DNA of 64,000 nucleotides from contig CAADGV010000012.1 of NCBI GenBank assembly GCA_900696645.1, positions 62,001 through 126,000 on the forward strand, read 5' to 3'. Numbering within the stretch: position 1 is the first letter of the stretch; every line of letters starts with the position of its first letter. The position numbers and the translations under genes were made by a program. Shown here piece by piece: positions 1 through 64,000 of the stretch. Below the pieces are notes generated by a model. It searched no databases. It was given only the letters and a program-made list of their open reading frames with translations, and had not been told where the DNA came from. This stretch comes from an uncultured Chlorobiota bacterium (GTDB lineage: Bacteria; Bacteroidota; Ignavibacteria; UBA10030; UBA6906).

Positions 1-226
1 CTTCACGTGGGATTTCGGCTTGCAATCCCTCATGAAAGCGCGTATCTTGAAACAGAAGCAACGCTCTCTACTTTCCTTTCGTTCTTTACATTCCCAACGC
101 ATCACGATTCCCGTTTTGCTCTTTCGCCGTGCGCAAGATTGCGGCGAAGTGTCTTCTTGCGTCCGGAAACAAAGAATAACCAGAGAGAGATGATCACATC
201 ATGGTCAAATTCAACAAGCCAAATCT
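1..226. other. No supported gene upstream of the Cys/Met lyase
   Basis: Open frames cross this stretch on both strands, but none has a convincing start, ribosome binding site or recognisable protein. A minus-strand ATG at 33 opens a frame to the left edge without a Shine-Dalgarno site. I see nothing that can be supported; it probably holds the promoter of the lyase gene and perhaps the edge of a neighbour. Confidence 0.4.
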
Positions 227-1465
227 ATGAAGAAGTCCACGAAAGCAATTCACGCAGGATTGCCGCACAACTCCCGCTACGGCGAAGTGTCGGTGCCGAT
301 TTATCAAAGTTCAACGTTCTCCTTTCCGTCGGCTGAAGATGGCGCTGCACGTTTTTCCGGAAACCAGTCCGGCTACATCTATACTCGCATGGGGAACCCG
401 ACTATCACCGCGCTTGAGGAGAACGTCGCTGCACTTGAAAATGGCCATAAAGGGATGGCAACCGCGACGGGCATGGCGGCAATCAGCACGGTGTTTCTTG
501 CTCTGCTTGAGAAGGGATCGCATATCGTTAGCAGTGATTGCGTGTACGGCCCGACGCGCGTGATTCTTGAGACTGCGTTTGCAAAATTCGGCGTCGCATC
601 CACGTTTGTCGATTCATCAGACCTCACACAAATCGAAAAGGCAATCCGCCCGAGTACACGCATTGTCTTCATCGAAACGCCGGCGAACCCCACGATGAAA
701 ATCTCCGATCTTGCCGGCACAGCGCGCATAGCGCATAAGAACGGATGCGTGTTTGTCGTTGACAACACCTTTGCCAGTCCGTATCTCCAACGCCCGTTTG
801 AACATGGAACTGACGTTATTGTTCACAGCCTGACGAAGTTCATCAACGGTCACAGTGATGTCGTCGGCGGAATGATCGTCACGCGGGATGAATCAATGTA
901 CAAGAACATCAAGCCTGTGCTGAATCAATTCGGCGGAACGATGGATCCCCACCAGGCGTGGTTGGTGTTACGCGGTGTCCGGACGTTACATCTGCGCGTG
1001 GAACGTGCACAGGAAAATGCAATGAAACTTGCGCGCTTCCTCGAAAGCCACCCCATGGTGGATTGGGTTCTGTATCCCGGTCTGCCGAATCATCCCCAGC
1101 ACGACATCGCGGCGAGGCAGATGGACGGTTTCGGCAGCATGATTGCCATTGGCGTGAAGGGTGGATTGGATGGCGGTAAGATTGTGATGAACAGCGTTCG
1201 ACTGTTCACACTTGCTGTTTCCCTCGGCGGTGTTGAATCGCTGATAGAACATCCTGCATCAATGACGCATGCCTCTGTATCCAAAGCTGAACGGGAACTC
1301 GCAGGCATCTCCGACGAACTGGTGCGCATCTCCGTCGGATGTGAGGATGTGGGTGACTTGCAGGAGGATTTGGACAATGCTCTGAATGCCATCTCTGCAA
1401 CGCTCAATCCCTTCCCGCTGGAAAGAACAGACGAGGAACATCCACTGTTCGAGGAAAATCGGTAG
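227..1465 (+). CDS. PLP-dependent Cys/Met-metabolism lyase (methionine gamma-lyase / cystathionine gamma-lyase family)
   Basis: A 412-residue trans-sulfuration enzyme of the fold-type I PLP family. The cofactor lysine is K204 in the HSLTKFINGH motif. The YIYTRMGNPT motif near residue 51, the ETPANPT motif near residue 145 and the VVDNTFASP motif near residue 175 are family signatures. Family members eliminate or exchange the gamma substituent of methionine, cystathionine or O-acylhomoserine in the cytoplasm. The length matches methionine gamma-lyase, but the position where that enzyme usually has YGCT reads YGPT, so cystathionine gamma-lyase or O-acetylhomoserine sulfhydrylase activity remains possible. 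The start is the ATG at 227; nearby ATGs at 190 and 201 are out of frame. It is monocistronic, and a hairpin lies 55 nt past the stop. Confidence 0.88.
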   Translation: MKKSTKAIHAGLPHNSRYGEVSVPIYQSSTFSFPSAEDGAARFSGNQSGYIYTRMGNPTITALEENVAALENGHKGMATATGMAAISTVFLALLEKGSHIVSSDCVYGPTRVILETAFAKFGVASTFVDSSDLTQIEKAIRPSTRIVFIETPANPTMKISDLAGTARIAHKNGCVFVVDNTFASPYLQRPFEHGTDVIVHSLTKFINGHSDVVGGMIVTRDESMYKNIKPVLNQFGGTMDPHQAWLVLRGVRTLHLRVERAQENAMKLARFLESHPMVDWVLYPGLPNHPQHDIAARQMDGFGSMIAIGVKGGLDGGKIVMNSVRLFTLAVSLGGVESLIEHPASMTHASVSKAERELAGISDELVRISVGCEDVGDLQEDLDNALNAISATLNPFPLERTDEEHPLFEENR

Positions 1466-1519
1466 AAGGTCGGTTACATTGCCGAACGAAATTTTCACAC
1501 ACTTCTATCATTTAACGTA

Positions 1520-1544
1520 CGAGAGAGCCTGACGGGCTCTCTCG
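1520..1544. terminator. Hairpin between convergent genes
   Basis: A perfect 10-bp stem (CGAGAGAGCC / GGCTCTCTCG) with a 5-nt loop lies between two convergent stops at 1465 and 1568. The downstream T tract is weak on both sides (ATGTTT on the plus strand), so it may be a bidirectional intrinsic terminator of modest strength. Confidence 0.6.
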
Positions 1545-1567
1545 ATGTTTACACAGCACAACTTGCC

Positions 1568-2722
1568 TCAGAAGGCGCTGACAAATCCCGCGCTAATTTT
1601 GTTTGCCTTCGCAACAAAATCATATGTGTATTCGCCGATGAGGCGTATGTTCCGCGCAGGCAGGAAGCTGAAGTGCCCGGTTGCAGAGTGATACTTGTAG
1701 TTTCCGGGGAGGATCTCCACCCAGTTGTAAAGCGCGGCGGCATACCAACGGCTTTTGTCGCCATCGGGGGAATAGATCAACTCACCGAATGCGCCGCGGG
1801 TTTTCGTTTTTCGTCCTGCGTTCATGAACGCAGGATCTGTATCCTGACGTTCTACGTATTGCACATTCAACTCAACATGTTCTGTCGCAAGTGTCACGTC
1901 GGGCCCAACCATCCAAAGGGAATTCACTTTGCCGAATCTCTCTTCCTTCCCTGCATAACCAAATCCGCCTATCCGCACATAATCGGATACTTCTTGCGAC
2001 ACACGGAGGAAGAAATTCTTGTACTTGTCTGAATCAAAACTGTACGGTGCATCCATTTGGCCAATGCCGCTTCCGTTCAGGATCTCCAGCGTAATATCGG
2101 TGTTGGAAGGTAAGCCATACGTGAACATGATCCCCCGGTCGTACGCAAGGTTCACCCGCGAAAAGCCGGGCGCTATTTTATAGATCTGGTAGTCATCAAG
2201 CGTCAGCCGAAGCTCACGCTTGAACAGGGGGTCGGAAACCTGGAACTGTCCGAGATAGACATCCAGTTCGCTGCCGAAAAGGTTGTTGAACATGATGAAT
2301 GCATCCTCGATACCTGCAACTTCTCCTCGCTCTGAAAAGAAGAAATAGAAGTAGTAAGAGATGTCTTTTGCAATAATTCCCCCCGAAAGGATCTTCAGCA
2401 GGTACGGTGCTTGAAAGTCGAACCGGCGAGCGGTTTGAGGTTGCCAACGCATGTAACCCTCAAGACGAAGGGCAAACGGAAGCTCTCGCATGAGCAGGAG
2501 TTCGTCGTCGCCTGTCTCGCGGAAGTATCGTGGCGATTCCTTGTCTGCAAGCTGAAATCCGTTTCCGGCGAACTCGTCGCCGTACGCTTTCAGTTTAGGA
2601 ATCGGCGCGTGGCACGTATTGCAGCTCATATCATACTTGCGCGCAAATGCCGGGATGGCATAGCTCTGGCCGACAACAAGAACGATACTGAGAAGAATAA
2701 TCACATTTCTGTATGTTTTCAT
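1568..2722 (-). CDS. Outer-membrane beta-barrel candidate with an N-terminal haem c site
   Basis: A 384-residue exported protein. The signal peptide (about residues 1-22, hydrophobic core IILLSIVLVVG, then SYAIPAFA) is followed at once by one CxxCH haem motif (CNTCH). The rest is rich in alternating aromatic and polar stretches (YYFYFFF, DVYLGQFQVSD, VNLAYDRG, WYAAALYNWVEI) ending in ...ISAGFVSAF, with a C-terminal phenylalanine as in outer-membrane beta-barrels. The start at 2722 is chosen over an in-frame ATG at 2764 because it has an AAAGG site 7 nt upstream and begins a clean signal peptide. It lies 38 nt downstream of a multihaem cytochrome gene. The pair could form an electron conduit through the outer membrane. 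That role is inferred; the haem site and exported barrel-like sequence are visible. Confidence 0.72.
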   Translation of the reverse strand: MKTYRNVIILLSIVLVVGQSYAIPAFARKYDMSCNTCHAPIPKLKAYGDEFAGNGFQLADKESPRYFRETGDDELLLMRELPFALRLEGYMRWQPQTARRFDFQAPYLLKILSGGIIAKDISYYFYFFFSERGEVAGIEDAFIMFNNLFGSELDVYLGQFQVSDPLFKRELRLTLDDYQIYKIAPGFSRVNLAYDRGIMFTYGLPSNTDITLEILNGSGIGQMDAPYSFDSDKYKNFFLRVSQEVSDYVRIGGFGYAGKEERFGKVNSLWMVGPDVTLATEHVELNVQYVERQDTDPAFMNAGRKTKTRGAFGELIYSPDGDKSRWYAAALYNWVEILPGNYKYHSATGHFSFLPARNIRLIGEYTYDFVAKANKISAGFVSAF

Positions 2723-2760
2723 GGTTACACCTTTGATTGGAAAAACAAAGTCGGCTACGC

Positions 2761-4113
2761 TCATGGCAGCACGGTCACGGTTGTTGTATGCGAGTTCACT
2801 TCGATGATCTCGGCTTCTTCAAGCGGAACACCGAGAAACTCCGCAACAGGCAGAGGCAACTTCTGATAGTTGAGAGTTGCTTTCACTGTGAGCAGACCGG
2901 GTGGCGCATTCGCGGGAAGGGTCCAGGTGTACGTTTCAAGTTTGGTTTCCCGCGGCCCGATGCGATAGTCGGTGCCAAGCGATGCGGTATTCCATTGCAT
3001 GATCGTCATGCGCCCCTGGGGGTCAAGGTAAGGCAAACGATAAATCCGATCTCCCACCGGAACACCATCGCGCTGAATGCCTTTGAAGTCCGGAATGTCC
3101 AATGGAATTCCCAAATCCTGATACGCGAGTGTATTCGCCGCAATCATATACTCTTCTCCCTTGAATCCCTTTTTGTCAACAGGGAGATGGTACACATTCC
3201 CTTTTGCATCTATTGCTTCAACATGCAACCAGACCAGCCTTTCTTCAGCAGAGCCCGTAGGAAATTTGTGACCCGTCTTCTGATTAAACAACGCAACAGT
3301 GAATCGTATGCGCTCACCCGGCTCAAGTTCACGAATGTCGGGGTGAATACGAACTTCGATCGTTCCGCGAATTTTTCCGGGATCATGCGCGCCGTGAAAC
3401 AGATGCTGGCGCGCATCAGGAACTTGCGGTGCAAGCTGGGCAACCTGACCTTGTGCTTTCGTCATGTGACAATCCTGGCATCGAACGCCTTCCTTCGCAT
3501 ACGGGCCTTCCTTCCACTCAAGATGCGTGGATTTCACCCATACGCCGTATGGATCCTTTTCGTTGTGGCATGTTCCGCAGAACTCCGCCGTTTGAATGAA
3601 TTCGGATGCTTGTGTCTTATGCGCCGGTGAAACGACTCCCTCACGCGGGCCATACTTTGTTTTGCCCGGCTCCGAGATGTAGTTGAAGTTATACGGAACA
3701 TCTCCTTTGAAACCGGTAATGGTGTGGCACACATCGCACGAAACAGATTCGTTGGCCCTGCTGTTAAGTTCCGGCTTTGGCGGCGGAACATCATTCGCAA
3801 GAAACGCCATAGGCGAATGGCAGCCGTTGCAGCCGGCTTTCACTTCAGCCACCTTGGGATCCTTCTCCGCATGAGGCACGGCCAACTTGAAATACTCGAT
3901 CTCATCCCAATGATGCGTGTAGGCCTGCGACATCATGGCCTGAGTCCACTGCTGGTAGAAATCCACGTGGCACGACTTGCCGCACGATGCAGGTTTCTCG
4001 AAATCATCATACGACCTGCTTCCAAGCGCTTCGCCACCAGCTTTCTTCTCTTGAGCGTTGAGTGACACAAGAAGAAGAAAACTGGAAAACATGAGTGTGA
4101 AGGTTGTCTTCAT
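2761..4113 (-). CDS. Multihaem c-type cytochrome (cytochrome c554-like domain) with a non-canonical CX3CH site
   Basis: A 450-residue exported cytochrome. A signal peptide (residues 1-20, ending LNA) precedes a haem domain with four CxxCH sites (CNGCH, CDVCH, CGTCH, CQDCH). A fifth, upstream site reads CGKSCH at residues 44-49, with three residues between the cysteines. The arrangement resembles the tetrahaem cytochrome c554 family, a periplasmic electron carrier. The last 200 residues carry no haem sites and look beta-rich (RIRFTVALFNQKTGHKFPTG). The start at 4113 has a GGAGG site 5 nt upstream; an in-frame ATG at 4239 gives a poor leader. It is the first gene of an operon with the barrel-like haem protein. 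Likely function is respiratory or extracellular electron transfer; the partner redox reaction cannot be read from sequence. Confidence 0.85.
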   Translation of the reverse strand: MKTTFTLMFSSFLLLVSLNAQEKKAGGEALGSRSYDDFEKPASCGKSCHVDFYQQWTQAMMSQAYTHHWDEIEYFKLAVPHAEKDPKVAEVKAGCNGCHSPMAFLANDVPPPKPELNSRANESVSCDVCHTITGFKGDVPYNFNYISEPGKTKYGPREGVVSPAHKTQASEFIQTAEFCGTCHNEKDPYGVWVKSTHLEWKEGPYAKEGVRCQDCHMTKAQGQVAQLAPQVPDARQHLFHGAHDPGKIRGTIEVRIHPDIRELEPGERIRFTVALFNQKTGHKFPTGSAEERLVWLHVEAIDAKGNVYHLPVDKKGFKGEEYMIAANTLAYQDLGIPLDIPDFKGIQRDGVPVGDRIYRLPYLDPQGRMTIMQWNTASLGTDYRIGPRETKLETYTWTLPANAPPGLLTVKATLNYQKLPLPVAEFLGVPLEEAEIIEVNSHTTTVTVLP

Positions 4114-4418
4114 GAAGACCTCCGTCGTTCGTAGTTGGTTGAAGGAAGGATTACCATAAACTTTTCGAGGGTGTGCGGAGAAAAGAGATTGCAAAGCAAG
4201 TGCCACGACATATCCCTCGAAAATCTGATATTTCATCACATTCTTTTAGGCTGAAACGAAGTGATTTCGCAGGATTGGGAATCCGATCCGCGGGAGGAAT
4301 GACGGTTTAAAGGATACTTAAACTTCAGACAACAATTACGTTACAACCTCAGCCTATATTAAGTATGACGAATGTGAACACTCGACCCGACTAACGCACT
4401 CATCTCAAAACCAAACTC
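4114..4418. promoter_or_regulatory. Divergent intergenic region, probable promoters
   Basis: A 305-nt gap between the minus-strand cytochrome operon and plus-strand small genes. It must hold the cytochrome promoter. A region with TTGCAA followed by a TATGGT-like box sits 20-75 nt upstream of the cytochrome start on the minus strand, but I cannot assign -35 and -10 elements with confidence. No additional gene is seen. Confidence 0.35.
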
Positions 4419-4652
4419 ATGGAGCGGATCAACCGCATGAAAGTATGCAAAGTGTGCAACACCGGCCGCATTCGAATTCTTTCTCAGCCCATCAGAAATC
4501 TCTTCTTCGTGAAATGTGTCAATCGCAAATGCGGCGCCGAGTATGAGATGCGCCTTTCGTTGGGAAGTATTCCTCCGGTGCAACAACCCAAGAGATCATC
4601 ACGATCATCGTTTTACAACAATGCTGATGGTTTGGATGTTATGTACGAATGA
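4419..4652 (+). CDS. Small zinc-ribbon protein
   Basis: A 77-residue protein with a CKVC...CVNRKC arrangement (residues 10-38), i.e. two CxxC/CxxxxC knuckles typical of a treble-clef or ribbon zinc site, followed by a serine- and basic-rich tail (PKRSSRSS). The family is not recognised. Two starts are possible: ATG 4419 with no clear ribosome site, or ATG 4437 with GGAG 12 nt upstream. Such proteins often bind nucleic acid or act as adaptor or transcription-associated factors, but nothing here proves that. It is followed by two other tiny genes on the same strand. Confidence 0.55.
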   Translation: MERINRMKVCKVCNTGRIRILSQPIRNLFFVKCVNRKCGAEYEMRLSLGSIPPVQQPKRSSRSSFYNNADGLDVMYE

Positions 4653-4701
4653 TGCCGTTCTGTGAACAAGAACAATCATGCAAAACGGGAAGGATCAACG
4701 T

Positions 4702-4866
4702 ATGCGCGAGGCGGTTTATGAGGATGCAATTCTGATTGCGCAGGTATTGCACGCTGATGAAAAGAAGGTATGGGCTCGCATTAAGGGTGTGCGATTCGCG
4801 TCCCTTTCGGAACTCATGCTGCTGTTGAAGGAAATGCAGCATGGAAAGCCGGAGTCCGGTGCTTAG
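4702..4866 (+). CDS. Small hypothetical protein
   Basis: A 54-residue charged protein with predicted helical character (REAVYEDAILIAQVLHADEKK ... SLSELMLLLKEM, shown in part). The start at 4702 is preferred because AAGGA lies 7 nt upstream; an in-frame ATG at 4678 would add eight residues without a ribosome site. No family is recognised. It sits between the zinc-ribbon gene and a tiny membrane protein gene, and the helical segment could form a small dimer. Confidence 0.45.
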   Translation: MREAVYEDAILIAQVLHADEKKVWARIKGVRFASLSELMLLLKEMQHGKPESGA

Positions 4867-4947
4867 TCAGATTCTTGCATTGCATGCGCAAATAGATCAG
4901 AACCCTGCTCTTCAACCAATCAGCCGTTCAACGCATCCGAGGTTCCA

Positions 4948-5082
4948 ATGAGTGCAAGAACTCAAGGTATCATAGCAATCGGCGCAGGGTTGTTGGTTCT
5001 ATTTACCAATATGCTGGATCCCCGAATTTCTCTAACACTTTCTTTCGTTACCCTGGTGGTTACGGCGTATATTGTTTCGTGA
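4948..5082 (+). CDS. Tiny two-helix membrane protein (44 aa)
   Basis: A short reading frame with GAGG 5 nt before its ATG. The product has two hydrophobic segments, about residues 7-22 (GIIAIGAGLLVLFTN) and 28-43 (SLTLSFVTLVVTAYIV), joined by a short turn MLDPR. Nothing else is recognisable. The good ribosome site, the clean membrane pattern and the position after two other small plus-strand genes argue that it is real. Function unknown. Confidence 0.45.
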   Translation: MSARTQGIIAIGAGLLVLFTNMLDPRISLTLSFVTLVVTAYIVS

Positions 5083-5137
5083 AGAAATGAATGAACCCCC
5101 GTTCACACCGATTGGCGAGAGGCACTTAGGGTAGTTG

Positions 5138-5989
5138 TCACGCCCCCTGTGATGCAAGTACTATCGCGGGATCATTCAGGAGGGAAGGGTTAATACCTGC
5201 ATTCAGCACCTGCAGCATCTCGTCGTGCAACTGTTCGGAACATGAGGCAAGAATATTGTCACAATTGAGGATTCCTGCCCGGTTGCCACGGAGATCCGTA
5301 AGAATGCCACCCGCCTCCTCGATACACGGAACAAGAGCCGCAATGTCCCACGGCTTCATTACCGTGTCAATCGCAGCATTGATTCTACCTCTCGCAACGA
5401 GCGCATGCTGGAGGCAATCGGGTCCGAACTTGAATTTGCGTGCCTGCTCAATTACACCGGTGAGATTGTATGGATGTGTATCGGGTAGCGGTTGAATGTT
5501 CGAAGCATGAGGTCCCGAGGCACACACCGTGGCCGACCTCAGCGGTACGGCTGCTGCAACCCGGATCATGCGGGGATTTTCCCTCCCCCTTTTGAACCAG
5601 CATCCCTGACCTTTTGACGCGTAAACAGTCTCCCCCAGCACAGGGAAATGAATCACTCCAAGAACAGGTTCATCATGCTCACAGAGAGCGATGAGTGTGC
5701 CAAACACCGGTATCCCCATTGTAAACCATGCCGTGCCGTCAATCGGGTCAAGAATCCACATGCGGCTCGACCGGCCTTTGCCTGAACGCCCCCACTCCTC
5801 ACCAAGTACATCATCGTCGGAAAATCGTTGCGCTATCACGTTGCGCATCGTGGATTCCGCTGCACGGTCTGCATCCGTCACCTCGGTTCCGTCGGATTTG
5901 TAGTTCACGGTACAGTTGTGGAATCGCGGAAGAATTTCCCGTGTTGCGCACTCTGCCAACTCAAGCGCAAATTCCAGTTCAGTTCTCAT
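5138..5989 (-). CDS. Inositol-monophosphatase-family phosphatase, HisN-like
   Basis: A 283-residue Mg2+-dependent phosphatase. The metal-binding motifs are in order: GEEWG (63-67), DPIDGT (81-86) and PWDIAAL near the C-terminus (about 220), followed by EEAGG. The start MRTELEFALELAE is the usual beginning of histidinol-phosphatase HisN proteins, which remove phosphate from L-histidinol phosphate. An in-frame extension to 6247 would overlap the upstream glycosidase gene and is rejected. The ribosome site is weak. The gene lies 82 nt downstream of the glycosidase on the same strand. It could alternatively act on inositol phosphate or another sugar phosphate, which would fit that neighbour. Confidence 0.78.
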   Translation of the reverse strand: MRTELEFALELAECATREILPRFHNCTVNYKSDGTEVTDADRAAESTMRNVIAQRFSDDDVLGEEWGRSGKGRSSRMWILDPIDGTAWFTMGIPVFGTLIALCEHDEPVLGVIHFPVLGETVYASKGQGCWFKRGRENPRMIRVAAAVPLRSATVCASGPHASNIQPLPDTHPYNLTGVIEQARKFKFGPDCLQHALVARGRINAAIDTVMKPWDIAALVPCIEEAGGILTDLRGNRAGILNCDNILASCSEQLHDEMLQVLNAGINPSLLNDPAIVLASQGA

Positions 5990-6071
5990 ATTCGTATTAT
6001 TCTCATCATGTGGTTTCTGCACGTTGTGCGCCGTTTTGCCCTGATTCGTCAACATATTGTGTCGCTTGCAC

Positions 6072-8408
6072 TCATCGAAACACTCGCAGAGATACTGATC
6101 GTGTGTCCAATTCAATGTGTGTTTCGTCCCCTTTACGCTCATACCGTATGGATGAGTCACCATCGGCAGAAACACTGTGAACAAAGACGGGCAAACGTAC
6201 AGACATCCGTTTCGGCGAAAATGTGTTGGTTCGTTCAAACACAACATGTATCTCGATCATCGATGCTGAACAACACACGCGCATGCCAATGACACCGCCT
6301 TGAACACACGCCTTCTCTGCGGAAAAGTCCTTCCCCGGCGAGAACCAAGATTCAGGCACGCCGGCAAGTAGGATCAGATTGGGACCGTCACGCGTTTCCT
6401 GTTCGTAGAGAAAGGCATCCCGCAATGCAAGGGCAATTTCTGCCGCGGCCCAACCATGATGCCCGTCTCCCATACAGCCGCCGAGCGTGAGAGGATGCAT
6501 AGCTTCCGGAAAATTCATCGTGGGTGAGGCGAATGAGCATACAGTGGAGAATATCTCCCAAAATCTTTTGCGGTTGCCACTGTACAGCCATGCATGCGCT
6601 ACCTGAAGAGTGAGGTAGGCGTTCATCCCGCTGTGAATGAAATCCTGGAAGAACATGCCATTTCTGAAAAAACTCTTGTGCAATCCTTCAAGAGTCTCAC
6701 GCAGTCCGTCATCATCTGGCTCGAACAACTGAAGAGGATACCACGCACACACGGAGCCGATCATACCGCAATCAATGCCGCGAAGCGGCCCGGCCGTTAT
6801 TGCTTGTGTTGACGATTTCTCCCGGGAAATCCGGATTGCTCTTTCAATATCCCTGCGATACTGATGCAGTACGCCGCGTGTGCGTGCCGACTCCTCGGAC
6901 AGACCAAGGTGATTGCATATCCCGGCATACGACTCAAGCCCGGCAAGCGACCAGAAGTTGTCCCAGAAATAATAGTCGGCAAGACCGAGATGTTCAGCAC
7001 TCAAACCCCTCGGCAACAGGCCATGGTAAGGCTCCGTGGTACTTCGCATCAGACGCTTTTTCTCAATCCACCTTGCCCCGCGCCGCAAGGATTCCAACTG
7101 CTCCTGAACCAGCGCAGTATCACCGGTGTAGCGCAGATGTTGCCATGCAAGCCACAACACCTGGCCGTTTGAGTCCCACTCGCCTTGTTGAGATCGGAAA
7201 TATCCTGACCGGTGTTGTTTGTTCCGAAAACCCTGCATAACACCTGCGGTGTGCTGTGAAAACCCGTATTTCTCCAGCGCCCAGAGCATATATGCGGCAT
7301 CACGAAACCAGAACTGATGATACGTAAAGGGCCCCGGCGTGATGGAGTGCCTGTCAACAAAAAGGAGAAGTGTTGATAAAGACGACTTAAGCAATGCATT
7401 CATGCGTCGATCGGGCGTTGAAAGCAAACACCCCTTTTTCAACGTACTCTCCCACACGTTTCCCGGATCATCAGAAAGACTTCTGTCCCATCGAACCGAC
7501 GGCAATTGCAGGGAACAACTCGCGTCAACGGATTTTGAAGCACGCGGAATGAGGTCCCCCTCGAATCCTATCGCCGCGTTCCCCAAACCGACGGTACAAT
7601 GCGCCTCTTGCCGATCTCTCACCACTAAATTGGCGATAAGACCGGCACAATCCCCTCCATCATAACCGGAGCATGCAACACGAACAGGTCTGTCGACAAA
7701 ATGAACTTTGACGTTGTTGTTTACCATGAGGTAGTTGTCACGTGCAACGTACTTAACATCATGAACAAGACCTATGCCTTCAGGGTTGAACGGTCGAACG
7801 GCAAAGAAGAGCCGAAAATATTTCGGCGTCGTGGAGTTGTTCCTTACCTCGGCCCGATGAACCAACTCCGTCTTCACGACAAACGTAGTCAGGATTAGAG
7901 CAATATCATCGATCTCGATTATTGTCTCAACGATAGGAACATCATTTACGAGTCGCTGACGAACACTACTCTGTTGCGAGGGGAAGTAGAGATTACCACC
8001 ATACTGCAACCATACATCCAGCGACCAACCATCACGGAACGGTGTTACCATTCCACGCGGGTCAACAATCGGCTCAACATCACAGTCCGGACTTCCCACT
8101 GCCGTCCAGTTTCGATGCGTGAGATTCATGGAGAGACCGAGATGAGAACGGGGGATGAACGCCGGAGAGGACGGGTCATATTGTTGATTCGCCCAATAGG
8201 GGAAGACCCAGTTTCGGATGCTTTGCAGTAGGGTGAAATTAAGAAGGCCGCGCGACAACTGAATCGTATTCAGGGGAATGAGTTCGGTAGGCAACGTGTC
8301 CTTATCGATGCCGCTTACCTCATTTGCCTTCTTAAACATCGTAATGGCCAACGCAGGGACATTCAGCAAGCGGGCTATCCACGCTGCACCGGTTTCGATT
8401 AATTTCAA
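6072..8408 (-). CDS. Large six-hairpin glycoside hydrolase (debranching-enzyme/GH15-like)
   Basis: About 778 residues with no signal peptide. The N-terminal third is beta-rich and the C-terminal half is an (alpha/alpha)6 barrel, with blocks such as HQFWFRDAAYMLWALEKYGF, GEWDSNGQVLWLAW and GCMGDGHHGWAAAE that resemble amylo-alpha-1,6-glucosidase and glucoamylase-like hydrolases acting on oligosaccharides. Acidic catalytic residues are probably in WFRDAAY, GEWDSNG and MNFPEAMHP, but I cannot assign them. The start is uncertain: TTG 8408 has GGAAG 5 nt upstream and keeps a coding-like stretch; ATG 8339 is the first ATG of the good region but lacks a ribosome site; an ATG at 8534 adds a stretch that does not look coding. 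It probably shares an operon with the HisN-like phosphatase. Confidence 0.68.
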   Translation of the reverse strand: MKLIETGAAWIARLLNVPALAITMFKKANEVSGIDKDTLPTELIPLNTIQLSRGLLNFTLLQSIRNWVFPYWANQQYDPSSPAFIPRSHLGLSMNLTHRNWTAVGSPDCDVEPIVDPRGMVTPFRDGWSLDVWLQYGGNLYFPSQQSSVRQRLVNDVPIVETIIEIDDIALILTTFVVKTELVHRAEVRNNSTTPKYFRLFFAVRPFNPEGIGLVHDVKYVARDNYLMVNNNVKVHFVDRPVRVACSGYDGGDCAGLIANLVVRDRQEAHCTVGLGNAAIGFEGDLIPRASKSVDASCSLQLPSVRWDRSLSDDPGNVWESTLKKGCLLSTPDRRMNALLKSSLSTLLLFVDRHSITPGPFTYHQFWFRDAAYMLWALEKYGFSQHTAGVMQGFRNKQHRSGYFRSQQGEWDSNGQVLWLAWQHLRYTGDTALVQEQLESLRRGARWIEKKRLMRSTTEPYHGLLPRGLSAEHLGLADYYFWDNFWSLAGLESYAGICNHLGLSEESARTRGVLHQYRRDIERAIRISREKSSTQAITAGPLRGIDCGMIGSVCAWYPLQLFEPDDDGLRETLEGLHKSFFRNGMFFQDFIHSGMNAYLTLQVAHAWLYSGNRKRFWEIFSTVCSFASPTMNFPEAMHPLTLGGCMGDGHHGWAAAEIALALRDAFLYEQETRDGPNLILLAGVPESWFSPGKDFSAEKACVQGGVIGMRVCCSASMIEIHVVFERTNTFSPKRMSVRLPVFVHSVSADGDSSIRYERKGDETHIELDTRSVSLRVFR

Positions 8409-8572
8409 ACGCGACTTCCGGATCTGGTAACATGTGACGTATTTTCGGCACGAATATCCTAAGAAGTTGAACGATAAACAACTTGCGAGAGGAGATTTAA
8501 CCGACACTTTACAAGATACTAACATACACATCACATTGCGTTGGTATCTTATCGCAGTATGAAGCCGGAGAA

Positions 8573-8686
8573 ATGGAAATTCACTTTGAAAGGGAAAAGA
8601 AAATGAAATCGGTAGCGTTCTTCTTTATCAGCGCTGTGATTCTGACGCTGCAGTTCTTTGTCGGACGTCGGCGAGTTGCGCATTGA
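8573..8686 (+). CDS. Possible single-helix microprotein overlapping a glycosyltransferase start
   Basis: A 37-codon frame (ATG 8573, GGAG just upstream; a second in-frame ATG at 8603 gives 27 residues and has AGGGA 9 nt upstream). The product has one hydrophobic helix (VAFFFISAVILTLQFFV) and a basic tail (GRRRVAH). Its stop TGA overlaps the TTG start of the next gene in TTGA. It may be a true microprotein or a coupling leader that loads ribosomes onto the glycosyltransferase message. No homologue is recognised. Confidence 0.35.
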   Translation: MEIHFEREKKMKSVAFFFISAVILTLQFFVGRRRVAH

Positions 8687-9891
8687 TTCGTCGCTCAATT
8701 CGCGTCGCATACTTCGCAGGCACCATGCGCCCCGAACATGACGGGGTGACTCGTGTGCTGTATCGACTCGTCAACTACCTGAATAACAACGATATTCGCC
8801 ACGTCTTCTTCTCTCCCATTGTCCCGTCATCCGAGTACGGTACCCAGTTCCATCGCGTGCCTTCGGTGACATTTCCACTGTACAAAGATTACCGTTTTGC
8901 ATTGCCGGGCACGCGGCATTTTGAGCAGGAATTGCAGGCATTCCGGCCAGACATTCTCCACATCAATAGTCCGTGCTCTCTCGGTTACGCAGCCGTGAAG
9001 TTTGCCGAACAGCATAACATCCCTGTCGTTGCAACGTACCACACTCACTTTGCAAGCTACGCGAAATACTACAACATCGCCGCACTTGAGGGACTGAGCT
9101 GGGCATATATCAGAAGACTGTATAACAGGTGCCAGAGAGTCTTTGTACCGTCACAGCCGATTCTTGATGAACTGCACACACACGGGCTTCGTACACTTGA
9201 GTTCCTGCCCCATGGTGTCGACGCAGAAACATTCAACCCCAAACAGAAGGATACGGCATGGAAGCAGACAATTGGAGCAGAAGGAAAGCGCGTTCTCCTT
9301 TTCGCCGGACGTCTTGTCTGGGAGAAGGATTTGAAAACGCTTGCCGAAGCGTATAGAATTCTGACAGCGAAGAGAAATGACGCCGTCTTTGTACTGGCCG
9401 GAGACGGGCCCGTGCGTGAAGAATTGAAACAACTCATGCCGGAAGCAATATTCCTCGGCCACCAATCAAAACAGGATTTGGCTGTTGCCTATGCGTCGAG
9501 TGATTTGTTCGTGTTCCCATCCACAACAGAGACATTCGGCAACGTTACGCTCGAAGCGATGGCATCAGGCCTGCCGCCCATTTGTGCCCGGGAGGGGGGA
9601 GCGTTCGGAATTATCCGCGATGGTTCGACAGGGCTTCTGGCAAAACCCCGATGCCCGACCGACTTTGTCCGCAACATCGAATTGCTGTTAGATGACGGGC
9701 GGCTGCGGGAGAGCGTCAGCAAACAAGCGTTTGCTTTCGCTCAACAGCAACAGTGGGAACATATCTTCAACAGGATGTTTGCAAGCTATCAGAACGTACT
9801 ACATGAATTCTCACAATTTCAAGAACGCAAGGGGAGACGCGGACATGGAGCGTCCGTTTACTATCGCCCATCTTTCGGATCTGCACATTAG
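8683..9891 (+). CDS. Glycosyltransferase family 4
   Basis: A 402-residue cytoplasmic retaining glycosyltransferase of the GT-B fold. The N-terminal domain begins RVAYFAGTMRPEHDGVTRVLYRLV, shown in part: a glycine-poor acceptor loop followed by THFASYAKYY. The C-terminal nucleotide-sugar domain has LLFAGRLVWEKDL, LAGDGPVREEL and the EX7E motif in TETFGNVTLEA. The closest look is to mannosyl- or glucosyltransferases that build glycolipids. The frame starts at TTG 8683, overlapping the stop of a microprotein frame; the first ATG, at 8725, would cut into the conserved N-terminus. It overlaps the next gene by 47 nt, so the two are cotranscribed. Confidence 0.85.
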   Translation: MIRRSIRVAYFAGTMRPEHDGVTRVLYRLVNYLNNNDIRHVFFSPIVPSSEYGTQFHRVPSVTFPLYKDYRFALPGTRHFEQELQAFRPDILHINSPCSLGYAAVKFAEQHNIPVVATYHTHFASYAKYYNIAALEGLSWAYIRRLYNRCQRVFVPSQPILDELHTHGLRTLEFLPHGVDAETFNPKQKDTAWKQTIGAEGKRVLLFAGRLVWEKDLKTLAEAYRILTAKRNDAVFVLAGDGPVREELKQLMPEAIFLGHQSKQDLAVAYASSDLFVFPSTTETFGNVTLEAMASGLPPICAREGGAFGIIRDGSTGLLAKPRCPTDFVRNIELLLDDGRLRESVSKQAFAFAQQQQWEHIFNRMFASYQNVLHEFSQFQERKGRRGHGASVYYRPSFGSAH

Positions 9892-10792
9892 TCTCGACCA
9901 CTCGAGGCACAATATCAAGAAGACCCGCTCGCTTATCGAGTATTGTCTTCGTCAAGGGGCTGATCATATTGTTATCACGGGCGACATCACGGCAAACGGC
10001 GAGAAAAAAGAATTTGAGGCAACCCGCAAGATCTTCAGAAACTACGGGCTGCTTGACTGCCGGAAACTCTCGCTCCTTTGCGGAAATCACGATGTGTACG
10101 GCGGCGTTCATCGTGCCGAGGAAATCCTCTCATTCCCCAAACGCTGTAAAACGACGGATTATGACCGGAAGATGAGAGAATTCCGTGAATACTTTCATGA
10201 AGTCTTTGATTCATCAGAACAGAACGGCTCCGGCATCTCATTTCCATTCGTGAAGGTTTTTGGCAGCGTGGCAATCATCGGGGCCAATTCGATAGCACGG
10301 TACTCGCGTGTGAAGAACCCGATCGGCTCCAATGGCGAGGTTGATGACAAACAGTTCGAGCGGATGAGAAGGACTCTCATGGCCGAACACTTGAAGGAAA
10401 AACGGAAACTTGTGCTCATTCATCACCACTTCAACAAAATCCTCTCAAATGGTTCAGAAAGAACAAACAGCGTTTGGGACGCCGTGGAACGCCAGACAAT
10501 GAAACTCAGGGGTAAGAAGCGTTTGCTGCAGTTGTTTGCCGCCTCCAGTGTTGACCTGGTGCTGCACGGTCACGTGCACCGCAACCACGAGTATATGAGA
10601 AAGGGAATTCGATTCCTGAACGCCGGCGGCTCCATACTCGGAGACAACAGCGCTTTCAATGTTGCGTTCATTCGTGTGACTCCTGCCGGAGTTCAAACGA
10701 TGTTGAGAAAGTTGCCCCAACCGGCCGCAACGCAGCCAACCGAACCATTATTGAATTCCGCAAATCCACTGGTCGTATCTGAAGCGGCGTAG
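9845..10792 (+). CDS. Calcineurin-like metallophosphoesterase
   Basis: A 315-residue dinuclear-metal phosphoesterase. The five motifs appear in order: HLSDLHIS (residues 9-16), GDITANGE, CGNHDVYGG, IHHHF and LHGHVHRNHEY. No signal peptide or membrane helix is seen, so it is cytoplasmic. The start is ATG 9845 with GGGGAG 9 nt upstream; the longer frame from 9692 runs inside the glycosyltransferase and is not coding. Family members hydrolyse nucleotides, phosphodiesters or phospholipid precursors. Next to a GT4 enzyme and a LPG-synthase-like membrane protein, a role on a lipid or sugar phosphate is a reasonable guess, not proven. Confidence 0.82.
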   Translation: MERPFTIAHLSDLHISLDHSRHNIKKTRSLIEYCLRQGADHIVITGDITANGEKKEFEATRKIFRNYGLLDCRKLSLLCGNHDVYGGVHRAEEILSFPKRCKTTDYDRKMREFREYFHEVFDSSEQNGSGISFPFVKVFGSVAIIGANSIARYSRVKNPIGSNGEVDDKQFERMRRTLMAEHLKEKRKLVLIHHHFNKILSNGSERTNSVWDAVERQTMKLRGKKRLLQLFAASSVDLVLHGHVHRNHEYMRKGIRFLNAGGSILGDNSAFNVAFIRVTPAGVQTMLRKLPQPAATQPTEPLLNSANPLVVSEAA

Positions 10793-10838
10793 ATGCCTTC
10801 ACCCTTCTCCTATCTCAACTGCGGAGTCGACTAATCGC

Positions 10839-11564
10839 ATGCTTTCCTTACTCACAATACTCATGCTGGTTCCTGTTGAGGGATACCTTGCGGCAGGAGA
10901 TACGGAATACAAGATGCTGCGTTATGCTGAAGCCGAGTCGTTGTACGCTCTTGCTCTGACATCGGCACCGGCGCGGCCTGAGATCCTGTGGAGGTTTGCC
11001 CGTCTAACCGTGAGCATTGCCGACGTAACGCCGGATACCGGACGCGAACTCCTGTACCGAAAGGCCGAACAATATGCAAGAGCCTGCATCGAGCAGAACG
11101 AACAGATTGCCGATGGGCATACGTGGCTTGCTGCCGCGCTGGGGAATATTGCCATGTACGAAGGCGGAGCGACGAAAGTGAGGCTTGCTCGGGAAATCCA
11201 CAAAGAAGCGGCACGTGCAATAGAACTCAATCCGAATGATGACATTGCATACTCGATACTCGGCTCATTCTATCGTGCGTTGGGCGGAGTAAGTTGGATC
11301 GAACGCCAGCTTGCCAATATGTTCCTCGGAGGATTGCCTGACGGCGGATATCCCGAGGCAGTCGAAGCATTGAAGAAGGCAATTGTCCTAGCGCCGAATG
11401 TCATGCGCCACCGCTACGAGCTTGGCATGGTGTACTACGACTGGGACCGTAACGCGGAAGCAAAGGCAGAATTGTTAGGCGCTTTGCAACTCGCCGTTAC
11501 ACTGCGGAGTGATAGTACACGCATCGTTGAAATGCGTGACATCGTGAGCCGACTTTCTGATTGA
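10839..11564 (+). CDS. Exported TPR-repeat protein
   Basis: A 241-residue protein with a short hydrophobic N-terminus (LLTILMLVPVEGYLAAGD) and tetratricopeptide-like repeats from residue 20 to the end (GDTEYKMLRYAEAESLYALAL, shown in part; AIELNPNDDIAYSILGSFYR; AIVLAPNVMRHRYELGMVYY). The spacing resembles the RMD1-like group of TPR proteins. TPR units bind other proteins, so this is probably a periplasmic scaffold. It sits 46 nt after the phosphoesterase and 9 nt before the membrane protein, in the same operon. Confidence 0.75.
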   Translation: MLSLLTILMLVPVEGYLAAGDTEYKMLRYAEAESLYALALTSAPARPEILWRFARLTVSIADVTPDTGRELLYRKAEQYARACIEQNEQIADGHTWLAAALGNIAMYEGGATKVRLAREIHKEAARAIELNPNDDIAYSILGSFYRALGGVSWIERQLANMFLGGLPDGGYPEAVEALKKAIVLAPNVMRHRYELGMVYYDWDRNAEAKAELLGALQLAVTLRSDSTRIVEMRDIVSRLSD

Positions 11565-11573
11565 CGCGGTGTC

Positions 11574-12551
11574 ATGCTCGACTTGACCGAATTGTGGCGC
11601 CTCATATCTGTTCTGGGCAGTACCCTGCCCTTTGTTCTCGCTCCGGGTGTTTTGCTTAATGTGCTGGACGTTGCGGGATGGCGCACAATGCTGGCAACCG
11701 ACAAGCGTGCTGTTCCGTTTACTTCCCTCCTGAAAATCCATATTTCATCAGAGGCGATTGCCAGATCAATTCCTCTCGGCGTTCCGTTTGCTGATTCATT
11801 GAGACTATTTCTCCTGAAGAAGGAAAACAGAATACCGCCAAGCGAGAGTCTCGTCGGCACCATTGTCCGCCGCTGGTCGCTGGGACTCAGCCAGTGCATA
11901 TACGTACTGATTGGAGTAGTCGCCGCTTTCGGATCTGTTTCTGTAGTCTCACGTCATTTTCTCCACGATACTTCGCTGGGGTGGCTTCTCATCGCGGCGG
12001 TTTCAACAGTGGGGCTTGTTCTCTTGGGCGTTTTATACCTGGCCGAGGGTGTCGGAATCGCAAGTCGCTTTCACAACCTTCTTCAACGTATTCCAATCAG
12101 GAAAGTAAGCGAGTTTGTGAATCTGCGGAAAGAAGACTTTGTCATTATCGACAGGAATCTGTTGACAATCCGGACTGCAGGACACAAGCAGCTTGCAGTG
12201 TCCTCCTCTTATTACTTCGCATCATGGTGGATGGAATTTCTGGAGACATATATTCTCCTGCACGCAATCGGTCTGAACGTCAGCTTTCAGGACACTCTTG
12301 CTCTTGAAGCCCTTGTCTCTGCACTTCGACTCGGAGCGTTCTTTCTTCCTGCAGGAATTGGAGTTCAAGAGGCAGGCTATGCCGGCATTCTCGCGGCATT
12401 GGGGGTTGCTGCTTCACCGGCAAGCACGACGCTGTTTATCCTGGCGAAACGATCGAGGGATATAGTTTGGATTGTTCTCGGATACTCCCTCTTACTGATG
12501 AAGGGAGTCATCCCGTCACGCAAAGCGGTTGCCTTGTATCTTACTGACTGA
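11574..12551 (+). CDS. LPG-synthase-like integral membrane protein (UPF0104/AglD family)
   Basis: A 325-residue protein with about seven or eight transmembrane helices and the family signature FFLPAGIGVQEAGYAGILAAL near residue 255, shown in part. The family includes the flippase domain of lysylphosphatidylglycerol synthase and proteins that move or modify polyprenyl and glycerol lipids. This copy has no C-terminal aminoacyltransferase domain. It ends the operon of GT4, phosphoesterase and TPR genes, which suggests flipping or transfer of a glycolipid made by the GT4. The stop codon lies at the left edge of a palindromic repeat. Confidence 0.8.
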   Translation: MLDLTELWRLISVLGSTLPFVLAPGVLLNVLDVAGWRTMLATDKRAVPFTSLLKIHISSEAIARSIPLGVPFADSLRLFLLKKENRIPPSESLVGTIVRRWSLGLSQCIYVLIGVVAAFGSVSVVSRHFLHDTSLGWLLIAAVSTVGLVLLGVLYLAEGVGIASRFHNLLQRIPIRKVSEFVNLRKEDFVIIDRNLLTIRTAGHKQLAVSSSYYFASWWMEFLETYILLHAIGLNVSFQDTLALEALVSALRLGAFFLPAGIGVQEAGYAGILAALGVAASPASTTLFILAKRSRDIVWIVLGYSLLLMKGVIPSRKAVALYLTD

Positions 12552-12732
12552 TGTTACGCAAATTTTTGAATTTCGTTTGTTTCGTAACGACCTCACTCTA
12601 AATCCCTCTCCTGAGAGGAGAGGGACTTGTAGAAACCTCGCTCAAATCTCCCCTTCTCCTCTTAGGAGAAGGGGCCGGGGGATGAGGTCGGTATCAAAAA
12701 AAGAAGCGCCGTTGGGTTTTGCGTAACATCAG
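12548..12732. repeat. 185-bp MITE-like nested palindromic element
   Basis: The ends are a perfect 15-bp inverted repeat (CTGATGTTACGCAAA at 12548-12562 and its complement at 12718-12732). Inside lie an 8-bp inverted pair (CGACCTCA 12588-12595 / TGAGGTCG 12683-12690) and two hairpins: 9-bp stem at 12604-12624 and 11-bp stem at 12650-12674, both built of CCTCTCCT-like arms. The flanks TTACTGA and TTATTGA match at 6 of 7 positions and may be a decayed target duplication. No open frame is inside. It separates two convergent genes and could also end transcription. Confidence 0.75.
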
Positions 12733-12752
12733 TTATTGAAGTTTAGAATCTC

Positions 12753-13769
12753 TCACGTTCTCTTCAGCAAATACACAAACAGCGGCGCTCCGATCGCCGC
12801 GGTGACGGCGCCGACAGGGATTTCGGTCGGGGTAAGCAGCGTCCGGGAAATCACATCCGCAACAATCATGAAACTTCCTCCCAGAAGAATCGAAGCGGGC
12901 ATCAGCAAACGATGATCGGGGCCGAACATCATCCGGCACATGTGGGGAATGATCAGCCCGACAAATCCGATCACGCCGCTCACGGAAACGACCACTCCCG
13001 TAATCAACGATGCAAGTATGTAGGAAAGACGCTTGATATGACGAACATCTACGCCTAGTTGGATGGCGGTTTCGTCGCCCGTTGCAATGAGATTGTACTT
13101 CCTTGACTGCATCAGGAGAATGGCAGACCCGACAACCACGAGCGGCGTCACCACTGCAAGTGATTCCATGTTTGCGTTGCTCAGGTTGCCCATCAACCAC
13201 AAGAATGAGTTGCGCAATTCCTGATTGAAAAGCGCGATAATAAGAAGAACCGCGGCATTGAAGAACGCTCCGATCATTACTCCGGCAAGAAGAAGCGTGT
13301 TGGTGTCGAGTTGGCCCCGCCGATGAGCAATAGTGTACACAAGCAGCATCACAAGGGCCGATCCGAGAAACGACGCAAACGGAGTCGTAAAGGCGCTAAA
13401 CCCCAAACCTAACCCGATGGCGAGGATAGCTCCGACTGTTCCGCCGCTTGAAATGCCGAGAATATACGGCTCGGCAAGGGGGTTTCTCAGCAACGCCTGA
13501 AACACTGCGCCCGAAATCGAAAGACTCGCGCCGACGAGCATCGCCAGAAACAATCGCGGCAGCCGGATATCAACCACGATCGTCCTTACCGACTGGTCAA
13601 CGGACACATCTCCGAAAAGTGACGGAAGGATTGCAGCAAAGGGAATATCAACGCTGCCGACAGATAATCCAAAGATACAGACTGCAACCAGCAATAGTGT
13701 AAGCGAGAACAGAATGCTGACTGTTCGTTTCAGGTCAAGCGGTTTTCGTCCGATGTGTGCGGAAGTCAC
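12753..13769 (-). CDS. FecCD/BtuC-family ABC transporter permease
   Basis: A 338-residue inner-membrane permease with about ten helices. Signatures include RLPRLFLAMLVGASLSISGAVFQ, shown in part, then NPLAEPYILGISSGGTVGA and VSGVIGFVGLIIPHMCRMM. Family members import iron-siderophores, haem or cobalamin with a periplasmic binding protein and a FecE/BtuD ATPase. Neither partner is encoded nearby, so the substrate is unknown and the rest of the transporter must be elsewhere. The start lies 3 nt after the obg stop, implying cotranscription with obg. The gene ends just before the palindromic element. Confidence 0.88.
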   Translation of the reverse strand: MTSAHIGRKPLDLKRTVSILFSLTLLLVAVCIFGLSVGSVDIPFAAILPSLFGDVSVDQSVRTIVVDIRLPRLFLAMLVGASLSISGAVFQALLRNPLAEPYILGISSGGTVGAILAIGLGLGFSAFTTPFASFLGSALVMLLVYTIAHRRGQLDTNTLLLAGVMIGAFFNAAVLLIIALFNQELRNSFLWLMGNLSNANMESLAVVTPLVVVGSAILLMQSRKYNLIATGDETAIQLGVDVRHIKRLSYILASLITGVVVSVSGVIGFVGLIIPHMCRMMFGPDHRLLMPASILLGGSFMIVADVISRTLLTPTEIPVGAVTAAIGAPLFVYLLKRT

Positions 13770-13772
13770 GCT

Positions 13773-16306
<2,534 letters not shown>

Positions 16307-16540
16307 GGCTATGTCTTCCCCTCTTAAGAAATGCTTCACCGATGGTTGCGAACTGTTTTATGCGCTTAAACTTACGATTTATTTCTCTGTGTGGCAAGGT
16401 GGTTCAGGAATTGGAGAAATCGAGCGGAAGAAAGGCTTGTGACGCTTTCCGGCCTGAAGACTTCACAATGACTCGTTTTCGCCTGTTGGGGTACCATTTT
16501 GCGCGTAGAGCCTGATCAGGGTTGGTACAGCCAAGGATTC

Positions 16541-17965
16541 TTAAGGGGTGATGAGTGAGATGCCGTTTGCTTGAAGTGTGTATCCGACTACTGATTCGAT
16601 ATAGTCTTTCATTTCTTCGACGCAGTAGACGGAGTATCCAATCTCCTTCACAATCCTGAGTTCCTCTCTTGAAAGCACAGATGTGAAGGCTACGTCCCGG
16701 TTTCGTTTACTCCGAACAACCGGATCGGTGAAGTCTTTCCAGACTTCCGCCGTATCCCGTTCGACAAAAGGATTCTCAAACCAAAACGACGCGTCAGTTC
16801 CGGTCATCACAATCGATTTCCCTTTAAGTGGGACGAACGCAACTGATTCTCGATTGCGGAGTTGCTTATTACGTTTTGTTATTTCTTCAAACAAGACTCC
16901 CGGTTTGATGGTGAGGCCCCATCTCCCCCGTTCGACACCTGTGTGCCCGATCAGATCAATGTTGATGAAGGCAAAGCTCACCACAGTGAGTACAAAGACA
17001 ACAAACTGGCCTTTGGCTGCGACTCTCTCAACGATGAGGAGAATGAAAAGGAGGGCAGGGAGTAGATACGATCGATCCAGTGGCAGGAAGAAGAACTGCG
17101 CAACCAGGACAAATACCGCCGTTGCGTAAACGACAAAGCGAACATCGCGGTTATGAATCAGTTGTCTAATCTTCTTTCGGTTTGCAAGAAAAACCCAAAC
17201 AACTGCTGTAAATGCAATCAGTCCGACGGAATACACTATGCGATACCCGAAGAGTAGTACCTGCTCGGGGAACGGAGGCCTCACTCTCCCTAATTGAGAT
17301 TGTGACAGATGCAACCACTCTGCAAAGCCATACGTGGCAACTACAGGAATGAATGCGACGATCGTTGTGACAATACTTCCCAGAAGGAATTGCGCAATAC
17401 GCTTTGGGGATCGATGCTCCATCCATATCATGATACAGAAAGCTATGGCCACAACAATATTCGAAAGCCGAAAGCCGGCCGCAATGCCCATAAACACCGC
17501 ACTTGTCATTGTCCTTCCTCTGTCAAGGGCAGATAGCGAGAGAACAATGAAGAGCAACGACCATACGTAATCCATTGTCATCGCCGAGTTCATCCACAGA
17601 AGTGGCAGGAAAGCCAACGCAGTTGTTGCCAGCGGGGGATTTTGCGTTGCAGACGCGGCCCATCGCGCAAAGGCAACGATGAGTATGAGAGTTGCGACTA
17701 TCGTTGCAGTGTTGGAAAGCAGCGAGCCCCCCAACGCGACCAACGGAGCAGAAATCAACTCGTGAAGCGGATACCCGGGCGGGCGGGACATCTCGTAGCT
17801 TCCGGTTGTCCAGACTGTGTACCCAACGTTTGCCACGCGCCATGCATCAGGGTCCGAGCCGTAGCCATTCCAAAGGAGCGGAAGTCGTGTTACTACCATC
17901 GTTATGAGAATCAGTTGCAACCAATAACGCAAGAGGAAGGTGGTGATGGGGGATTTAGTATTCAT
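16541..17965 (-). CDS. GT-C-like polytopic membrane protein
   Basis: A 474-residue protein with about ten transmembrane helices and a hydrophilic C-terminal domain (from about residue 360). After the first helix comes GYGSDPDAWRVANVGY, where the acidic DPD pair resembles the catalytic loop of GT-C lipid-linked glycosyltransferases, and MSRPPGYPLHEL follows, similar to PMT-like proteins. It would use a polyprenyl-phosphate sugar on the periplasmic face. The exact family and acceptor are unknown. It stands alone: 234 nt separate it from the next minus-strand gene upstream at 16306, and a hairpin lies between it and sdhB. Confidence 0.6.
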   Translation of the reverse strand: MNTKSPITTFLLRYWLQLILITMVVTRLPLLWNGYGSDPDAWRVANVGYTVWTTGSYEMSRPPGYPLHELISAPLVALGGSLLSNTATIVATLILIVAFARWAASATQNPPLATTALAFLPLLWMNSAMTMDYVWSLLFIVLSLSALDRGRTMTSAVFMGIAAGFRLSNIVVAIAFCIMIWMEHRSPKRIAQFLLGSIVTTIVAFIPVVATYGFAEWLHLSQSQLGRVRPPFPEQVLLFGYRIVYSVGLIAFTAVVWVFLANRKKIRQLIHNRDVRFVVYATAVFVLVAQFFFLPLDRSYLLPALLFILLIVERVAAKGQFVVFVLTVVSFAFINIDLIGHTGVERGRWGLTIKPGVLFEEITKRNKQLRNRESVAFVPLKGKSIVMTGTDASFWFENPFVERDTAEVWKDFTDPVVRSKRNRDVAFTSVLSREELRIVKEIGYSVYCVEEMKDYIESVVGYTLQANGISLITP

Positions 17966-17983
17966 GCGAGGTTCAAGACAACA

Positions 17984-18011
17984 GTAGGGACACGGCCAAT
18001 CGTGTCCCTAC
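17984..18011. repeat. GTAGGGACACG inverted repeat
   Basis: Perfect 11-bp arms GTAGGGACACG and CGTGTCCCTAC with a 6-nt loop, in the gap between sdhB and a membrane protein gene. A related palindrome with GTAGGGACG arms occurs at 40959-41006. This points to a dispersed repeat family. It could fold as a hairpin and stop transcription from sdhB, though no T run follows. Confidence 0.7.
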
Positions 18012-18043
18012 ATTGATGGGATACAGTATGGGAAACGCTGTGG

Positions 18044-18805
18044 TTACTCCTGGATGAATTTCGCCCTCAAGTACTCACGATTCAGCCGGGCGATATGTTC
18101 CACGGAAATATTTTTCGGACACTCGGCTTCGCAGGCATACGTGTTTGAACAATTTCCGAAACCCTCCTCGTCCATTTGCGCGACCATTGCTTCAACGCGC
18201 GCTTTGCGTTCGGCATGCCCTTGCGGAAGAAGGGCAAGTTGCGAGACTTTCGCGCTGACAAAGAGCATCGCCGAGCCGTTCTTGCATGCGGCAACGCAAG
18301 CGCCGCAGCCGATGCATGCCGCAGCGTCCATTGCTTCCTCGGCAACGGGCTTTGCAATGGGAATGGCGTTTCCGTCAGGCGTGCCGCCGGTCTTCACAGA
18401 AATGAAGCCACCCACGGCCATGATGCGATCAAAAGCCGAGCGATCAACAACAAGATCCTTGATAATGGGAAACGGCTTTGCGCGCCACGGCTCGATCACA
18501 ATCGTCTCGCCATCGTGGAATGTTCGCATGTGCAACTGGCAGGCCGTTACTCCACGCAGCGGGCCGTGCGCCCGCCCGTTGATGTAGAGACTGCACGTGC
18601 CGCAGATTCCTTCCCTACAGTCATGATCGAATGCAACTGCATCCTCGCCTTTGCGGACGAGGTCAAGATTCAGCAAATCCAGCATTTCAAGAAACGACAT
18701 ATCGGGTGAAACGCCGGGCATGGTGTACGTAACGAGCTGGCCCCCGGAGTTTCTGTCCTTCTGGCGCCAGATCTTCAGCTTGATGGTCATTGTGTTCTCG
18801 GACAT
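18044..18805 (-). CDS. sdhB: Succinate dehydrogenase/fumarate reductase iron-sulfur subunit
   Basis: A 253-residue electron-transfer subunit. The N-terminal ferredoxin domain has the [2Fe-2S] ligands in [12 protein letters not shown] and a fourth cysteine in VTACQLH. The C-terminal domain has [13 protein letters not shown], and the [16 protein letters not shown] block for the [4Fe-4S] and [3Fe-4S] clusters. The subunit passes electrons from FAD in SdhA to the membrane quinone site. It is the third gene of sdhCAB, 57 nt after sdhA. Confidence 0.94.
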
Positions 18806-18862
18806 TCAGTAATACTCCTTGTTGTATGGAAGCGACATTGGCCTCTTCAGAATTTCAGATCA

Positions 18863-20776
18863 CTATTTGTAACTTCGCTGGCTCGGTTTCACGTATTCGA
18901 ATGCCAACGGCTCTTTGTGCAGGGTCTCCTTGCTGCCGACTCCCTTGAACTCCCACGCGGCAACGTACGAGAATTTGTCGTCATCACGCTTTGCTTCACC
19001 GTCATCTGTTTGGGACTCTTCACGGAAATGTCCGCCGCACGATTCTTCCCGGTGTAAAGCATCGGTGCACATGAGCTCGCTTAACTCAAGAAAATCCGCC
19101 AGTCGGTGGGCCTTCTCCAATTCCTGATTGAATGAGTCTGCGCTGCCCGGAATCAGTACGTTGTTCCAGAATTCCTCACGCAGTTTTGGAATTTCTTGCA
19201 GCGCCTCCTTCAATCCGGCTTCATTGCGTCCCATCCCGCATTTATCCCACATAATCTTGCCGAGTTGTTTGTGAAGAACATCCACCGGCTTTTTGCCTTT
19301 GATGGCCATCAATTGGGAAGTCGTTTGCGAAAGATCCCGTTCCGTATCCTTGAATGCCGCATGATTCACATCCACTTTCGGGAATTTGCTTGTGGCAAGA
19401 TAATCACCAATCGTGTACGGGATAACGAAGTAGCCGTCTGCCAATCCCTGCATTAACGCGCTGGCACCGAGGCGGTTGGCCCCGTGATCGGAAAAGTTCG
19501 CTTCGCCGAGAACAAACAACCCGGGAATCGTGCTCATCAGATTGTAGTCAACCCACAAACCACCCATCGTATAGTGAACGGCCGGATAGATGCGCATCGG
19601 TTGTTCGTAGCCGTTTTCGCCGGTAATCTGCTGGTACATGTCAAAGAGATTGCCGTACTGTTCCTCAACCCATCCTTTGCCAAGACGTTGAATAGTTGAA
19701 GAGAAATCGAGATACACGGCAAGTCCCGTTGCGCCGACGCCGTGACCTTTGTCGCACATTTCTTTTGCTCGTCGCGAAGCAACATCCCGGGGAACAAGAT
19801 TGCCGAACGACGGATAGAGCCGTTCGAGATAGTAGTCGCGTTCATCTTCGGGGATATCATTCGGGTGGCGTTTGTCGCCTTTCGCCTTCGGCACCCAGAT
19901 CCGTCCGCTGTTGCGCAAGCTTTCGCTCATCAGTGTGAGCTTTGACTGATGGTCGCTCGATACCGGAATGCATGTCGGATGAATTTGTGTGAAGCACGGA
20001 TTGCCGAAGAACGCGCCGCGTTTGTGTGCACGCCATGTTGCCGTGGCATTACACATCATCGCATTCGTGGAAAGAAAGAAAACGTTGCCGTATCCACCTG
20101 TTGCGAGAATCACCGCATCGCCGACGTACGATTCGAACTTGCCGGTGACCATATTGCGGGCAACAATGCCGCGGGCTTGACCATCGATAACCACCAAGTC
20201 AAGCATTTCACGTCGTTCATAAAACTTGATCGTTCCCAAACCTATTTGGCGGCTAAGTGCCGAGTATGCGCCGAGCAGAAGCTGTTGACCGGTTTGCCCG
20301 CGGGCGTAGAACGTGCGGGAAACCTGCGCCCCGCCAAACGAGCGGTTGTCCAGCAGCCCGCCATACTCCCGTGCAAACGGAACTCCCTGGGCAACACACT
20401 GGTCGATGATGCTGTTGCTCACCTGCGCAAGGCGGTACACGTTCGCTTCGCGTGCGCGGTAGTCCCCGCCTTTCACCGTATCGTAGAAGAGGCGCCAGAT
20501 GCTGTCGCCGTCATTCGGGTAGTTCTTCGGCGCGTTGATGCCGCCCTGCGCTGCAATACTATGTGCGCGGCGCGGTGATTCGTGATAGCACAACGCTGTC
20601 ACGTTATATCCCAACTCGGCCAGCGAAGCGGCAGCCGAAGAACCGGCAAGCCCCGTACCGACGACGATAATATGATATTTTCGTTTGTTTGCGGGGTTCA
20701 CCAGTTTCATGTTGAAACGATGGTTGTCCCACTTCTGTTGTATGGGTCCGTCAGGAATTTTCGAATTCAGTGTCAT
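18863..20776 (-). CDS. sdhA: Succinate dehydrogenase/fumarate reductase flavoprotein subunit
   Basis: A 637-residue flavoprotein. FAD binding is at [19 protein letters not shown] near residue 40; the flavin-linked histidine is in [11 protein letters not shown]. The active-site blocks [20 protein letters not shown] and the C-terminal [13 protein letters not shown] are conserved. It interconverts succinate and fumarate at the cytoplasmic face. The subunit set with one cytochrome b gene is like that of Bacteroidetes and Bacillus. The start at 20776 follows the sdhC stop by 15 nt. Confidence 0.95.
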
Positions 20777-20791
20777 AGCAACTCTTTTCGT

Positions 20792-21469
20792 TTAGTATGC
20801 AAAGAGAAAGTACAATGGAATAATCGCAAAGCCGATTGGAATGAGGAGCCAGAACACCACACCGACAGCGTTGACAAGCTTCTCAAATTTTCCCGCACGC
20901 AACCCGAACGTCTGGAACGCTGATTGAAATCCGTGCTTCAGATGGTAGGCAAGAAACACGAGCGCCACCATGTAGAATGCGACATACGCCGGGCTGCTGA
21001 ATGCTTCAATCATGAGTCGGATCATCGGTTCTTGGCCGAAGAATCGGGACTGCACAAAGAAGGTGTTGACATGCACAACGAGAAACACACCGACGAGTAT
21101 TCCGGTGAGCCATCCGAAGCGGGAACTCCATGTACTGTTCTCGCCCGCCTTGTTCACTTCATATTGAACAGGCCGCGCCTTGCGATTGAGAAGATACAGA
21201 TAGATGCCCAATATGGCATGAAGCAGGAAGCCCGCAAACAGACCCCATTCCAACGGACGGATAACTGGATGGGTTGCCATGAAATGGCCGTATGTTTCAA
21301 ACATCTCGGCTCCCCAAAAACTCTCGGCGGTTTTGTCGTGGTTCGCCTGAAGGGCAAAGAGATTTATGGTAAGATGAATAACAAGAAAACTGCACAGGAA
21401 CAATCCCGAGAGCGCCATCGTGATTTTCCTGCCGACAGATGAGCTAAGAAACTTTGCGGTTTTTCCCAT
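20792..21469 (-). CDS. sdhC: Succinate dehydrogenase cytochrome b subunit
   Basis: A 225-residue integral membrane subunit with five helices. Histidines in LVIHLTINLF, FLLHAILGIY, FLVVHVNTFF and YHLKHGFQSA are candidate ligands for the two b haems of type B succinate:quinone oxidoreductases. It anchors SdhAB and reduces (mena)quinone. It is the first gene of sdhCAB, and the promoter should lie in the 142-nt gap before the ftsX stop; an AGGAGG sits 26 nt upstream, too far to be its ribosome site. Confidence 0.9.
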   Translation of the reverse strand: MGKTAKFLSSSVGRKITMALSGLFLCSFLVIHLTINLFALQANHDKTAESFWGAEMFETYGHFMATHPVIRPLEWGLFAGFLLHAILGIYLYLLNRKARPVQYEVNKAGENSTWSSRFGWLTGILVGVFLVVHVNTFFVQSRFFGQEPMIRLMIEAFSSPAYVAFYMVALVFLAYHLKHGFQSAFQTFGLRAGKFEKLVNAVGVVFWLLIPIGFAIIPLYFLFAY

Positions 21470-21611
21470 TGAGAGTACTTTCTAAATTGTTGGAACCTCC
21501 TGAGGAGTCCATCGGACCTGGAAATGAGGCTTGAAGAACATGGTAAGATGTAACCGGTGAGCGAAAGCCCGAAAAAATGTAAGAAGGAATTTGAAATATA
21601 GCAAGACGCCG

Positions 21612-22484
21612 TCAGGTCGCAACGCGCATGAACCGGACAATTGAAATAATCGCGCCCAGCAATCCCAACACAAGACCTGTTGCTACAACAACTGCATAGA
21701 ACACCGACGGCATGTGAATATAGGCCGAGAAATCGCTTGCAACCAGCCGTGCGGCATATTCCAACACAACGTACAGTACACCCGCAGCAATCATTCCGCC
21801 GACAACTCCCTGCACCATTCCCTCGATTAAGAACGGGAGACGGATGAATGTCCATGTCGCGCCCACAAGTTCCATCGTTCGTATCAACTTTCGTTTCGCG
21901 TAGATCGCAAGTCGGATGGTGTTGGAAACGAGCAGGATTGCCGAAAGGCTGATCAACAACCCGAGGCCGAGAGTCACATTGTTGATAGTGTTGGTTCTTC
22001 TGTCAATCAACTCGAGCAACTCTTTCCGGTAGATAATCTGATCGATGCCTCGAAGGGCAACAAGCTCGCGATAGATTCCATCAACGGCGGTTGTTGTTCT
22101 GAACTCGGGCTTGATATAGATCTTGAACGACGGCGGAAGCGGATTGAAATCGAGAACCTTCTTGATATCTTCGCCGAACTCATCCTTGAAGATCTTTGCA
22201 GCTTCATCTTTTGAAATGTAGATAAGACTATCAACCCCGTTTACCGCCTTCACGCGATTGATGAGCGTGTTGATTTGGTCGCGGCTTATCGGCTCCTGCA
22301 AAAACGCTTCAAGTTCGACCTTCGCCCGCAACATCTCAATGAAGCGCGACGTGTTGATGCTGATAACGGCAAACACACCTAACAACACCAACGAAATGCC
22401 GATAGTGATGATGGAAATAGCTGTCGAGAGTTTCGTCCGCGTAAAGCCGGACAGACTTTCTTTAACTGTATAGGAAAGACTCAT
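21612..22484 (-). CDS. ftsX: Cell-division ABC-type protein FtsX
   Basis: A 290-residue protein with the FtsX layout: a first helix at residues 20-42, a periplasmic domain of about 110 residues (LEAFLQEPISRDQIN), then three helices around residues 170-290 with ELVGATWTFIRLPFLIEG. FtsX, with the ATPase FtsE, controls peptidoglycan hydrolases at the septum. No ftsE is adjacent; ftsX instead ends an operon with ybaB, recR and two lipoprotein genes, starting 9 nt after the second lipoprotein gene. Confidence 0.85.
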   Translation of the reverse strand: MSLSYTVKESLSGFTRTKLSTAISIITIGISLVLLGVFAVISINTSRFIEMLRAKVELEAFLQEPISRDQINTLINRVKAVNGVDSLIYISKDEAAKIFKDEFGEDIKKVLDFNPLPPSFKIYIKPEFRTTTAVDGIYRELVALRGIDQIIYRKELLELIDRRTNTINNVTLGLGLLISLSAILLVSNTIRLAIYAKRKLIRTMELVGATWTFIRLPFLIEGMVQGVVGGMIAAGVLYVVLEYAARLVASDFSAYIHMPSVFYAVVVATGLVLGLLGAIISIVRFMRVAT

Positions 22485-22493
22485 GCTATTGTC

Positions 22494-23024
22494 TTAGAAG
22501 TTCGATTCGTCGCGCCACCGGACAATCTTCCAGGGGGATGTTGTTGTCGCCTGCTCGAATGTGAGATTTGCATATCCCCCGATGCGCTCGATGGAACTTG
22601 GATTAAACGTGATCGTCAGATTGAATCCGCGTACATAATTCATCCGCTTTACTGTAGTTGATGTATCAACAGAACTTGACACAATGTTGTTCCATATCAA
22701 GTCAAGCCGTTGGGCATTCTGAAACAATCCGTGCGTTGTGCGCAACTCCGTATCCCGCCCCCACGTGACGTCAATCCCCCCGTTCTCATAATCACGATAG
22801 ACAAAGACAAACGAATCATCGAGCAGCGGCGCATACACAGACGTATCACGGAATGTGTATGCAACCCGCAGGCATTGGAAAATGCCTTCCGGCGACGATG
22901 GATCGCATGACAACGAAGCAGGCGCCGTATCCAACCCGGGCGCGAAAGGATTCTTGCACGTGAAGCTAAGGGCAACGAGAAGACCACAGGCCAGCAGCAC
23001 AGCCGATTGAGGCGAGAGTTTCAT
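22494..23024 (-). CDS. Probable exported lipoprotein or secreted protein (176 aa)
   Basis: A 176-residue exported protein. The signal peptide region LLACGLLVALSFTCKNPF ends in SFTC, which could be a lipobox cysteine. The rest is beta-rich with WGRDTELRTTHGLFQNAQ and WKIVRWRDESNF and has the size and end of an NTF2/SnoaL-like fold. Its upstream neighbour ends with a comparable block (WTISRWVD) and has the same layout, so the two may be ancient duplicates. The ATG overlaps the upstream stop by one base (TGATG). Function unknown. Confidence 0.6.
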   Translation of the reverse strand: MKLSPQSAVLLACGLLVALSFTCKNPFAPGLDTAPASLSCDPSSPEGIFQCLRVAYTFRDTSVYAPLLDDSFVFVYRDYENGGIDVTWGRDTELRTTHGLFQNAQRLDLIWNNIVSSSVDTSTTVKRMNYVRGFNLTITFNPSSIERIGGYANLTFEQATTTSPWKIVRWRDESNF

Positions 23025-23614
23025 CAGTTGCTGAACTTGCCTTTGAAACTGCTCCAGGTCAGATCGTTAGTCGTTTTCAAATCCACCCACCGCGAAATCG
23101 TCCACTCGCTGTTGTCATTCACCAGCGTGAAATGCGCCGTGCCCCTCGCTGTTTGCGCAAAGCCCGGCTCGACATGCTCGAACGTAAAGGTGTAGTCAAA
23201 GCTGTATGTCCGCGAATCATTTCCGGAAATGATCGAATCCTTCGGCACCAGCGTCAGGTTCGAGAAGCTTTGCGGTTGGCGTCTTTTTGCGACAAGGTTC
23301 TGGAAGTACGACTGTTCCTGCTGTAACGTCCAATGCCGAAGCACGCTTGCGTAAATCTCGGCCGCATCACCCGACGGAACGAATGTAAAACTGTGCTGCG
23401 AACGTGTTGAGTCAGTGAAGTTGGCGACATAGCCCGCCACATCCTGCTGCCCGACGGAGTTTTGCAGGTTGAGAATAACATTTGAGGGAAATGTACGCGG
23501 CAAGTATTGAAAGCCGGATTGAGACGGCGGCTCTGCCTCACGCGGCTCGAAGATGTTACACGATGCTGCGAGCATTGTAACGTACAACACAATTTGCATG
23601 CCCTGCTTGTTCAT
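23024..23614 (-). CDS. Probable lipoprotein (196 aa)
   Basis: A 196-residue protein with a type II signal ([11 protein letters not shown], cysteine at residue 19) followed by [13 protein letters not shown]. The body is polar, and the C-terminus ([15 protein letters not shown]) resembles the matching part of the downstream protein. A second start (residue 6) gives the same lipobox. The start overlaps the recR stop by 4 nt (ATGA), so it is translated with recR. Family not recognised; likely an envelope lipoprotein with an NTF2-like domain. Confidence 0.62.
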
Positions 23615-24207
23615 AATTCGACTCGCCCTTCGAGAGCACGTGATAGTGTTGCTTCATCTGCAAATTCAAGATCGCCGCCGACGGGAATACCACGGGCTAT
23701 GCGGCTGACCTTGACGCCCAACGGCTTCAGCAATTTGGTCAGATACAACGTTGTTGCCTCGCCTTCAACATTCGGATTGAGCGCAAGTATCACTTCGCTT
23801 ACTTCGCCGTTCATTCGTTGAATCAGCTCACGCACTTTCAGATCGTCCGGCCCGATGCCATCGAGCGGGGAAAGCGAACCGCCCAGCACGTGATACAATC
23901 CTTTGAACTCGTTCGTTTTCTCGACTGCCATCACGTCGTTCGGCTCTTCAACAACGCAGACAATGCCGCGGTCGCGTTTCGGGCTTGAGCATATCGGACA
24001 CGGATCGATTTCGGTGATATTCCAACACGAAGAACAGTACCGAATTCTATCTTTCACATTCACCAATGCCCTCGCCATCTGCACGATTTCATCCCGAGGC
24101 TGTTTGAGAATATGCAGCGCGAGGCGCTGTGCCGTTTTCCTGCCGATGCCCGGCAGTGCCGCAAACTCTTCAATAAGTTGTTGAAGCGCTTCTGATGTAT
24201 AGAGCAT
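23611..24207 (-). CDS. recR: Recombination protein RecR
   Basis: A 198-residue RecFOR pathway protein. In order: helix-hairpin-helix near residues 10-30 ([17 protein letters not shown]), a zinc site of four cysteines (CSSC...CPIC), the Toprim domain ([14 protein letters not shown], with the [11 protein letters not shown] segment), and a C-terminal Walker-B-like part ([12 protein letters not shown]). It loads RecA at gapped DNA. It follows ybaB by 12 nt, a conserved pairing. Confidence 0.95.
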
Positions 24208-24219
24208 ACTGTTCTTCTG

Positions 24220-24558
24220 TCACATCCCCGGCAAGTTCAAGCCGGGAATGTTGGGTATCATGCCGCTCGTGACTTTCGCCATTTCTTCTTGCGCCATCCG
24301 TGACGAATCCTCGAGCGCCTTGTTTATCGCCGCCAGAACAAGATCTTCCAACATCTCAACATCATCGGGGTTCACGACTTCTTTATCGATTTGAATCTTC
24401 ACTACTTGTTGCCTGCCGTTTGCGGTCACTTTTACCATCCCACCGCCTGAATCCGCCATAATGGTTTTTTGTTCAAGTTCCTGCTGTACTTGTGCCATCT
24501 TTTCCTGCATCTTTTGAACCTGCTTCATCATTCCGGCCATGTTCGGCATGCCCTTCAT
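24220..24558 (-). CDS. YbaB/EbfC family DNA-binding protein
   Basis: A 112-residue nucleoid-associated protein. The N-terminal half is a methionine/glutamine-rich coiled coil ([18 protein letters not shown]) and the rest contains [17 protein letters not shown] and [14 protein letters not shown], the family core. Starts at 24624 and other longer frames are rejected because ATG 24558 has AGGA 6 nt upstream and the family begins here. It is usually found next to recR, as here; a dnaX gene is not in the window. Confidence 0.9.
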
Positions 24559-24738
24559 CGCGTTCCTTTCGATAGTAAGAGTTGAGATGTGTTCGTCTCT
24601 GAAAAAATATACCCTTATACGCAAGGAAAGTCAACGAGGCGGATGGCCGCCGAACCGACGGCTTTATTGGATGAAATCCGGCTTGCAAATCTGCCGTAAC
24701 TTGTTACTTTTAGAGCGAGCAATATCACAGGGGTCTGC

Positions 24739-26496
24739 TTGCCACAAAAATCCGCACTCGGTTTCCTCGCAGCAATAGTCATTTTAGCATGCACGTTCGT
24801 TCTATTCAGCCCGACGATGGGGTTTGATTTTGTCAATTGGGACGACGATATGTACGTGTACGAGAATGATCGTGTTCAGGCGCTCACGCTCGAAAACGTG
24901 ACGTGGTTTTTCTCGCATTCCTACTATCACTCGTACATACCTCTCACGATGTTCTCGCATATGATTGATTTCGAAATCTGGAGGTTCAATCCCTCGGGAC
25001 ATCACCTGACGAGTGTCGTGCTGCACGCGTTCAACGCGGTATGGGTATTTTTGTTAAGCCTTCAACTCTTTTCCGTTCTTAAACACGGAATTGCGGTACG
25101 CGGATTCCGAGAACTGCTTTTCCGCGAAGTCGACCATGCAATCATCTTCTCTGCTGCATTTGCGGCTTGTCTCTTCGCGTGGCATCCGTTGCGTGTTGAG
25201 TCGGTTGCCTGGATTTCCGACCGGAAGGATTTACTCTGCTTCTTCTTTCTCATCCCGGCGACGATTGTTTACATCAACTACACTGCGGCACGAGGCACGC
25301 CGACTGCCCGACGTTGGTATTTGACATCTCTTTTCATGTTCCTTCTGGCTTGCCTCTCGAAGTCCATTGCGGTGGTTGCGCCGGTTGTGTTTCTGATTAT
25401 CGATGTTGCCGTGCTTCGCAGAAAAAGAACCGGTGAATCGCCCAAGAATCTTCTTATCGAGAAAACGCCTTTCTTTCTTGCCGGTATTATTTTCTCAGTG
25501 TTAGCAGTCAGAAGTACGCCGGAGCTTTCCGCGAGCGACATGTACAACATACTGACGCCGTTACAGAGAATTCTTCTCCCCTTCCACAATCTTGTGTTGT
25601 ATGCGGGAAGAACACTGTTCCCCTCCGACCTTTCGCCAATGTATCCGCTTGCCGGGGAGGGAGAGATGATGGCGACATTTGCCCTGTTCGCCGCTGTTTT
25701 TGTTGCTTGTCTTCTACTCTTCTTTAAGAAAGAAATCAGAATGCCGCTGTACCTCCTCATGGCGTATATTGTGCTTGCCGCGCCTTCGGCCGGATTTGCA
25801 TCTGCTGTCGTGCAAACAACTGCAGACAGGTATTCGTATTTGTCGAGTGTGCCGCTGTACTTTCCGGCCGGCTGGATTGTGGGAAAACTGATCGAGAAGT
25901 TTCGGTCCCGGGACACCAACGTCTATGCAATTGCGAGTGTTGCCGTTCTCGTGGCAGGATTTTTCGGCTATCAGAGTTTCCGCCAGTTGCCGATGTGGAT
26001 GAATTCGGAGACTCTTTGGGGGCGGACGATTGCGCTATTCCCAACAATGCCTCTTCCGCACAACAACTACGGATTGGCGTTGCAGGGACGCGGTGCATTG
26101 GACAAAGCTGAAGAATCTTTTCAACGTGCCATTCAACTCAAGCCCGACTATCTTGAAGCGCATCTGAACCTCGGCAACATCATGTTCACGAAGGGAAATT
26201 GGGATGAGGCAGAACGGTTGTTCCTGCGTGCTTCCGAGTTGTACCCGAATCAGGCGGAGGTGTACAACAATCTCGGCGTAGTTGCAAACACGAAAGGCAA
26301 CACACTCGATGCGCTGCATTGGTTCCGTCGCAGTGTTGAAGTCAATCCCGACTACGCGCACGGATATTTCAATCTTGGCGTGTTATACGAGAAGATGGGA
26401 AATCCCATCGCCGCCACTGAAGAGCTGAAGAAAGCAGCCCGGCTCGGACATCTTGCCGCACAACATTCGCTGACGAAAGCGGGAGTTGCGTGGTAG
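24739..26496 (+). CDS. TMTC-like membrane protein with C-terminal TPR repeats
   Basis: A 585-residue protein. The first ~420 residues carry about ten helices; the loop after the first helix reads DFVNWDDDMYVYENDRV, where the acidic DDD fits the catalytic loop of GT-C O-mannosyltransferases. The rest has TPR units (DKAEESFQRAIQLKPDYLEA, and three more). The architecture matches the TMTC/DUF1736 family that O-glycosylates secreted proteins in eukaryotes; many bacterial relatives exist. The TTG at 24739 is used because AGGGG is just upstream. It diverges from the ybaB operon. Confidence 0.75.
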   Translation: MPQKSALGFLAAIVILACTFVLFSPTMGFDFVNWDDDMYVYENDRVQALTLENVTWFFSHSYYHSYIPLTMFSHMIDFEIWRFNPSGHHLTSVVLHAFNAVWVFLLSLQLFSVLKHGIAVRGFRELLFREVDHAIIFSAAFAACLFAWHPLRVESVAWISDRKDLLCFFFLIPATIVYINYTAARGTPTARRWYLTSLFMFLLACLSKSIAVVAPVVFLIIDVAVLRRKRTGESPKNLLIEKTPFFLAGIIFSVLAVRSTPELSASDMYNILTPLQRILLPFHNLVLYAGRTLFPSDLSPMYPLAGEGEMMATFALFAAVFVACLLLFFKKEIRMPLYLLMAYIVLAAPSAGFASAVVQTTADRYSYLSSVPLYFPAGWIVGKLIEKFRSRDTNVYAIASVAVLVAGFFGYQSFRQLPMWMNSETLWGRTIALFPTMPLPHNNYGLALQGRGALDKAEESFQRAIQLKPDYLEAHLNLGNIMFTKGNWDEAERLFLRASELYPNQAEVYNNLGVVANTKGNTLDALHWFRRSVEVNPDYAHGYFNLGVLYEKMGNPIAATEELKKAARLGHLAAQHSLTKAGVAW

Positions 26497-26551
26497 TTTC
26501 TTGCCTTCACTTCCCTACTTTCGTATCTTGATACGCAGATTTCGCGACATA

Positions 26552-26626
26552 CGGGGCGTAGCTCAGCCCGGCTAGAGCGCTTGCTTTGGGAGCAAGAAGT
26601 CGCAGGTTCGAATCCTGTCGCCCCGA
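26552..26626 (+). tRNA. tRNA-Pro (anticodon TGG)
   Basis: 75 nt that fold as a cloverleaf: acceptor stem CGGGGCG/CGCCCCG, D arm with AGCTCAGCC, anticodon stem CTTGC/GCAAG with loop TTTGGGA (anticodon TGG at 26587-26589), T arm GCAGG/CCTGT (a G-T pair at the last position) with loop TTCGAAT and discriminator A. The 3' CCA is not encoded and must be added by a nucleotidyltransferase. It lies between the TMTC-like gene and the PhoD-like gene. Confidence 0.95.
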
Positions 26627-26771
26627 CTACATTCTTGAACGAGAAACAGGTTGAGTTTTGTGTAGATAGGATTGTGCCCGCCGGCGGTCGCCACCAAAAA
26701 TCCCTCGCCGAATTGTTCGCCACAAAATCTCTCCAACAGCATACATTCCCCTAACGTGCAGGAGGTTCCTC

Positions 26772-28646
26772 ATGCGTCAGTTCCCCTTTACCATTTTTGC
26801 AGTAATTATAGCAGCGTTCTTGCTGAGTGTCGGCGTTCAGAATGCTCACGCCGTTGCGACTGTCACCAATGCCATCGTCGGCGGCGGAGTTACGGAAGGA
26901 TCAGCCCGGTTTTGGGTAAGACTATCGGGGCCGGGAACAGTTCAGATACAGCTTTCGCAATCTGCTGACTTTGCTTCCCCCATCCTCAGCACTCAAGAGA
27001 GTGTGTTGGAAGCAGGCAACTACGCGGCCATTGTTTCTGCTCAAGGACTGCAAGCAGACAGGAAGTACTACTACCGGGCGTTGGTGGATGGAATTCCTCA
27101 CACACGCATCGGCTCCTTCCATACATTTCCATCACCGGGAACAGCTTCCAACTTCACGTTTGCATTTGGTTCCTGCCAACAAGGCTCGCCGTTCGTTCCC
27201 GGCTCCGCCAGAGGCGGAGTATTTCGAGAAGTAGTAAGAGCTAATCCCAAGTTCTTTCTCCAACTCGGTGATTGGGGGTATCCCGACACAACGGATAACA
27301 TCCCTGAGGACAGTACATTCTTTTCCTATGATTACAGCCGTGTTCAATCGAGTTATCTGGAACGAACAGTCCCCGGCTACCCGATGGATTCACTCATGCT
27401 CATTGCCCCGATCAATTACATGTATGATGATCATGACTTCCTGAATAACAATTCGTCGGCAACAAGCGCGAGTTTTTCAATTCCTGTCCGGCCGAGTCCG
27501 TATGGCACTGACTTCATCGCGCGGGAGATTAATGCCTTTCCGGAAGGTCGGTTAAACAGCATACGCGGCTATAAAGAGAACATGCCGACATATCCGCTCG
27601 TCAACGAATCACGCGGAATCTATCACAAGTTCACGTACGGCAATGTTGATGTGTTCATGCTCGACCTGCGTGCACAACGCTCGCCCAATCAACACAGCCT
27701 CCGGAAGAACACGGTCACGCAACGCTGGGAGTTTGTGCCGCCTGCGGGGCATTCTATCATCGGCAGAAACAACGCGCCCGGCTTAGGGCAAAGTCAACTT
27801 GATTGGTTCTTAGGAGAGCTTCAGGCTTCGACTGCAACGTGGAAGTTCGTTGTCAGCACGGTTCCGTTTAATGTTTCCCAGATAGGGGCATTGCTTGCGG
27901 GAATATTTCTACAGGATTCGCTCATCACGTTGCCGGGTGTGCCCATTCCGGTCAGTGCCATTTTTGCTGCAATGGAGCTGACCGACAAGTGGTGCGGTTT
28001 TCCGCAGGATGCGCAGGCGGTTCTCGACTTCGTAAACGCGAACAACATCAAGAATGTCATTGTGCTGAGCGGTGATCAGCATACGGCTGCAATAGATGAT
28101 GGAGCAAATGCAGGCTTCCCCGAAATCATGGCAGGCGGGCTCGACATCACCAACTCACGAATCATTGCCCTTTTCGAGGCATTCGGACTTCACATCTGGA
28201 ACAAAGGAGGTCAAGGAATCACAACAAATGAGTTCAACAACGCGTACGGAAAGATCAACGTCTTTGGAGAAGATTCCGTCCAACTTCAGCTCATTGATGA
28301 GTTCGGAACAATGTTCGCGGCTCATACTGTTCTGAATCAATTGACAACAGAAGTGGCGGAGGAATCCAAACCCTCATCGTTTGCGTTGATGCAGAATTTT
28401 CCCAACCCCTTCAACCCGACAACATCCATCAGGTTCCACATTCCGAAAGATATGTCGGGCATTCGCGCAACGCTTAAGGTTTACGACGTGCTGGGGCGGG
28501 AACTTGTCACATTGGTGGATGAAGTGAAGGAGCCCGGTTCGCACACAGTCCTTTTCGATGCGTCACATGTTGCGAGCGGCGTGTACTATTATCGATTAAG
28601 CGTTGGAGGGAGTGTGCAAACAAAGCGGATGATACTCTTGCGATAA
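26772..28646 (+). CDS. PhoD-like phosphatase with T9SS sorting domain
   Basis: A 624-residue exported enzyme: signal peptide residues 1-27, a fibronectin-like N-domain (GVTEGSARFWVRLSG), then the PhoD metallophosphoesterase core with AFGSCQQGS, LQLGDWGYPD, YDDHDFLNNN and VVLSGDQHTAA. The last 85 residues (NFPNPFNPTTSIRF ... MILLR) are a type A sorting domain that targets the protein through type IX secretion to the surface. PhoD enzymes remove phosphate from monoesters or diesters and need iron or calcium. The AGGAGG ribosome site 7 nt upstream supports the start. It is monocistronic and sits 145 nt after the tRNA. Confidence 0.86.
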   Translation: MRQFPFTIFAVIIAAFLLSVGVQNAHAVATVTNAIVGGGVTEGSARFWVRLSGPGTVQIQLSQSADFASPILSTQESVLEAGNYAAIVSAQGLQADRKYYYRALVDGIPHTRIGSFHTFPSPGTASNFTFAFGSCQQGSPFVPGSARGGVFREVVRANPKFFLQLGDWGYPDTTDNIPEDSTFFSYDYSRVQSSYLERTVPGYPMDSLMLIAPINYMYDDHDFLNNNSSATSASFSIPVRPSPYGTDFIAREINAFPEGRLNSIRGYKENMPTYPLVNESRGIYHKFTYGNVDVFMLDLRAQRSPNQHSLRKNTVTQRWEFVPPAGHSIIGRNNAPGLGQSQLDWFLGELQASTATWKFVVSTVPFNVSQIGALLAGIFLQDSLITLPGVPIPVSAIFAAMELTDKWCGFPQDAQAVLDFVNANNIKNVIVLSGDQHTAAIDDGANAGFPEIMAGGLDITNSRIIALFEAFGLHIWNKGGQGITTNEFNNAYGKINVFGEDSVQLQLIDEFGTMFAAHTVLNQLTTEVAEESKPSSFALMQNFPNPFNPTTSIRFHIPKDMSGIRATLKVYDVLGRELVTLVDEVKEPGSHTVLFDASHVASGVYYYRLSVGGSVQTKRMILLR

Positions 28647-28770
28647 GATCAAACAATCAGTAGCTGCTGCCCCTCATTTTGCCGGCAACACAAACTGCAC
28701 AATTATTGGCACGGTTTCACTTTCCCCTTCTTCAATGGGAGCCAGCCGCTCTCTTCATAGAACTTGTATG

Positions 28771-28792
28771 CTGTCAGTGCCTTCTGACAGCA
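28771..28792. other. 8-bp hairpin downstream of glgP
   Basis: GCTGTCAG and CTGACAGC are 8-bp arms around a 6-nt loop, 9 nt past the glgP stop on the minus strand. There is no T run after it, so termination is uncertain. The same stretch carries a coding-like minus-strand frame without a start (see findings). Confidence 0.45.
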
Positions 28793-28800
28793 ACTCGCGC

Positions 28801-30924
28801 CTATTTCTTCTTCTGCAAATAGTACTTCTTCGTGTACTCTACCACCATCCTGTCCGTATTGTACTGCGGGATGAGTGATGCCATTGAGTGGCGCACGCGC
28901 TTGAGCCAGGCGTGCGGGATACCATCTTTGCCACGATCGTAAAAGAGGGAAATGATTTCAGTTTCAAGAATGGTTCTGAGTGAGTACGCATCCTTATCAT
29001 CCTGTTCGTGGTCAGTCGGGGCGGTGGCATCTTCCCCGACAGCCCAGCCGTTTTTGCCGTCGAATGCTTCACGCCACCAGCCGTCCATTGTGCTCACGTT
29101 CAATCCGCCGTGCAGAATCACCTTCTCGCCGCTTGTGCCGCAGGCTTCCATCGGGCGGCGCGGGGTGTTGAGCCATACATCCGAGCCGGAGACGAGATAG
29201 CGCGCAACGTTGATGTCATAGTTCTCGATGAAGACGACTTTGCCGAACATATCGAGCCGCTTCGTCATGTTGATGATTTCCTGGATGAAGTGCTTGCCGG
29301 CATCGTCTCGCGGGTGAGCCTTTCCCGCAAAAATAATCTGTACCGGTTTCTCTTTGTTGTTCAACATGCGAATGGCCCATTCCATATCGCGGAAGAAAAG
29401 CGGGGCACGCTTGTACGTCGCAAACCGCCGTGCAAACCCGATAGTCAATACATCGGGCGAGAGGAAATTTTCATACACGCCAAGGCCGTCTCCGCCATGC
29501 CGTAAATGCTGCTCACGCAACCTCTTGCGGGCAAACTCAATCAGCTCACGGCGCAGGGAAGTCCGCAGAGCCCAAAGCTCCGCGTCGGAAATCTTCTTTG
29601 ATTCGATGGACTTTTGCCAGTACTTCGCATCGCGGATGCGTTCATGCCATTTGGGGCCGAGTGTCCGGCTGTAAAACTGTGATGCCGTCGGCGATGCCCA
29701 ACCGTTGATGTGTACGCCGTTCGTGATTGATCCGATCGGGTCTTCATCCTTGTTCCAATCGGGATACAAATCCTTCCACATCTGTACACTCGTTCTTCCG
29801 TGAAGCTCGCTTACGCCGTTGGCGGCGCGTGACATCTTCAGCGCAAGCACCGTCATGCAGAATGTTTCGTTGATGTCTGCCGGACGAATGCGGCCGTAGC
29901 CCATCAGGTGATCGATGCTTAATCCGGATACTTCAGAAAACTTGTGGAATGCCGTATTCATCAAGTCGCGGCTGAAGCGATCGTGACCCGCCGGGACGGG
30001 CGTATGCGTTGTGAACACGCAACGGTCTTTGACGTACGCTTCGGCTTTTTCGAGAGACTTCTTGGCTTGCAATTGTTCCCTCAACAACTCCAGCGTGAGA
30101 AACGCTGAATGCCCTTCGTTCATGTGAAAGACGGCAGGATTGGTGCCGATGGCCCGCAACAAGCGCACGCCGCCGATGCCGAGCACGATCTCCTGCGCGA
30201 TGCGCGTCGTCTGGTCGCCGCCATAGACATGGGCGGTGATTTCGCGGGAGCGGTCGTCGTTCTGTGGAAGATTGGTGTCGAGCAGATACACCGTCACGCG
30301 GCCAACATGAACGGCCCACGCCTGAAATGCAACAAACGTTCCGTTGATCTCAATCGTACAGACAACGGGATTTCCTTTTTTGTCTTTGACGAGTGTGAGA
30401 GGAAGTTTCAGCGGGTCGTAGACAGGGTAGAGTTCCTGCTGCCATCCATCGTTTGAGATTTGCTGGTTGAAATATCCCTGACGGTAGAACAGGCTGATAC
30501 CGACAAACGGAAGGCCGAGGTCGCTGGCGCTTTTTGCGTGATCGCCGGAGAGAATGCCGAGCCCGCCGGAGTAGATGCGAAGACTCTCATGCAAACCAAA
30601 CTCGGCGCTGAAGTACGCAACGGGAGACTTCTTCAGCGGGGATGCGTTCTTCGAGCCCCACGTACCTTTCTGATTCATATATGCGCGAAATGTCTTGCAT
30701 ACGCTGCTGACGCGATCAAAGAACACCGGGTCCTGAAGTCTGCCGTGCAGCTCGGACCCGGAAATCCAGTTCATCACTTCCACAGGATTGTGATTGCTGT
30801 GTTCCCAGAAAAAGGGGGAGAGTTCCTGAAAAATGGATTGCGCCGACGGGTTCCACGACCACCACAAGTTGCGGGCAAGTTCGTGCAGTTCCGATTTCGC
30901 ATGTTCGATTTGTTTATCCGACAT
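28801..30924 (-). CDS. glgP: Alpha-glucan (glycogen/maltodextrin) phosphorylase
   Basis: A 707-residue GT35 enzyme of the short bacterial type, which releases glucose-1-phosphate from alpha-1,4-glucans. Signatures include AYFSAEFGLHESLRIYSGGLG, shown in part, HMNEGHSAFLTLEL, and the PLP-binding block MEACGTSGEKVILHGGLN with its lysine. The start is ATG 30924; GTG 30939 is a possible alternative with a GAGAG site. The gene follows typA on the same strand with a 138-nt gap. A glycosidase at 6072 may feed the same glucan pathway, though it is far away. Confidence 0.92.
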   Translation of the reverse strand: MSDKQIEHAKSELHELARNLWWSWNPSAQSIFQELSPFFWEHSNHNPVEVMNWISGSELHGRLQDPVFFDRVSSVCKTFRAYMNQKGTWGSKNASPLKKSPVAYFSAEFGLHESLRIYSGGLGILSGDHAKSASDLGLPFVGISLFYRQGYFNQQISNDGWQQELYPVYDPLKLPLTLVKDKKGNPVVCTIEINGTFVAFQAWAVHVGRVTVYLLDTNLPQNDDRSREITAHVYGGDQTTRIAQEIVLGIGGVRLLRAIGTNPAVFHMNEGHSAFLTLELLREQLQAKKSLEKAEAYVKDRCVFTTHTPVPAGHDRFSRDLMNTAFHKFSEVSGLSIDHLMGYGRIRPADINETFCMTVLALKMSRAANGVSELHGRTSVQMWKDLYPDWNKDEDPIGSITNGVHINGWASPTASQFYSRTLGPKWHERIRDAKYWQKSIESKKISDAELWALRTSLRRELIEFARKRLREQHLRHGGDGLGVYENFLSPDVLTIGFARRFATYKRAPLFFRDMEWAIRMLNNKEKPVQIIFAGKAHPRDDAGKHFIQEIINMTKRLDMFGKVVFIENYDINVARYLVSGSDVWLNTPRRPMEACGTSGEKVILHGGLNVSTMDGWWREAFDGKNGWAVGEDATAPTDHEQDDKDAYSLRTILETEIISLFYDRGKDGIPHAWLKRVRHSMASLIPQYNTDRMVVEYTKKYYLQKKK

Positions 30925-31062
30925 CCGTTTGAGTACCACGGTTCTCTCATCTCCTATTATTATGACTTGTGCGGCTGCAAGCCTCATACATACGCAGCGA
31001 TCATCGTGCTGCTGTAGTGTGTATCGGCTGGCAGAGGCGTTTTGTACAGGGAACGGGTGGAA

Positions 31063-32910
31063 TCAGGCCTCCTGTGTGACGAGGGCGTCCGCCTTTTTCT
31101 TAGACATGCGGTTCCGCTCGTTGGCATCGAGATATCTTTTTCTAATGCGAATGCTCTGCGGCGTGATTTCGACGTATTCGTCGTCACTAATCCATTCGAT
31201 TGCCTGTTCGAGCGTGTGAATATGCGGTGGCTCGAGCCGGATTGCCTCATCCGCGCCGGAGGCACGCATGTTGGTGAGCTGCTTGGTTTTGCAGACGTTC
31301 ACAAGCATATCCTGCTCACGTGAATTTTCGCCCACCACCATTCCGGCATACACCCGCGTTCCGGGTTCGATGAAGAACGTGGAACGTTCCGCAAGCTTCC
31401 ACATTGCATAGGCAGTTGCGTCGCCCGTCTCCATGGCAACGAGGGCCCCTTTTGTACGATGGGCGATATCGCCCTTGTACGGTTCATAGCCGGCGAAATT
31501 ATGATGCAGTATCCCGGTACCTTTCGTTTGCGTGAGGAACTCGCCGCGGAAACCGATCAGGCCGCGGGCAGGGACGTAAAACTCAAGACGCGCATTGCCG
31601 TTGGCAGAAATCATGTTCTTCATTTCGCCCTTGCGGCGTCCGAGGTTCTCAATCACCACCCCGATATGTTCTTCGGGAACGTCAATAATAACGTGTTCTA
31701 TCGGCTCGGCAAGAACGTCATCTATACGTTTGTAGATTACTTCCGGTCGGGAAACCTGCAGTTCATATCCTTCCCGTCTCATATTCTCAATCAGTATTGC
31801 AAGATGTAGCTCGCCGCGGCCGCTCACTTTGAAGACATCGGGGGAATCAGTCAATTCGATGCGGAGACTCACGTTCGAACGTAACTCACGCGTCAACCGC
31901 TCGGCAAGATTGCGGGTTGTGACGTATTTGCCGTCCAATCCCGCGAACGGCGAGTTGTTGACAATGAAATTCATCGAGAGGGTCGGCTCTTCGATGGCAA
32001 CGAACGGCAACGGCGTCGGGTCGGCCGCATCGGCAATGGTTTCGCCGATGTCAACATCTTCCATTCCCGCCAATGCAATAATGTCGCCTGCGCTTGCTTC
32101 GTTGACTTCGATACGCTTCAGCCCGTCGAACGTGTACACTTTTGTTACTCTCGCGTCCTCGACAATTTTATCGCGATGGATGATTTTCATCGGCGAACCC
32201 AGTTTGATGGTGCCCCGGTGAACCCGTCCAATGCCGAGGCGTCCGAGATATTCGCTGTAATCAATTGTCGTAACAAGCATCTGGAATGGCGAAGCCTTGT
32301 CGCCGGGCGGCGGCGGAACGGTGTGAACAATAGCATCAAGAAGAGGTTCGAGCGTTGTAGTTTCGTCTTCCAATTCCCTCTTTGCAATTCCTTGCTTTGC
32401 GATAGCATAGATGGTCGGAAAGTCGAGTTGCTGGTCGTTGGCGCCGAGCGAAAGGAACAACTCGAACACCATGTCAAGAACCTCATGCGCACGCGCATCT
32501 TTCCTGTCGATTTTGTTGATGACGACAATCGGCTTGAGATTGAGGTCGAGGGATTTTTTGAGAACGAACTTCGTTCCCGGTAACGGCCCTTCGGCAGCAT
32601 CAACAAGCAGCAGAACACCATCCACCATAGTCAGCGTGCGTTCCACCTCTCCCCCGAAATCCGCGTGACCGGGCGTGTCGACAATGTTGATTTTGGTGTT
32701 CTTGTAATGAATTGCCGTATTCTTTGCCAAAATAGTGATGCCGCGCTCTTTCTCAAGATCATTCGAATCCATGACGCGGGAAACCATCTGCTGGTTCGCA
32801 CGAAACGTTCCCGTTTGCCGCAGCATGTGGTCAACAAGCGTCGTCTTCCCGTGATCGACGTGTGCAATGATGGCGATGTTGCGAATATCTTCCCTGCGTG
32901 CTTCTGACAA
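31063..32910 (-). CDS. typA: Ribosome-binding GTPase TypA/BipA
   Basis: A 615-residue translational GTPase. G1 AHVDHGKTT (residues 16-24), G3 [16 protein letters not shown]4 NKIDRKDA, then EF-G-like domains and the C-terminal BipA domain ([20 protein letters not shown]). It helps ribosome assembly and stress responses. The ATG at 32910 starts the standard N-terminus. Upstream lies a 374-nt region with palindromes. Confidence 0.96.
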
Positions 32911-33284
32911 ACCTTACCTCAAACGATGAATAATGCTGACCTATTTCGAAACCACTGAAGTGGTTTTCACTGTGACGAATGGTGACTTTCAGCTCACGAC
33001 TTAAGTCGCGGGCTGATGCATACGAGACCCCGGATTCCTAAACGGTTTCAATCGTTTCGATACGTTTAGGCATTCATCCCCCCAAGAACAAAAATTGCTT
33101 CAAGCACACAACCGCCTGCTCGAAGCGGCATTAATATAGGGATTGATAGGCAGAATTCCAATCGGCAAATCTTAAGGCTTCTTAATGGAGAGATGGAAGA
33201 AGAGAATTGGAAACAGAAAAACATTGGCAGATTCCCCTTGAAGACGTATCTTATGCTGTTTTGATTTTTGATAAAAGGAACCGG
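32911..33284. other. Divergent intergenic region between typA and the SDR gene
   Basis: A 374-nt gap that holds the palindrome cluster at 32949-33070 and, to its right, an A/T-rich stretch before the SDR gene. No gene is supported. Both flanking promoters should lie here, but no clear promoter motif is visible. Confidence 0.4.
32949..33070. repeat. Cluster of three different palindromes
   Basis: AAACCACT/AGTGGTTT around a 2-nt loop (32949-32966); CGACTTAAGTCG (32997-33008) within a longer imperfect palindrome AGCTCACGACTT/AAGTCGCGGGCT (32991-33014, G-T pairs allowed); and CCTAAACG/CGTTTAGG arms with an 18-nt centre (33037-33070). Each has a different sequence, so they are not copies of one unit. 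They look like REP-type repeats dispersed in this genome. Confidence 0.7.
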
Positions 33285-34043
33285 ATGAACATTTCACTCA
33301 CAAACAAAGTCAGTCTTATCACGGGGGGTTCACGAGGAATCGGCGCTGCCACCGCATTTCTGCTTGCACAAACAGGCTCCGACATCATACTGAATTACGC
33401 CCGAAACAACGAACGAGCTGGTGCCGTTGCAAACGCAATACGCGAACTCGGTCGCAGAGTCCTTGTGCATCAGGCAAATGTCGGAAACGCTGATGAAGCC
33501 CGGTCTTTAGTTGAGCAGGGAATTGCCTCGTTCGGGAGAATCGACATTGTTGTGAATAACGCCGGCATCTGGACGTACGGCGAAATCGGAGCAATGAACG
33601 AGAACGTGTGGGACGAGACGATGGAAGCCAACCTCAAAAGCATCTTCAATATCTGCAATGCCGTTGTTCCTCACATGAAAAAAAGCGGCGGCGGTCGCAT
33701 TATCAACATCGCTTCAACTGCGGGGCAACGGGGCGAAGCATTCCATTCGCATTATGCCGCGTCGAAGGGCGGAGTGATTGCATTCACGAAATCCATCGCT
33801 GCTGAGCTGGCGCCGTTCAATATTCTTGTCAACACTGTTGCGCCGGGATGGGTTGATACGGAGATGACGGAATCTGCCCTCGGCGACGGGAAATCACGGG
33901 AGGAAATCGCCGCGTCAATTCCGCTTCATCGAATTGCCACGCCCGAAGATATTGCCGGACCGGTTCTCTTTCTCGCGTCGGATCTTGCACGCCACATTAC
34001 GGGCAGCACGATTAGCGTCAATGGCGGAAGTGTACTACTTTAG
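33285..34043 (+). CDS. SDR-family 3-oxoacyl-ACP reductase-like protein
   Basis: A 252-residue short-chain dehydrogenase. The NAD(P) site is TGGSRGIGAA near residue 14; NNAG (VVNNAGIWTYGE) and the catalytic tetrad with IASTAGQRGEAFHSHYAASKGG follow, shown in part. It has the usual length of FabG. The start ATG 33285 has AAGGA 6 nt upstream; an in-frame ATG at 33207 is rejected. Not next to other fatty-acid genes, so it may be a general reductase rather than the housekeeping FabG. Confidence 0.85.
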   Translation: MNISLTNKVSLITGGSRGIGAATAFLLAQTGSDIILNYARNNERAGAVANAIRELGRRVLVHQANVGNADEARSLVEQGIASFGRIDIVVNNAGIWTYGEIGAMNENVWDETMEANLKSIFNICNAVVPHMKKSGGGRIINIASTAGQRGEAFHSHYAASKGGVIAFTKSIAAELAPFNILVNTVAPGWVDTEMTESALGDGKSREEIAASIPLHRIATPEDIAGPVLFLASDLARHITGSTISVNGGSVLL

Positions 34044-34071
34044 TGGGTTCGCCACTGAGACACCGAGGCAC

Positions 34072-34091
34072 AGAGATTTAGAGGAATCTCT
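34072..34091. other. 7-bp hairpin between the SDR gene and lysC
   Basis: AGAGATT and AATCTCT arms with a 6-nt loop, in an 87-nt gap that also contains ACTGAGACACCGAGGCACAGAG, which resembles dispersed CTCTGTGCCTC-type repeats of this kind of genome (by eye). It could attenuate lysC or end the SDR transcript. Confidence 0.4.
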
Positions 34092-34130
34092 CGATGCGTC
34101 AGAGTGCGTAACAACAATCGGGATTCTGCT

Positions 34131-35528
34131 ATGATCGTCATGAAATTCGGGGGAACCTCTGTCGAGGATGCCTCTGCGTTGTGCAATGTCGCGCAGATCG
34201 TCGCGGCAAGGAGATATCTGAAGCCGCTGGTTGTCCTCTCCGCGTGTGCGGGAGTAACGAATGTCCTTATCAAAACGGCACACGACGCAGCAGCCGGAAA
34301 CAAGAAGGAGGCAATGAAGGGTTTTGCAGCGTTGCAGGAACGTCACAACACCATTGCCGAAGAACTTCTGGGACCCGAATCTCATCGCGCAAAGGAAGTG
34401 TTCGAATCCGACTTTGCCGAGCTGCGTCAGCTTGTGCACGGACTTTCCATTCTGAACGAACTGACTCCGCGGGCGCTTGACCAGATTGTGGCGCACGGCG
34501 AGCGTTGGTCGTCGCGGCTGCTGTCCCTCTTCCTCCTCCGCGAAAGAATCCCCGCAGAATACGTCGATGCACGAACGGTGATGATCACAGGGAATGAATT
34601 CACGAAAGCTGCTCCGCTGTTCGACATCATTCAAGAGAAGGCGGAGAAGATTCTGCAACCCCTGCTTGATGAAGGAAAGATTATCGTTACACAGGGCTTC
34701 ATCGGCGCGACGAAAGAGGGAATCACCACAACAATCGGACGCGGCGGCTCGGACTATTCCGCTTCGATTTTCGGTGCAGTCTCGAATGCAGATGAAATTC
34801 AAATCTGGACGGACGTTGACGGCTTCCTGACCGCCGACCCGAAGATCGTCTCGGATGCCCGCAGGATCAAGGAGATGACATTTACAGAAGCCGCAGAGCT
34901 TGCCTACTTTGGCGCAAAAGTACTGCATCCGAGTACGATTCTACCCGCAGTTCAAAAGAGCATCCCCGTTCGGGTGCTGAATTCTCGTCGGCCGGAGGGA
35001 GAAGGAACGCTGATTACCAACACCGCCCCTGCATATCCGGGCTGCGTTGTGAAATCTGTCGCGTACAAAAAGGGGATCACGGTTATCGGTATTCAGAGCA
35101 CACGAATGTTGATGGCGCACGGTTTTCTTGCTCGAGTGTTTGAAGTATTCGAGCGCTACAAGAAAAGCGTTGACGTCGTCGTCACGTCCGAGGTGGGCGT
35201 GTCGCTGACGGTTGACACCGAAGCGGATGTCGAGGCAATCGAGGCCGAGCTTGCCCGCTTTGCCGATGTGAAAGTGGAGAAGAACAAAGTCGTCTTCTGC
35301 GTTGTCGGCGAGCGGATGAAGCTGACGAAAGGAGTCGCGGCCCGTGTGTTCCACGCGCTTGCTGAATCCGGCGTTAACGTCGAGTTGATCTCGCAAGGCG
35401 GATCGGAAATCAATCTTACATTCGTTGTTGACGAATCGGACGTGGAGAAAACTGTACGCGCCTTGCACCGGGAGTTCTTCTCGGATAACTACGACGAAGC
35501 CGGATTGGTTGATGAGATACCTGAATAG
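34131..35528 (+). CDS. lysC: Aspartate kinase (monofunctional)
   Basis: A 465-residue enzyme that phosphorylates aspartate at the head of the Lys/Met/Thr pathway. The kinase core has KFGGTSVEDA (start), GRGGSDYSAS and WTDVDGFLTADP; two ACT domains in the last 170 residues (VTSEVGVSLTVDTEADVEAI; VEKTVRALHREFF) are typical of the feedback site. The start ATG 34131 (or 34140) is preferred over 34104. No homoserine dehydrogenase fusion is seen. Confidence 0.93.
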   Translation: MIVMKFGGTSVEDASALCNVAQIVAARRYLKPLVVLSACAGVTNVLIKTAHDAAAGNKKEAMKGFAALQERHNTIAEELLGPESHRAKEVFESDFAELRQLVHGLSILNELTPRALDQIVAHGERWSSRLLSLFLLRERIPAEYVDARTVMITGNEFTKAAPLFDIIQEKAEKILQPLLDEGKIIVTQGFIGATKEGITTTIGRGGSDYSASIFGAVSNADEIQIWTDVDGFLTADPKIVSDARRIKEMTFTEAAELAYFGAKVLHPSTILPAVQKSIPVRVLNSRRPEGEGTLITNTAPAYPGCVVKSVAYKKGITVIGIQSTRMLMAHGFLARVFEVFERYKKSVDVVVTSEVGVSLTVDTEADVEAIEAELARFADVKVEKNKVVFCVVGERMKLTKGVAARVFHALAESGVNVELISQGGSEINLTFVVDESDVEKTVRALHREFFSDNYDEAGLVDEIPE

Positions 35529-35561
35529 AATACCAGAGCGCAGGGACGCTGCGGTAAGTTG

Positions 35562-36758
35562 TCAGGCCTTTCGCAAAGTAACGAGTGTCAGCTCCGGCAA
35601 CGTCCCCAGCCTGATCGGCGGCCCCCAATAACCGACGCCGCGATTCACATACACCCACATGGTGTCGTGTTTGTGCAGTCCTTCAATGTAGGGCTGGTTG
35701 AGGCGGGCAAGATAGTTGCCGGGAAAATACTGTCCGCCATGCGTATGACCCGACAGTTGCAGATCATACCCGAACTTCGTCGCTTCGGCAACACTGCGCG
35801 GCTGATGCGCAAGAAGAATGCGCGTCACGCCTTCAGGCGCTCCGGCTACCGCAGCCCCCGGATGTGACGCGTGTGCGCTTCCAAAATCCTTGCCGCCGAA
35901 ATCCGTAACTCCCGCAAGAACAATCTTCCCTTCTCCCTGTGTAATCACGCGATGTTCGTTATGCAGAACATCGAACCCCAGTCTGTCCGCCTCGCGCATC
36001 CACGCCTCAACCCCCGAATAATACTCGTGGTTGCCCGTTGAGAAATATGTTCCGAACGGCGCTTTCAGTTCTTTGAGCGGAGCGACATCATCCTTCAACC
36101 ATGCGACGGAACCATCAACAAGATCGCCGGTAAAGACTATCATGTCGGCTTTTTGTTCAAGAATCTGTCCGGTGATCTGCTCAACATAATCCCTTTTGAT
36201 AGTCGGCCCCACGTGCAGATCGGAGAATTGCAGAATGCGGAATCGGTCAAACTCCAGCGGCAAGTTGGCAAGAGGAATATCTACCGACTCCACCATGGGA
36301 CGACGGTGAGCCTGCAGAAATCCGTATCCACTGGCTGCTGCCGCAATACCGATGATGCCGATGTTCGATGCGTGAACGAGAAATCTCCTGCGGTCGTCGC
36401 TTACCGGAATCTCATCACGTCTCCGAGACAGGCTCTTTCCGGCCCTGTTAATGCCCTTGCCGATCAACAGCACAAGATCGCGCAACACAACAAACGTCAG
36501 CACAAGCGTGAAGAATCCCATCACGATGTAGCCGAGATATGAAAAGATATCCAGCGCATTGCTCTGAACGCCGGCAAGGAAGAAGGCGAACGGTACTTGC
36601 GGAATCAGGAACAACAAGACGACCACCACCCAGGCGATTCGAGCCTGTTCACGGGTGAAGTGAGCCGCTTTGATGACTCGCCTGCCGACATACCAATGGG
36701 CAAGTCCGATGACGCCAAACCAGATGGAGAAGAAGATGAGAAATTGGATACGAAACAT
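35562..36758 (-). CDS. Membrane-anchored metallophosphoesterase
   Basis: A 398-residue protein with four helices in residues 1-105, then a basic linker with RRRFLVHASNIGIIGIAAAAS, which looks like a twin-arginine-type or anchor segment. The phosphoesterase domain has FSDLHVGP, FTGDLVDGS, TGNHEYYSGV and LSGHTHGGQYF. It resembles the YkuE/YaeI group of periplasm-facing phosphoesterases that can act on lipid A or other lipids. It is convergent with lysC. Confidence 0.85.
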   Translation of the reverse strand: MFRIQFLIFFSIWFGVIGLAHWYVGRRVIKAAHFTREQARIAWVVVVLLFLIPQVPFAFFLAGVQSNALDIFSYLGYIVMGFFTLVLTFVVLRDLVLLIGKGINRAGKSLSRRRDEIPVSDDRRRFLVHASNIGIIGIAAAASGYGFLQAHRRPMVESVDIPLANLPLEFDRFRILQFSDLHVGPTIKRDYVEQITGQILEQKADMIVFTGDLVDGSVAWLKDDVAPLKELKAPFGTYFSTGNHEYYSGVEAWMREADRLGFDVLHNEHRVITQGEGKIVLAGVTDFGGKDFGSAHASHPGAAVAGAPEGVTRILLAHQPRSVAEATKFGYDLQLSGHTHGGQYFPGNYLARLNQPYIEGLHKHDTMWVYVNRGVGYWGPPIRLGTLPELTLVTLRKA

Positions 36759-36832
36759 AGTTGTTCAATACTGATTGTTTTGGCCGGAACAGACGGACTG
36801 CAAGATAGAACGGAGAATTCCAGCGGAGAGTT

Positions 36833-38302
36833 TCATTGATTCGAGCTTCGGTGCATCTCCAAAGCCTTCCGTGCAATACCATGTGCCATTCCCCGAAACA
36901 CCAGACCGTGCAATGGATAGATAGAGTACCAATACAGTAGTCCCCGCAATCCCTTCGGATAGAATCGTGCCGTCTGTGTAAGAATCGAGCGACAGCCATC
37001 TTCGGATTCGACGGTAAATTCCAGCCAGGCGCTTCCCGGCAACTTCATTTGCGCCCGCAGGGTGAGTGAGGTTACCGGTACAACAGATTCGACCCGCCAG
37101 AAATCGAGCGCGTCACCCGGCACAAGCTCATTGGGATGCCGGCGCCCTCTTCGCAATCCGACACCCCCGATCAGCTTGTCGATGAACCCGCGAATCCTCC
37201 ACAGTACGTTTCCGTAGTACCATCCGTTGTTTCCTCCGATGGACATGAACGCACGAAAGACGGAGGCCGCCGGTGCATGAACTTCGACTTTCCGGATGTC
37301 TGAAAGAAGCTGCATGGTTCCATCGAGCAATCCTTCACCGTAGCCGACAGACGCGTTCGTCCACCGCGTTTCAACAGACGAATTGTGAACAGCCAGCATG
37401 GCGCGCCGGATTGCCTCGTCAAATGGGAGGGGCGAAAAGGGAAACAGCGTATGCGCAAGATCGGATTCGCATACCATTTCGGATTTTAATCCTTCAATCA
37501 GAGGACGGGCAATAGATGCAGGAATCGGCGTGACGAGGTTGATCCATAACGATGATAGTCGAGGGGTCAGAACGGGCACAACAAGAATGGCGCGCTTCAA
37601 TCCGAGCAGTTTCGCGAAGCGCAACATCAGTTCCTTGTATGAGAGAATATCCGGGCCGCCGATGTCTATTACCTTTCCGGCCGAATCCGGAATGCGCAGG
37701 GCGTCAACAAGATAGCGCAAGACATCGCGAATGGCAATCGGTTGTGAACGTGTCGAAACCCACTTTGGAGCTGTCATAACAGGCAACCTGTTTACCAACG
37801 CGTGCATCATTTCAAACGAGGCACTTCCGGACCCGATGATCATGGCGGCACGAAATTCCGTAACGGGAACAGGTCCTTTTGCGAGAATTGCTCCGACTTC
37901 GTTTCTGCTTCTCAAGTGCGGAGAAAGATCGGATGAGCGGCTTCCCAGTCCGCCCAGATAGATTATCCTCTGAACATGTGCCGCCGCCGCCGAATCAGCC
38001 ACATTGTTGGCAGCTTGCCTGTCGTGTTCTTCAAAATCATTGTCGCCGGCTCCCATCGAATGCACCAGATGATACACCGCATCGCAGCCACGCATCGCAT
38101 CTGCAAGCGAACCCCGGTCCAACACATCCCCTCTGACTATCTCTACCTGTTTCCAGCCACGTCCTTGCAACTTCCGCGGATCACGCGCAAGGCAGCGGAC
38201 ACGGAAGCCCGCGTCCAACAGAAGGGGAACAAGTCTGCCGCCAATATATCCCGTTGCGCCAAGAACGAGAACCCGTCGTATGTCTTGTGAAACTGATTTC
38301 AT
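36833..38302 (-). CDS. NAD(P)-binding SDR fused to a DUF2867-type lipid/START-like domain
   Basis: A 489-residue fusion. Residues 1-~300 are an atypical SDR (LVLGATGYIGGRLVPLLL; VYHLVHSMG; YLGGLG). Residues ~320-480 are the DUF2867 domain, a START-like fold (RKVEVHAPAASVFRAF; GLLYWYSIYPLH). This two-domain layout is common in bacteria. It is predicted to bind a nucleotide and perhaps a lipid; the reaction is unknown. It diverges from the AsmA gene. Confidence 0.82.
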   Translation of the reverse strand: MKSVSQDIRRVLVLGATGYIGGRLVPLLLDAGFRVRCLARDPRKLQGRGWKQVEIVRGDVLDRGSLADAMRGCDAVYHLVHSMGAGDNDFEEHDRQAANNVADSAAAAHVQRIIYLGGLGSRSSDLSPHLRSRNEVGAILAKGPVPVTEFRAAMIIGSGSASFEMMHALVNRLPVMTAPKWVSTRSQPIAIRDVLRYLVDALRIPDSAGKVIDIGGPDILSYKELMLRFAKLLGLKRAILVVPVLTPRLSSLWINLVTPIPASIARPLIEGLKSEMVCESDLAHTLFPFSPLPFDEAIRRAMLAVHNSSVETRWTNASVGYGEGLLDGTMQLLSDIRKVEVHAPAASVFRAFMSIGGNNGWYYGNVLWRIRGFIDKLIGGVGLRRGRRHPNELVPGDALDFWRVESVVPVTSLTLRAQMKLPGSAWLEFTVESEDGCRSILTQTARFYPKGLRGLLYWYSIYPLHGLVFRGMAHGIARKALEMHRSSNQ

Positions 38303-38444
38303 AGTATGTTGTTAACACCGGCAGAAGGTAATCGGTTCGGCGGTGCGCATTGCAGTTACATTGCCATTCGGAACGCTTTTCTCTATATTTTCAATTAGAT
38401 AAAGAGAGTTGCAGCGTTTGTTACTTAGCGAAGGGAGAAGCGTT

Positions 38445-40949
38445 ATGGCACTTTCAAAGAAAGCAAAAATCTGGATTATTATCCTCGGCATTCCGGTTGT
38501 GCTGATTCTCGGAGCCGTAGGGGCATTGAAATTCTACTTCACCAGCGAACGACTGAAGGCTCTGCTCATTCCGCAGATCGAATCGGCAACGGGGCGCCAA
38601 GTCGCGATCAGCGATATCAGCCTCAACATATTCCCCGCAATTGCGCTGGACATCCGCGGGCTCACCATTGCCAACAAGGCGGAATTCTCGGAGAAACCAA
38701 TGCTGGCACTTGACAGGATGTTGGTTGATGTGAAACTGCGACCCTTGTTCGACAAGCGCGTGGAGATTTCCTCGTTGCTTCTCGAAAAGCCGAGCTTGAT
38801 TCTCGAGACAAACGAAGACGGATCCGTGAACTACAGGGAGAAACCCGCGCCGGGTGAGGAAGAACCTGCACCGACGGGCGAACCTGCAAGCCTGGCAGGA
38901 GTTCTGCTTTCCGATCTGCGCATCATCAACGGATACATCGAGTTAGCAGACAGGCGGTATAATTCGCGGCAGGTGTATGGCGGATTCCATGCACAGGCGA
39001 GCGCAGACTTCAACCCTTCCGCCAACATTGCGCGCATCGAATGCAAAGCAGCCATCGATAGCTGGAACTACGGTTCACTCACCTCTATGCTGATAACCGA
39101 TTGGCGCATTACTGCCGATGCGACCCTCCTCGTTGATGTCTCGAAAAACATTCTCACAATCGAAAACGGAAAGGGATTTCTGAACAGCATTCCGCTTGAT
39201 GTGTCGGGCACTGTTGATATGATGGACAAGCCGAAGATGGATCTTGCGATCGAAGCAAAGAATGTGAATGTCGCGCAACTGTTGAATCTCACGCCGAGGG
39301 AGTATGTGGAGAAAATCAAGGGTGTGAAAGGAAACGGCGACGTCGAGGCGAAGTTCATCATCAAAGGAATGTACGACAGCGAAACGCAAACGCTTCCCGA
39401 CATCACAGGCACCATCAATAGTACAAATGCCTCTATTCAGTATCCCGATCTCCCGAAGCCCATAACGAACATCAATATTGTTTCGGATGTTGTCAGAACA
39501 AAGAATCAGCAGGAATTTCACATCAGGAAACTCTCTGCCAATTTGGGACAGAACCCCATCTCTGCAACTGTTGACATCATCAACTTTGACGATCCCTCTC
39601 TTATGATGGCAATCAATGCGGCGCTGAACCTTGCCGAAGTGAAAGAGTACTATCCCGTTGAAGCCGGAACAACGCTCAGCGGTTCTATGAAAGCCAACGT
39701 CAACATTGCGGGCAAGATGAGTAACCCGGATGCTATGAAAGCTGCCGGAACCATGGAATTTCACAACGTTACCATTGCCACAGCAACAAGCAAGAATCCG
39801 GTCAAAGACATGAACGGCACGATCACGTTCAACAACCAGATTCTTGAATCGAAAAGACTATCGATGAATATCGGCAAATCTGATCTGGCACTGGCATTTA
39901 CCGTCAGGAATTATCTTTCGATGATGTCGGATAAGAACGATGCGCCGAAGGCAACAGCAAACGTATCGCTGACATCGAACCGTCTCTTCACTTCCGACAT
40001 CATGAGCGATGAAGAAGCGAAGCCGTCGGGCGGCCCTGCCCCACCGAAACAAGCAAAAGCAGCAATGCCTCTTCCAAATGTTGACATGGAAATAGCGGCG
40101 AAGATCGGCACACTGACGATGCAGAAGTTTGAGATGAAGGATGTCCGTGGAACGATGAAAATCGCCAACGGCATCATCAACATGCAAAACCTGACTATGA
40201 AGATGTTCGACGGCGCGATTGCAAGCAAGGGCACGGTGAACCTGCAGAACCCGCAACGTCCGACATTTAATCTGAATCTTGACATGAACAGCCTCAACGC
40301 AAACTCGGCGTTGTCCTCTTTCACATCGTTCGGCCAGCGATTGTTGGGTGACATGAATATGGATATTCACATCAGCGGAGCGTTGGACGATACGCTCGGA
40401 TTGATTCCGTCATCGTTGAATGCAACCGGCAACGTTGGTGTGAACAACGGCAAGTTGCAAGGCGTGAAGGTGAACCAGCAGATTGCAAGTCTGCTCAACG
40501 TTCCGGAGGTTTCTGACTTAAGCTTCAAGGATTGGGTGAATGCTTTCTCCATCAAAGACGGGCGGGTCAACATCCCCGATTTGAAAATTGCCGCTCTCGG
40601 CGCTGACTATACCATCGCGGGATCGCAAGGGCTGGACGGTTCGATGGATTTCAAGATGGCTTTGCTGCTGTCGGAGGCAACTTCGGCAAAGGCGAGTGTC
40701 CCCGGCTTTGCGGGCGAAGCGCTCAATGCCCTCAAGGAACCGAACGGCAGACTGAAACTCGACTTCCTCGTCGGCGGATCAACCGACAATCCCAGAGTTC
40801 AGCTTGATACCCAATCGTTGCAAGCCCGCGCCGCCGAGTTTGCAAGATCAAAACTCGACGCGGAGAAACAAAAGCTGCAACAGAAGCTTGAAGATGAAGC
40901 GAAAAAGAAGGGCGGGGACCTTCTCAAGGATTTGTTCAAGAAGAAATGA
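38445..40949 (+). CDS. AsmA-family envelope protein
   Basis: An 834-residue protein with one N-terminal helix (IWIIILGIPVVLILGAVGAL) and a long periplasmic part of repeated beta strands with the AsmA start (IPQIESATGRQVAISDISLNIFPAIAL, shown in part) and the AsmA_2 C-terminal domain (LGLIPSSLNATGNVGVNNGKL). The last 30 residues are lysine-rich (LQQKLEDEAKKKGG). AsmA-like proteins are thought to help lipid transport or assembly at the outer membrane. The ATG 38445 has GGGAG 7 nt upstream; a TTG at 38409 is less likely. Confidence 0.86.
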   Translation: MALSKKAKIWIIILGIPVVLILGAVGALKFYFTSERLKALLIPQIESATGRQVAISDISLNIFPAIALDIRGLTIANKAEFSEKPMLALDRMLVDVKLRPLFDKRVEISSLLLEKPSLILETNEDGSVNYREKPAPGEEEPAPTGEPASLAGVLLSDLRIINGYIELADRRYNSRQVYGGFHAQASADFNPSANIARIECKAAIDSWNYGSLTSMLITDWRITADATLLVDVSKNILTIENGKGFLNSIPLDVSGTVDMMDKPKMDLAIEAKNVNVAQLLNLTPREYVEKIKGVKGNGDVEAKFIIKGMYDSETQTLPDITGTINSTNASIQYPDLPKPITNINIVSDVVRTKNQQEFHIRKLSANLGQNPISATVDIINFDDPSLMMAINAALNLAEVKEYYPVEAGTTLSGSMKANVNIAGKMSNPDAMKAAGTMEFHNVTIATATSKNPVKDMNGTITFNNQILESKRLSMNIGKSDLALAFTVRNYLSMMSDKNDAPKATANVSLTSNRLFTSDIMSDEEAKPSGGPAPPKQAKAAMPLPNVDMEIAAKIGTLTMQKFEMKDVRGTMKIANGIINMQNLTMKMFDGAIASKGTVNLQNPQRPTFNLNLDMNSLNANSALSSFTSFGQRLLGDMNMDIHISGALDDTLGLIPSSLNATGNVGVNNGKLQGVKVNQQIASLLNVPEVSDLSFKDWVNAFSIKDGRVNIPDLKIAALGADYTIAGSQGLDGSMDFKMALLLSEATSAKASVPGFAGEALNALKEPNGRLKLDFLVGGSTDNPRVQLDTQSLQARAAEFARSKLDAEKQKLQQKLEDEAKKKGGDLLKDLFKKK

Positions 40950-40958
40950 TTCACAACC

Positions 40959-41006
40959 GTAGGGACGTTCTCCAAAGGAGTCCTTGGGACAATTGAGCGT
41001 CCCTAC
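40959..41006. repeat. GTAGGGACG inverted repeat
   Basis: 9-bp arms GTAGGGACG (40959-40967) and CGTCCCTAC (40998-41006) flank a 30-nt centre that itself has CTCCAAAGGAG. It is related to the hairpin at 17984-18011. It occupies the whole gap between the AsmA stop and rsmA. Confidence 0.65.
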
Positions 41007-41013
41007 ATACATC

Positions 41014-41808
41014 GTGAAAACCATCCGCCCAAAACAATCCCTCGGTCAGAATTTTCTTCGTGATGAGAATATCGCGCGCAAGATCGTCGGGTCGATGGAG
41101 ATTCATCCCAACGACCTCGTCTTGGAAATCGGCCCCGGCGAAGCAGCACTAACCAAACATCTCGCTCAACTCACTGACCGATTGATTGTTGTTGATGTCG
41201 ATCGCCGCGTAATTGAACGCATGCAGGAAATGTACCCGAACGGCGAAGTGGAGGTTCAGCACAGCGATTTCCTTCAGTCTGATTTTGCGGCAATTCTGCA
41301 AGAACGAGATTCGGCCACACTTCGCATCGTCGGCAACATTCCATACAACATCACAAGCCCGATTCTGTTTCATATTCTCGACAACCGTTCGCATGTCAGC
41401 GATGCGACTCTCATGATACAGAAGGAAGTTGCCAGGCGGCTGGTTGCACAGCCGGGTACTAAAGATTACGGAATTCTTGCCGTTTCTTGCCAAATCTTTA
41501 CGGATGTCGGGTTGCTGTTCGACGTCTCGCCCAAATGCTTTTTTCCCTCACCCAAAGTTACATCATCCGTCATACGGATGAAAATCCTTCCGCAGCCGCG
41601 GTATGCGCTGCATGACGAGGCGTTCTTCAGGAGTATGGTTCGGGCGGTGTTCGGCAAACGCCGCAAGACATTGCGCAATTCATTGAGCTATTTTCTCGAC
41701 CCTCTCCCTTCCATCCCGGAACGATTCGATTTGTCGAGACGCCCTGAAGACCTGTCGCTGCGCGAGTTGGCGGAGTTGGGAAACATCCTTGCGACAAAGA
41801 GGGCATAG
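41014..41808 (+). CDS. rsmA: 16S rRNA dimethyladenosine transferase
   Basis: A 264-residue RsmA/KsgA methyltransferase that dimethylates A1518 and A1519 of 16S rRNA. Motifs: QSLGQNFLRDENIARKIV at the start, LEIGPGEAALTKHLA (SAM site), NIPYNITSPILFHIL. The GTG at 41014 begins the usual KTIRPKQSLGQ start; a TTG at 40984, with AAGGAG 3-4 nt before it, would start inside the palindrome at 40959-41006. The start is therefore uncertain. Confidence 0.9.
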   Translation: MKTIRPKQSLGQNFLRDENIARKIVGSMEIHPNDLVLEIGPGEAALTKHLAQLTDRLIVVDVDRRVIERMQEMYPNGEVEVQHSDFLQSDFAAILQERDSATLRIVGNIPYNITSPILFHILDNRSHVSDATLMIQKEVARRLVAQPGTKDYGILAVSCQIFTDVGLLFDVSPKCFFPSPKVTSSVIRMKILPQPRYALHDEAFFRSMVRAVFGKRRKTLRNSLSYFLDPLPSIPERFDLSRRPEDLSLRELAELGNILATKRA

Positions 41809-41941
41809 AAGGCAACGTGTCCTGCCTCAATTGCCTGCGTTTCTTGGTTGCTTCTCTCTGCTTCATCGGCTATATTTTTCAGACATAACCACGCCTGTTT
41901 TCGCGACAGGGGATCCATTGACTGTTACAAGGAAAGTCACG

Positions 41942-44782
41942 ATGAGAAGTCTGTTTGCGTTTGCAGCAGTATGCTGCCTCATTTCATTCTTGCAGAACAA
42001 TACATCCGCCCAACGCGCCGACGGTTTTTGGCAGGACGTTGCCGAGCCGGCAATTCCATCGGTTGGCGAACGGCTGATCGTTCCGGTCGCGTACAGAACT
42101 GTTGAACTCAATCTGAATGCGCTGAAGAATCTTCTCTCCCAAGCCCCGTGGGAGGAAAACGTGAGAGCGTATCACTCGAATGTCCGGTTGAGTCTTCCTA
42201 TGCCGGATGGAACATTCGAACCATTTCGTATTGTTGAATCTCCCATCATGGCACCGGAGCTTGCAGCACGTTATCTCGAAATCAGAACATACCTCGGTCA
42301 AGGAATCGATGATCCGACGGCAACCGTTCGTTTCGATGTAACACCCGCGGGATTTCACGCGATGATTATCTCCGCCGGCCCGACCGTCTACATTGACCCG
42401 TTCAGCCGCAGTACCACGCAGCACTACATCAGTTATTATAAACATGCAGTACTTTATGATGAGGCGCGCCGTTTTGAAGAGATCGGGGTTGAAGATCCGA
42501 ACGGCGAAATGGCGCGGGAGATTGCCTCGCTTGTTGCGGCAAACCGTTTCACATCCATCGGCGAACAGTTGCGGACATACCGGCTGGCGTTGGCTTGTAC
42601 CGGTGAGTACGCGACATTTCACGGCGGCACGAAGCCGCTTGTTCTCGCGGAAATGGTCACCGCAATGAACCGTGTGAACGGCATCTACGAACGCGAGGTA
42701 GCAGTCCGCATGGTGCTGATTCCGAACAACGATACGTTGATTTACCTGAATGCCGCAACGGATCCTTACACCAATAACAGCGGTTCCACAATGTTGGGTC
42801 AGAATCAAACAACCCTTGACAACATCATCGGCAATGCGAATTACGATATCGGGCATGTGTTCAGTACAGGAGGAGGAGGCATTGCAGGGCTCGGCGTTGT
42901 CTGCCGTACAGGCAACAAGGCTCGCGGGGTTACAGGCCTTCCTTCACCTATCGGCGACCCCTTTTATGTTGACTACGTTGCTCACGAAATGGGGCACCAG
43001 TTCGGGGCAAATCATACGTTCAACGGCAACTCCGGATCGTGCAGCGGCGGAAACCGCAATGCTTCGACCGCCTATGAACCCGGAAGCGGCTCTACCGTTA
43101 TGGCATATGCAGGTATTTGCAGTCCGCAGAACATTCAAAATGCCAGCGATGATTATTTTCACGGCGTCAGCATCGATGAAATTGTAGCGTATACAACAAC
43201 GGGGTTCGGTGCCGGGTGCCCCGTAGTAACGTCAACCGGAAACTCGGCGCCGGTTGTTGATGTGCCCGCTTCCGGGATCGTTATTCCGCTCAACACGCCG
43301 TTCTTCATGCCGGGCTCGGCATCCGATTTCGACAATGACCCCATGACCTATACGTGGGAGCAATTTGATCTCGGCCCTGCAGGGCATCCCAATACACCGA
43401 GCGGCGGCGCCCCGATTTTCCGCAGCTTCAAGGGAACGGCATTGGATTCCGTCCGATTCTTCCCGCGCATGTCCGACATTCTGAACAACACGCAGACAAT
43501 GGGCGAGATACTTCCGAGTTATGCGCGTACGCTTACATTTCGTTTGACTGCCCGCGATAACAGGGCCGGCGGAGGCGGGGTAGGCAAGAATTCGACCGCA
43601 ATCAGTGTCAGCGGAACAGCCGGACCTTTTGCCGTAACAGCTCCCAACACGTCCATCACATGGTTAAGAAACTCGGTTGATACAGTACGATGGAATGTTG
43701 CAGGAACAGATCTGGCTCCGATCAGTTGCGCAACGGTCAACATCCTTCTTTCCACTGACGGCGGAGTGACCTATCCGACGGTTCTTGCCGCCAACACGCC
43801 CAACGACGGCGTTCAGGCAGTAACCATCCCGAACATTCTCACTACGACGGCACGAGTCAAGATCGAGGCAGTAGCAAATATCTTCTTCGATATCTCGAAC
43901 GTGAACTTTGCCATCGGGCCTGTTGCATCACCGTCGCTTATCTCTCCCGTAAATGCATCCACGGGCAATCCCACCTCGACTTCGCTGCGGTGGCGAACTG
44001 CCAACGGTGCAGCAACATATCATGTGCAGTTCTCGAACGATCCGTCATTCATCAATCTGATCGTGAATGATTCGACGTTGACGGATACTTCGCGTGCTGT
44101 CAGCGGCTTGCTGAACAATACTCTCTACTACTGGCGTGTCCGTTCGAAAAATGCCGAAGGTGTCAGTGGCTGGTCGGAAACGTGGAATTTCAGAACAATC
44201 ATTGCTCCGCCCGCTGCCCCGGCCCTTGTTTCTCCCCCCAACAATGCAGTCAACCAACCGGTGTCGCTGACGCTGCAATGGAGTTCCGTTATTTTTGCAA
44301 CATCATACCAACTTGAAGTGGCAACCGATTCAGCGTTTACGGCAATAGTTGTCGATGATTCGGTGGCGGGAACATCACGCGGAGTCACGCTACTGAACGA
44401 CATCAAGTACTACTGGCGTGTCCGTGCACGCAACGCTGGAGGATTGGGTAATCCCTCACCCATCTGGAACTTCACAACCGAAGCGGCACTTTCGGTGGCA
44501 GGACGGCAGGGGATTCCATCCGATTTCCAACTGATGCAGAACTACCCCAATCCGTTCAACCCGTCAACAGTGATCGAGTTTGCGTTGCCGCGTGAAGTGA
44601 TCGTGACGATGGAGGTGTTCAGCCTTATCGGAGAGCGCGTTGCGTTGCTTGTTGATGAGAAGAAGACTGCGGGATACCATTACATCACATTCGATGCGAA
44701 GGGACTCGCCAGCGGATCATACATCTACCGCCTGCGAGCAGGAGATTTCATACAGACGCGCAAACTGGTTTTGTTGAGGTAA
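41942..44782 (+). CDS. Reprolysin-like zinc metalloprotease with two FN3 domains and T9SS sorting domain
   Basis: A 946-residue exported protease. A signal peptide (residues 1-25, ending SAQ) is followed by a propeptide-like region; the zinc-binding motif HEMGHQFGANH begins at H348 with a Met in the later SGSTVMAYAGIC (Met turn). Two similar FN3-like units (about residues 660-755 and 756-850; both end in YYWRVR) precede the type A sorting domain (NYPNPFNPSTVIEF ... LVLLR). AAGGAAA is 7 nt before ATG 41942; the longer frame from 41789 overlaps rsmA and is rejected. Likely a surface or secreted protease that digests proteins outside the cell. Confidence 0.88.
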   Translation: MRSLFAFAAVCCLISFLQNNTSAQRADGFWQDVAEPAIPSVGERLIVPVAYRTVELNLNALKNLLSQAPWEENVRAYHSNVRLSLPMPDGTFEPFRIVESPIMAPELAARYLEIRTYLGQGIDDPTATVRFDVTPAGFHAMIISAGPTVYIDPFSRSTTQHYISYYKHAVLYDEARRFEEIGVEDPNGEMAREIASLVAANRFTSIGEQLRTYRLALACTGEYATFHGGTKPLVLAEMVTAMNRVNGIYEREVAVRMVLIPNNDTLIYLNAATDPYTNNSGSTMLGQNQTTLDNIIGNANYDIGHVFSTGGGGIAGLGVVCRTGNKARGVTGLPSPIGDPFYVDYVAHEMGHQFGANHTFNGNSGSCSGGNRNASTAYEPGSGSTVMAYAGICSPQNIQNASDDYFHGVSIDEIVAYTTTGFGAGCPVVTSTGNSAPVVDVPASGIVIPLNTPFFMPGSASDFDNDPMTYTWEQFDLGPAGHPNTPSGGAPIFRSFKGTALDSVRFFPRMSDILNNTQTMGEILPSYARTLTFRLTARDNRAGGGGVGKNSTAISVSGTAGPFAVTAPNTSITWLRNSVDTVRWNVAGTDLAPISCATVNILLSTDGGVTYPTVLAANTPNDGVQAVTIPNILTTTARVKIEAVANIFFDISNVNFAIGPVASPSLISPVNASTGNPTSTSLRWRTANGAATYHVQFSNDPSFINLIVNDSTLTDTSRAVSGLLNNTLYYWRVRSKNAEGVSGWSETWNFRTIIAPPAAPALVSPPNNAVNQPVSLTLQWSSVIFATSYQLEVATDSAFTAIVVDDSVAGTSRGVTLLNDIKYYWRVRARNAGGLGNPSPIWNFTTEAALSVAGRQGIPSDFQLMQNYPNPFNPSTVIEFALPREVIVTMEVFSLIGERVALLVDEKKTAGYHYITFDAKGLASGSYIYRLRAGDFIQTRKLVLLR

Positions 44783-44808
44783 GAAAGCAGACGGGAAGTT
44801 CGCTGTTC

Positions 44809-44830
44809 AAGGCCCGCTTCGGCGGGCTTT
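44809..44830. terminator. UUCG-loop terminator between convergent genes
   Basis: A 9-bp stem AAGGCCCGC/GCGGGCTTT (one G-T pair) with a TTCG tetraloop, 27 nt after the protease stop and 6 nt before the beta-lactamase stop on the other strand. It reads as a T-ended terminator for the plus gene (CTTTGATGTTT) and can also serve the minus gene (rich A tract). Confidence 0.8.
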
Positions 44831-44835
44831 GATGT

Positions 44836-45753
44836 TTAGTGTGATCGTGCAACAAGATAGTCCCAACTCATTTTGGCAATCCCGGCAATAATACCTTCAT
44901 TTGTCTCGTTATTCTCCTTCGAGTTTGAAACAAATACCGCAAGGGCAAAGTGCCTTCCATCGGGCAGCGTCACGATGCCAATGTCGTTCACGGCTGCCGC
45001 TACTCCCGATTCGTCCCTCCCTGAAGTCCCTGTCTTGCGAGCGACGATGGTTCCCGCAGGCAGGTTGCCCTTGATTCTCTTCGGCCCGGTTGAGGTTTCG
45101 ACCATAATCTTCCACAACAATTCGAAACTGCTTGAAGAGAGCAGTTCTCTTCGATAGAACAATTCGAGCAATTGAACCGCTGCGCCCGGAGTTGTCCAAT
45201 TCGTGAATTGAACTTCCCAGGCTTTGTGCATTTCCTCCTCCGTCGTCTTGATGGAGACGTCATGAACTCCTAAACCATGAATGAACTCCTCCACTTTTTC
45301 CGTCCCTCCAGCGAGCGTGAAGAGAATATCACATCCGTTATTGTCGCTTTGAGAGACCGTGTAAGCGAGAATATCGCTCAGCGGGAGTTCAACATTCCCA
45401 TCAGGATATTTTTCCCTCAGCGGGCTCCAGGTATCGGGCAACAAATCCTGTTTCGCAATTCTGATTTTCTGATCGAGTGAGAACCCGCCTTCATCCACTT
45501 TGTGAAGGACGGCCAGCGCGAGGTGGAATTGGTACACACTTTGCATCGGGTAATGCTTATCGCCGCCAACAATCAGCAGTTCCCCGTTGTCGAAGTTTAT
45601 GATTGCAACACCAACGTCTGCCCGCTTTGTTTTGAGAAACTCTTCAAGATCAGCCTTCAGGTGGTCGAATTGAGCAATGGCGGATTGAAGAAAGAGAAGA
45701 GTCAGAAAGCCAGCGGCCACAGATTTCAGGGGAATCATAGAGTCTTTTCTCAT
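44836..45753 (-). CDS. Class A beta-lactamase homologue lacking the SxxK lysine
   Basis: A 305-residue exported protein of the class A2 beta-lactamase type (PER/CfxA/CepA-like). The signal peptide is residues 1-27 (ending AIA). The nucleophile motif reads SVYQ at residues 72-75; usual enzymes have SVxK. The codon for Q75 is CAA (45529-45531), one base from AAA. The other motifs are intact: SQSDNNG (SDN), TEEEMHK (E166 region) and ARKTGTSG (KTG). Without the lysine it should hydrolyse penicillins poorly or not at all, so it may be a binding protein or a decayed enzyme. The start overlaps the upstream stop as ATGA; an internal ATG at 45738 is possible. Confidence 0.8.
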   Translation of the reverse strand: MRKDSMIPLKSVAAGFLTLLFLQSAIAQFDHLKADLEEFLKTKRADVGVAIINFDNGELLIVGGDKHYPMQSVYQFHLALAVLHKVDEGGFSLDQKIRIAKQDLLPDTWSPLREKYPDGNVELPLSDILAYTVSQSDNNGCDILFTLAGGTEKVEEFIHGLGVHDVSIKTTEEEMHKAWEVQFTNWTTPGAAVQLLELFYRRELLSSSSFELLWKIMVETSTGPKRIKGNLPAGTIVARKTGTSGRDESGVAAAVNDIGIVTLPDGRHFALAVFVSNSKENNETNEGIIAGIAKMSWDYLVARSH

Positions 45754-46970
45754 TGGTTGGCGAATCCGTATTTCACAAACGCAAAACTTCCGAACGCCCG
45801 CAACGCTTCCGCCTGGGCGTGTACCGTGCCGATGTCGCCCACTTTGTATCCGTCTTCGCCACCGTGCAGGTTCCATCCGTTACGGATACCGTTATCGCTC
45901 TCACGATGCAGCGTAACTGTTGCCTTCCCGTGGCCGTTCGTCCAGACGTGGTCAAGCATGCGTTCGATCTTGCCGGGCAGATCGGCGAGCTGGTCGTGCG
46001 CAATCAGATACGCTTCAAGCAGAAAATTCACGAACGCGCCGTTGCCGTCCATATGTGTTTGATAAAAATCGGTTTGATCAACCCAGTTTGCTTCGGGGCT
46101 CATGATATGCCGGGCGGTAGCAACGGCAATTGTTCTGAACTTCCCGTCATTCGTCGCACGATACAGAGCGGCGGCCACGGCGCAGTAACCCGTCCCGTGC
46201 CACGGTAATTCTTTCCCGAACGCCGCGCGGCCGGGTCGCCCTTCCCATCGTCCGTTTCCTTTATACAGAGTCTTTTCGACGCCCGGTGTTTGTCCGTCAC
46301 CGTTCCACACAAGCAGCGCATCGTCGAGATAGCGTTGTTCGCCCGTTGCGTTGAAGAGCAAGCAGGCAACCGTCACCATCTGATTCATGTTGCTGTTGGT
46401 GAAGATCGGTTCGTTCACGCGTGCAGTAGGCGGCCAATTGTACCACGTCCAGAAACCTTCATGGTTGGAAAGCCGCCCCTCTTTGCGTGCGCCGTCGTAG
46501 CGTTTCGCAGCATTCGTGACCAGCGGCGTGTTGATCTTTCCGGTTACATCCCACCACTTGAGTTCAGCGAGCGCTGCCCATGCCCTGTCGTCGACCCAGT
46601 AGCCGTTGTCGAGACGGGTTAAATTGCGCTGTACGATGTGATACCGCAGCAACGCGCTATCCCTTGTTACTGCAAATAGAAACGCATCGCCGATGGCCCC
46701 GTACGCCCCTTCCCAACCGGGAGTGTACACGCGATGGAAGAGTCTGCCGATTGCGTAGGCACGCTGAAGCCAAATTTCAGTAGGTTTGTATTGCTGTGAG
46801 ATTGCGGGGGCGGGTTGCGCAGGAGTTGTTTTCCCTCCTTCTTTCGAAAGATAAACGATAGCCGCAACCAACAGAAGGGCACCAACCGCAATCAGGATTT
46901 TAATTGCATTTCCATTTCGCGGAACGCCTTCTTCCGTAAGATGATTTTTCCGTCTCGACCGCTTTGTCAA
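45750..46970 (-). CDS. Membrane-anchored six-hairpin glycosidase-like protein (GH76-like)
   Basis: A 406-residue protein. An N-terminal membrane anchor (IKILIAVGALLLVAAIVYLS) is followed by an (alpha/alpha)6-type domain with WVDDRAWAALAELKWWD, NSNMNQMVTVACLLF, ELPWHGTGYC and VDQTDFYQTHMDGNG. The acidic pair near DDRAW matches the DD motif of GH76 endo-mannanases, but I only suggest this family. The TTG start has weak support. It ends with an ATGA overlap into the beta-lactamase gene, so the two are cotranscribed, and lies 62 nt after the beta-helix gene. Confidence 0.62.
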   Translation of the reverse strand: MTKRSRRKNHLTEEGVPRNGNAIKILIAVGALLLVAAIVYLSKEGGKTTPAQPAPAISQQYKPTEIWLQRAYAIGRLFHRVYTPGWEGAYGAIGDAFLFAVTRDSALLRYHIVQRNLTRLDNGYWVDDRAWAALAELKWWDVTGKINTPLVTNAAKRYDGARKEGRLSNHEGFWTWYNWPPTARVNEPIFTNSNMNQMVTVACLLFNATGEQRYLDDALLVWNGDGQTPGVEKTLYKGNGRWEGRPGRAAFGKELPWHGTGYCAVAAALYRATNDGKFRTIAVATARHIMSPEANWVDQTDFYQTHMDGNGAFVNFLLEAYLIAHDQLADLPGKIERMLDHVWTNGHGKATVTLHRESDNGIRNGWNLHGGEDGYKVGDIGTVHAQAEALRAFGSFAFVKYGFANQ

Positions 46971-47032
46971 TTCTTCACCAATGTCATGATCATGAATTCA
47001 TCGATGTGGGCTGAGGAAATTGTCCGCCTCAC

Positions 47033-48580
47033 TCAACGCATCAGCAGAATCTTCTTTGTTGCACTCAAATCCCCCGCCTGCAATCTGTACATATACACCC
47101 CGCTTGCAAAACCGTCCGCATTGAACTTCACCGACTTGAACCCTGGAACCTGAACCTCATCCGCCAATGTCGCGACCTCCCGGCCCAGTACGTCAAACAC
47201 CTTAAGCGTAACATGGCCACCTGTCGGAAGTTGATAGCTGATGGTTGTTGTCGGATTGAACGGATTCGGATAATTCTGGTGGAGAACAAATGCCTCCGGC
47301 ACAGTCGGTTCTGGATTCACAGATGTCAATTGAAGAAACGGCGAGTAGAAAACTGTGCCGAACGCCGCGCTATCAGGCCGGTGGTAGATCCAGCTCTCAA
47401 TCACCAGAGAATCGTTCGACCCCCAGTAGTTGTTTTGGGCGGCAATATCCTGTGTGCCGTTGTTGTAGAGTTGGTAGATCGTGCCGCCGTTATTGTTGTT
47501 GTCGAACCTATTCTTGCCGTCGTCCGTTGTGTCGGCATTGCTGAGGTCGCCAACCACGGGTTTCGGCGAATTGTTGAGTCCGGCAGAAGAAACAATTGTG
47601 ATACCCCAATAGTTGTTCTTCAGGATATTTCCTGTGATAATCGGAGAGTTGGATGGCCCGCCCGTCTGAACCGTGATGCCGCTACCCGAGACAAGCGGAT
47701 CGGGATTGATGCGATTGTTCTCGATACGATTGTAGCGGATGAGCGGACGTAACGTTCCCCCGGCACTCAATCCCTGTACAACAATACCAAAACTATTGTT
47801 GTGAAGGTAGTTGTGCTCGACTATCGCATTGCACACGTCGCTGCTGGTAAGAGTCACAAGGCTGATTGCTCCCGCCCGAAAATAACTTCCATTGTAGATT
47901 TCGTTTCCGCGAATAACCGGGTTGTTCGTCCCCTGCCCCCCGATGGCGATAGCGTTTCTCGCTCCGGTGTTCTGGTAGTTGTTGTACCGGAATAGATTGT
48001 CTTCAATGAGGGGCGACGAGTTGACATTGGCGGTAATCGCGGATTGGCGATTGTATTCAAACACGCAATCCCTGATCGTCGGACTCGCTTCAAAACAACG
48101 AATGGCGTTCGTGCTGTTTTTAGTGAACAGGGAATGGGAAATGGTCGGGTTTGCATTGAAGCAGTACACCGCGTCCACAGCATTCATGATTCTGCAATAG
48201 GAGATCACACAGAGAGAATCAACTGCCGTATCATCAAACCGGAAGCCGCGATACCAGCCTGCGCTGTCAACACTTCCTTTCATGACGATTGAATCTGTTG
48301 CAGTTCCGATGGCACGCAACACACCGAAAACCGTGAATCCTTTTCCCGCACCTTGGGTCACAGTAATACTTGATCCCGGCAAAATGGTCAGCCTGTCATT
48401 TGCTGCAATTGTAATCGTATCCGTCATCGTGTAGTCGGGAAATGTTCCCGTCAGAGTACCGCCGGAGAACGCGACAAGACTGTCGAGATTCCACTGCACA
48501 CCTGTGTTAGGCGTTGTGTAGCCCGCGAAGGCGTGGACAGTCATGATCGAAACAAACACAGTGAAAATAGTCCTTAGCAT
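47033..48580 (-). CDS. Right-handed beta-helix protein with T9SS sorting domain
   Basis: A 515-residue exported protein. A signal peptide (residues 1-19, ending AFA) is followed by repeated units of the NosD/pectate-lyase-like helix (SHSLFTKNSTNAIRCFEAS; NRIENNRINPDP; GNILKNNYWGITI). The last 90 residues (NYPNPFNPTTTISYQL ... ILLMR) are the type A sorting domain. Such proteins bind or cut polysaccharide, but no catalytic residue is clear here. The start ATG 48580 begins the signal peptide; no strong ribosome site is present. A longer frame to 48727 overlaps the next gene and is rejected. Confidence 0.82.
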   Translation of the reverse strand: MLRTIFTVFVSIMTVHAFAGYTTPNTGVQWNLDSLVAFSGGTLTGTFPDYTMTDTITIAANDRLTILPGSSITVTQGAGKGFTVFGVLRAIGTATDSIVMKGSVDSAGWYRGFRFDDTAVDSLCVISYCRIMNAVDAVYCFNANPTISHSLFTKNSTNAIRCFEASPTIRDCVFEYNRQSAITANVNSSPLIEDNLFRYNNYQNTGARNAIAIGGQGTNNPVIRGNEIYNGSYFRAGAISLVTLTSSDVCNAIVEHNYLHNNSFGIVVQGLSAGGTLRPLIRYNRIENNRINPDPLVSGSGITVQTGGPSNSPIITGNILKNNYWGITIVSSAGLNNSPKPVVGDLSNADTTDDGKNRFDNNNNGGTIYQLYNNGTQDIAAQNNYWGSNDSLVIESWIYHRPDSAAFGTVFYSPFLQLTSVNPEPTVPEAFVLHQNYPNPFNPTTTISYQLPTGGHVTLKVFDVLGREVATLADEVQVPGFKSVKFNADGFASGVYMYRLQAGDLSATKKILLMR

Positions 48581-48656
48581 AGGGGAGTTCTTTCGAAATA
48601 AATGTGACACGATAAAATGTAGGGACTGAGGCAACCAACTGCAACGCTGCAGCACA

Positions 48657-49898
48657 TCAACGGGGTTCAAACAACACCATCGTCTCCATGGTTGCGGTTC
48701 CGGGAAACATGTCGAAGGGCACGGCACGTGCCGGCTTGTATCCGTTCTTTTCCCACCGTTTCAGCTCTTTTGCAATCGAATCAATATCACAGAAAATGTG
48801 CAGCACACGCCGCGGGTGTTTTGCGGCGATACACTCGATGACACCCGCTGAAGGTCCTTTGCGCGGAGGGTCAAGCAGCACGACATCATCCTTTCGGGCG
48901 CCCGACATGATTCTTTCAAGTGATTCGTCGTTGACATCACTCCGTATGAAGCGTACGTTGGAGACCTTCTGCCGCTTTGCATTTGCAATTGCCGATTCAA
49001 CGGACGGAGGCGATAATTCTACTGCAACAACAGAATCCACGCTGCTGGAAAGGCACAGTGCAAACAATCCGTATCCGCAATACAAATCGAACAGCGTTGA
49101 CTCCTTGGTCGGTTGCAGAAGTTGCTCCGCCGTTTGAATCATCTTCTCGAGAATCGCCTGATTGATCTGTGAGAAGGAAAGCGGTGAAAACAAGAAACTT
49201 CTTCCCATTGTCCGGTGGAAGATTTCCGATTTACCGAACAGCTTCTTGAATTTCGGCCGTGAGTCCGGGCTTTTCGATCCTAGATAGTACCCCGGACTTG
49301 AGCTGTCCTCATATATAAAAACGCCGATGATGCTCACGTTTTTTTTGGTGAGAGATTTCGAAAGCGTGTTGGCGGCGTGAATTGCTTCGGGAGAGATATC
49401 ATTCACATTGAAAATGACAGTCTGCTCCGAGTAGTTGCCTTTGATCACAACATGATTCAGCACCTTCGCAAGTTTCTTCGCATACGGTTTGGAAATACTC
49501 TCCTGAATCTGCTTGTAAATTATGCTATGTGCGGACGGTTCGATGGCGCATCGCATAACAGGAAACGGTTTCAGTTCACCTTCTTCATTCGGGCTGATTA
49601 GCCCGAGCCGTACAGAATCCCGAAACGAGAACATACGACGTTTCGTTGTGGTCCGGTAGTCCCTGCCGAGCGGAGAGCGAACGAGCGACTCAAGCCGGCA
49701 TGAAACCCTCAGCCCCTTCCAGAATTTCTGCAATGCCTCATTCTTCAATGCGGCTTCTGCATCGTACTCCAGATTCACGGCATGACAAAGCCGGCATCGT
49801 TGCCCGGTTGGAGTCTGACACTCGCCTTCGTCAAGTCGGCGGGGAGAAAGCTGTGCTGCTGTAATGGTTGAGGAGAGAACCTCTTCAAATGGCTGCAT
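48657..49898 (-). CDS. RNA m5U methyltransferase (RlmD/TrmA family)
   Basis: A 413-residue SAM-dependent methyltransferase that makes m5U in 23S rRNA or tRNA. The Cys-rich patch CQTPTGQRCRLC near residues 27-38 may bind an iron-sulfur cluster. The SAM core has DLYCGYGLFALCLSS, and the catalytic site is in HIFCDIDSIAKEL (nucleophilic Cys) after LLDPPRKGPS. The order RlmD/TrmA-like cannot be resolved. It is 50 nt from the aminotransferase stop. Confidence 0.85.
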   Translation of the reverse strand: MQPFEEVLSSTITAAQLSPRRLDEGECQTPTGQRCRLCHAVNLEYDAEAALKNEALQKFWKGLRVSCRLESLVRSPLGRDYRTTTKRRMFSFRDSVRLGLISPNEEGELKPFPVMRCAIEPSAHSIIYKQIQESISKPYAKKLAKVLNHVVIKGNYSEQTVIFNVNDISPEAIHAANTLSKSLTKKNVSIIGVFIYEDSSSPGYYLGSKSPDSRPKFKKLFGKSEIFHRTMGRSFLFSPLSFSQINQAILEKMIQTAEQLLQPTKESTLFDLYCGYGLFALCLSSSVDSVVAVELSPPSVESAIANAKRQKVSNVRFIRSDVNDESLERIMSGARKDDVVLLDPPRKGPSAGVIECIAAKHPRRVLHIFCDIDSIAKELKRWEKNGYKPARAVPFDMFPGTATMETMVLFEPR

Positions 49899-49948
49899 GA
49901 ACTCTTTCGATGCGGAGACGGAGACTGCTGCGTCTCAACAGGTGCACA

Positions 49949-51262
49949 TCAATGGGAAAGTTGGTGAAGTGATTTTTCCAGCCGGGGCAGCATCTCCCGA
50001 ATCTCGGCTAACGAGACTGCTCCGACGGAAAGTCTGAACCATCCCGAATCTTCATTCATTCCGAACGCCTGGAACGGAACAATCGCCAGTCCCGCCTGAT
50101 GCAGCAGGTAGCGGCGGATGTCTTCGTTTGTACGAAGGGCGTCGCCCGATGGCGTCTTTCTTCCGTTCAACGCGAAACGGGCCGTCAAATAGATAGCGCC
50201 CATCGGCGTAATCGCATCGACGGGCAAGCCCTGCTTGCGTAGCGACAGAATGCCCTTGTACAACGCGTCGAGTCGCGATTGAAGTCCTGCCTTCATTTTC
50301 TTGTGATATGCTTTGACCTGGTCGGTGGCGCTCAGGAGTTTGGCAACGGCAACCTGTTCGGCACGCGGCGCCCACGCCCCCACATGCCCGATAATACTCG
50401 ACATTTTCTGAACAATATCCGGCGGACCGACAACCCAGCCGACGCGAACGCCTGTTGCGGCAAACGGTTTTGAAATGCCGTCAACAAAAATCGTGTACGG
50501 CTCCATCTCAGGGCAAAGAGTCACTGGATTGTAGTGCACGGTCGAGCCGAATGTCAGCATCCAGTACACCTGATCGTACATCACAAACAGCGGTCGCTCG
50601 TCGCGTCCGCGGCGCGCATTCTCCTCCAACACAAGATCGCAGATTTCCTCCAGCGCCCCCTTGCTGAATGCCGTTCCTGTCGGATTCAGCGGAGAGTTGA
50701 GGGCAAGCAATCGTGCTCCACGAATGTGCGGCTCGAGATCTTTTCTTGTCGGGAGAAAAGCTCTTTCGCTGTTGCAGATAACAGGCGCACCCTGTGCCCC
50801 GACCTGATGGCAGTAGTGGTTGTTGTTCCACGAGGGAACCGGATATATGACACGATCTTCCGCGTCAACAACTGCGCGATACGTGCCGTAGATTCCGGGG
50901 CGTGATCCGCCGGTCACCAGCACGGATTCCAAAGGATATTTCAGATCGAGCCATCGTTCGTAGAATGCGAGAATCGATTTTTTCAAGGGCAGCATACCAT
51001 CGGAGGGAGGATAGTTCGTTTCGCCGCGCTTCAACGCCTCTTTGATATTCTCTTCCAGAAATTTCGGGATTTTGAACTCCGCCGGACTGAAATCGCCTAC
51101 TGTTAGATTGCAAATGGTCTTCCCTTCCGCCACCATGGCACGAATATCGGCGGCAATCTTCAGAATCTCAGACCCGATCAATCCCTCAGCCATCGTCGAA
51201 ACCCGACGCGCGGCGCGGTGGGACACGTTTCGCTTCGCCTCAACAAGATGTTCTTTCTGCAT
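49949..51262 (-). CDS. Class I/II PLP-dependent aminotransferase
   Basis: A 437-residue fold-type I aminotransferase. The PLP lysine is in FVDGISKPFAATGVRVGW; NSPLNPTGTAF (substrate carboxylate region), YDQVYWMLTFG and the C-terminal SGWFRLSVG (substrate arginine) are conserved. The donor could be aspartate or an aromatic amino acid; the family cannot be fixed by eye. GAGGGAGA lies about 7 nt before ATG 51262. Confidence 0.88.
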   Translation of the reverse strand: MQKEHLVEAKRNVSHRAARRVSTMAEGLIGSEILKIAADIRAMVAEGKTICNLTVGDFSPAEFKIPKFLEENIKEALKRGETNYPPSDGMLPLKKSILAFYERWLDLKYPLESVLVTGGSRPGIYGTYRAVVDAEDRVIYPVPSWNNNHYCHQVGAQGAPVICNSERAFLPTRKDLEPHIRGARLLALNSPLNPTGTAFSKGALEEICDLVLEENARRGRDERPLFVMYDQVYWMLTFGSTVHYNPVTLCPEMEPYTIFVDGISKPFAATGVRVGWVVGPPDIVQKMSSIIGHVGAWAPRAEQVAVAKLLSATDQVKAYHKKMKAGLQSRLDALYKGILSLRKQGLPVDAITPMGAIYLTARFALNGRKTPSGDALRTNEDIRRYLLHQAGLAIVPFQAFGMNEDSGWFRLSVGAVSLAEIREMLPRLEKSLHQLSH

Positions 51263-51509
51263 AAAGTGTCTCCCTCGTGAACGTTACCTGTGTCTGGAAA
51301 TGAATATAGTGTTTTCATGATGAAGATGGAACGCCGCCAGGAACGTACTGCCGAAAGAGGCATTGCGCGAACGATTGTAGAAACAACAAGGCTCGCACAT
51401 TCTCAGCACAGCATGAGGTAAGCAGAACCTTCCTTAATCTGACAAAAACCTTCTGGCATATACATTGAACTCATGTGAACAAATCGTGCTCTTACGACTG
51501 TCCTGCACT
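51263..51509. promoter_or_regulatory. Divergent gap before the hybrid kinase genes
   Basis: A 247-nt region between the aminotransferase (minus strand) and the first kinase (plus strand). No gene is seen. It should hold both promoters, but I cannot name motifs. Confidence 0.3.
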
Positions 51510-54194
51510 ATGTACATGAAACAACTTAGGGAAATCCGTTCGTCGTACCAATTCAAACTTATAGCTGCATTTGCTGTTCCGTGGCTTGCTGTTGTTGTTT
51601 TCGGGCTTACGTTCTATCCTGAGAAGCAGAAAACATTCAGTACAGAGGCGGCACTCAAGCAGGCACTGACAATGAGTGAAATGCTCGCGTTCTCTGTCGG
51701 CACCGGACTCACGGAAAGCAACTATGAAATGGTTGAACGTGCATTTGAGTGGACAAAAAAGGACAGCAATGTTACGTATGTAACTATCCAGGATGAAGGA
51801 GATAGTTCCATCCTTGCATACAATCCGCGGCAAACATCCGTTGGAAAGAGTTCAAAACTCTTCACCGAAAGGCTTGTTGATATTGGCCAGTCAACCATCA
51901 CTGTGTATACGCCTGTCGCAAATCAGTCTCGTAGATTAGGAACAATCATCCTGGAGTATTCGCTTGATGCCTATCAGCAAGAGATTGCCGACCAGCGCTT
52001 TGTCTCCATGATTGTTAGCAGTATTATCTTCGCGATAGGACTCTATGGCATAGTTCTGCTTGCCCGAGAGGCAGCGAAAGTCCGGCAATACAACAAGGGT
52101 CTGATCAAGGCAACGGCACAGGCAACCGAGCAGGCCAAAATGCTCGAAGTCAAAGCGGTAGAATTGGAACAAGCGCGACAGGCTGCGGAACGGAATGCCA
52201 AACACAAATCGGAATTTCTGGCCAATATGAGCCACGAAATCCGGACGCCGATGAACGGCATTCTCGGCATGACGGAGCTTGCGCTGGATACAAATCTTTC
52301 GGTGGAGCAGAAGACATATCTCGATACCGTGAAGAGTTCGGCGGAGGCGCTTCTGACAATCATCAATGACATTCTCGATTTCTCGAAGATCGAATCCGGC
52401 AAGCTTGAGCTTGAATCCACCGAGTTTGACATCCGGGATACGATCGGGCTTGTGTTGAAGGCGCTTGCTGTTCGAGCACATCAGAAAGATCTCGAACTCG
52501 TCTGCAATATCGCATCCGATGTACCGATGCGCGTAGTCGGCGACCCAGTTCGTATGAATCAGGTTATCACGAATCTTGTGGGCAACGCCATTAAATTCAC
52601 CGAGCGGGGTGAAATCTCACTGAATGTTCATTGCGAGACCCTCGCGGATGATTCTGTCGCTCTCCGTTTTTCCGTTGAGGATACCGGCATTGGCATCCCC
52701 GCCGACAAGATGAAGCGCATCTTCGAGCCGTTTTCGCAAGCAGATCATTCCGTGACGCGAAGGTTCGGCGGAACAGGACTGGGTCTCACCATCTCACAAC
52801 AACTCATAGAGATGATGGGTGGAAAACTCGCGGTAGAAAGCGAGGTCGGCAAGGGAAGCACGTTCCACTTTGCATCACATTTCGGATTGCGGCAACACCA
52901 GCCCGCGCGGTTTGTCGCCCCCGCCGAACTTTCCCTCGAAGGACTTCCGGTGCTGGTTGTGGACGACAATGCCACCTCCCGGTACATCCTTGAAGTAATG
53001 CTCTCCAACTGGCGCATGAAACCGCGGCTCGTTGATGGAGGTCGGGCGGCGCTTGAAGAGATGGATCGAGCCGGAAAGCACGGAACGCCTTTTGCGCTGA
53101 TGTTGCTTGATATCATTATGCCGGAGATGGATGGTTTTGAGCTTGCACAGGAAATGCAACGTCGCGGACTGATGCAGGAAACGCATGTTATCATGCTCTC
53201 ATCATCAACCCAAAAAGGAAATGCCGACCGTTGCAGGGCATTGGGAGTGCATACGTATCTGAAGAAGCCGATCATTCAATCGGAACTGTTCGACGCGATC
53301 ATTGAAACGCTGCATGCACATCCTGCAGTCGTGGCCAACACGGCACACAAAGTCGTAACAAACGGACCGAAGCTTCAACGCCCGCTGCACCTTCTCCTTA
53401 CGGAGGACAATCCCGTCAATCAGATGTTTGCGATTGCCATTCTGGAGAAAAAGGGGCACAAGGTTCGTGTCGCAAACAACGGGCAGGAGGCAATTGACAT
53501 TCTCAAGAAGGAACAATTTGATGCAGTGTTGATGGATATTCAGATGCCGGTGTTGGACGGGTTGGAGGCAACACGCAGGATACGTGCAAGCGAACAGGGC
53601 ACGACCAACCACATTCCAATTATCGCGATGACTGCGCATGCAATGGAACGCGACAGGGAGGAGTGTCTTCAGGTTGGCATGGATAATTACATCTCGAAAC
53701 CTATTCGGACCGAGCATCTGTTTGAGATTCTCGAAGGCATTGCCCCCTCCGCAGAGATGCCGGATGAGCCGCAACCAGCTCACATCGCAGCAGGCCCGAT
53801 GCTGACATTTGAAAAACCTGCACAAGGCACAGACTCTGTCGTTGAGGCCAAATCAATTTTTGATCGTGCAGACGCTCTTGAACAATGTCTCGGTAGCAAT
53901 GAGATGTTGATGCAGTTGGCTCGCGTCTTCCTGCAGAACGCTGATCAGATGATGGCCGCGATCGATACGGCGATCAACGAGCAGGATCCGAAAGCCCTTC
54001 ACCGCACAGCACACACGCTGAAGGGTGCAGTGGGAAATCTTGCAGCCAAAAAGACGTACGAGGCGGCGCTTCAACTCGAACAAATGGGTCGCAACAACAA
54101 TCTGAACGGTGCGGCTGAAGGGTTTGAGCGGCTCCGGCAACACCTCCGGCAGTTGAAACTTCATCTGCAGGAATTCGAGCAGGTTACCGCATAG
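51510..54194 (+). CDS. Hybrid sensor histidine kinase with two receivers and an HPt domain
   Basis: About 894 residues. Two helices (residues ~12-35 and ~165-195) enclose a periplasmic sensor domain; a coiled coil leads to HisKA ([15 protein letters not shown]) and the ATPase ([35 protein letters not shown]). Two receivers follow ([11 protein letters not shown] and [11 protein letters not shown]) and then an HPt domain ([13 protein letters not shown], phospho-His). This is the BarA/RcsC-like phosphorelay type. The ligand and the final response regulator are unknown. The start is given as ATG 51510; TTG 51465 and ATG 51516 are alternatives. It lies 18 nt before the next kinase. Confidence 0.85.
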
Positions 54195-54212
54195 TCGACC
54201 AGGAAAAAAAGT

Positions 54213-56357
54213 ATGGCACAAACAGAAAAGACACGAATTCTCATAGCGGAAGATGAGCCAACCCAGGCTCTTAAGCTGCAGTTTGTGCTGCAGCAAAGCG
54301 GTTATGAAGTTGCCGTTGCGGAGAACGGCATGCATGCACTTGAACTGATCAGACAGCAGCCTCCTACTCTTGTCATCAGCGATATCATGATGCCCGTGAT
54401 GCACGGCTATGAACTCTGCAGGGCAATCCGTTCCGATGAATCACTGAAGGATATGCATGTCATACTGCTGACTTCTCATTCTAATCCAACGGACGTGCTC
54501 CACGGATTGGAATCAGGTGCGGACTCGTTCATCACGAAGCCATACAATACAAAGGCTCTCCTTTCCCGAGTTGAACAGATTCTAACTGAAAAAGCAGATA
54601 CCTGTATGAGCGGCATTCGGCCAACTGCCGGTATCATGTTCGAGGGGCAACAATACTGCGTCAATTCTACCCGTCGGCAAATACTCAACTTTTTTGTCTC
54701 GACGTACGAGTCCATGCTGGAGAAGAATGCAGAGTTAGCCAAGGCCCGCGACGAGCTGCAGTCGCTCAGCGAAACCCTCGAGCGAAAAGTGGAAGAACGA
54801 ACCCAGTGGCTGAAAGAGGAAATCAAAGAACGGCAGCGCGTCGAAGAACAGATCAGGGAACAGGCTGCCCTGCTCGACAAAGCGCAGGACGCAATTGCTG
54901 TACACGACCTTGACGGAAACATCGTGTATTGGAACGAGAGTGCAAACCGGATGTATGGCTGGCATGTTGATGAAATTATCGGAAAGAATGCCGAGGAGAT
55001 ACTCTATAAAGAAGTCTCAACCACAACAGCCAACAGCCCGCTCAAGCAAGCCCTCGACAAGGGAGAGTGGAGCGGCGAGCTCAAGCAAACGACCAAAGAC
55101 GGCAGAGACATCACCGTTCAGAGCCGTTGGACACTCGTTCGCGACAACTACGGTGAACCCAAGTCGTTGCTGGTTATCAACTCGGATATCACCGAAAAGA
55201 AACGTCTTGAAGCACAGGTGTTGCGTACGCAACGAATGGAGAGTATCGGCACACTTGCCGGCGGTATTGCACACGACCTGAATAATGTGCTCTCCCCCAT
55301 TCTACTCTCCATAAATCTTCTTGAACGGAAGATCACCGACGAACAAAGCAGGCAGATCCTCAAACTTGTGGAATCCAGCGCACGGCGAGGAGGCGCTCTT
55401 GTAAAACAGGTGTTGACATTTGCCCGCGGATTTGAGGGCGAACGAACGCTGATGGCAGTCTCACACATCATCAAAGAGCTGCAGGCATTTGCCACACAAT
55501 CATTTCCGAAAACAGTTGAACTCAAAACCGCCTGGAAAAAGAATTTGTGGAATATTCATGGTGACCCGACGCAGATCCATCAGGTGTTGCTCAATCTCTG
55601 CGTGAATGCCCGCGATGCCATGCCCCATGGCGGTAGCGTCAGTATCTCGGCTGAGAACACAACGCTTGACCGGAACTATGCCGCCATGAATTCCGAGGCA
55701 AAACCGGGGCCCTATGTTCTGCTGAAAGTGAAGGATACAGGAACCGGCATTCCGCCCGAAATACTGGAGAGGATCTTTGAACCGTTCTTCACAACAAAGG
55801 AAGTCGGTAAAGGAACGGGAATCGGATTGTCGACACTCCACGCAATTGTGAAGGGACACGGCGGGTTTGTGACAATTCAAACGGAAGTGGGCAAAGGAAC
55901 AGAATTTTCTGTTTACCTTCCTGCGGTTGAATCAACAGCAGCCGAAACCGGTGATTCGCAAGAGAAACAAATCCCCGATGGCCTGGGTGAACTTGTGCTC
56001 GTCGCAGAGGACGAGCCCGCAATCCGCGAGATTACGAAAGATTCGTTGGAGCGGCATGGTTACAGAACAGTGATCGCCACAGACGGCATTGAGGCGCTTT
56101 CACTTTATCTCCAACACAAGGATGAAATCAAGTTGGTGGTTTTGGATATGATCATGCCGTATATGGACGGACCGTCGACGATTCGTGCACTTGAGAAGAT
56201 GAACGCCAACGTCAAGGTACTTGCGGTAAGCGGTTCGACGGAGAAATTCAAGCTTGCGGAAGCTGCCGCGCAGAAGCCCATCCGATTTCTGCCGAAACCA
56301 TACACAACGGATAAGTTGTTGAGCGTGATGGATGAAGTGCTGCACGAAGCCGCTTAG
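54213..56357 (+). CDS. Cytoplasmic REC-PAS-histidine kinase-REC protein
   Basis: 714 residues and no membrane helix. Order: receiver (ISDIMMPVMHGYEL, residues 8-125), a coiled coil (about 165-210), PAS (about 220-335; VYWNESANRMYGW), HisKA (TLAGGIAHDLNNVLSPI, His in AHDLNN), ATPase (NLCVNARDAMPHGG; FFTTKEVGKGTGIGLST), and a second receiver (LDMIMPYMDG, residues 590-710). The AGGA lies 9 nt before ATG 54213. It probably takes phosphate from or acts with the membrane hybrid kinase encoded 18 nt upstream. No DNA-binding output domain is seen. Confidence 0.87.
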   Translation: MAQTEKTRILIAEDEPTQALKLQFVLQQSGYEVAVAENGMHALELIRQQPPTLVISDIMMPVMHGYELCRAIRSDESLKDMHVILLTSHSNPTDVLHGLESGADSFITKPYNTKALLSRVEQILTEKADTCMSGIRPTAGIMFEGQQYCVNSTRRQILNFFVSTYESMLEKNAELAKARDELQSLSETLERKVEERTQWLKEEIKERQRVEEQIREQAALLDKAQDAIAVHDLDGNIVYWNESANRMYGWHVDEIIGKNAEEILYKEVSTTTANSPLKQALDKGEWSGELKQTTKDGRDITVQSRWTLVRDNYGEPKSLLVINSDITEKKRLEAQVLRTQRMESIGTLAGGIAHDLNNVLSPILLSINLLERKITDEQSRQILKLVESSARRGGALVKQVLTFARGFEGERTLMAVSHIIKELQAFATQSFPKTVELKTAWKKNLWNIHGDPTQIHQVLLNLCVNARDAMPHGGSVSISAENTTLDRNYAAMNSEAKPGPYVLLKVKDTGTGIPPEILERIFEPFFTTKEVGKGTGIGLSTLHAIVKGHGGFVTIQTEVGKGTEFSVYLPAVESTAAETGDSQEKQIPDGLGELVLVAEDEPAIREITKDSLERHGYRTVIATDGIEALSLYLQHKDEIKLVVLDMIMPYMDGPSTIRALEKMNANVKVLAVSGSTEKFKLAEAAAQKPIRFLPKPYTTDKLLSVMDEVLHEAA

Positions 56358-56405
56358 GTAGGTTTCTTCTTCCTCAATCGTCTTGTACGTGAGAGGAATG
56401 AGAAC

Positions 56406-56436
56406 GGTGACCGTTAGTGGGGGACTGACGGTCACC
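56406..56436 (+). terminator. Rho-independent terminator of the kinase operon
   Basis: A 9-bp stem GGTGACCGT/ACGGTCACC with an inner AGT/ACT pair around GGGGG, followed by ATTTGTTTTT (56437-56446). It lies 48 nt past the second kinase stop. Confidence 0.82.
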
Positions 56437-56495
56437 ATTTGTTTTTCAAAGCAACAAGAAGCCCCGAACCGGCTCGTTGCCGACGGGGCTCATTG

Positions 56496-56912
56496 CTATC
56501 TCCACACAGCCAGCAAACCTCCCATCAATATCATGCAGAGAAAGTTGTATCCCATGCTGATGAGATACAACCCTGTTTTGCGGAATTCGAACGTAACAGA
56601 TTGATAGGCAGTCGTAACAACCATGCCAATACACAGCATCCCCCCAATTTTCATTCCCTGAAAGAAGGTCTTCGATGCAGTGTAGTGAACAAAATAGTCC
56701 ATCACGTAAGCCAGAACGATGCACATGACAAATGTAACACCGTACATCATGGCCGGATTCGTTGTGGACTTGCGGATTTCCTCCTCCGTTTTCCCCACCA
56801 GCGCCATCCATTGCCGGGCGAACAACAGATTCGAATACCAGAGTCCGCCCAGAATCATCGGGATGATTGCAGCCACGATGATAGCAAGCCAGTTGATACC
56901 TGAATGAGGCAT
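56496..56912 (-). CDS. DUF1761-family membrane protein
   Basis: A 138-residue protein with four helices (IPMILGGLWYSNLLFARQW; GVTFVMCIVLAYVMDYFV; MLCIGMVVTTAYQSVTF; FLCMILMGGLLAV). GLWYSNLLFARQWM is the family signature. The function is unknown. AAGGA lies 8 nt before ATG 56912. Confidence 0.85.
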   Translation of the reverse strand: MPHSGINWLAIIVAAIIPMILGGLWYSNLLFARQWMALVGKTEEEIRKSTTNPAMMYGVTFVMCIVLAYVMDYFVHYTASKTFFQGMKIGGMLCIGMVVTTAYQSVTFEFRKTGLYLISMGYNFLCMILMGGLLAVWR

Positions 56913-56983
56913 AGCAGTATTCCTTTATGTTGTGAGAGATCTGAAACTTCCCATCCACATCCTCTTCACTATTAACGAGAAGA

Positions 56984-57451
56984 TTATCGGCGTCGCGGGC
57001 GGGCTTGCTTCGCTTTTGACTTTGTCGTTTTCTTCTTCTTCGGTGCAGCCTTCTTCTTTGCGGCTTTCTTCCTCGCCGCCTTCTTCGGTTTCGGCGGCTC
57101 GCTTTTCACGATCCCGATCGTGTTGCCGTCCGGATCGCGGAACATCGCCATCGTCACCATACCCGGAATCTCCATCGGCGGCATAACAATGGTTCCACCG
57201 AGGCCAACCGCTTTGTTTAGGGTCTCCTGCAGGTCGGGAACTTCCGCGTAGAATGTAACAGGTGGGGCCGGCTGGCTCGGATCGTTTTGTCCGATGCCGC
57301 CTTGTGCGCCTTTCATGCTGCCTGTGCTGACAAGTCCGTAGTGCATCGGATTGTTCGCGTTGACACTCCAGCCGAACAACTTCGAGTAGAACTCCTGCAA
57401 CTGTTCGGCATTATTGGAATTGATTTCCCAGTGAACGACGGGTGCACCCAT
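56984..57451 (-). CDS. VOC-family protein with a histone H1-like basic tail
   Basis: A 155-residue protein. Residues 1-115 form a glyoxalase/VOC domain (VHWEINSNNAEQLQEFYSKLFGW; FRDPDGNTIGIV, both parts of the fold, the first shown in part). The last 35 residues are almost pure Lys, Ala, Arg and Pro (KPKKAARKKAAKKKAAPKKK, part), as in histone H1 or HupB tails. The tail is in the same frame and not the end of another gene. VOC proteins bind a metal and small substrates; such a tail usually binds DNA or RNA, or polyanions. The combination is unusual. The gene stands alone. Confidence 0.8.
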   Translation of the reverse strand: MGAPVVHWEINSNNAEQLQEFYSKLFGWSVNANNPMHYGLVSTGSMKGAQGGIGQNDPSQPAPPVTFYAEVPDLQETLNKAVGLGGTIVMPPMEIPGMVTMAMFRDPDGNTIGIVKSEPPKPKKAARKKAAKKKAAPKKKKTTKSKAKQARPRRR

Positions 57452-57645
57452 AGCGGTACTCCTTTATTATGTGAGGGGATGTTGGATTATGTGATGATGA
57501 AGAGTGTGAAGTCGAATACGTTTTGTTTGCGTGCGGGTTGCAGATCAGAAATGGCGTCGGTTCGCCGCCGGAATGCTCGTGAGATTATACTAAGAAGGGT
57601 TTAGCGATGCAAGAGTTATTGGGTCATGCTGACAATACCGTTATT

Positions 57646-57675
57646 CCCAAAAGCCCCAATTGCTGGGCTTTTGGG
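57646..57675. terminator. 11-bp hairpin downstream of the TPR gene
   Basis: CCCAAAAGCCC/GGGCTTTTGGG with an 8-nt loop, 66 nt past the stop of the last gene of the minus-strand PqqD operon. On the minus strand it is followed by AATAACGG, a weak T tract. It probably ends the operon. Confidence 0.55.
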
Positions 57676-57740
57676 GGCGTTCTGGGTTTGGACTGACATC
57701 CCGAAGTCCTGCCGCATCCCAACGACAGACATCGTTTCAG

Positions 57741-58376
57741 TTATTTCACAAGATTCAGCCCCTGCAGCGCCAGCGTATCTCCGGGACTGAGCATCAGCGC
57801 GTTGGTGAGAAGCATGCGCGCTTTCTGCCTGTCGCCTAAATAGTAATATGTCCATCCCAGTGAAAGGTTCGGCTCGTACTCAGCCGGATAATTACTCTGC
57901 GCCTTTTCAAGATGGCGCTTTGCCTCATCGTATTCGCCGTCGTTCAGAAGGATTTGTCCGAGGCGAAGATTGGCTGTAAAGTGCATCGGGTCGAGTTTCA
58001 GGATCGCCCGATACGTTGCCTGTACATTCTCCCAATCATTCAACGCCGAGAGCGGCAACGTGCGGCCGAGCAACGCTTCGATGCTCTTGTTGTTGGCAAT
58101 GGTGTTTGCCTGTGTATAGTACTTTTTCGACTCCTCGTAGTTCTTCGAAGAATAGGACAACCAGCCGAGACGAATGTTGATGAGATAGTCGTTCTTGTTC
58201 TCCTTATATACATCCAGCAAAGATTGAACGGCCTTTGGGTAGTTCCCTGCCATCTCGAATTTCAGCGATTGATGGAAGGCCTCAACCTTCCCGTTGTTTT
58301 GTGACAAGACTGTCCCAGCCAAAACCGCAATGATGATGGCGGCCAGCAACACGCTGAGTAGAGTGAAGTGTTTCAT
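57741..58376 (-). CDS. Exported TPR-repeat protein ending the PqqD/ATP-grasp operon
   Basis: A 211-residue protein: signal peptide residues 1-25 (LLAAIIIAVLAGTVLSQ), then about five TPR units (YPKAVQSLLDVYKENKNDYL; NYEESKKYYTQANTIANNKS; EYDEAKRHLEKAQSNYPAEY, in part). It starts with a 4-nt overlap with the urea-transporter fusion (58373-58376), so the two are coupled. A periplasmic scaffold for the M23 domain or the channel is a sensible guess. Confidence 0.8.
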   Translation of the reverse strand: MKHFTLLSVLLAAIIIAVLAGTVLSQNNGKVEAFHQSLKFEMAGNYPKAVQSLLDVYKENKNDYLINIRLGWLSYSSKNYEESKKYYTQANTIANNKSIEALLGRTLPLSALNDWENVQATYRAILKLDPMHFTANLRLGQILLNDGEYDEAKRHLEKAQSNYPAEYEPNLSLGWTYYYLGDRQKARMLLTNALMLSPGDTLALQGLNLVK

Positions 58377-60520
58377 TCTGATGTCTCCTCGTTTGTTATT
58401 CCCGTTGCAACAAATGCGCGATCCCCCGGTGCAGAGATCCTGATTTCCTTTATCATTCCTTCTGCATCGATTGTGAGAGTTCCGTCAAGCGTTTTCCGGT
58501 AGAACGCAAAAAGTCCCGTCCCTCTCAATTGAATACTGTTCGAGATTGTGTATTCACGACTTTCTTCCGATCGTTCCGCAAACCTGTATGATGCGCTGGC
58601 GTGCAGCTGCGGACTGAACACAAGCAAGAACTCGGAAAGATAACGTACAGCGCCGCCGACTGCCTTCGACACAGGATAGCGATCCGTCCAGACAAGGTTC
58701 GGCTCGTAGCACAGAGGTACCTGCACGGCCATCAGATAGAAATGATAGAGGGCCGAGCGTTTGTTTCCCGCAAAACCGGTCAGATAGAAAATCTTGCCAA
58801 CCATCGCGACGGATGCTGTCGCTCCGGCGGAGGATTCTATATACAGGCTGTTGAAGATATCCACCTTCACTTCCCACTCTTCGTTGAACGATTCACCATC
58901 AAATGAACAAGCAAACGAAAGCCTATCCCCCAACGTAAACTCGAACGCTCTCCTGATTATTTTGTGCGATTCGAGATTCCTCACAAGCATATTCTCTTCC
59001 GGATGATCGAATGTGTGCAGAACACATCCGCTTTCTGTTTTCTCTAAATAGTGGCCGATCGGATGTTCGAACGTTTTGTCTCCCAACTTGTCCGTCATCT
59101 GAAACTGGAAATGGAGATGTGGTGCCGGCGAACGTCCGCTGTTGCCGCACATCCCGACTGTGTCCCCCTTCTTCACCCGCTGCCCAACCACCAGCTTCGT
59201 TGCGTGCGGTTCAAGATGAGATACTGCCGAGAAGAGGTTGCTCCCGTGATCGATGATGACCGTGTTTCCCCAATTCGACTTCAGATTTACTGCGCCAACG
59301 TCGTTATTGGGAACACCATCAACAATCCGAACGACGGTACCTTCAAGAGGCGCTACCACGGGAAGTCTATTGCAGTAGTAATCGCTCAATGCCGCTCCGT
59401 CATTGGCATATTCCTTTCCTTCCTCATCCGTCACAACAAAATCCCACGCATGACGCCACTTGTCCTTGTGTGTGATGGAACCGTTATGCCCCTGCGACAC
59501 ACGCCACTCGCCGAAGAACGGCAACTCAGGAACAACGGCTTTGAACCGTTCAAAGCGCGACACGCGATTGTGATGGTAGTAGAAATTCTCCTCCGGTGTA
59601 CCGGGCTGGAAATAGAGGAGAACAAGATCGCTCTGTTCGCGCCGGAATTTCAGGCTGTATATTACCGACAGCACAACAAAGTTGAACGGGAGTACCAGCA
59701 CGGGTAATTGATAGCCGGACAGCACTTTGACGAAGAAACCCGTCAGTATCACAATAACGAGGGATGCAATGATAGAAAGAATGAACGATTTTGTCGACGG
59801 AATGATCAAATTTCCGCCGAGAGCAAACGCTGTGAGTATCGAATTGAATCCCGCAAAAATCAGAAACCACTCGCCCGCTTCCGGCATGATCAAGTCCACG
59901 AAGATCACGCTTGAGGCAAACCCGACAATGCTCAGCGTAAACATCACTCGCGACAGAAAGAGAAGGGCAACAGCAAAAACAATTCCCGATAACATGTCGG
60001 ATTGAAACACAATTAACCCAAGACTTCTGAAATATGTCTTGATTGTATCGGGTAGTGTGCCAAGAAATTCCGGTTCAGTAAACTCGAATGGCTTGCTTTC
60101 AATTCCGTTCAGATTGGTGAGAAAGATAATGAACACGTACAGCGTCAGCACAAACGGGAGACTCAACCCCGGCAGGTTGAACACGGCGGCAAGATGATGC
60201 TCAAGCACAGCCGAGACGAGAAATGTAATAATGATGAAGATGCCGATCAGGACGAGAAAGAACGGTGTCAGCTTGAAGTAGAATGCCGCGGCGGCACCGA
60301 AAAGAATGCCGTTGAATCCGTAAAAGCCGCTTCGGATCTTCGCCTCGTCAAATTTCAACACCGCCGCAGTCAGATTCGAAAGCACGACTCCCAACAGTGC
60401 AACAAGACCCAGCTCCGGCACAACAAACGTCGCCGCCAGCACTACCCCGCCGAACCATTTGCGGTTAGAGAAGAAAATCTGCGCGTAGCTATAGAGAATG
60501 GAGTCGAGAAGTAGATTCAT
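58373..60520 (-). CDS. Urea-transporter-like channel fused to an M23 peptidase domain
   Basis: A 715-residue fusion. Residues 1-~300 have about ten helices with the urea transporter signature (RSGFYGFNGILFGAAAAFYF; GLSLPFVLTLYVFIIF; DLIMPEAGEWFLIFAGFNSIL). Residues ~360-500 are a LytM/M23 zinc endopeptidase: HAWD (59441-59452), SHLEPHATKLVVGQRVKKGD and HLHF (59111-59119). The last 215 residues form an unrecognised beta-rich domain. M23 enzymes cut peptidoglycan cross-bridges; a urea transporter is a trimeric channel for urea or small amides. The start at ATG 60520 is 4 nt after the decarboxylase stop; a longer frame to 60577 overlaps that gene. Confidence 0.82.
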   Translation of the reverse strand: MNLLLDSILYSYAQIFFSNRKWFGGVVLAATFVVPELGLVALLGVVLSNLTAAVLKFDEAKIRSGFYGFNGILFGAAAAFYFKLTPFFLVLIGIFIIITFLVSAVLEHHLAAVFNLPGLSLPFVLTLYVFIIFLTNLNGIESKPFEFTEPEFLGTLPDTIKTYFRSLGLIVFQSDMLSGIVFAVALLFLSRVMFTLSIVGFASSVIFVDLIMPEAGEWFLIFAGFNSILTAFALGGNLIIPSTKSFILSIIASLVIVILTGFFVKVLSGYQLPVLVLPFNFVVLSVIYSLKFRREQSDLVLLYFQPGTPEENFYYHHNRVSRFERFKAVVPELPFFGEWRVSQGHNGSITHKDKWRHAWDFVVTDEEGKEYANDGAALSDYYCNRLPVVAPLEGTVVRIVDGVPNNDVGAVNLKSNWGNTVIIDHGSNLFSAVSHLEPHATKLVVGQRVKKGDTVGMCGNSGRSPAPHLHFQFQMTDKLGDKTFEHPIGHYLEKTESGCVLHTFDHPEENMLVRNLESHKIIRRAFEFTLGDRLSFACSFDGESFNEEWEVKVDIFNSLYIESSAGATASVAMVGKIFYLTGFAGNKRSALYHFYLMAVQVPLCYEPNLVWTDRYPVSKAVGGAVRYLSEFLLVFSPQLHASASYRFAERSEESREYTISNSIQLRGTGLFAFYRKTLDGTLTIDAEGMIKEIRISAPGDRAFVATGITNEETSE

Positions 60521-60524
60521 GATG

Positions 60525-61889
60525 TCAGCGGGATTTCTTCTCCTTGAGTCGGGCGGGCAGAACTTCCTGCTGCGCAAGATACTCCAGCGTTTCCGCTTTG
60601 CGAATCAACTCCACCGTGCCGTCTTCCATCACCATTACCACATTCGGTCGCATCGTGATGAACTGCATCCATTGCGTCATGTTGTATGCACCGACGTGGT
60701 TCAGTACGAGGCGGTCGCCCTGCTTGAGTGTCGGCAGAACAATCCCGTCGCGCAACACATCAATGTTCATGCACAACGGACCGTAGATGACGGCATCTTC
60801 TGTGTGTACGCTCGGCTGCTGCGCCGGTTGAACCTTGTGCTTGTACCAAAAGCTGGTGAACATCAGGTTCACACCCGCATCGACAATGATTGCTCTGCGT
60901 CCGGTTGAGAGTCGCTTGTTTGCAATAACAGTTGTAATGAGATACCCCGCGTTGTCAATGAGTGCCCTCCCGGTCTCAAGAATAAGCGTCGGCAGATCTT
61001 CCGGTTTAATGGAAAGCTGGAACAATCCGGAGGCAATTGCATCGGCATATTGCTCAAGACTCGGCACGACTTCTTCCGCAGGCAGGTATTGCCCGATTAG
61101 TGTATTCTGGGATGCAAACCCTCCGCCAACGTCAATGTAATCCAGCGTGATGCTGAATTCATCGTGCATGCTTTTCGCAAGGCCGGCAAGTTTGCTCGCG
61201 GCCACGCGGTATGCCTCGGCACTCATCATGTACGTGCCGATATGTGTGTGCAGCCCGATCAGCGATAGTCGCGGATTGGCGACAATGCGTTTGATGGCTT
61301 GCCACGCCTCGCCGTTCTCATAATTGAAACCGAACCGATCCCACAACGGATACACGCCGACATCCATGTTGACGCGGATGGCAACGCGGGCCTTCAGTGT
61401 TTCCGTATCCGTAAGCTCAACGATGTGATACAACTCGTCGAAGTGATCAATATGAATCATCGCACCTTCGCGTATTGCCGTACGGAGCGCCTCGATGCTC
61501 TTTTCCGGTCCGTTGAAGATGATATGTTCGCCCGGAATACCCAACGCCCGCGCCTTCCGGTATTCAAATTCGGACACAACCTCCGCCCACGAACCTTCCT
61601 GATGAAACACGGAACAAACGGCATCGAGGTAATTCGTTTTATACGACCAGGCGAATTGAACGCGGGGATACCGGTTTTTGAATACACGATAGGCATTCCG
61701 CTGATTCTGCCTGATGGTTTTCTCGGAAAGCACAAACAGAGGAGAGCCGAATTTCCCGGCGAGATCCTTGATCAGGACGCCGTCGATATTGTCGCGAACG
61801 GACGTTGACGGCCCGCTGCCGAATTTGTTCATGATGCCCGACTGATGTTTCGTCACAACGGGACGTTCGTATGTTTTCTTTTCTGCCAT
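60525..61889 (-). CDS. Divergent PLP-dependent decarboxylase (LysA/ODC fold) with a leader-like N-terminus
   Basis: A 454-residue alanine-racemase-fold decarboxylase. The PLP lysine is in FAWSYKTNY; THIGTY, DVGGGFAS, ETGRALIDNAG and GPLCMNID follow. Diaminopimelate and ornithine decarboxylases have CESxD or CDGLD at that point, so the substrate pocket differs, and the C-terminal block is GAYNMTQWMQFITMRP. The first 36 residues (61782-61889) have no counterpart in usual LysA, which starts near GVLIKDLAGKFGSPLFVLSE. This extension reads KKTYERPVV...HQSGIMNKFG, resembling the YxxP...G leader motif read by PqqD/RRE domains. It is 2 nt from the ATP-grasp gene. The substrate is unknown. Confidence 0.82.
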   Translation of the reverse strand: MAEKKTYERPVVTKHQSGIMNKFGSGPSTSVRDNIDGVLIKDLAGKFGSPLFVLSEKTIRQNQRNAYRVFKNRYPRVQFAWSYKTNYLDAVCSVFHQEGSWAEVVSEFEYRKARALGIPGEHIIFNGPEKSIEALRTAIREGAMIHIDHFDELYHIVELTDTETLKARVAIRVNMDVGVYPLWDRFGFNYENGEAWQAIKRIVANPRLSLIGLHTHIGTYMMSAEAYRVAASKLAGLAKSMHDEFSITLDYIDVGGGFASQNTLIGQYLPAEEVVPSLEQYADAIASGLFQLSIKPEDLPTLILETGRALIDNAGYLITTVIANKRLSTGRRAIIVDAGVNLMFTSFWYKHKVQPAQQPSVHTEDAVIYGPLCMNIDVLRDGIVLPTLKQGDRLVLNHVGAYNMTQWMQFITMRPNVVMVMEDGTVELIRKAETLEYLAQQEVLPARLKEKKSR

Positions 61890-61891
61890 GA

Positions 61892-62926
61892 CTATTTCTC
61901 TCCTGCAACCACAAGTTTTTCAAATTCTTTCATGTTGGTGATGTAATCCCACGAATAGCGGATGAAAATCGTACCGATCGTATATGTCTTGAACTGCGGC
62001 ACCTGCTCTCCGCGCGCAAGCTTCACAAGTGAATACGGGAGATTTTGCCCGGCACCGGTTGCCAGATGAACCCATGCCGGGAATCGGGGATTGATCTCCA
62101 ACAAAAAATACTCACCCGTCTCTTTGGATTTGATGAACTCCAACTCAAGTCCGCTTTGCCATTTCAACGCTTTGACAATGTCGGCGGCAAGACTGATCAG
62201 TGCTTTGTCATCCACTGTTACGCCGGCCCATCCTTTTCCTTTGTCTGTGATGTACAGCTTGCGCATCGGCACAGCGCCGATGGATGCCCCGCTGCCGTCG
62301 CCGAGCGCGACAACGTTGAATTCATCTCCCGTCACATGCTCTTGTATGATGATAGGAAGTCCCCATTTGAGCCGCAGTTTGTCGAATGCCGCGTGAACAT
62401 CGTTGAAGTTGTGGGCGATGTACGCGTCGTAAAAAATTCCCTTCACAACCACGGGGTAGTTGAACTGATTCGGGATTTTGTGAAGATCCTGCAGCGATGA
62501 CACAAGCGTGTTTTTCGGCACCTTGAAGCTATGCACTGTACAGAAATCGAACAGCTTGTCCTTGGCGCGCAAGTTCAGTTGGTCGAACGTCGGCAGAAAT
62601 GTGTGAATGCCGAGACTTCTCAGCCGCTCGCTCAGCTTGATGAATCCGTACAACTCTGAATCAAGCGTGGGAATGATGACATCTAACTTCTCCCTTGAGT
62701 GGATGTACGCAATCCGCTCAAACAACGGTTCCAATCCGCTCGACGGATAGGGAATGAGATAGCTTTTGTCGGCAATGTTCTCCATGTAGATGCCGGGGTC
62801 GAGCGAGTCGTACGACAACCCGATGATGCGTCCGGAAAACTCAGCTGCCGCACGCAGGCTCCGTATGACCGGCACGCCGGGTCCGGGATTGTCGGTGGCG
62901 TTCAGCCCTGTAACGGCGATGTTCAT
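61892..62926 (-). CDS. ATP-grasp ligase
   Basis: A 344-residue carboxylate-amine ligase-type ATP-grasp enzyme. N-terminal pre-ATP-grasp domain (IAVTGLNATDNPGPGVPVIRS), then NYPVVVKGIFYDAYIAH (ATP-binding lysine), IIIQEHVTGDEFNVVALGD, and LLEINPRFPAWVHLATGAG, the metal-binding end. It resembles the CarB/biotin carboxylase and PEP-amino-acid ligase side of the family. It would activate a carboxylate with ATP and join it to an amine. The start overlaps the PqqD-like gene by 4 nt, and the two are likely partners: PqqD presents a peptide. Confidence 0.85.
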   Translation of the reverse strand: MNIAVTGLNATDNPGPGVPVIRSLRAAAEFSGRIIGLSYDSLDPGIYMENIADKSYLIPYPSSGLEPLFERIAYIHSREKLDVIIPTLDSELYGFIKLSERLRSLGIHTFLPTFDQLNLRAKDKLFDFCTVHSFKVPKNTLVSSLQDLHKIPNQFNYPVVVKGIFYDAYIAHNFNDVHAAFDKLRLKWGLPIIIQEHVTGDEFNVVALGDGSGASIGAVPMRKLYITDKGKGWAGVTVDDKALISLAADIVKALKWQSGLELEFIKSKETGEYFLLEINPRFPAWVHLATGAGQNLPYSLVKLARGEQVPQFKTYTIGTIFIRYSWDYITNMKEFEKLVVAGEK

Positions 62927-63177
62927 TTTGTACGAATCAGTTTGAAGGATGAAAGTTGATTGATAAAGTCATCGAAGTCGCGGACAAACGTTGCCCGTTC
63001 AACATCATACAATTCAAGGATTTTCTGCTCAATGGCTTCACGAGTGTCGCCGCCCTGAAGCATCTTGAAAATGTCTTTGCCGATTTCATTCAGCGTGAAT
63101 GTCTCGCCCGTTGAAGCGAGGAAGAGAAATCCTGAATCGCTGACAGCGAGACTTTCAGGAACGAGATATGTGTTCAT
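62923..63177 (-). CDS. Stand-alone PqqD-like peptide-binding (RRE) protein
   Basis: An 84-residue PqqD-family winged-helix protein: VPESLAVSDSGFLFLASTGE, then FTLNEIGKDIFKMLQGG, DTREAIEQKILELYDVE, and FVRDFDDFINQLSSFKLI. PqqD-like domains (RiPP recognition elements) bind leader peptides and present them to modifying enzymes. It is the first gene of the operon with AAAGG 9 nt before its ATG. No radical SAM enzyme or obvious short precursor peptide is visible in the window, which sets this apart from PQQ and sactipeptide loci. Confidence 0.86.
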   Translation of the reverse strand: MNTYLVPESLAVSDSGFLFLASTGETFTLNEIGKDIFKMLQGGDTREAIEQKILELYDVERATFVRDFDDFINQLSSFKLIRTK

Positions 63178-63232
63178 CGTGCATTACCTTTGCAACTGTT
63201 GTGTGTGGGATAAATTTTCAAGACCTTGCATT

Positions 63233-64000
63233 ATGCTTACGTCAGTTCGCTTCTTTCTTTCCGCCGGGAATCGTGATCAGACAGCCGACCTTCTGAAGGG
63301 GCTTGCAGTCGTGTTCATGATTCTGGTTCATCTTGTCGAACTCTTTGCCGCACCGGCAATTTATGACAGTATTGCGGGCCGCGTTGCGTTGTTTCTCGGC
63401 GGACCGCCCGCCGCCCCTGTGTTTATGGCCGTAATGGGATACTTTCTTGCCTCATCACGAAAATCTTCGACTCAACATATTCGACGCGGAGTCTCCCTTT
63501 TTCTCGGCGGAATTGCGCTGAACATCGGACTGAATTTCAATCTTCTCCTCTCCATCCGTTCGGGCCGCTTTGATCTTGACCCGCTTCCGTACATCTTCGG
63601 TGCCGATATTTTGCCGCTCGCCGGATTGAGCGTGATGGCTTTTGCCCTTCTTCGACCCCTCTTCCGGCGATCATGGATTGCGTATCTCATTCCGGCCTTC
63701 GCCGTCGCCGCTGTAACTCCCCTACTTCACAACATGGAAACGTCCGATCCGTTTTTGAAGTACATTGTGCCGTTCTTGTGGGGACAATCAAGCTGGTCAT
63801 ACTTCCCGCTGTTTCCCTGGCTTGCGTACCCGTTGCTCGGATACGCGTACAGAATAGCGAGCGAAAGCCTCACACTACATTCACGAATGACGCCACCAAT
63901 CCGCTTACTGCTTCTTGTCTTGTGTACTTCCGGTCTCCTGATCTTTTCAGAGACTGCATATGCGATTTCGGTTGATCTGCCCCGCTACTATCATCACTCA
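63233..64000 (+). CDS. Membrane acyltransferase-like protein (DUF1624/HGSNAT type), partial
   Basis: A frame from ATG 63233 that stays open to the window end (256 codons, no stop). The product has about seven helices so far; it begins with RDQTADLLKGLAVVFMILVH (histidine in the first helix), which resembles the start of heparan-alpha-glucosaminide N-acetyltransferase and DUF1624 proteins. These move an acetyl or acyl group across a membrane. It diverges from the PqqD operon by 55 nt. The stretch TACCTTTG at 63185-63192 fits the Bacteroidetes -7 box TAnnTTTG and might be its promoter. It may belong to the same pathway. Confidence 0.66.
   Translation, partial: MLTSVRFFLSAGNRDQTADLLKGLAVVFMILVHLVELFAAPAIYDSIAGRVALFLGGPPAAPVFMAVMGYFLASSRKSSTQHIRRGVSLFLGGIALNIGLNFNLLLSIRSGRFDLDPLPYIFGADILPLAGLSVMAFALLRPLFRRSWIAYLIPAFAVAAVTPLLHNMETSDPFLKYIVPFLWGQSSWSYFPLFPWLAYPLLGYAYRIASESLTLHSRMTPPIRLLLLVLCTSGLLIFSETAYAISVDLPRYYHHS

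Follow-up and report, generated by a model that had tools for sequence, protein, structure and literature searches.

How did a strongly palindromic, gene-less sequence come to lie across the stop codon of one gene and beside a second gene of opposite direction, and what is its interior made of? The locus belongs to a stretch of 64,000 nucleotides, the whole of which is called here the window, and a sequence-only reading had proposed for it a nested, MITE-like element that might be mobilised by a transposase encoded elsewhere. The analysis identifies the element as an ordinary MITE, i.e., a mobile element of a known kind, in which the interior is unusual. Very probably it is an orphan non-autonomous element of IS701 type: its copies would be relics, its donor enzyme absent here and its interior an inverted pair of the bacterial intrastrand triplex motifs known as PIT/TM, DNA of a type for which triple-helical folding is known.

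Extent and Organization of the Element

The mini-transposon occupies positions 12547-12733 of the window (187 bp, non-coding) and is arranged, with its target duplications and its two neighbours, as follows:

11574..12551, + strand: gene with Pfam LPG_synthase_TM (PF03706), a neighbour and not part of the element, ending inside it
12542..12546: left target duplication TACTG, its 5-bp length set by 51 end pairs
12547..12562, + strand: left terminal inverted repeat ACTGATGTTACGCAAA; the same end adjoins IS701-type transposases in relatives
12588..12595, + strand: inner 8-bp inverted pair, left half CGACCTCA
12683..12690, – strand: inner 8-bp inverted pair, right half
12718..12733, – strand: right terminal inverted repeat
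12734..12738: right target duplication TATTG, differing from the left one at a single base
12753..13769, – strand: gene for a FecCD-type permease (PF01032), a convergent neighbour and not part of the element

The two terminal inverted repeats are perfect, as had been noticed, but they comprise 16 bp each instead of 15, one base more per side. The inner inverted pair is present as described, and so are the two separate hairpins with similar CCTCTCC-type arms (hairpin 1, 12604-12612/12616-12624; hairpin 2, 12650-12660/12664-12674), which are now recognisable as a pair of triplex motifs; the element indeed has no reading frame of its own, and the stop codon at which it had been placed, that of the LPG_synthase_TM gene (12549-12551), falls inside the left terminal repeat. 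When up to three mismatches are allowed, the 16-mer end is found at three sites in the window, i.e., both perfect arms and position 7313 (two mismatches), for a shuffle expectation of 0.43 on average. An Rfam scan of the window returned tRNA only.

As single-stranded DNA the element folds at –48.5 kcal/mol, whereas 200 dinucleotide shuffles give –21 (sd 3.5; z –7.8) and none of them equals it. Such a strong fold, in a position between convergent genes, could be that of a bidirectional terminator or regulatory hairpin that is not mobile. However, no terminator-like site was found inside the element, the one nearby lying outside it at 12782-12800 (shuffle mean 0.5), and the five dispersed copies in varied contexts, the target duplications and the empty site reported below make this explanation extremely improbable, while secondary use of the element as a terminator is possible.

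Copies in the Genome and in a Sister Genome

The genome to which the window belongs (G000; 4.2 Mb, 46 contigs, completeness 100) gave nine matches to a 221-bp query, so that the search for copies suggested by the sequence-only reading has now been run, and five places share the element. These are the full-length copies, all with both ends, namely the window copy and four others (C29, C12b at C12:158063, C7 and C6) that are 76–94% identical to it; three further matches are core fragments without terminal ends (two in C33, one in C24), and the ninth falls in the end region of one of the five copies. The copies are dispersed across contexts: as judged by reading frames, one of them separates two genes of the same direction and another lies between a divergent pair. 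Copy C6 (L005 1509-1658) is without hairpin 1 through an internal deletion, which agrees with the deletions at motif pairs in the available text of Holder et al. (PMC4666352). A scan of this genome for further ends with one mismatch found ten places, of which three are partner ends of known copies; since the reversed-pattern control gave 15 hits, the remaining ones are put down to chance.

The joined flanks of four copies were used as queries for empty sites in the sister genome G001. At the C7 locus, about ten bases stand in G001 in place of the element and its immediate flanks in G000, and a single 5-bp target is unreadable there because the local sequence has diverged. The C29 locus of G001 also lacks the element and has a different palindrome; the C12b and C6 queries were matched by one flank only, and the window locus is uninformative because its left gene differs, the permease being conserved. 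Other copies therefore exist, and a relative has the C7 site without the element, the reverse of the unique, site-conserved sequence that would have spoken against a mobile origin. The C29 copy (L002, about 1440-1720) sits within a second inverted repeat (CACTGAGACACTGAGACACGGAG ... CTCTGTGTCTCAGTGCCTCTGTG), and the genes around it resemble a hydrogenase operon by their translations.

Length of the Target Duplication

The flanks TTACTGA and TTATTGA, earlier taken as a possible 7-bp duplication, do differ at one base, but these strings overlap the ends by one to two bases and the true length is 5 bp. This length was obtained from 51 distinct end pairs of the loci collected, with some loose or alternative pairs included: 21 of them have a perfect 5-bp duplication, versus a mean of 2.2 and a maximum of 7 in 500 rounds with shuffled partners, while one is perfect at 4 bp, none at 3 or at 6 to 10 bp, and the 15 perfect at 2 bp equal the shuffle level. 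The insertion target is TANTA-like. In a stricter set without alternative and weak pairs (35 elements), 19 duplications are perfect and 25 agree in at least four of five letters; a hairpin stem of at least 8 is found in the interiors of 19 of these 35 elements, versus 8 of 68 flanks and 5 of 350 shuffled sequences. In the own genome, the duplication is perfect for C7 (GAATC/GAATC) and C6 (TACTC/TACTC), agrees in four of five letters for the window copy (TACTG/TATTG) and C12b (TACTG/CACTG), and for C29 agrees in two of five in register, or reads TTATT/TTATT if the right end is shortened by one base.

A Same-Ended Insertion Sequence in Relatives

Of the 98 genomes of the order, 33 contain the 14-mer end TGATGTTACGCAAA, the reversed pattern giving one hit overall. 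In G036, a complete element of 1,183 bp (L120) has 16-bp ends identical to those in the window, the duplications TATTA/TATTA and, enclosed by the ends, a 359-residue frame with Pfam DDE_Tnp_1 and DDE_5; the L104/L120 transposase scores 312 bits against the NCBIfam profile NF049921 (IS701 family, cut-off 250), so that the G036 element encodes a member of this family while the window element is gene-less. A second complete element, L124 (1,076 bp; end ACTGAAGTTACGCAAA; duplications TAATA/TAATA), also has a transposase inside, whose 173.6 bits lie below the same cut-off. L120 and L124 belong to two other families of the order. Searched in the 98 genomes, the G036 transposase was found at six places in five genomes, and the end adjoins all six of these matches, the strongest in the set, across four genera and four families (one end has one mismatch, and in G089 ACTGAAG is found at both ends); two of the six places are complete elements, both with perfect 5-bp duplications. 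Among the weaker NF049921 matches, 12 of 16 were checked and none had an end pair, five having a single loose end match. ISTth8 of the IS701 family is listed with a 4-bp duplication (available part of PMC6352166), whereas the elements here have 5 bp.

The ends might instead derive from transposases outside the IS701 family, in which case both IS701-type elements would be passengers with borrowed ends, a view that is helped by the position of the donor outside the genus and by the 28 of 33 exact-end genomes without a match to the G036 transposase. The adjacency of the end to every one of the six strongest matches, in several genera and families, and the duplications on both complete copies make it very improbable. 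The window element is, to judge by its sequence, likely an IS701 derivative.

As for the transposase encoded elsewhere, the earlier proposal holds in that a same-ended candidate exists in relatives of the order, but none was detected in the own genome, where an IS701-type transposase was found neither with the G036 protein nor with the NF049921 profile; the search for an intact donor within the genus was likewise negative. The presence of five copies without a detectable IS701-type transposase points to relics of past transposition whose enzyme is now absent. A donor present in this genome but unassembled is unlikely, since none of the exact ends here is close to a contig end, unlike those of G047 and G089, where many exact ends lie 30–90 bases from contig starts, a pattern suggestive of assembly breaks caused by an element with many copies.

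With its inverted ends, short length, lack of genes, dispersed copies, duplications and same-ended partner in relatives, the element is a MITE, and the sequence-only reading was right on this point: copies, target duplications, one empty site and same-ended insertion sequences of relatives all support it. In the mechanism that we propose, the DDE transposase of an IS701-type element of the same order would bind both 16-bp ends and would have moved the copies of this genome, insertion at TANTA-like targets would create the 5-bp duplication, as the ends and the duplications suggest, and the interior would be carried passively along with the ends.

Two Inverted Triplex Motifs in the Interior

The bacterial triplex motif (TM, earlier PIT) consists of a pyrimidine arm, a purine arm, a short linker and a purine-rich third strand; the linkers are of types A and B, and inverted A + B pairs occur in E. 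coli (Holder et al., 2015, PMC4666352, in its available text). By its sequence, each hairpin of the element fits this definition:

12590..12624, – strand: triplex motif H1; arm CCCTCTCCT, loop CTC, arm AGGAGAGGG, linker ATTTA, third strand GAGTGAGGT
12650..12688, + strand: triplex motif H2; arm CCCCTTCTCCT (12650-12660), loop CTT, arm AGGAGAAGGGG (12664-12674), linker CCG (12675-12677), third strand GGGGATGAGGT (12678-12688)

When the purine arm is read backwards against the third strand and G.GC, A.AT and T.AT are allowed, 11 of 11 triples of H2 and 8 of 9 of H1 are allowed, and shuffled tails do as well in 33 and 448 of 200,000 cases, respectively. H1 and H2 form an inverted pair, with a type A linker (TTA-like, ATTTA) and a type B linker (CCG), so that the three blocks, the linker types and the inverted A + B pairing are all shared with the motifs described by Holder et al. 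(PMC4666352, available text). The strict E. coli consensus CCCTCNCCC... is not matched: the arms here end in CCT, those of E. coli in CCC (a form found in the relative copy L074), and one additional type of base pair occurs. The third strands point outward, an orientation shared by one of five E. coli pairs.

In each hairpin, the purine arm would face a third strand able to occupy its groove, and an intrastrand triplex may form from H1 and H2 in the cell; in the available text of Holder et al. (PMC4666352), the triplex signal was absent in vivo. A triplex would either aid the element, for instance by fork stalling, or merely hitchhike.

Many bacteria have PIT/TM motifs in abundance, and the available text of Holder et al. 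(PMC4666352) names no vehicle of their spread and describes them as without association with mobile elements, whereas here the motif lies inside transposable ones. No literature report of a triplex motif within a MITE was found in a search whose coverage mostly left out subscription papers (e.g., Hoyne et al.), and the paper of Holder et al. (PMC4666352, available text) is the one found that treats the motif in bacterial genomes alongside repeats. In E. coli MG1655, none of the five motif pairs has the shells found in this order, and inverted repeats in the flanks are at shuffle level for four pairs (7 of 300 for the fifth). A repeat array within a MITE is known in the same phylum from BrickBuilt of Porphyromonas gingivalis (PMC4596501), which, like other IS-derived MITEs, is short, non-coding, multi-copy and intergenic, with inverted ends (PMC4596501, PMC10969869); in the available parts of these sources, the BrickBuilt interior is a tandem 23-nt repeat, whereas that of the element is an inverted triplex motif pair, and the ends appear unrelated.

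Palindromes and Y1 Transposases

Two inverted palindromes per unit are also the mark of REPINs and BIMEs (PMC3116915, PMC3733652, available parts), and the element could be a repeat of this type that owes its mobility to a single-strand transposase (Y1, RAYT), with the outer ends secondary. The inverted hairpin pair, the cores that lack terminal ends and the three Y1_Tnp genes of the own genome would all fit, and among the interiors of other elements with ends of this family, 19 of 52 are similar to palindromes adjacent to Y1_Tnp genes (several counted repeatedly; 37 alignments), for 0 in 31 control loci whose intergenic content is unmatched. The own-genome interiors, however, are absent among these 19. 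The core tags GGGGGATGAG/CTCACCCTAAATC were found at none of 33 Y1_Tnp loci (the 3 of the own genome and 30 of 57 matches in eight relatives), where partial core amounts to one 9-mer arm (L216) and the 7-mer CCCTCTC in five loci, and GTAG stands beside hairpin 1 in the window copy but in no other own copy. Whereas the REPIN/BIME type involves a RAYT link and a conserved GTAG (PMC3116915, PMC3733652, available parts), the element has an ordinary 5-bp duplication, which, with a DDE transposase, suits an ordinary insertion sequence. A REPIN-type origin is accordingly very improbable, and membership in the REPIN/RAYT group is not supported, given the 33 Y1_Tnp loci without core tags and the lack of a conserved GTAG. 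The likeness to palindromes involves L055 (G000:C31), L056, L057 and interiors in G002, G047, G030 and others.

Covariation of the Three Strands

A motif pattern with two base triples left free, scanned over 98 genomes, gave 60 copies in 12 of them and none when reversed. At the loop-proximal free position, all 60 rows have a purine arm in agreement with the third strand (51 T:A.T, 7 C:G.G and 2 own-genome rows in which the pyrimidine arm alone has changed). In this list, the C:G.G form of H2 is confined to G000 and G002, and may thus be a single change.

Distinct motif strings of the collected loci were also counted against re-dealt strands, a comparison that ignores relatedness. In H1, 21 of 22 strings are allowed at position X (re-dealt mean 10.5, maximum 18) and 20 of 22 at position Y (12.8, maximum 19); in H2, 30 of 30 are allowed at X (18.3, maximum 26), while the 26 of 30 at Y (23.4, maximum 26) do not exceed the shuffles. 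The third position is invariant among these strings. One element, in L074, has motifs with unlike bases at Y, each motif being internally consistent, which pairing between the element halves would not explain. All three strands thus co-vary at X in both hairpins and at Y in H1, which are the informative positions, perhaps through few events. With a third strand that changes in step with its hairpin, both the dispersal of the motif and selection for the triplex become testable.

Different Shells Around One Motif

The motif travels here in elements with ends, duplications, a candidate transposase and several shells. The collected loci contain 44 distinct copies of H2, of which 14 are enclosed by IS701-type ends (4 in G000, 3 in G002, 6 in G060, 1 in G037), five by GAGRCTGTGTGAWAA-like and five by CTGTTGAAAAAC-like ends; 16 have none of the three end types and four are cut by contig ends, while 100 of 2,000 random places have any such end pair. 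The GAGRCTGTGTGAWAA and CTGTTGAAAAAC types were found by eye in the same loci and then counted, and their counts are descriptive. A generic flank alignment with shuffles was mostly at chance, 4 of 17 core loci beating every shuffle, hence the recognition of the non-IS701 shells by eye before counting. In this order, the one motif is found within terminal-repeat shells of three kinds.

A bolder explanation, which we regard as rather unlikely, is that PIT/TM pairs are mobile modules, repeatedly acquired by unrelated mini-transposons, and that the fold has been selected because it is helpful to them, for example by pausing the replication fork at the element; such modules would account for the scatter of the motif over many bacterial genomes.

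In G060 (L255-L264, L221) and G037 (L224), which belong to another family, several copies have the motif inside IS701-type ends, and the sequence between motif and ends differs. The triplex pair is also enclosed by inverted ends of two further kinds, in L250, L254, L011 and L266 and in L265 and L267, and possible 4-bp duplications were read by eye in L254 and L011 (TGAA, TTCA).

Follow-up and report, generated by a model that had tools for sequence, protein, structure and literature searches.

A five-gene unit encodes a PqqD-like protein, by sequence a lasso-type RRE, that very probably binds the pyridoxal phosphate (PLP) decarboxylase of the same unit (DC) rather than a free peptide, since DC carries a leader-like tag at its N-terminus, the groove of the RRE matches this tag, and the two covary. 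We hold the contact between RRE and tag, as read from these sequence comparisons, with high confidence.

The window, i.e., the whole 64-kb stretch of DNA that was analysed, is part of a 4.2-Mb genome. A check of its open reading frames placed the minus-strand unit at the positions, and with the overlaps and gaps, that a sequence-only reading of the window had claimed, and Pfam agreed with the domain identity that it had given to each of the five genes (Table 1). The hairpin 3' of the last gene is strong and a possible transcription end, and it was absent from the output of a terminator-type scan that requires a T run.

Table 1. Features of the five-gene unit, in window coordinates
Feature	Position	Strand	Description and basis
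PqqD-like protein, lasso-type RRE by sequence	62923..63177	-	84 aa; Pfam PF05402 2e-12
ATP-grasp ligase	61892..62926	-	344 aa; 4-nt overlap with PqqD-like gene; Pfam ATPgrasp_Ter 2e-11
PLP decarboxylase (DC)	60525..61889	-	454 aa; 2-nt gap from ATP-grasp; Pfam Orn_Arg_deC_N 3e-32, Orn_DAP_Arg_deC 2e-15
Leader-like tag, DC residues 7-24, YERPVVTKHQSGIMNKFG	61818..61871	-	Conservation, RRE covariation
UT-M23 protein	58373..60520 (counted from ATG)	-	715 aa; 4-nt gap from DC
Urea-transporter (UT) fold, UT-M23 residues 6-288	59657..60505	-	PF03253 2e-51
M23/LytM metallopeptidase domain, UT-M23 residues about 335-490	59051..59518	-	Peptidase_M23 4e-15
C-terminal beta-rich domain, UT-M23 residues 491-715	58376..59050	-	No Pfam match
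TPR protein with N-terminal signal sequence	57741..58376	-	211 aa; TPR_2 1e-17; 4-nt overlap with UT-M23
Perfect 11-bp hairpin 3' of the TPR gene	57646..57675	-	Possible transcription end

We searched gene neighbourhoods in Ignavibacteria and related genomes, as the sequence-only reading had suggested, and found the same five families together. When a class sample of 149 genomes was searched with the ATP-grasp protein, 24 showed a close homologue, which the PqqD-like and DC genes adjoin in nearly all cases, with the start of UT-M23 coming next in most loci. A profile search of species genomes returned 574 relatives, the nearest named ones being Ignavibacteria metagenome-assembled genomes, a lineage to which we accordingly assign the host. 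In the 80 named Bacteroidota/Ignavibacteria loci of these that were examined, the order PqqD, ATP-grasp, DC, UT-M23, (TPR-barrel), TPR is kept with few exceptions, as judged where the contig was long enough. The PqqD-like protein was detected by profile in 80/80 of these loci, and the TPR gene lies beside the set in most long ones. In one genome (G102), the PqqD-like gene is found ~2 kb upstream of the ATP-grasp gene, and adjacency is lost. In a phylum sample, the ATP-grasp protein and the gene set are present in 33 of 395 genomes (about 8%). Since both the adjacency of PqqD, ATP-grasp, and DC and the order of the five families are kept across loci, the gene set is not the chance cluster that, by the sequence-only reading's own criterion, would have refuted its proposal. 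A link to phage defence was also considered and dropped, since PADLOC gave no convincing match.

When the PqqD-like proteins were compared as a profile with solved structures, the best matches were TbiB1 (6e-11) and TfuB1 (1e-8), followed by PbaB1 and LppB, and the lasso RREs outscored true PqqD. In LppB, the YxxP leader is held by residues N33, D70, and F74, the first two of which favour its Tyr (PMC13381572). A gap-free alignment to LppB (9x8z) puts N30, D67, and F71 of the window protein at these three positions. Over the 80 loci, N30 is found in 80/80 and F71 in 79/80, while residue 67 is mostly D (60/80) or N (10 loci); about one RRE in four has another residue at the position of LppB D70, and each such change is compatible with the tag residue. 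On the strength of its profile and groove residues, we class the PqqD-like protein as a lasso-type RRE, which supports the proposal that it is a peptide binder.

The first 24 residues of DC are approximately as conserved as the catalytic body, from which a variable linker of ~10 residues separates them. They contain a motif, [YF]-x2-P-x-[IVL]-x9-K-[FYIM]-[GA], that is conserved in 102 loci, with Y/F7, P10, I/V/L12, and K22 each in 102/102 and G24 in 101/102, and zero indels between Y7 and G24 in 63 aligned rows. Since the AlphaFold2 pLDDT is 53-59 for DC residues 1-30 and mostly about 90 beyond, the tag, which is predicted to be disordered in the DC monomer, probably lies outside the folded enzyme. 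An early hint as to its nature was a weak match (E 0.08) of its N-terminal residues to DUF5972, which we take to be a lasso-peptide leader family. Lasso leaders have Tyr at -17, Pro at -14, and Leu at -12, followed by a core Gly at +1 (PMC10368454). When Y7 is set to -17, P10 falls at -14, residue 12 at -12, K22 at -2, and G24 at +1. From this lasso-equal spacing, we infer that a second protein may act at or near K22-F23-G24 while the RRE holds the tag.

By analogy with LppB, RRE residue 67 should hydrogen-bond the tag Tyr, and the two positions covary. In 122/122 loci, a tag Tyr is paired with D/N at RRE 67, and a tag Phe with Y/S/A/H. A first count gave 79/79 loci (Tyr with D/N, Phe with Y/S/A) and a larger set 101/101, while 21 further loci, which were fetched afterwards and had no part in setting up the test, provided an independent check with 21/21 (16 Tyr-Asp, 4 Phe-Tyr, and 1 Phe-His). 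Among 877 RRE, ATP-grasp, and DC columns, RRE column 67 predicts the tag Y/F best, in a ranking that leaves out the tag residue itself, with one leave-one-out error versus five for the next column. On a tree built without the trait columns, the tag Y/F changes about three times, two of these on well-supported branches, and RRE residue 67 changes three times at the same places. With about three changes, a sign test cannot reach significance, and the covariation therefore draws its support from having been predicted beforehand from structure, from the column ranking, and from the loci outside the original sample. Among the top 100 tag-linked columns, 40 are ATP-grasp columns versus 20.5% expected and UT-M23 columns are under-represented, both figures being confounded by descent. 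Covariation was also tried as a way of finding the reader of K22 and G24 but was abandoned because both positions are invariant, and the correlations of other tag positions are confounded by descent.

The sequence-only reading had envisaged a peptide- or amino-acid-modifying pathway, and a separate precursor was sought. In the window's own genome, the tag profile gave a convincing score for DC alone; in the class sample, every clear match fell on the DC gene of an operon carrier; and in the phylum sample of 395, the strong matches are exactly the 33 ATP-grasp-positive genomes. Two weak extra matches in the phylum sample (G339 and G300) are out of frame or antisense and were rejected as free precursors, being due to chance. 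No ORF other than DC bears the tag in any genome searched (own, class, and phylum), and a separate precursor peptide, with a leader and a core of its own, was detected by neither motif nor profile in the loci, the genome itself, or the class and phylum samples. A pathway with a separate precursor thus gave way to one in which DC itself bears the leader-like motif: the set resembles an RRE-leader system yet falls outside the RiPP definition, which calls for a separate precursor.

DC is a PLP enzyme of the alanine-racemase fold that retains the catalytic residues K84, H216, GGG255-257, E305, R308, C373, and Y402. It had been read as a plain amino-acid decarboxylase, and this part of the sequence-only reading did not stand: DC scores below the curated LysA cut-off (233 of 297.9 bits) and a true LysA (472 bits) is encoded elsewhere in the genome, so that DC as LysA was rejected, and its closest solved relative, by sequence and by fold, is the N-citrylornithine decarboxylase FigC/FslC (TM 0.89 by target, with a C-M-x-x-D loop as in FigC). 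Unlike FigC/FslC and their relatives SbnH and AcsE, DC, which is about 30% identical to FigC/FslC and below the curated FslC cut-off (237 of 500 bits), is tagged and partnered by an ATP-grasp protein instead of an NIS synthetase. FigC, SbnH, AcsE, MccE, and BtrK form a clade with LysA and D-ODC outside polyamine metabolism, and the substrates of these specialised members are amino acids in conjugated or carrier-bound form (PMC7857480). The ATP-grasp protein is CPSase/PRK12767-like with a PylC-like N-terminal domain and invariant residues K162, E202, E263, E277, N279, and R281; its best families are PRK12767/CPSase-like, and it lies outside the known graspetide ligase families.

We lean towards a mechanism in which the RRE docks DC through its tag, linking it to the ATP-grasp ligase, after which a small ligated and decarboxylated conjugate would be exported via the UT-fold channel and partners in the outer membrane. 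The RRE would, very likely, bind the DC tag as lasso RREs bind YxxPx[L/I/V] leaders. Thus bound, it could plausibly bring DC to the ligase, which would conjugate an amino acid through an amide or ester bond; from this conjugate, DC would strip the alpha-carboxylate, as the analogous FigC/SbnH/AcsE and BtrK suggest. We give even chances to this product chemistry, i.e., ligation followed by decarboxylation to a small conjugate, which is modelled on these relatives. We note beside such RRE-mediated coupling that the ATP-grasp gene overlaps the RRE gene.

What counts against docking is that K22 and G24 are outside the stretch that an RRE usually contacts and call for an explanation of their own. 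As an alternative, the DC tail might itself be a covalent substrate, the RRE presenting K22 for the ATP-grasp ligase to load an amino acid by its side-chain carboxylate, after which DC would decarboxylate the load on its own tail, as on a carrier such as BtrI or LysW, and a cytosolic M23 would release it. The conservation of K22 (102/102) and G24 (101/102) at a fixed distance of 17 residues from the RRE motif, the same as from lasso leader to processing site, speaks for this, as does BtrK, a structural relative of DC that decarboxylates carrier-bound glutamate. The excess of ATP-grasp columns among the tag-linked ones would fit as well but comes without a phylogeny correction, and a load held by an amide bond would have to be freed from its carrier in a step of its own, which is here guessed. 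We know of no described class of biosynthesis with an RRE-guided self-loading enzyme and consider this alternative unlikely. In butirosin synthesis, the loading step is done by the ATP-grasp BtrJ, and BtrK, of the same clade as DC, acts on an amino acid carried by BtrI. Unlike there, an acyl carrier protein is absent among the operon genes, and RRE and tag are found here.

Alternatively, the DC N-terminus could be a genuine RiPP precursor that is joined to an enzyme, its modified tail peptide being cut by M23 and exported. To our knowledge, no RRE is known from borosins, whose core, unlike the DC tag, is C-terminal and autocatalytically methylated. These nonetheless provide a precedent, since in OphMA the RiPP-type substrate and the enzyme are also part of one polypeptide (PMC7878506). 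The leader-like motif with a near-invariant Gly at lasso +1 and the operon's own M23, with its invariant site, would agree with a fused precursor. However, G24 is followed by the variable 10-residue linker into the enzyme fold, with no obvious core, and the UT-M23 columns are under-represented among the tag-linked ones. We regard a fused precursor as improbable.

Docking of DC by its tag has its nearest parallel in the lasso and LPP pairs (TbiB1, TfuB1/FusB1, and LppB-LppA), with which it has in common the RRE subgroup, the YxxPx[I/V] motif, and the spacing to an invariant downstream site. The lasso recognition motif YxxPx[L/V/I/F/A] is thus encountered here but carried by DC: unlike in these pairs, the leader is built into a 450-aa decarboxylase and no free precursor was found in our searches, and unlike in lasso clusters, a B2 transglutaminase-like peptidase and a C cyclase are absent among the five operon genes. 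The open-access literature, which is what our search covered to the exclusion of subscription papers, gave no description of this gene set, in agreement with the sequence-only reading that knew of no such system. RREs serve as beacons for RiPP clusters and are assumed to read free precursor peptides. If our reading is true, an RRE reads a catalytic enzyme in 33 of the 395 Bacteroidota sample genomes, which would widen the role of RRE-leader recognition, offer an explanation for a group of orphan PqqD-like proteins, and hint at an as yet uncharacterised product of environmental bacteria that is directed to the envelope. This suggests that a known peptide-tailoring trick has been reused to steer an enzyme in a biosynthesis-and-export pathway, and the covariation between the tag Y/F and residue 67 offers a precise mutational test.

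The proposal that the system reaches the envelope is supported. UT-M23 has a UT fold with two repeats, which aligns to the bacterial urea channel dvUT (3k3f) with a TM-score of 0.82 by target but misses the yut equivalog cut-off. Unlike in dvUT, this fold is part of a fusion protein that continues into M23 and ends in a beta domain, and the hosts are mostly without urease. In the phylum sample, UT is found in 43 genomes, mostly as a ~700-aa fusion frame in operon carriers and as a ~300-aa protein elsewhere. The H-D-H-HxH site of M23 is intact, with H351, D360, H435, H468, and H470 invariant in 46 sequences. In mammalian UT proteins, both termini are cytosolic. Given the UT fold and the conserved basic flank (R293 in 46/46) that follows the last UT helix, M23 would more probably be cytosolic than periplasmic, which would disfavour the role of peptidoglycan peptidase that it had been given. 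A disulfide between the conserved C383 and C458 was dropped as a sign of a periplasmic M23 because the two Cys vary independently.

Both the UT and DC families include members that act in amine or urea metabolism, which might be all that the operon does, the tag merely aiding assembly of the DC dimer. However, urease is absent in 19 of the 20 carriers tested, which argues against a nutritional urea role for UT, LysA is separate with DC under its cut-off, and the tag is predicted to be disordered in the monomer and tracks an RRE groove residue. We regard ordinary metabolism, too, as improbable. Least probable is a siderophore-like system akin to rhizoferrin synthesis, with ATP-grasp replacing the NIS synthetase, which the proximity of DC to FigC/FslC would suggest but the missed FslC cut-off and the absence of an NIS synthetase or TonB receptor among the recurring neighbour families examined speak against.

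For the product of tag-docked DC, we consider export by way of the UT-fold channel and of partners in the outer membrane about as probable as not, the direction of transport being our reading of the parts. The small product might pass the inner membrane by this channel, with the attached M23 perhaps trimming or releasing it on the cytosolic side, and might exit through the periplasmic TPR protein and outer-membrane beta-barrel partners. Candidates for the latter are a protein of about 457 aa (c5) that is encoded between UT-M23 and TPR in 48 Bacteroidota loci, with a TPR-like start and a probable outer-membrane beta-barrel, and one of about 275 aa (c9), a probable barrel whose gene is found nearby, usually after TPR, in 14 Ignavibacteria loci. 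The window's own genome has c9, together with an FG-GAP protein that has a type IX secretion tail, just past the window end.

Groove residue 67 of the PqqD-like RRE, which covaries with residue 7 of the leader-like N-terminal tag of the decarboxylase (residues 7-24), shows an apparent second pairing, with tag residue 21. Across loci L059-L105, tag residue 21 is mostly Asp when RRE residue 67 is Asn and mostly Asn when it is Asp, an apparent Asp/Asn swap. Descent alone may account for this pattern.

Among the Bacteroidota loci (within L052-L109), two regulator families recur upstream of the PqqD gene, an AraC-type (c6; 33 loci) and a LytTR-type (c7; 18 loci), which suggests that operon expression is controlled.

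The genes flanking the operon in its own genome, including those on L149, the stretch running past the window end, are listed below. By eye, the divergent membrane protein looks to be of the acyltransferase/DUF1624-like type, and its gene separates the operon from the upstream FG-GAP and barrel genes, both of which are related to operon-adjoining genes of other Ignavibacteria. Downstream of the operon, the glyoxalase-type protein carries a long, Lys/Arg-rich, histone-H1-like C-terminal tail.

Genes flanking the operon in its own genome
Feature	Window position	L149 position	Strand	Remark
Glyoxalase/bleomycin-resistance-type protein	56984-57451		-	
Multi-pass membrane protein, divergent	63065-64000	6066-7307 (continuation)	+	
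FG-GAP protein with type IX secretion tail		7282-8925	-	just past window end
Probable outer-membrane barrel		8955-9812	-	just past window end

In genome G113 the operon genes are listed twice, at opposite ends of its sole contig (C1:1134-4947 and 3732415-3736363), with an incomplete UT match at one contig end, and the contig is therefore probably a circular one left unclosed. Three loci, all from metagenome bins, have records titled Bifidobacterium breve (L058), Chryseobacterium gleum (L067) and Chitinophaga pinensis (L097); of these, at least L058 appears to be a Bacteroidota contig under the wrong name.

Follow-up and report, generated by a model that had tools for sequence, protein, structure and literature searches.

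Among the genes of the window (the whole stretch of 64,000 nucleotides that was analysed), one encodes a PLP-dependent decarboxylase whose fold is preceded by a short N-terminal tail resembling the leader sequences of lasso peptide precursors, and the same operon encodes a stand-alone PqqD-like protein, of the type that reads such leaders. This raises the question of whether the tail of the enzyme is itself read by the PqqD-like protein and, if so, what purpose this would serve. The genes concerned are tightly packed on the minus strand, in the order PqqD, ATP-grasp, decarboxylase (third gene), UT-M23 fusion and TPR protein:

62923..63177, minus strand: stand-alone PqqD-like RRE protein of 84 aa (Pfam PF05402, E=2e-12; PDB relatives TbiB1, TfuB1 and PbaB1)
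61892..62926, minus strand: ATP-grasp ligase (Pfam ATPgrasp_Ter, E=2e-11), whose start overlaps the PqqD stop (ATGA)
61898..61904, minus strand: Shine-Dalgarno-like AGGAGAG, read directly, 8 nt 5' of the decarboxylase ATG
60525..61790, minus strand: LysA/FslC-type PLP decarboxylase domain (Pfam PF02784 and PF00278; NCBIfam FslC, 237 bits; best PDB match 7kh2)
58373..60520, minus strand: fusion of a membrane domain resembling urea transporters with an M23 peptidase domain (Pfam UT and Peptidase_M23), present in 107 of 111 loci
57741..58376, minus strand: TPR-repeat protein (Pfam TPR), the last conserved gene of the cluster, detected in 62 loci, for the most part those whose flanks are long enough

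The decarboxylase and its N-terminal tail

The decarboxylase reading frame (61889..60525, minus strand) opens with an ATG at 61889, and its translation starts MAEKKTYERPVVTKHQSGIMNKFGSGPSTSVRDNIDGVLIKD. Three features of the tail are considered below:

61782..61889, minus strand: residues 1-36 of the decarboxylase, the N-terminal tail (LysA fold from about residue 34)
61854..61871, minus strand: YERPVV, residues 7-12, putative RRE-binding motif [Y/F]xxPx[I/V/L]
61818..61826, minus strand: KFG, residues 22-24, a second invariant motif, 15 residues after Y7

The initial annotation had described 36 extra residues before the usual LysA start. The extension itself stands, being conserved and preceded by a Shine-Dalgarno-like sequence, and its length has to be revised to about 33 residues; homology to LysA/FslC begins at residues 27-34. 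An over-extended or mis-annotated start was ruled out by the AGGAGAG found 8 nt ahead of the ATG and by the conservation, which reaches the start.

The protein is not an ordinary LysA, taking into account that it scores below the NCBIfam LysA equivalog cut-off (233 against 298 bits), that it has GPxCM where LysA has GPxCE, and that another LysA-like gene exists elsewhere in the genome, whose product is 27% identical to it and has no tail. It also falls below the NCBIfam cut-off for FslC (237 against 500 bits). The closest solved structure, at about 30% identity, is that of an N-citrylornithine decarboxylase (7kh2), which has the same Cys-Met at the position of the LysA Cys-Glu. Since this replacement is accompanied by retention of the catalytic motifs (the PLP lysine K84, HxHIG, GGG and E-x-G-R), the decarboxylase is probably an active enzyme with a substrate other than diaminopimelate. 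Its relative BtrK decarboxylates a glutamate tethered to a carrier, BtrI-S-glutamate (PMC7857480). By analogy, relatives acting on N-acylated (FslC) or carrier-bound (BtrK) amino acids would suit an order in which a ligase acts before the decarboxylase.

Conservation of the tail and of the operon

It has to be noted that a loose version of the motif, [YFW]xxPx[LIVFA], occurs within the first 25 residues of 79 of 552 long ORFs (14%), so that its presence in a single sequence is little proof, and conservation across homologues is what carries weight. The family set was built from the 110 loci fetched first, which yielded 103 distinct (non-identical) decarboxylases for alignment, and 114 proteins were used for spacing; the scan of all prokaryotes comprised the best 80 of 579 hits, and the genome survey covered Bacteroidota and relatives. 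The residues [YF]7, P10, [IVL]12, K22 and G24 are each present in 103/103 distinct homologues, residue 7 being Y in 87 and F in 16. Position 9 is R, K or S in all of them, E8 is kept in 97 and G18 in 102, the latter being absent also from three members of a later batch. This conservation persists among homologues down to 47% identity, and the spacing is fixed in 114/114 proteins, with 15 residues from Y7 to K22, 26 from K22 to the GSP motif, and no indel up to the LysA fold. The family is, moreover, well delimited: its members score about 477 bits or more over their full length and all align from query residue 1-5, in contrast to other LysA-type matches, which score 142 bits or less, align from query residue 19-47 and are separated from the family by a clean gap.

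A PqqD reading frame is found in 107 of the 110 family loci; of the other three, two run into a contig end (L060, L071) and one is masked by an N run (L092). The decarboxylase and the ATP-grasp ligase co-occur in 33/33 cases, in an identical set of 33 of the 395 genomes of the phylum, and the LysA-type control loci (17/17) lack the tail, a nearby PqqD and a matching ATP-grasp. Natural fusions of PqqD to the decarboxylase or to the ATP-grasp ligase were sought among open-frame lengths and none was found, the long ATP-grasp frame of L092 being due to its N run.

These data bear on several earlier statements. That the same operon encodes a stand-alone PqqD-like protein is confirmed by the family loci, and the expectation that the extension would be conserved in homologues, and kept only beside a PqqD gene, agrees with the 103/103 key positions and with the 17/17 controls that have neither tail nor PqqD. 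The longer signature YERPVV...HQSG, by contrast, holds in part: Y7, P10 and G18 (102/103) are constrained, as is K22-x-G24, and H15, Q16 and S17 vary.

Some observations concern the other genes of the cluster and its surroundings. The UT-M23 fusion likely starts at the ATG at 60520, the listed ORF extending to 60577. In its M23 domain (fusion at 58373-60520), the first zinc His of the HxxxD motif is displaced in the alignment of 65 homologues (consensus THk..w..AwDF), SHL and HxH being kept; judging from these motifs, the peptidase domain may be inactive or unusual. Many Bacteroidota operons contain between the UT-M23 and TPR genes an extra gene of 390-450 aa with N-terminal TPR-like repeats (e.g., L097:11791-12954 and L065:11546-12895), which is missing in the window; its product has by eye the look of an outer-membrane barrel and gave no family match above the cut-off. 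One genome (G113) contains two decarboxylase/ATP-grasp copies with identical scores, located near both contig ends (C1:2568-4947 and C1:3733984-3736363), probably an uncut circular overlap rather than a duplication. Finally, a divergent multi-helix membrane protein, acyltransferase-like by eye, is encoded on the plus strand (63236-64000) and begins just upstream of pqqD.

The PqqD-like protein as probable reader of the tail

Discrete lasso RREs read the motif [Y/W]xxPx[L/V/I/F/A], of which both Y and P are indispensable in LppA (PMC13381572). The tail segment Y7-x-x-P10-x-V12 fits this motif, and so do 103/103 homologues when Phe is also accepted at its first position. On the side of the reader, the PqqD profile matches most strongly, within the PDB, lasso RREs whose structures include the leader, namely TbiB1 (5v1u/5v1v, 5e-13), TfuB1 (6jx3, 7e-9) and PbaB1 (9x90, 4e-5), the match to LppB (9x8z) being weaker (0.07). 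The published contact residues (PMC13381572), transferred through the PDB alignments of this profile, map in the PqqD of the window to F27, L29, N30, I32, I36, I53, Y57, V59, D67, F71, L75 and L80, the majority of which are conserved. Among 100 PqqD sequences, N30 is invariant, position 71 is F, Y or W in 98, position 75 is L in 98 and position 57 is Y or F in all, a conservation that is in part general to the PqqD family. The protein has both the family profile (PF05402, 5v1u) and the leader-pocket residues of an RRE.

The docking of the tail was predicted with AF2 using a stretch of one family locus (L109:3218-4663) in which the three genes naturally share one frame, translated with the stops as Gly, so that PqqD, ATP-grasp, a linker and the tail form one chain; this read-through is an artificial modelling device that makes no claim of cellular read-through, and the alignment had 81 rows, mostly unpaired. 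In the resulting model (mean pLDDT 84.6, pTM 0.71), the tail block 451-460 (I-R-Y-E-R-P-I-I-Q-K) reaches a pLDDT of about 95, its flanking blocks lying at 36-54. Strands are predicted at tail 458-460 and PqqD 22-26, and at tail 451-452 and PqqD 54-55, the latter as a two-residue bridge. After an alignment-based shift in numbering, these positions are the pairing places reported for LppA/LppB (PMC13381572), and it is from this strand pattern that PqqD, and not the ATP-grasp ligase, was deduced to be the contacted surface. When the window decarboxylase was modelled alone, as a monomer and with a 28-sequence alignment, residues 1-27 were all coil with a pLDDT <50. The KFG motif is docked in neither model. 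A Foldseek search with the joint model returned, among the matches listed, only ATP-grasp folds and is uninformative on the tail.

Tail residue 7 and PqqD residue 67 are matched in 110/110 loci with no exception, the pairs being Y-D (81), Y-N (6), F-Y (21) and F-S (2). By normalised mutual information over the first 100 loci, this pair has the highest score among 1,863 position pairs; after product correction it ranks second, the first being tail 21-PqqD 67. The residue of LppB equivalent to PqqD 67, D70, hydrogen-bonds the leader Tyr, and at the same position Gln79 of PbaB1 bonds the leader Trp (PMC13381572). Nevertheless, the 7/67 match supports, and does not prove, the pairing of tail and PqqD, and it was not taken as independent proof because a tree of the decarboxylase and ATP-grasp sequences contains only two changes at residue 7 and three at residue 67. 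Tail positions 20-21 (61827-61832) were also observed to be MN, PS or PD, covarying with a PqqD residue 67 that is D, Y or N, a pattern that may reflect shared descent or a second contact.

Taken together, the motif, its conservation, the co-occurrence of the genes, the pocket residues, the predicted docking and the 7/67 match give good support to the view that the tail resembles a leader and is read by PqqD as one, as its resemblance to YxxP leaders had led the initial annotation to propose. The contact with the PqqD beta sheet envisaged there is likewise consistent with the model, in which the motif forms a confident beta strand. We consider it very probable that the tail binds PqqD.

Search for a separate precursor peptide

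Searches with a tail HMM and for small ORFs found no precursor at another place in the operon, and a lasso or other RiPP cluster of that design was rejected as an explanation. Neither the genome nor 1.29 Mb of loci yielded a second copy of the tail, and no small ORF was conserved around 77 operon loci; a distant precursor, or one resembling neither the tail nor such ORFs, would have escaped these searches. The lasso B2 protease and the asparagine-synthetase-like C cyclase are absent among the conserved operon genes. Because neither another tail copy nor a conserved small ORF was found, the decarboxylase tail appears as the only evident ligand for the PqqD of the operon. A search among open PubMed Central papers found no literature on this operon or on decarboxylases as RRE clients.

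Possible functions of the tail

The explanation that we prefer, and regard as fairly likely as a whole, is that a built-in leader docks the decarboxylase on PqqD, most likely beside the ATP-grasp ligase; that the purpose of the binding is enzyme-enzyme docking is, on its own, close to an even call. We infer that, in the cell, tail residues 4-14 (K-x-x-Y-E-R-P-x-[IV]-x-K) would lie as a beta strand in the PqqD cleft, like lasso leaders in their RREs, and that PqqD would in turn contact the co-encoded ligase, this being the bridge step that places the decarboxylase next to it. The product of the ligase, an amide or a carrier-tethered amino acid, would then be handed to the decarboxylase, and K22-x-G24, whose spacing from the PqqD-binding segment is fixed, would contact the ligase or another partner. 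Against this explanation, PqqD binding by itself leaves KFG unexplained. Docking needs fewer assumptions than readings in which the decarboxylase is a client or, as in borosins, carries its own substrate, which retain some weight because Lys22-x-Gly24 is invariant.

In the client reading, which we consider unlikely, the decarboxylase undergoes a RiPP-like modification: with PqqD presenting the tail, the ATP-grasp ligase would attach an amino acid or other acid to it, most plausibly at Lys22, either activating the enzyme or providing a swinging arm for the substrate to be decarboxylated. The invariance of K22 and G24, which PqqD binding does not require, and the fixed distances on both sides of K22 would be accounted for in this way; besides, the consensus of LppA past its RRE-bound part is thought to serve modifying enzymes (PMC13381572), and the related BtrK acts on a carrier-tethered glutamate (PMC7857480). 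However, KFG is docked in neither AF2 model, no close relative of the ATP-grasp ligase was found that is known to modify such a Lys, and a second contact would explain the invariance equally well. The most elaborate form of the idea, in which PqqD feeds the tail to the ATP-grasp ligase, an amino acid is loaded on Lys22 and the enzyme's own decarboxylase domain acts on it, would amount to a carrier-protein pathway whose carrier is the enzyme's own leader, and seems to us quite improbable. The binding could also serve only folding or stability, PqqD being a chaperone or inhibitor of the decarboxylase and the ATP-grasp ligase having no role. The same co-occurrence and predicted binding would be expected in that case, although the strict co-occurrence of the ATP-grasp ligase and the overlap of its gene with that of PqqD point to a three-part unit and make such a role improbable. 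Still further down the scale, and highly improbable, is that the tail is a structural element of the decarboxylase itself, for example a lid over the active site where the two subunits of the dimer meet, and resembles lasso leaders by convergence or chance. The fixed length of the tail would fit this, and the decarboxylase was modelled only as a monomer of a fold that has its active sites at the dimer interface; nevertheless, residues 1-27 are disordered in that model, LysA-type relatives have no tail, the YERP segment becomes ordered once PqqD is present, and the 7/67 match would be left aside.

Significance

RREs serve as markers of RiPP gene clusters, and here an RRE conserved in many Bacteroidota seems to be paired with an enzyme rather than with a precursor peptide, which suggests that the tag-and-reader pair of ribosomal peptide antibiotics also docks enzymes. 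If the docking explanation is true, a stand-alone PqqD would no longer be a sure sign of a peptide product, RRE-leader pairs would be used in nature to dock metabolic enzymes to one another, and the many PqqD proteins that lack a precursor may have partners that can be identified through N-terminal YxxP tails. The tail offers, in addition, a testable entry to a widespread uncharacterised operon composed of PqqD, ATP-grasp, decarboxylase, UT-M23 and TPR genes.

Comparison with known systems

The lasso RRE-leader pairs (TbiB1, 5v1v; TfuB1, 6jx3; PbaB1, 9x90) share with this operon a stand-alone PqqD-fold protein of similar length, a YxxPx[hydrophobic] ligand and the pocket positions, and the strand pattern predicted for the tail and PqqD agrees with their pairing. 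They differ in that their leader heads a short precursor, whereas here it heads an enzyme of 420 residues in an operon with no protease or cyclase among its conserved genes and no precursor gene found; the first place of the motif is Y or W in lasso RRE ligands and Y or F in the tail. The LPP RiPPs (LppA/LppB, 9x8z) are alike in their YxxPxV motif, in LppB D70, which corresponds to D67 of the window PqqD, and in an extra conserved part of the leader past the RRE contact, although LppA is a precursor cleaved by signal peptidase and the tail described here leads into a decarboxylase. The N-citrylornithine decarboxylase FslC/FigC and BtrK have the same PLP fold as the decarboxylase, and FslC shares the Cys-Met after GPx, but no homologous tail was aligned in them and identity is about 30%. 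In borosin methyltransferases (e.g., OphMA), recognition peptide and enzyme form one chain, the C-terminal peptide is the substrate core, and there is no separate reader of the PqqD type. The tailed decarboxylase resembles them in joining peptide and enzyme in a single chain, with the difference that its tail is N-terminal and shows no evident core, and that a separate protein is the putative reader.
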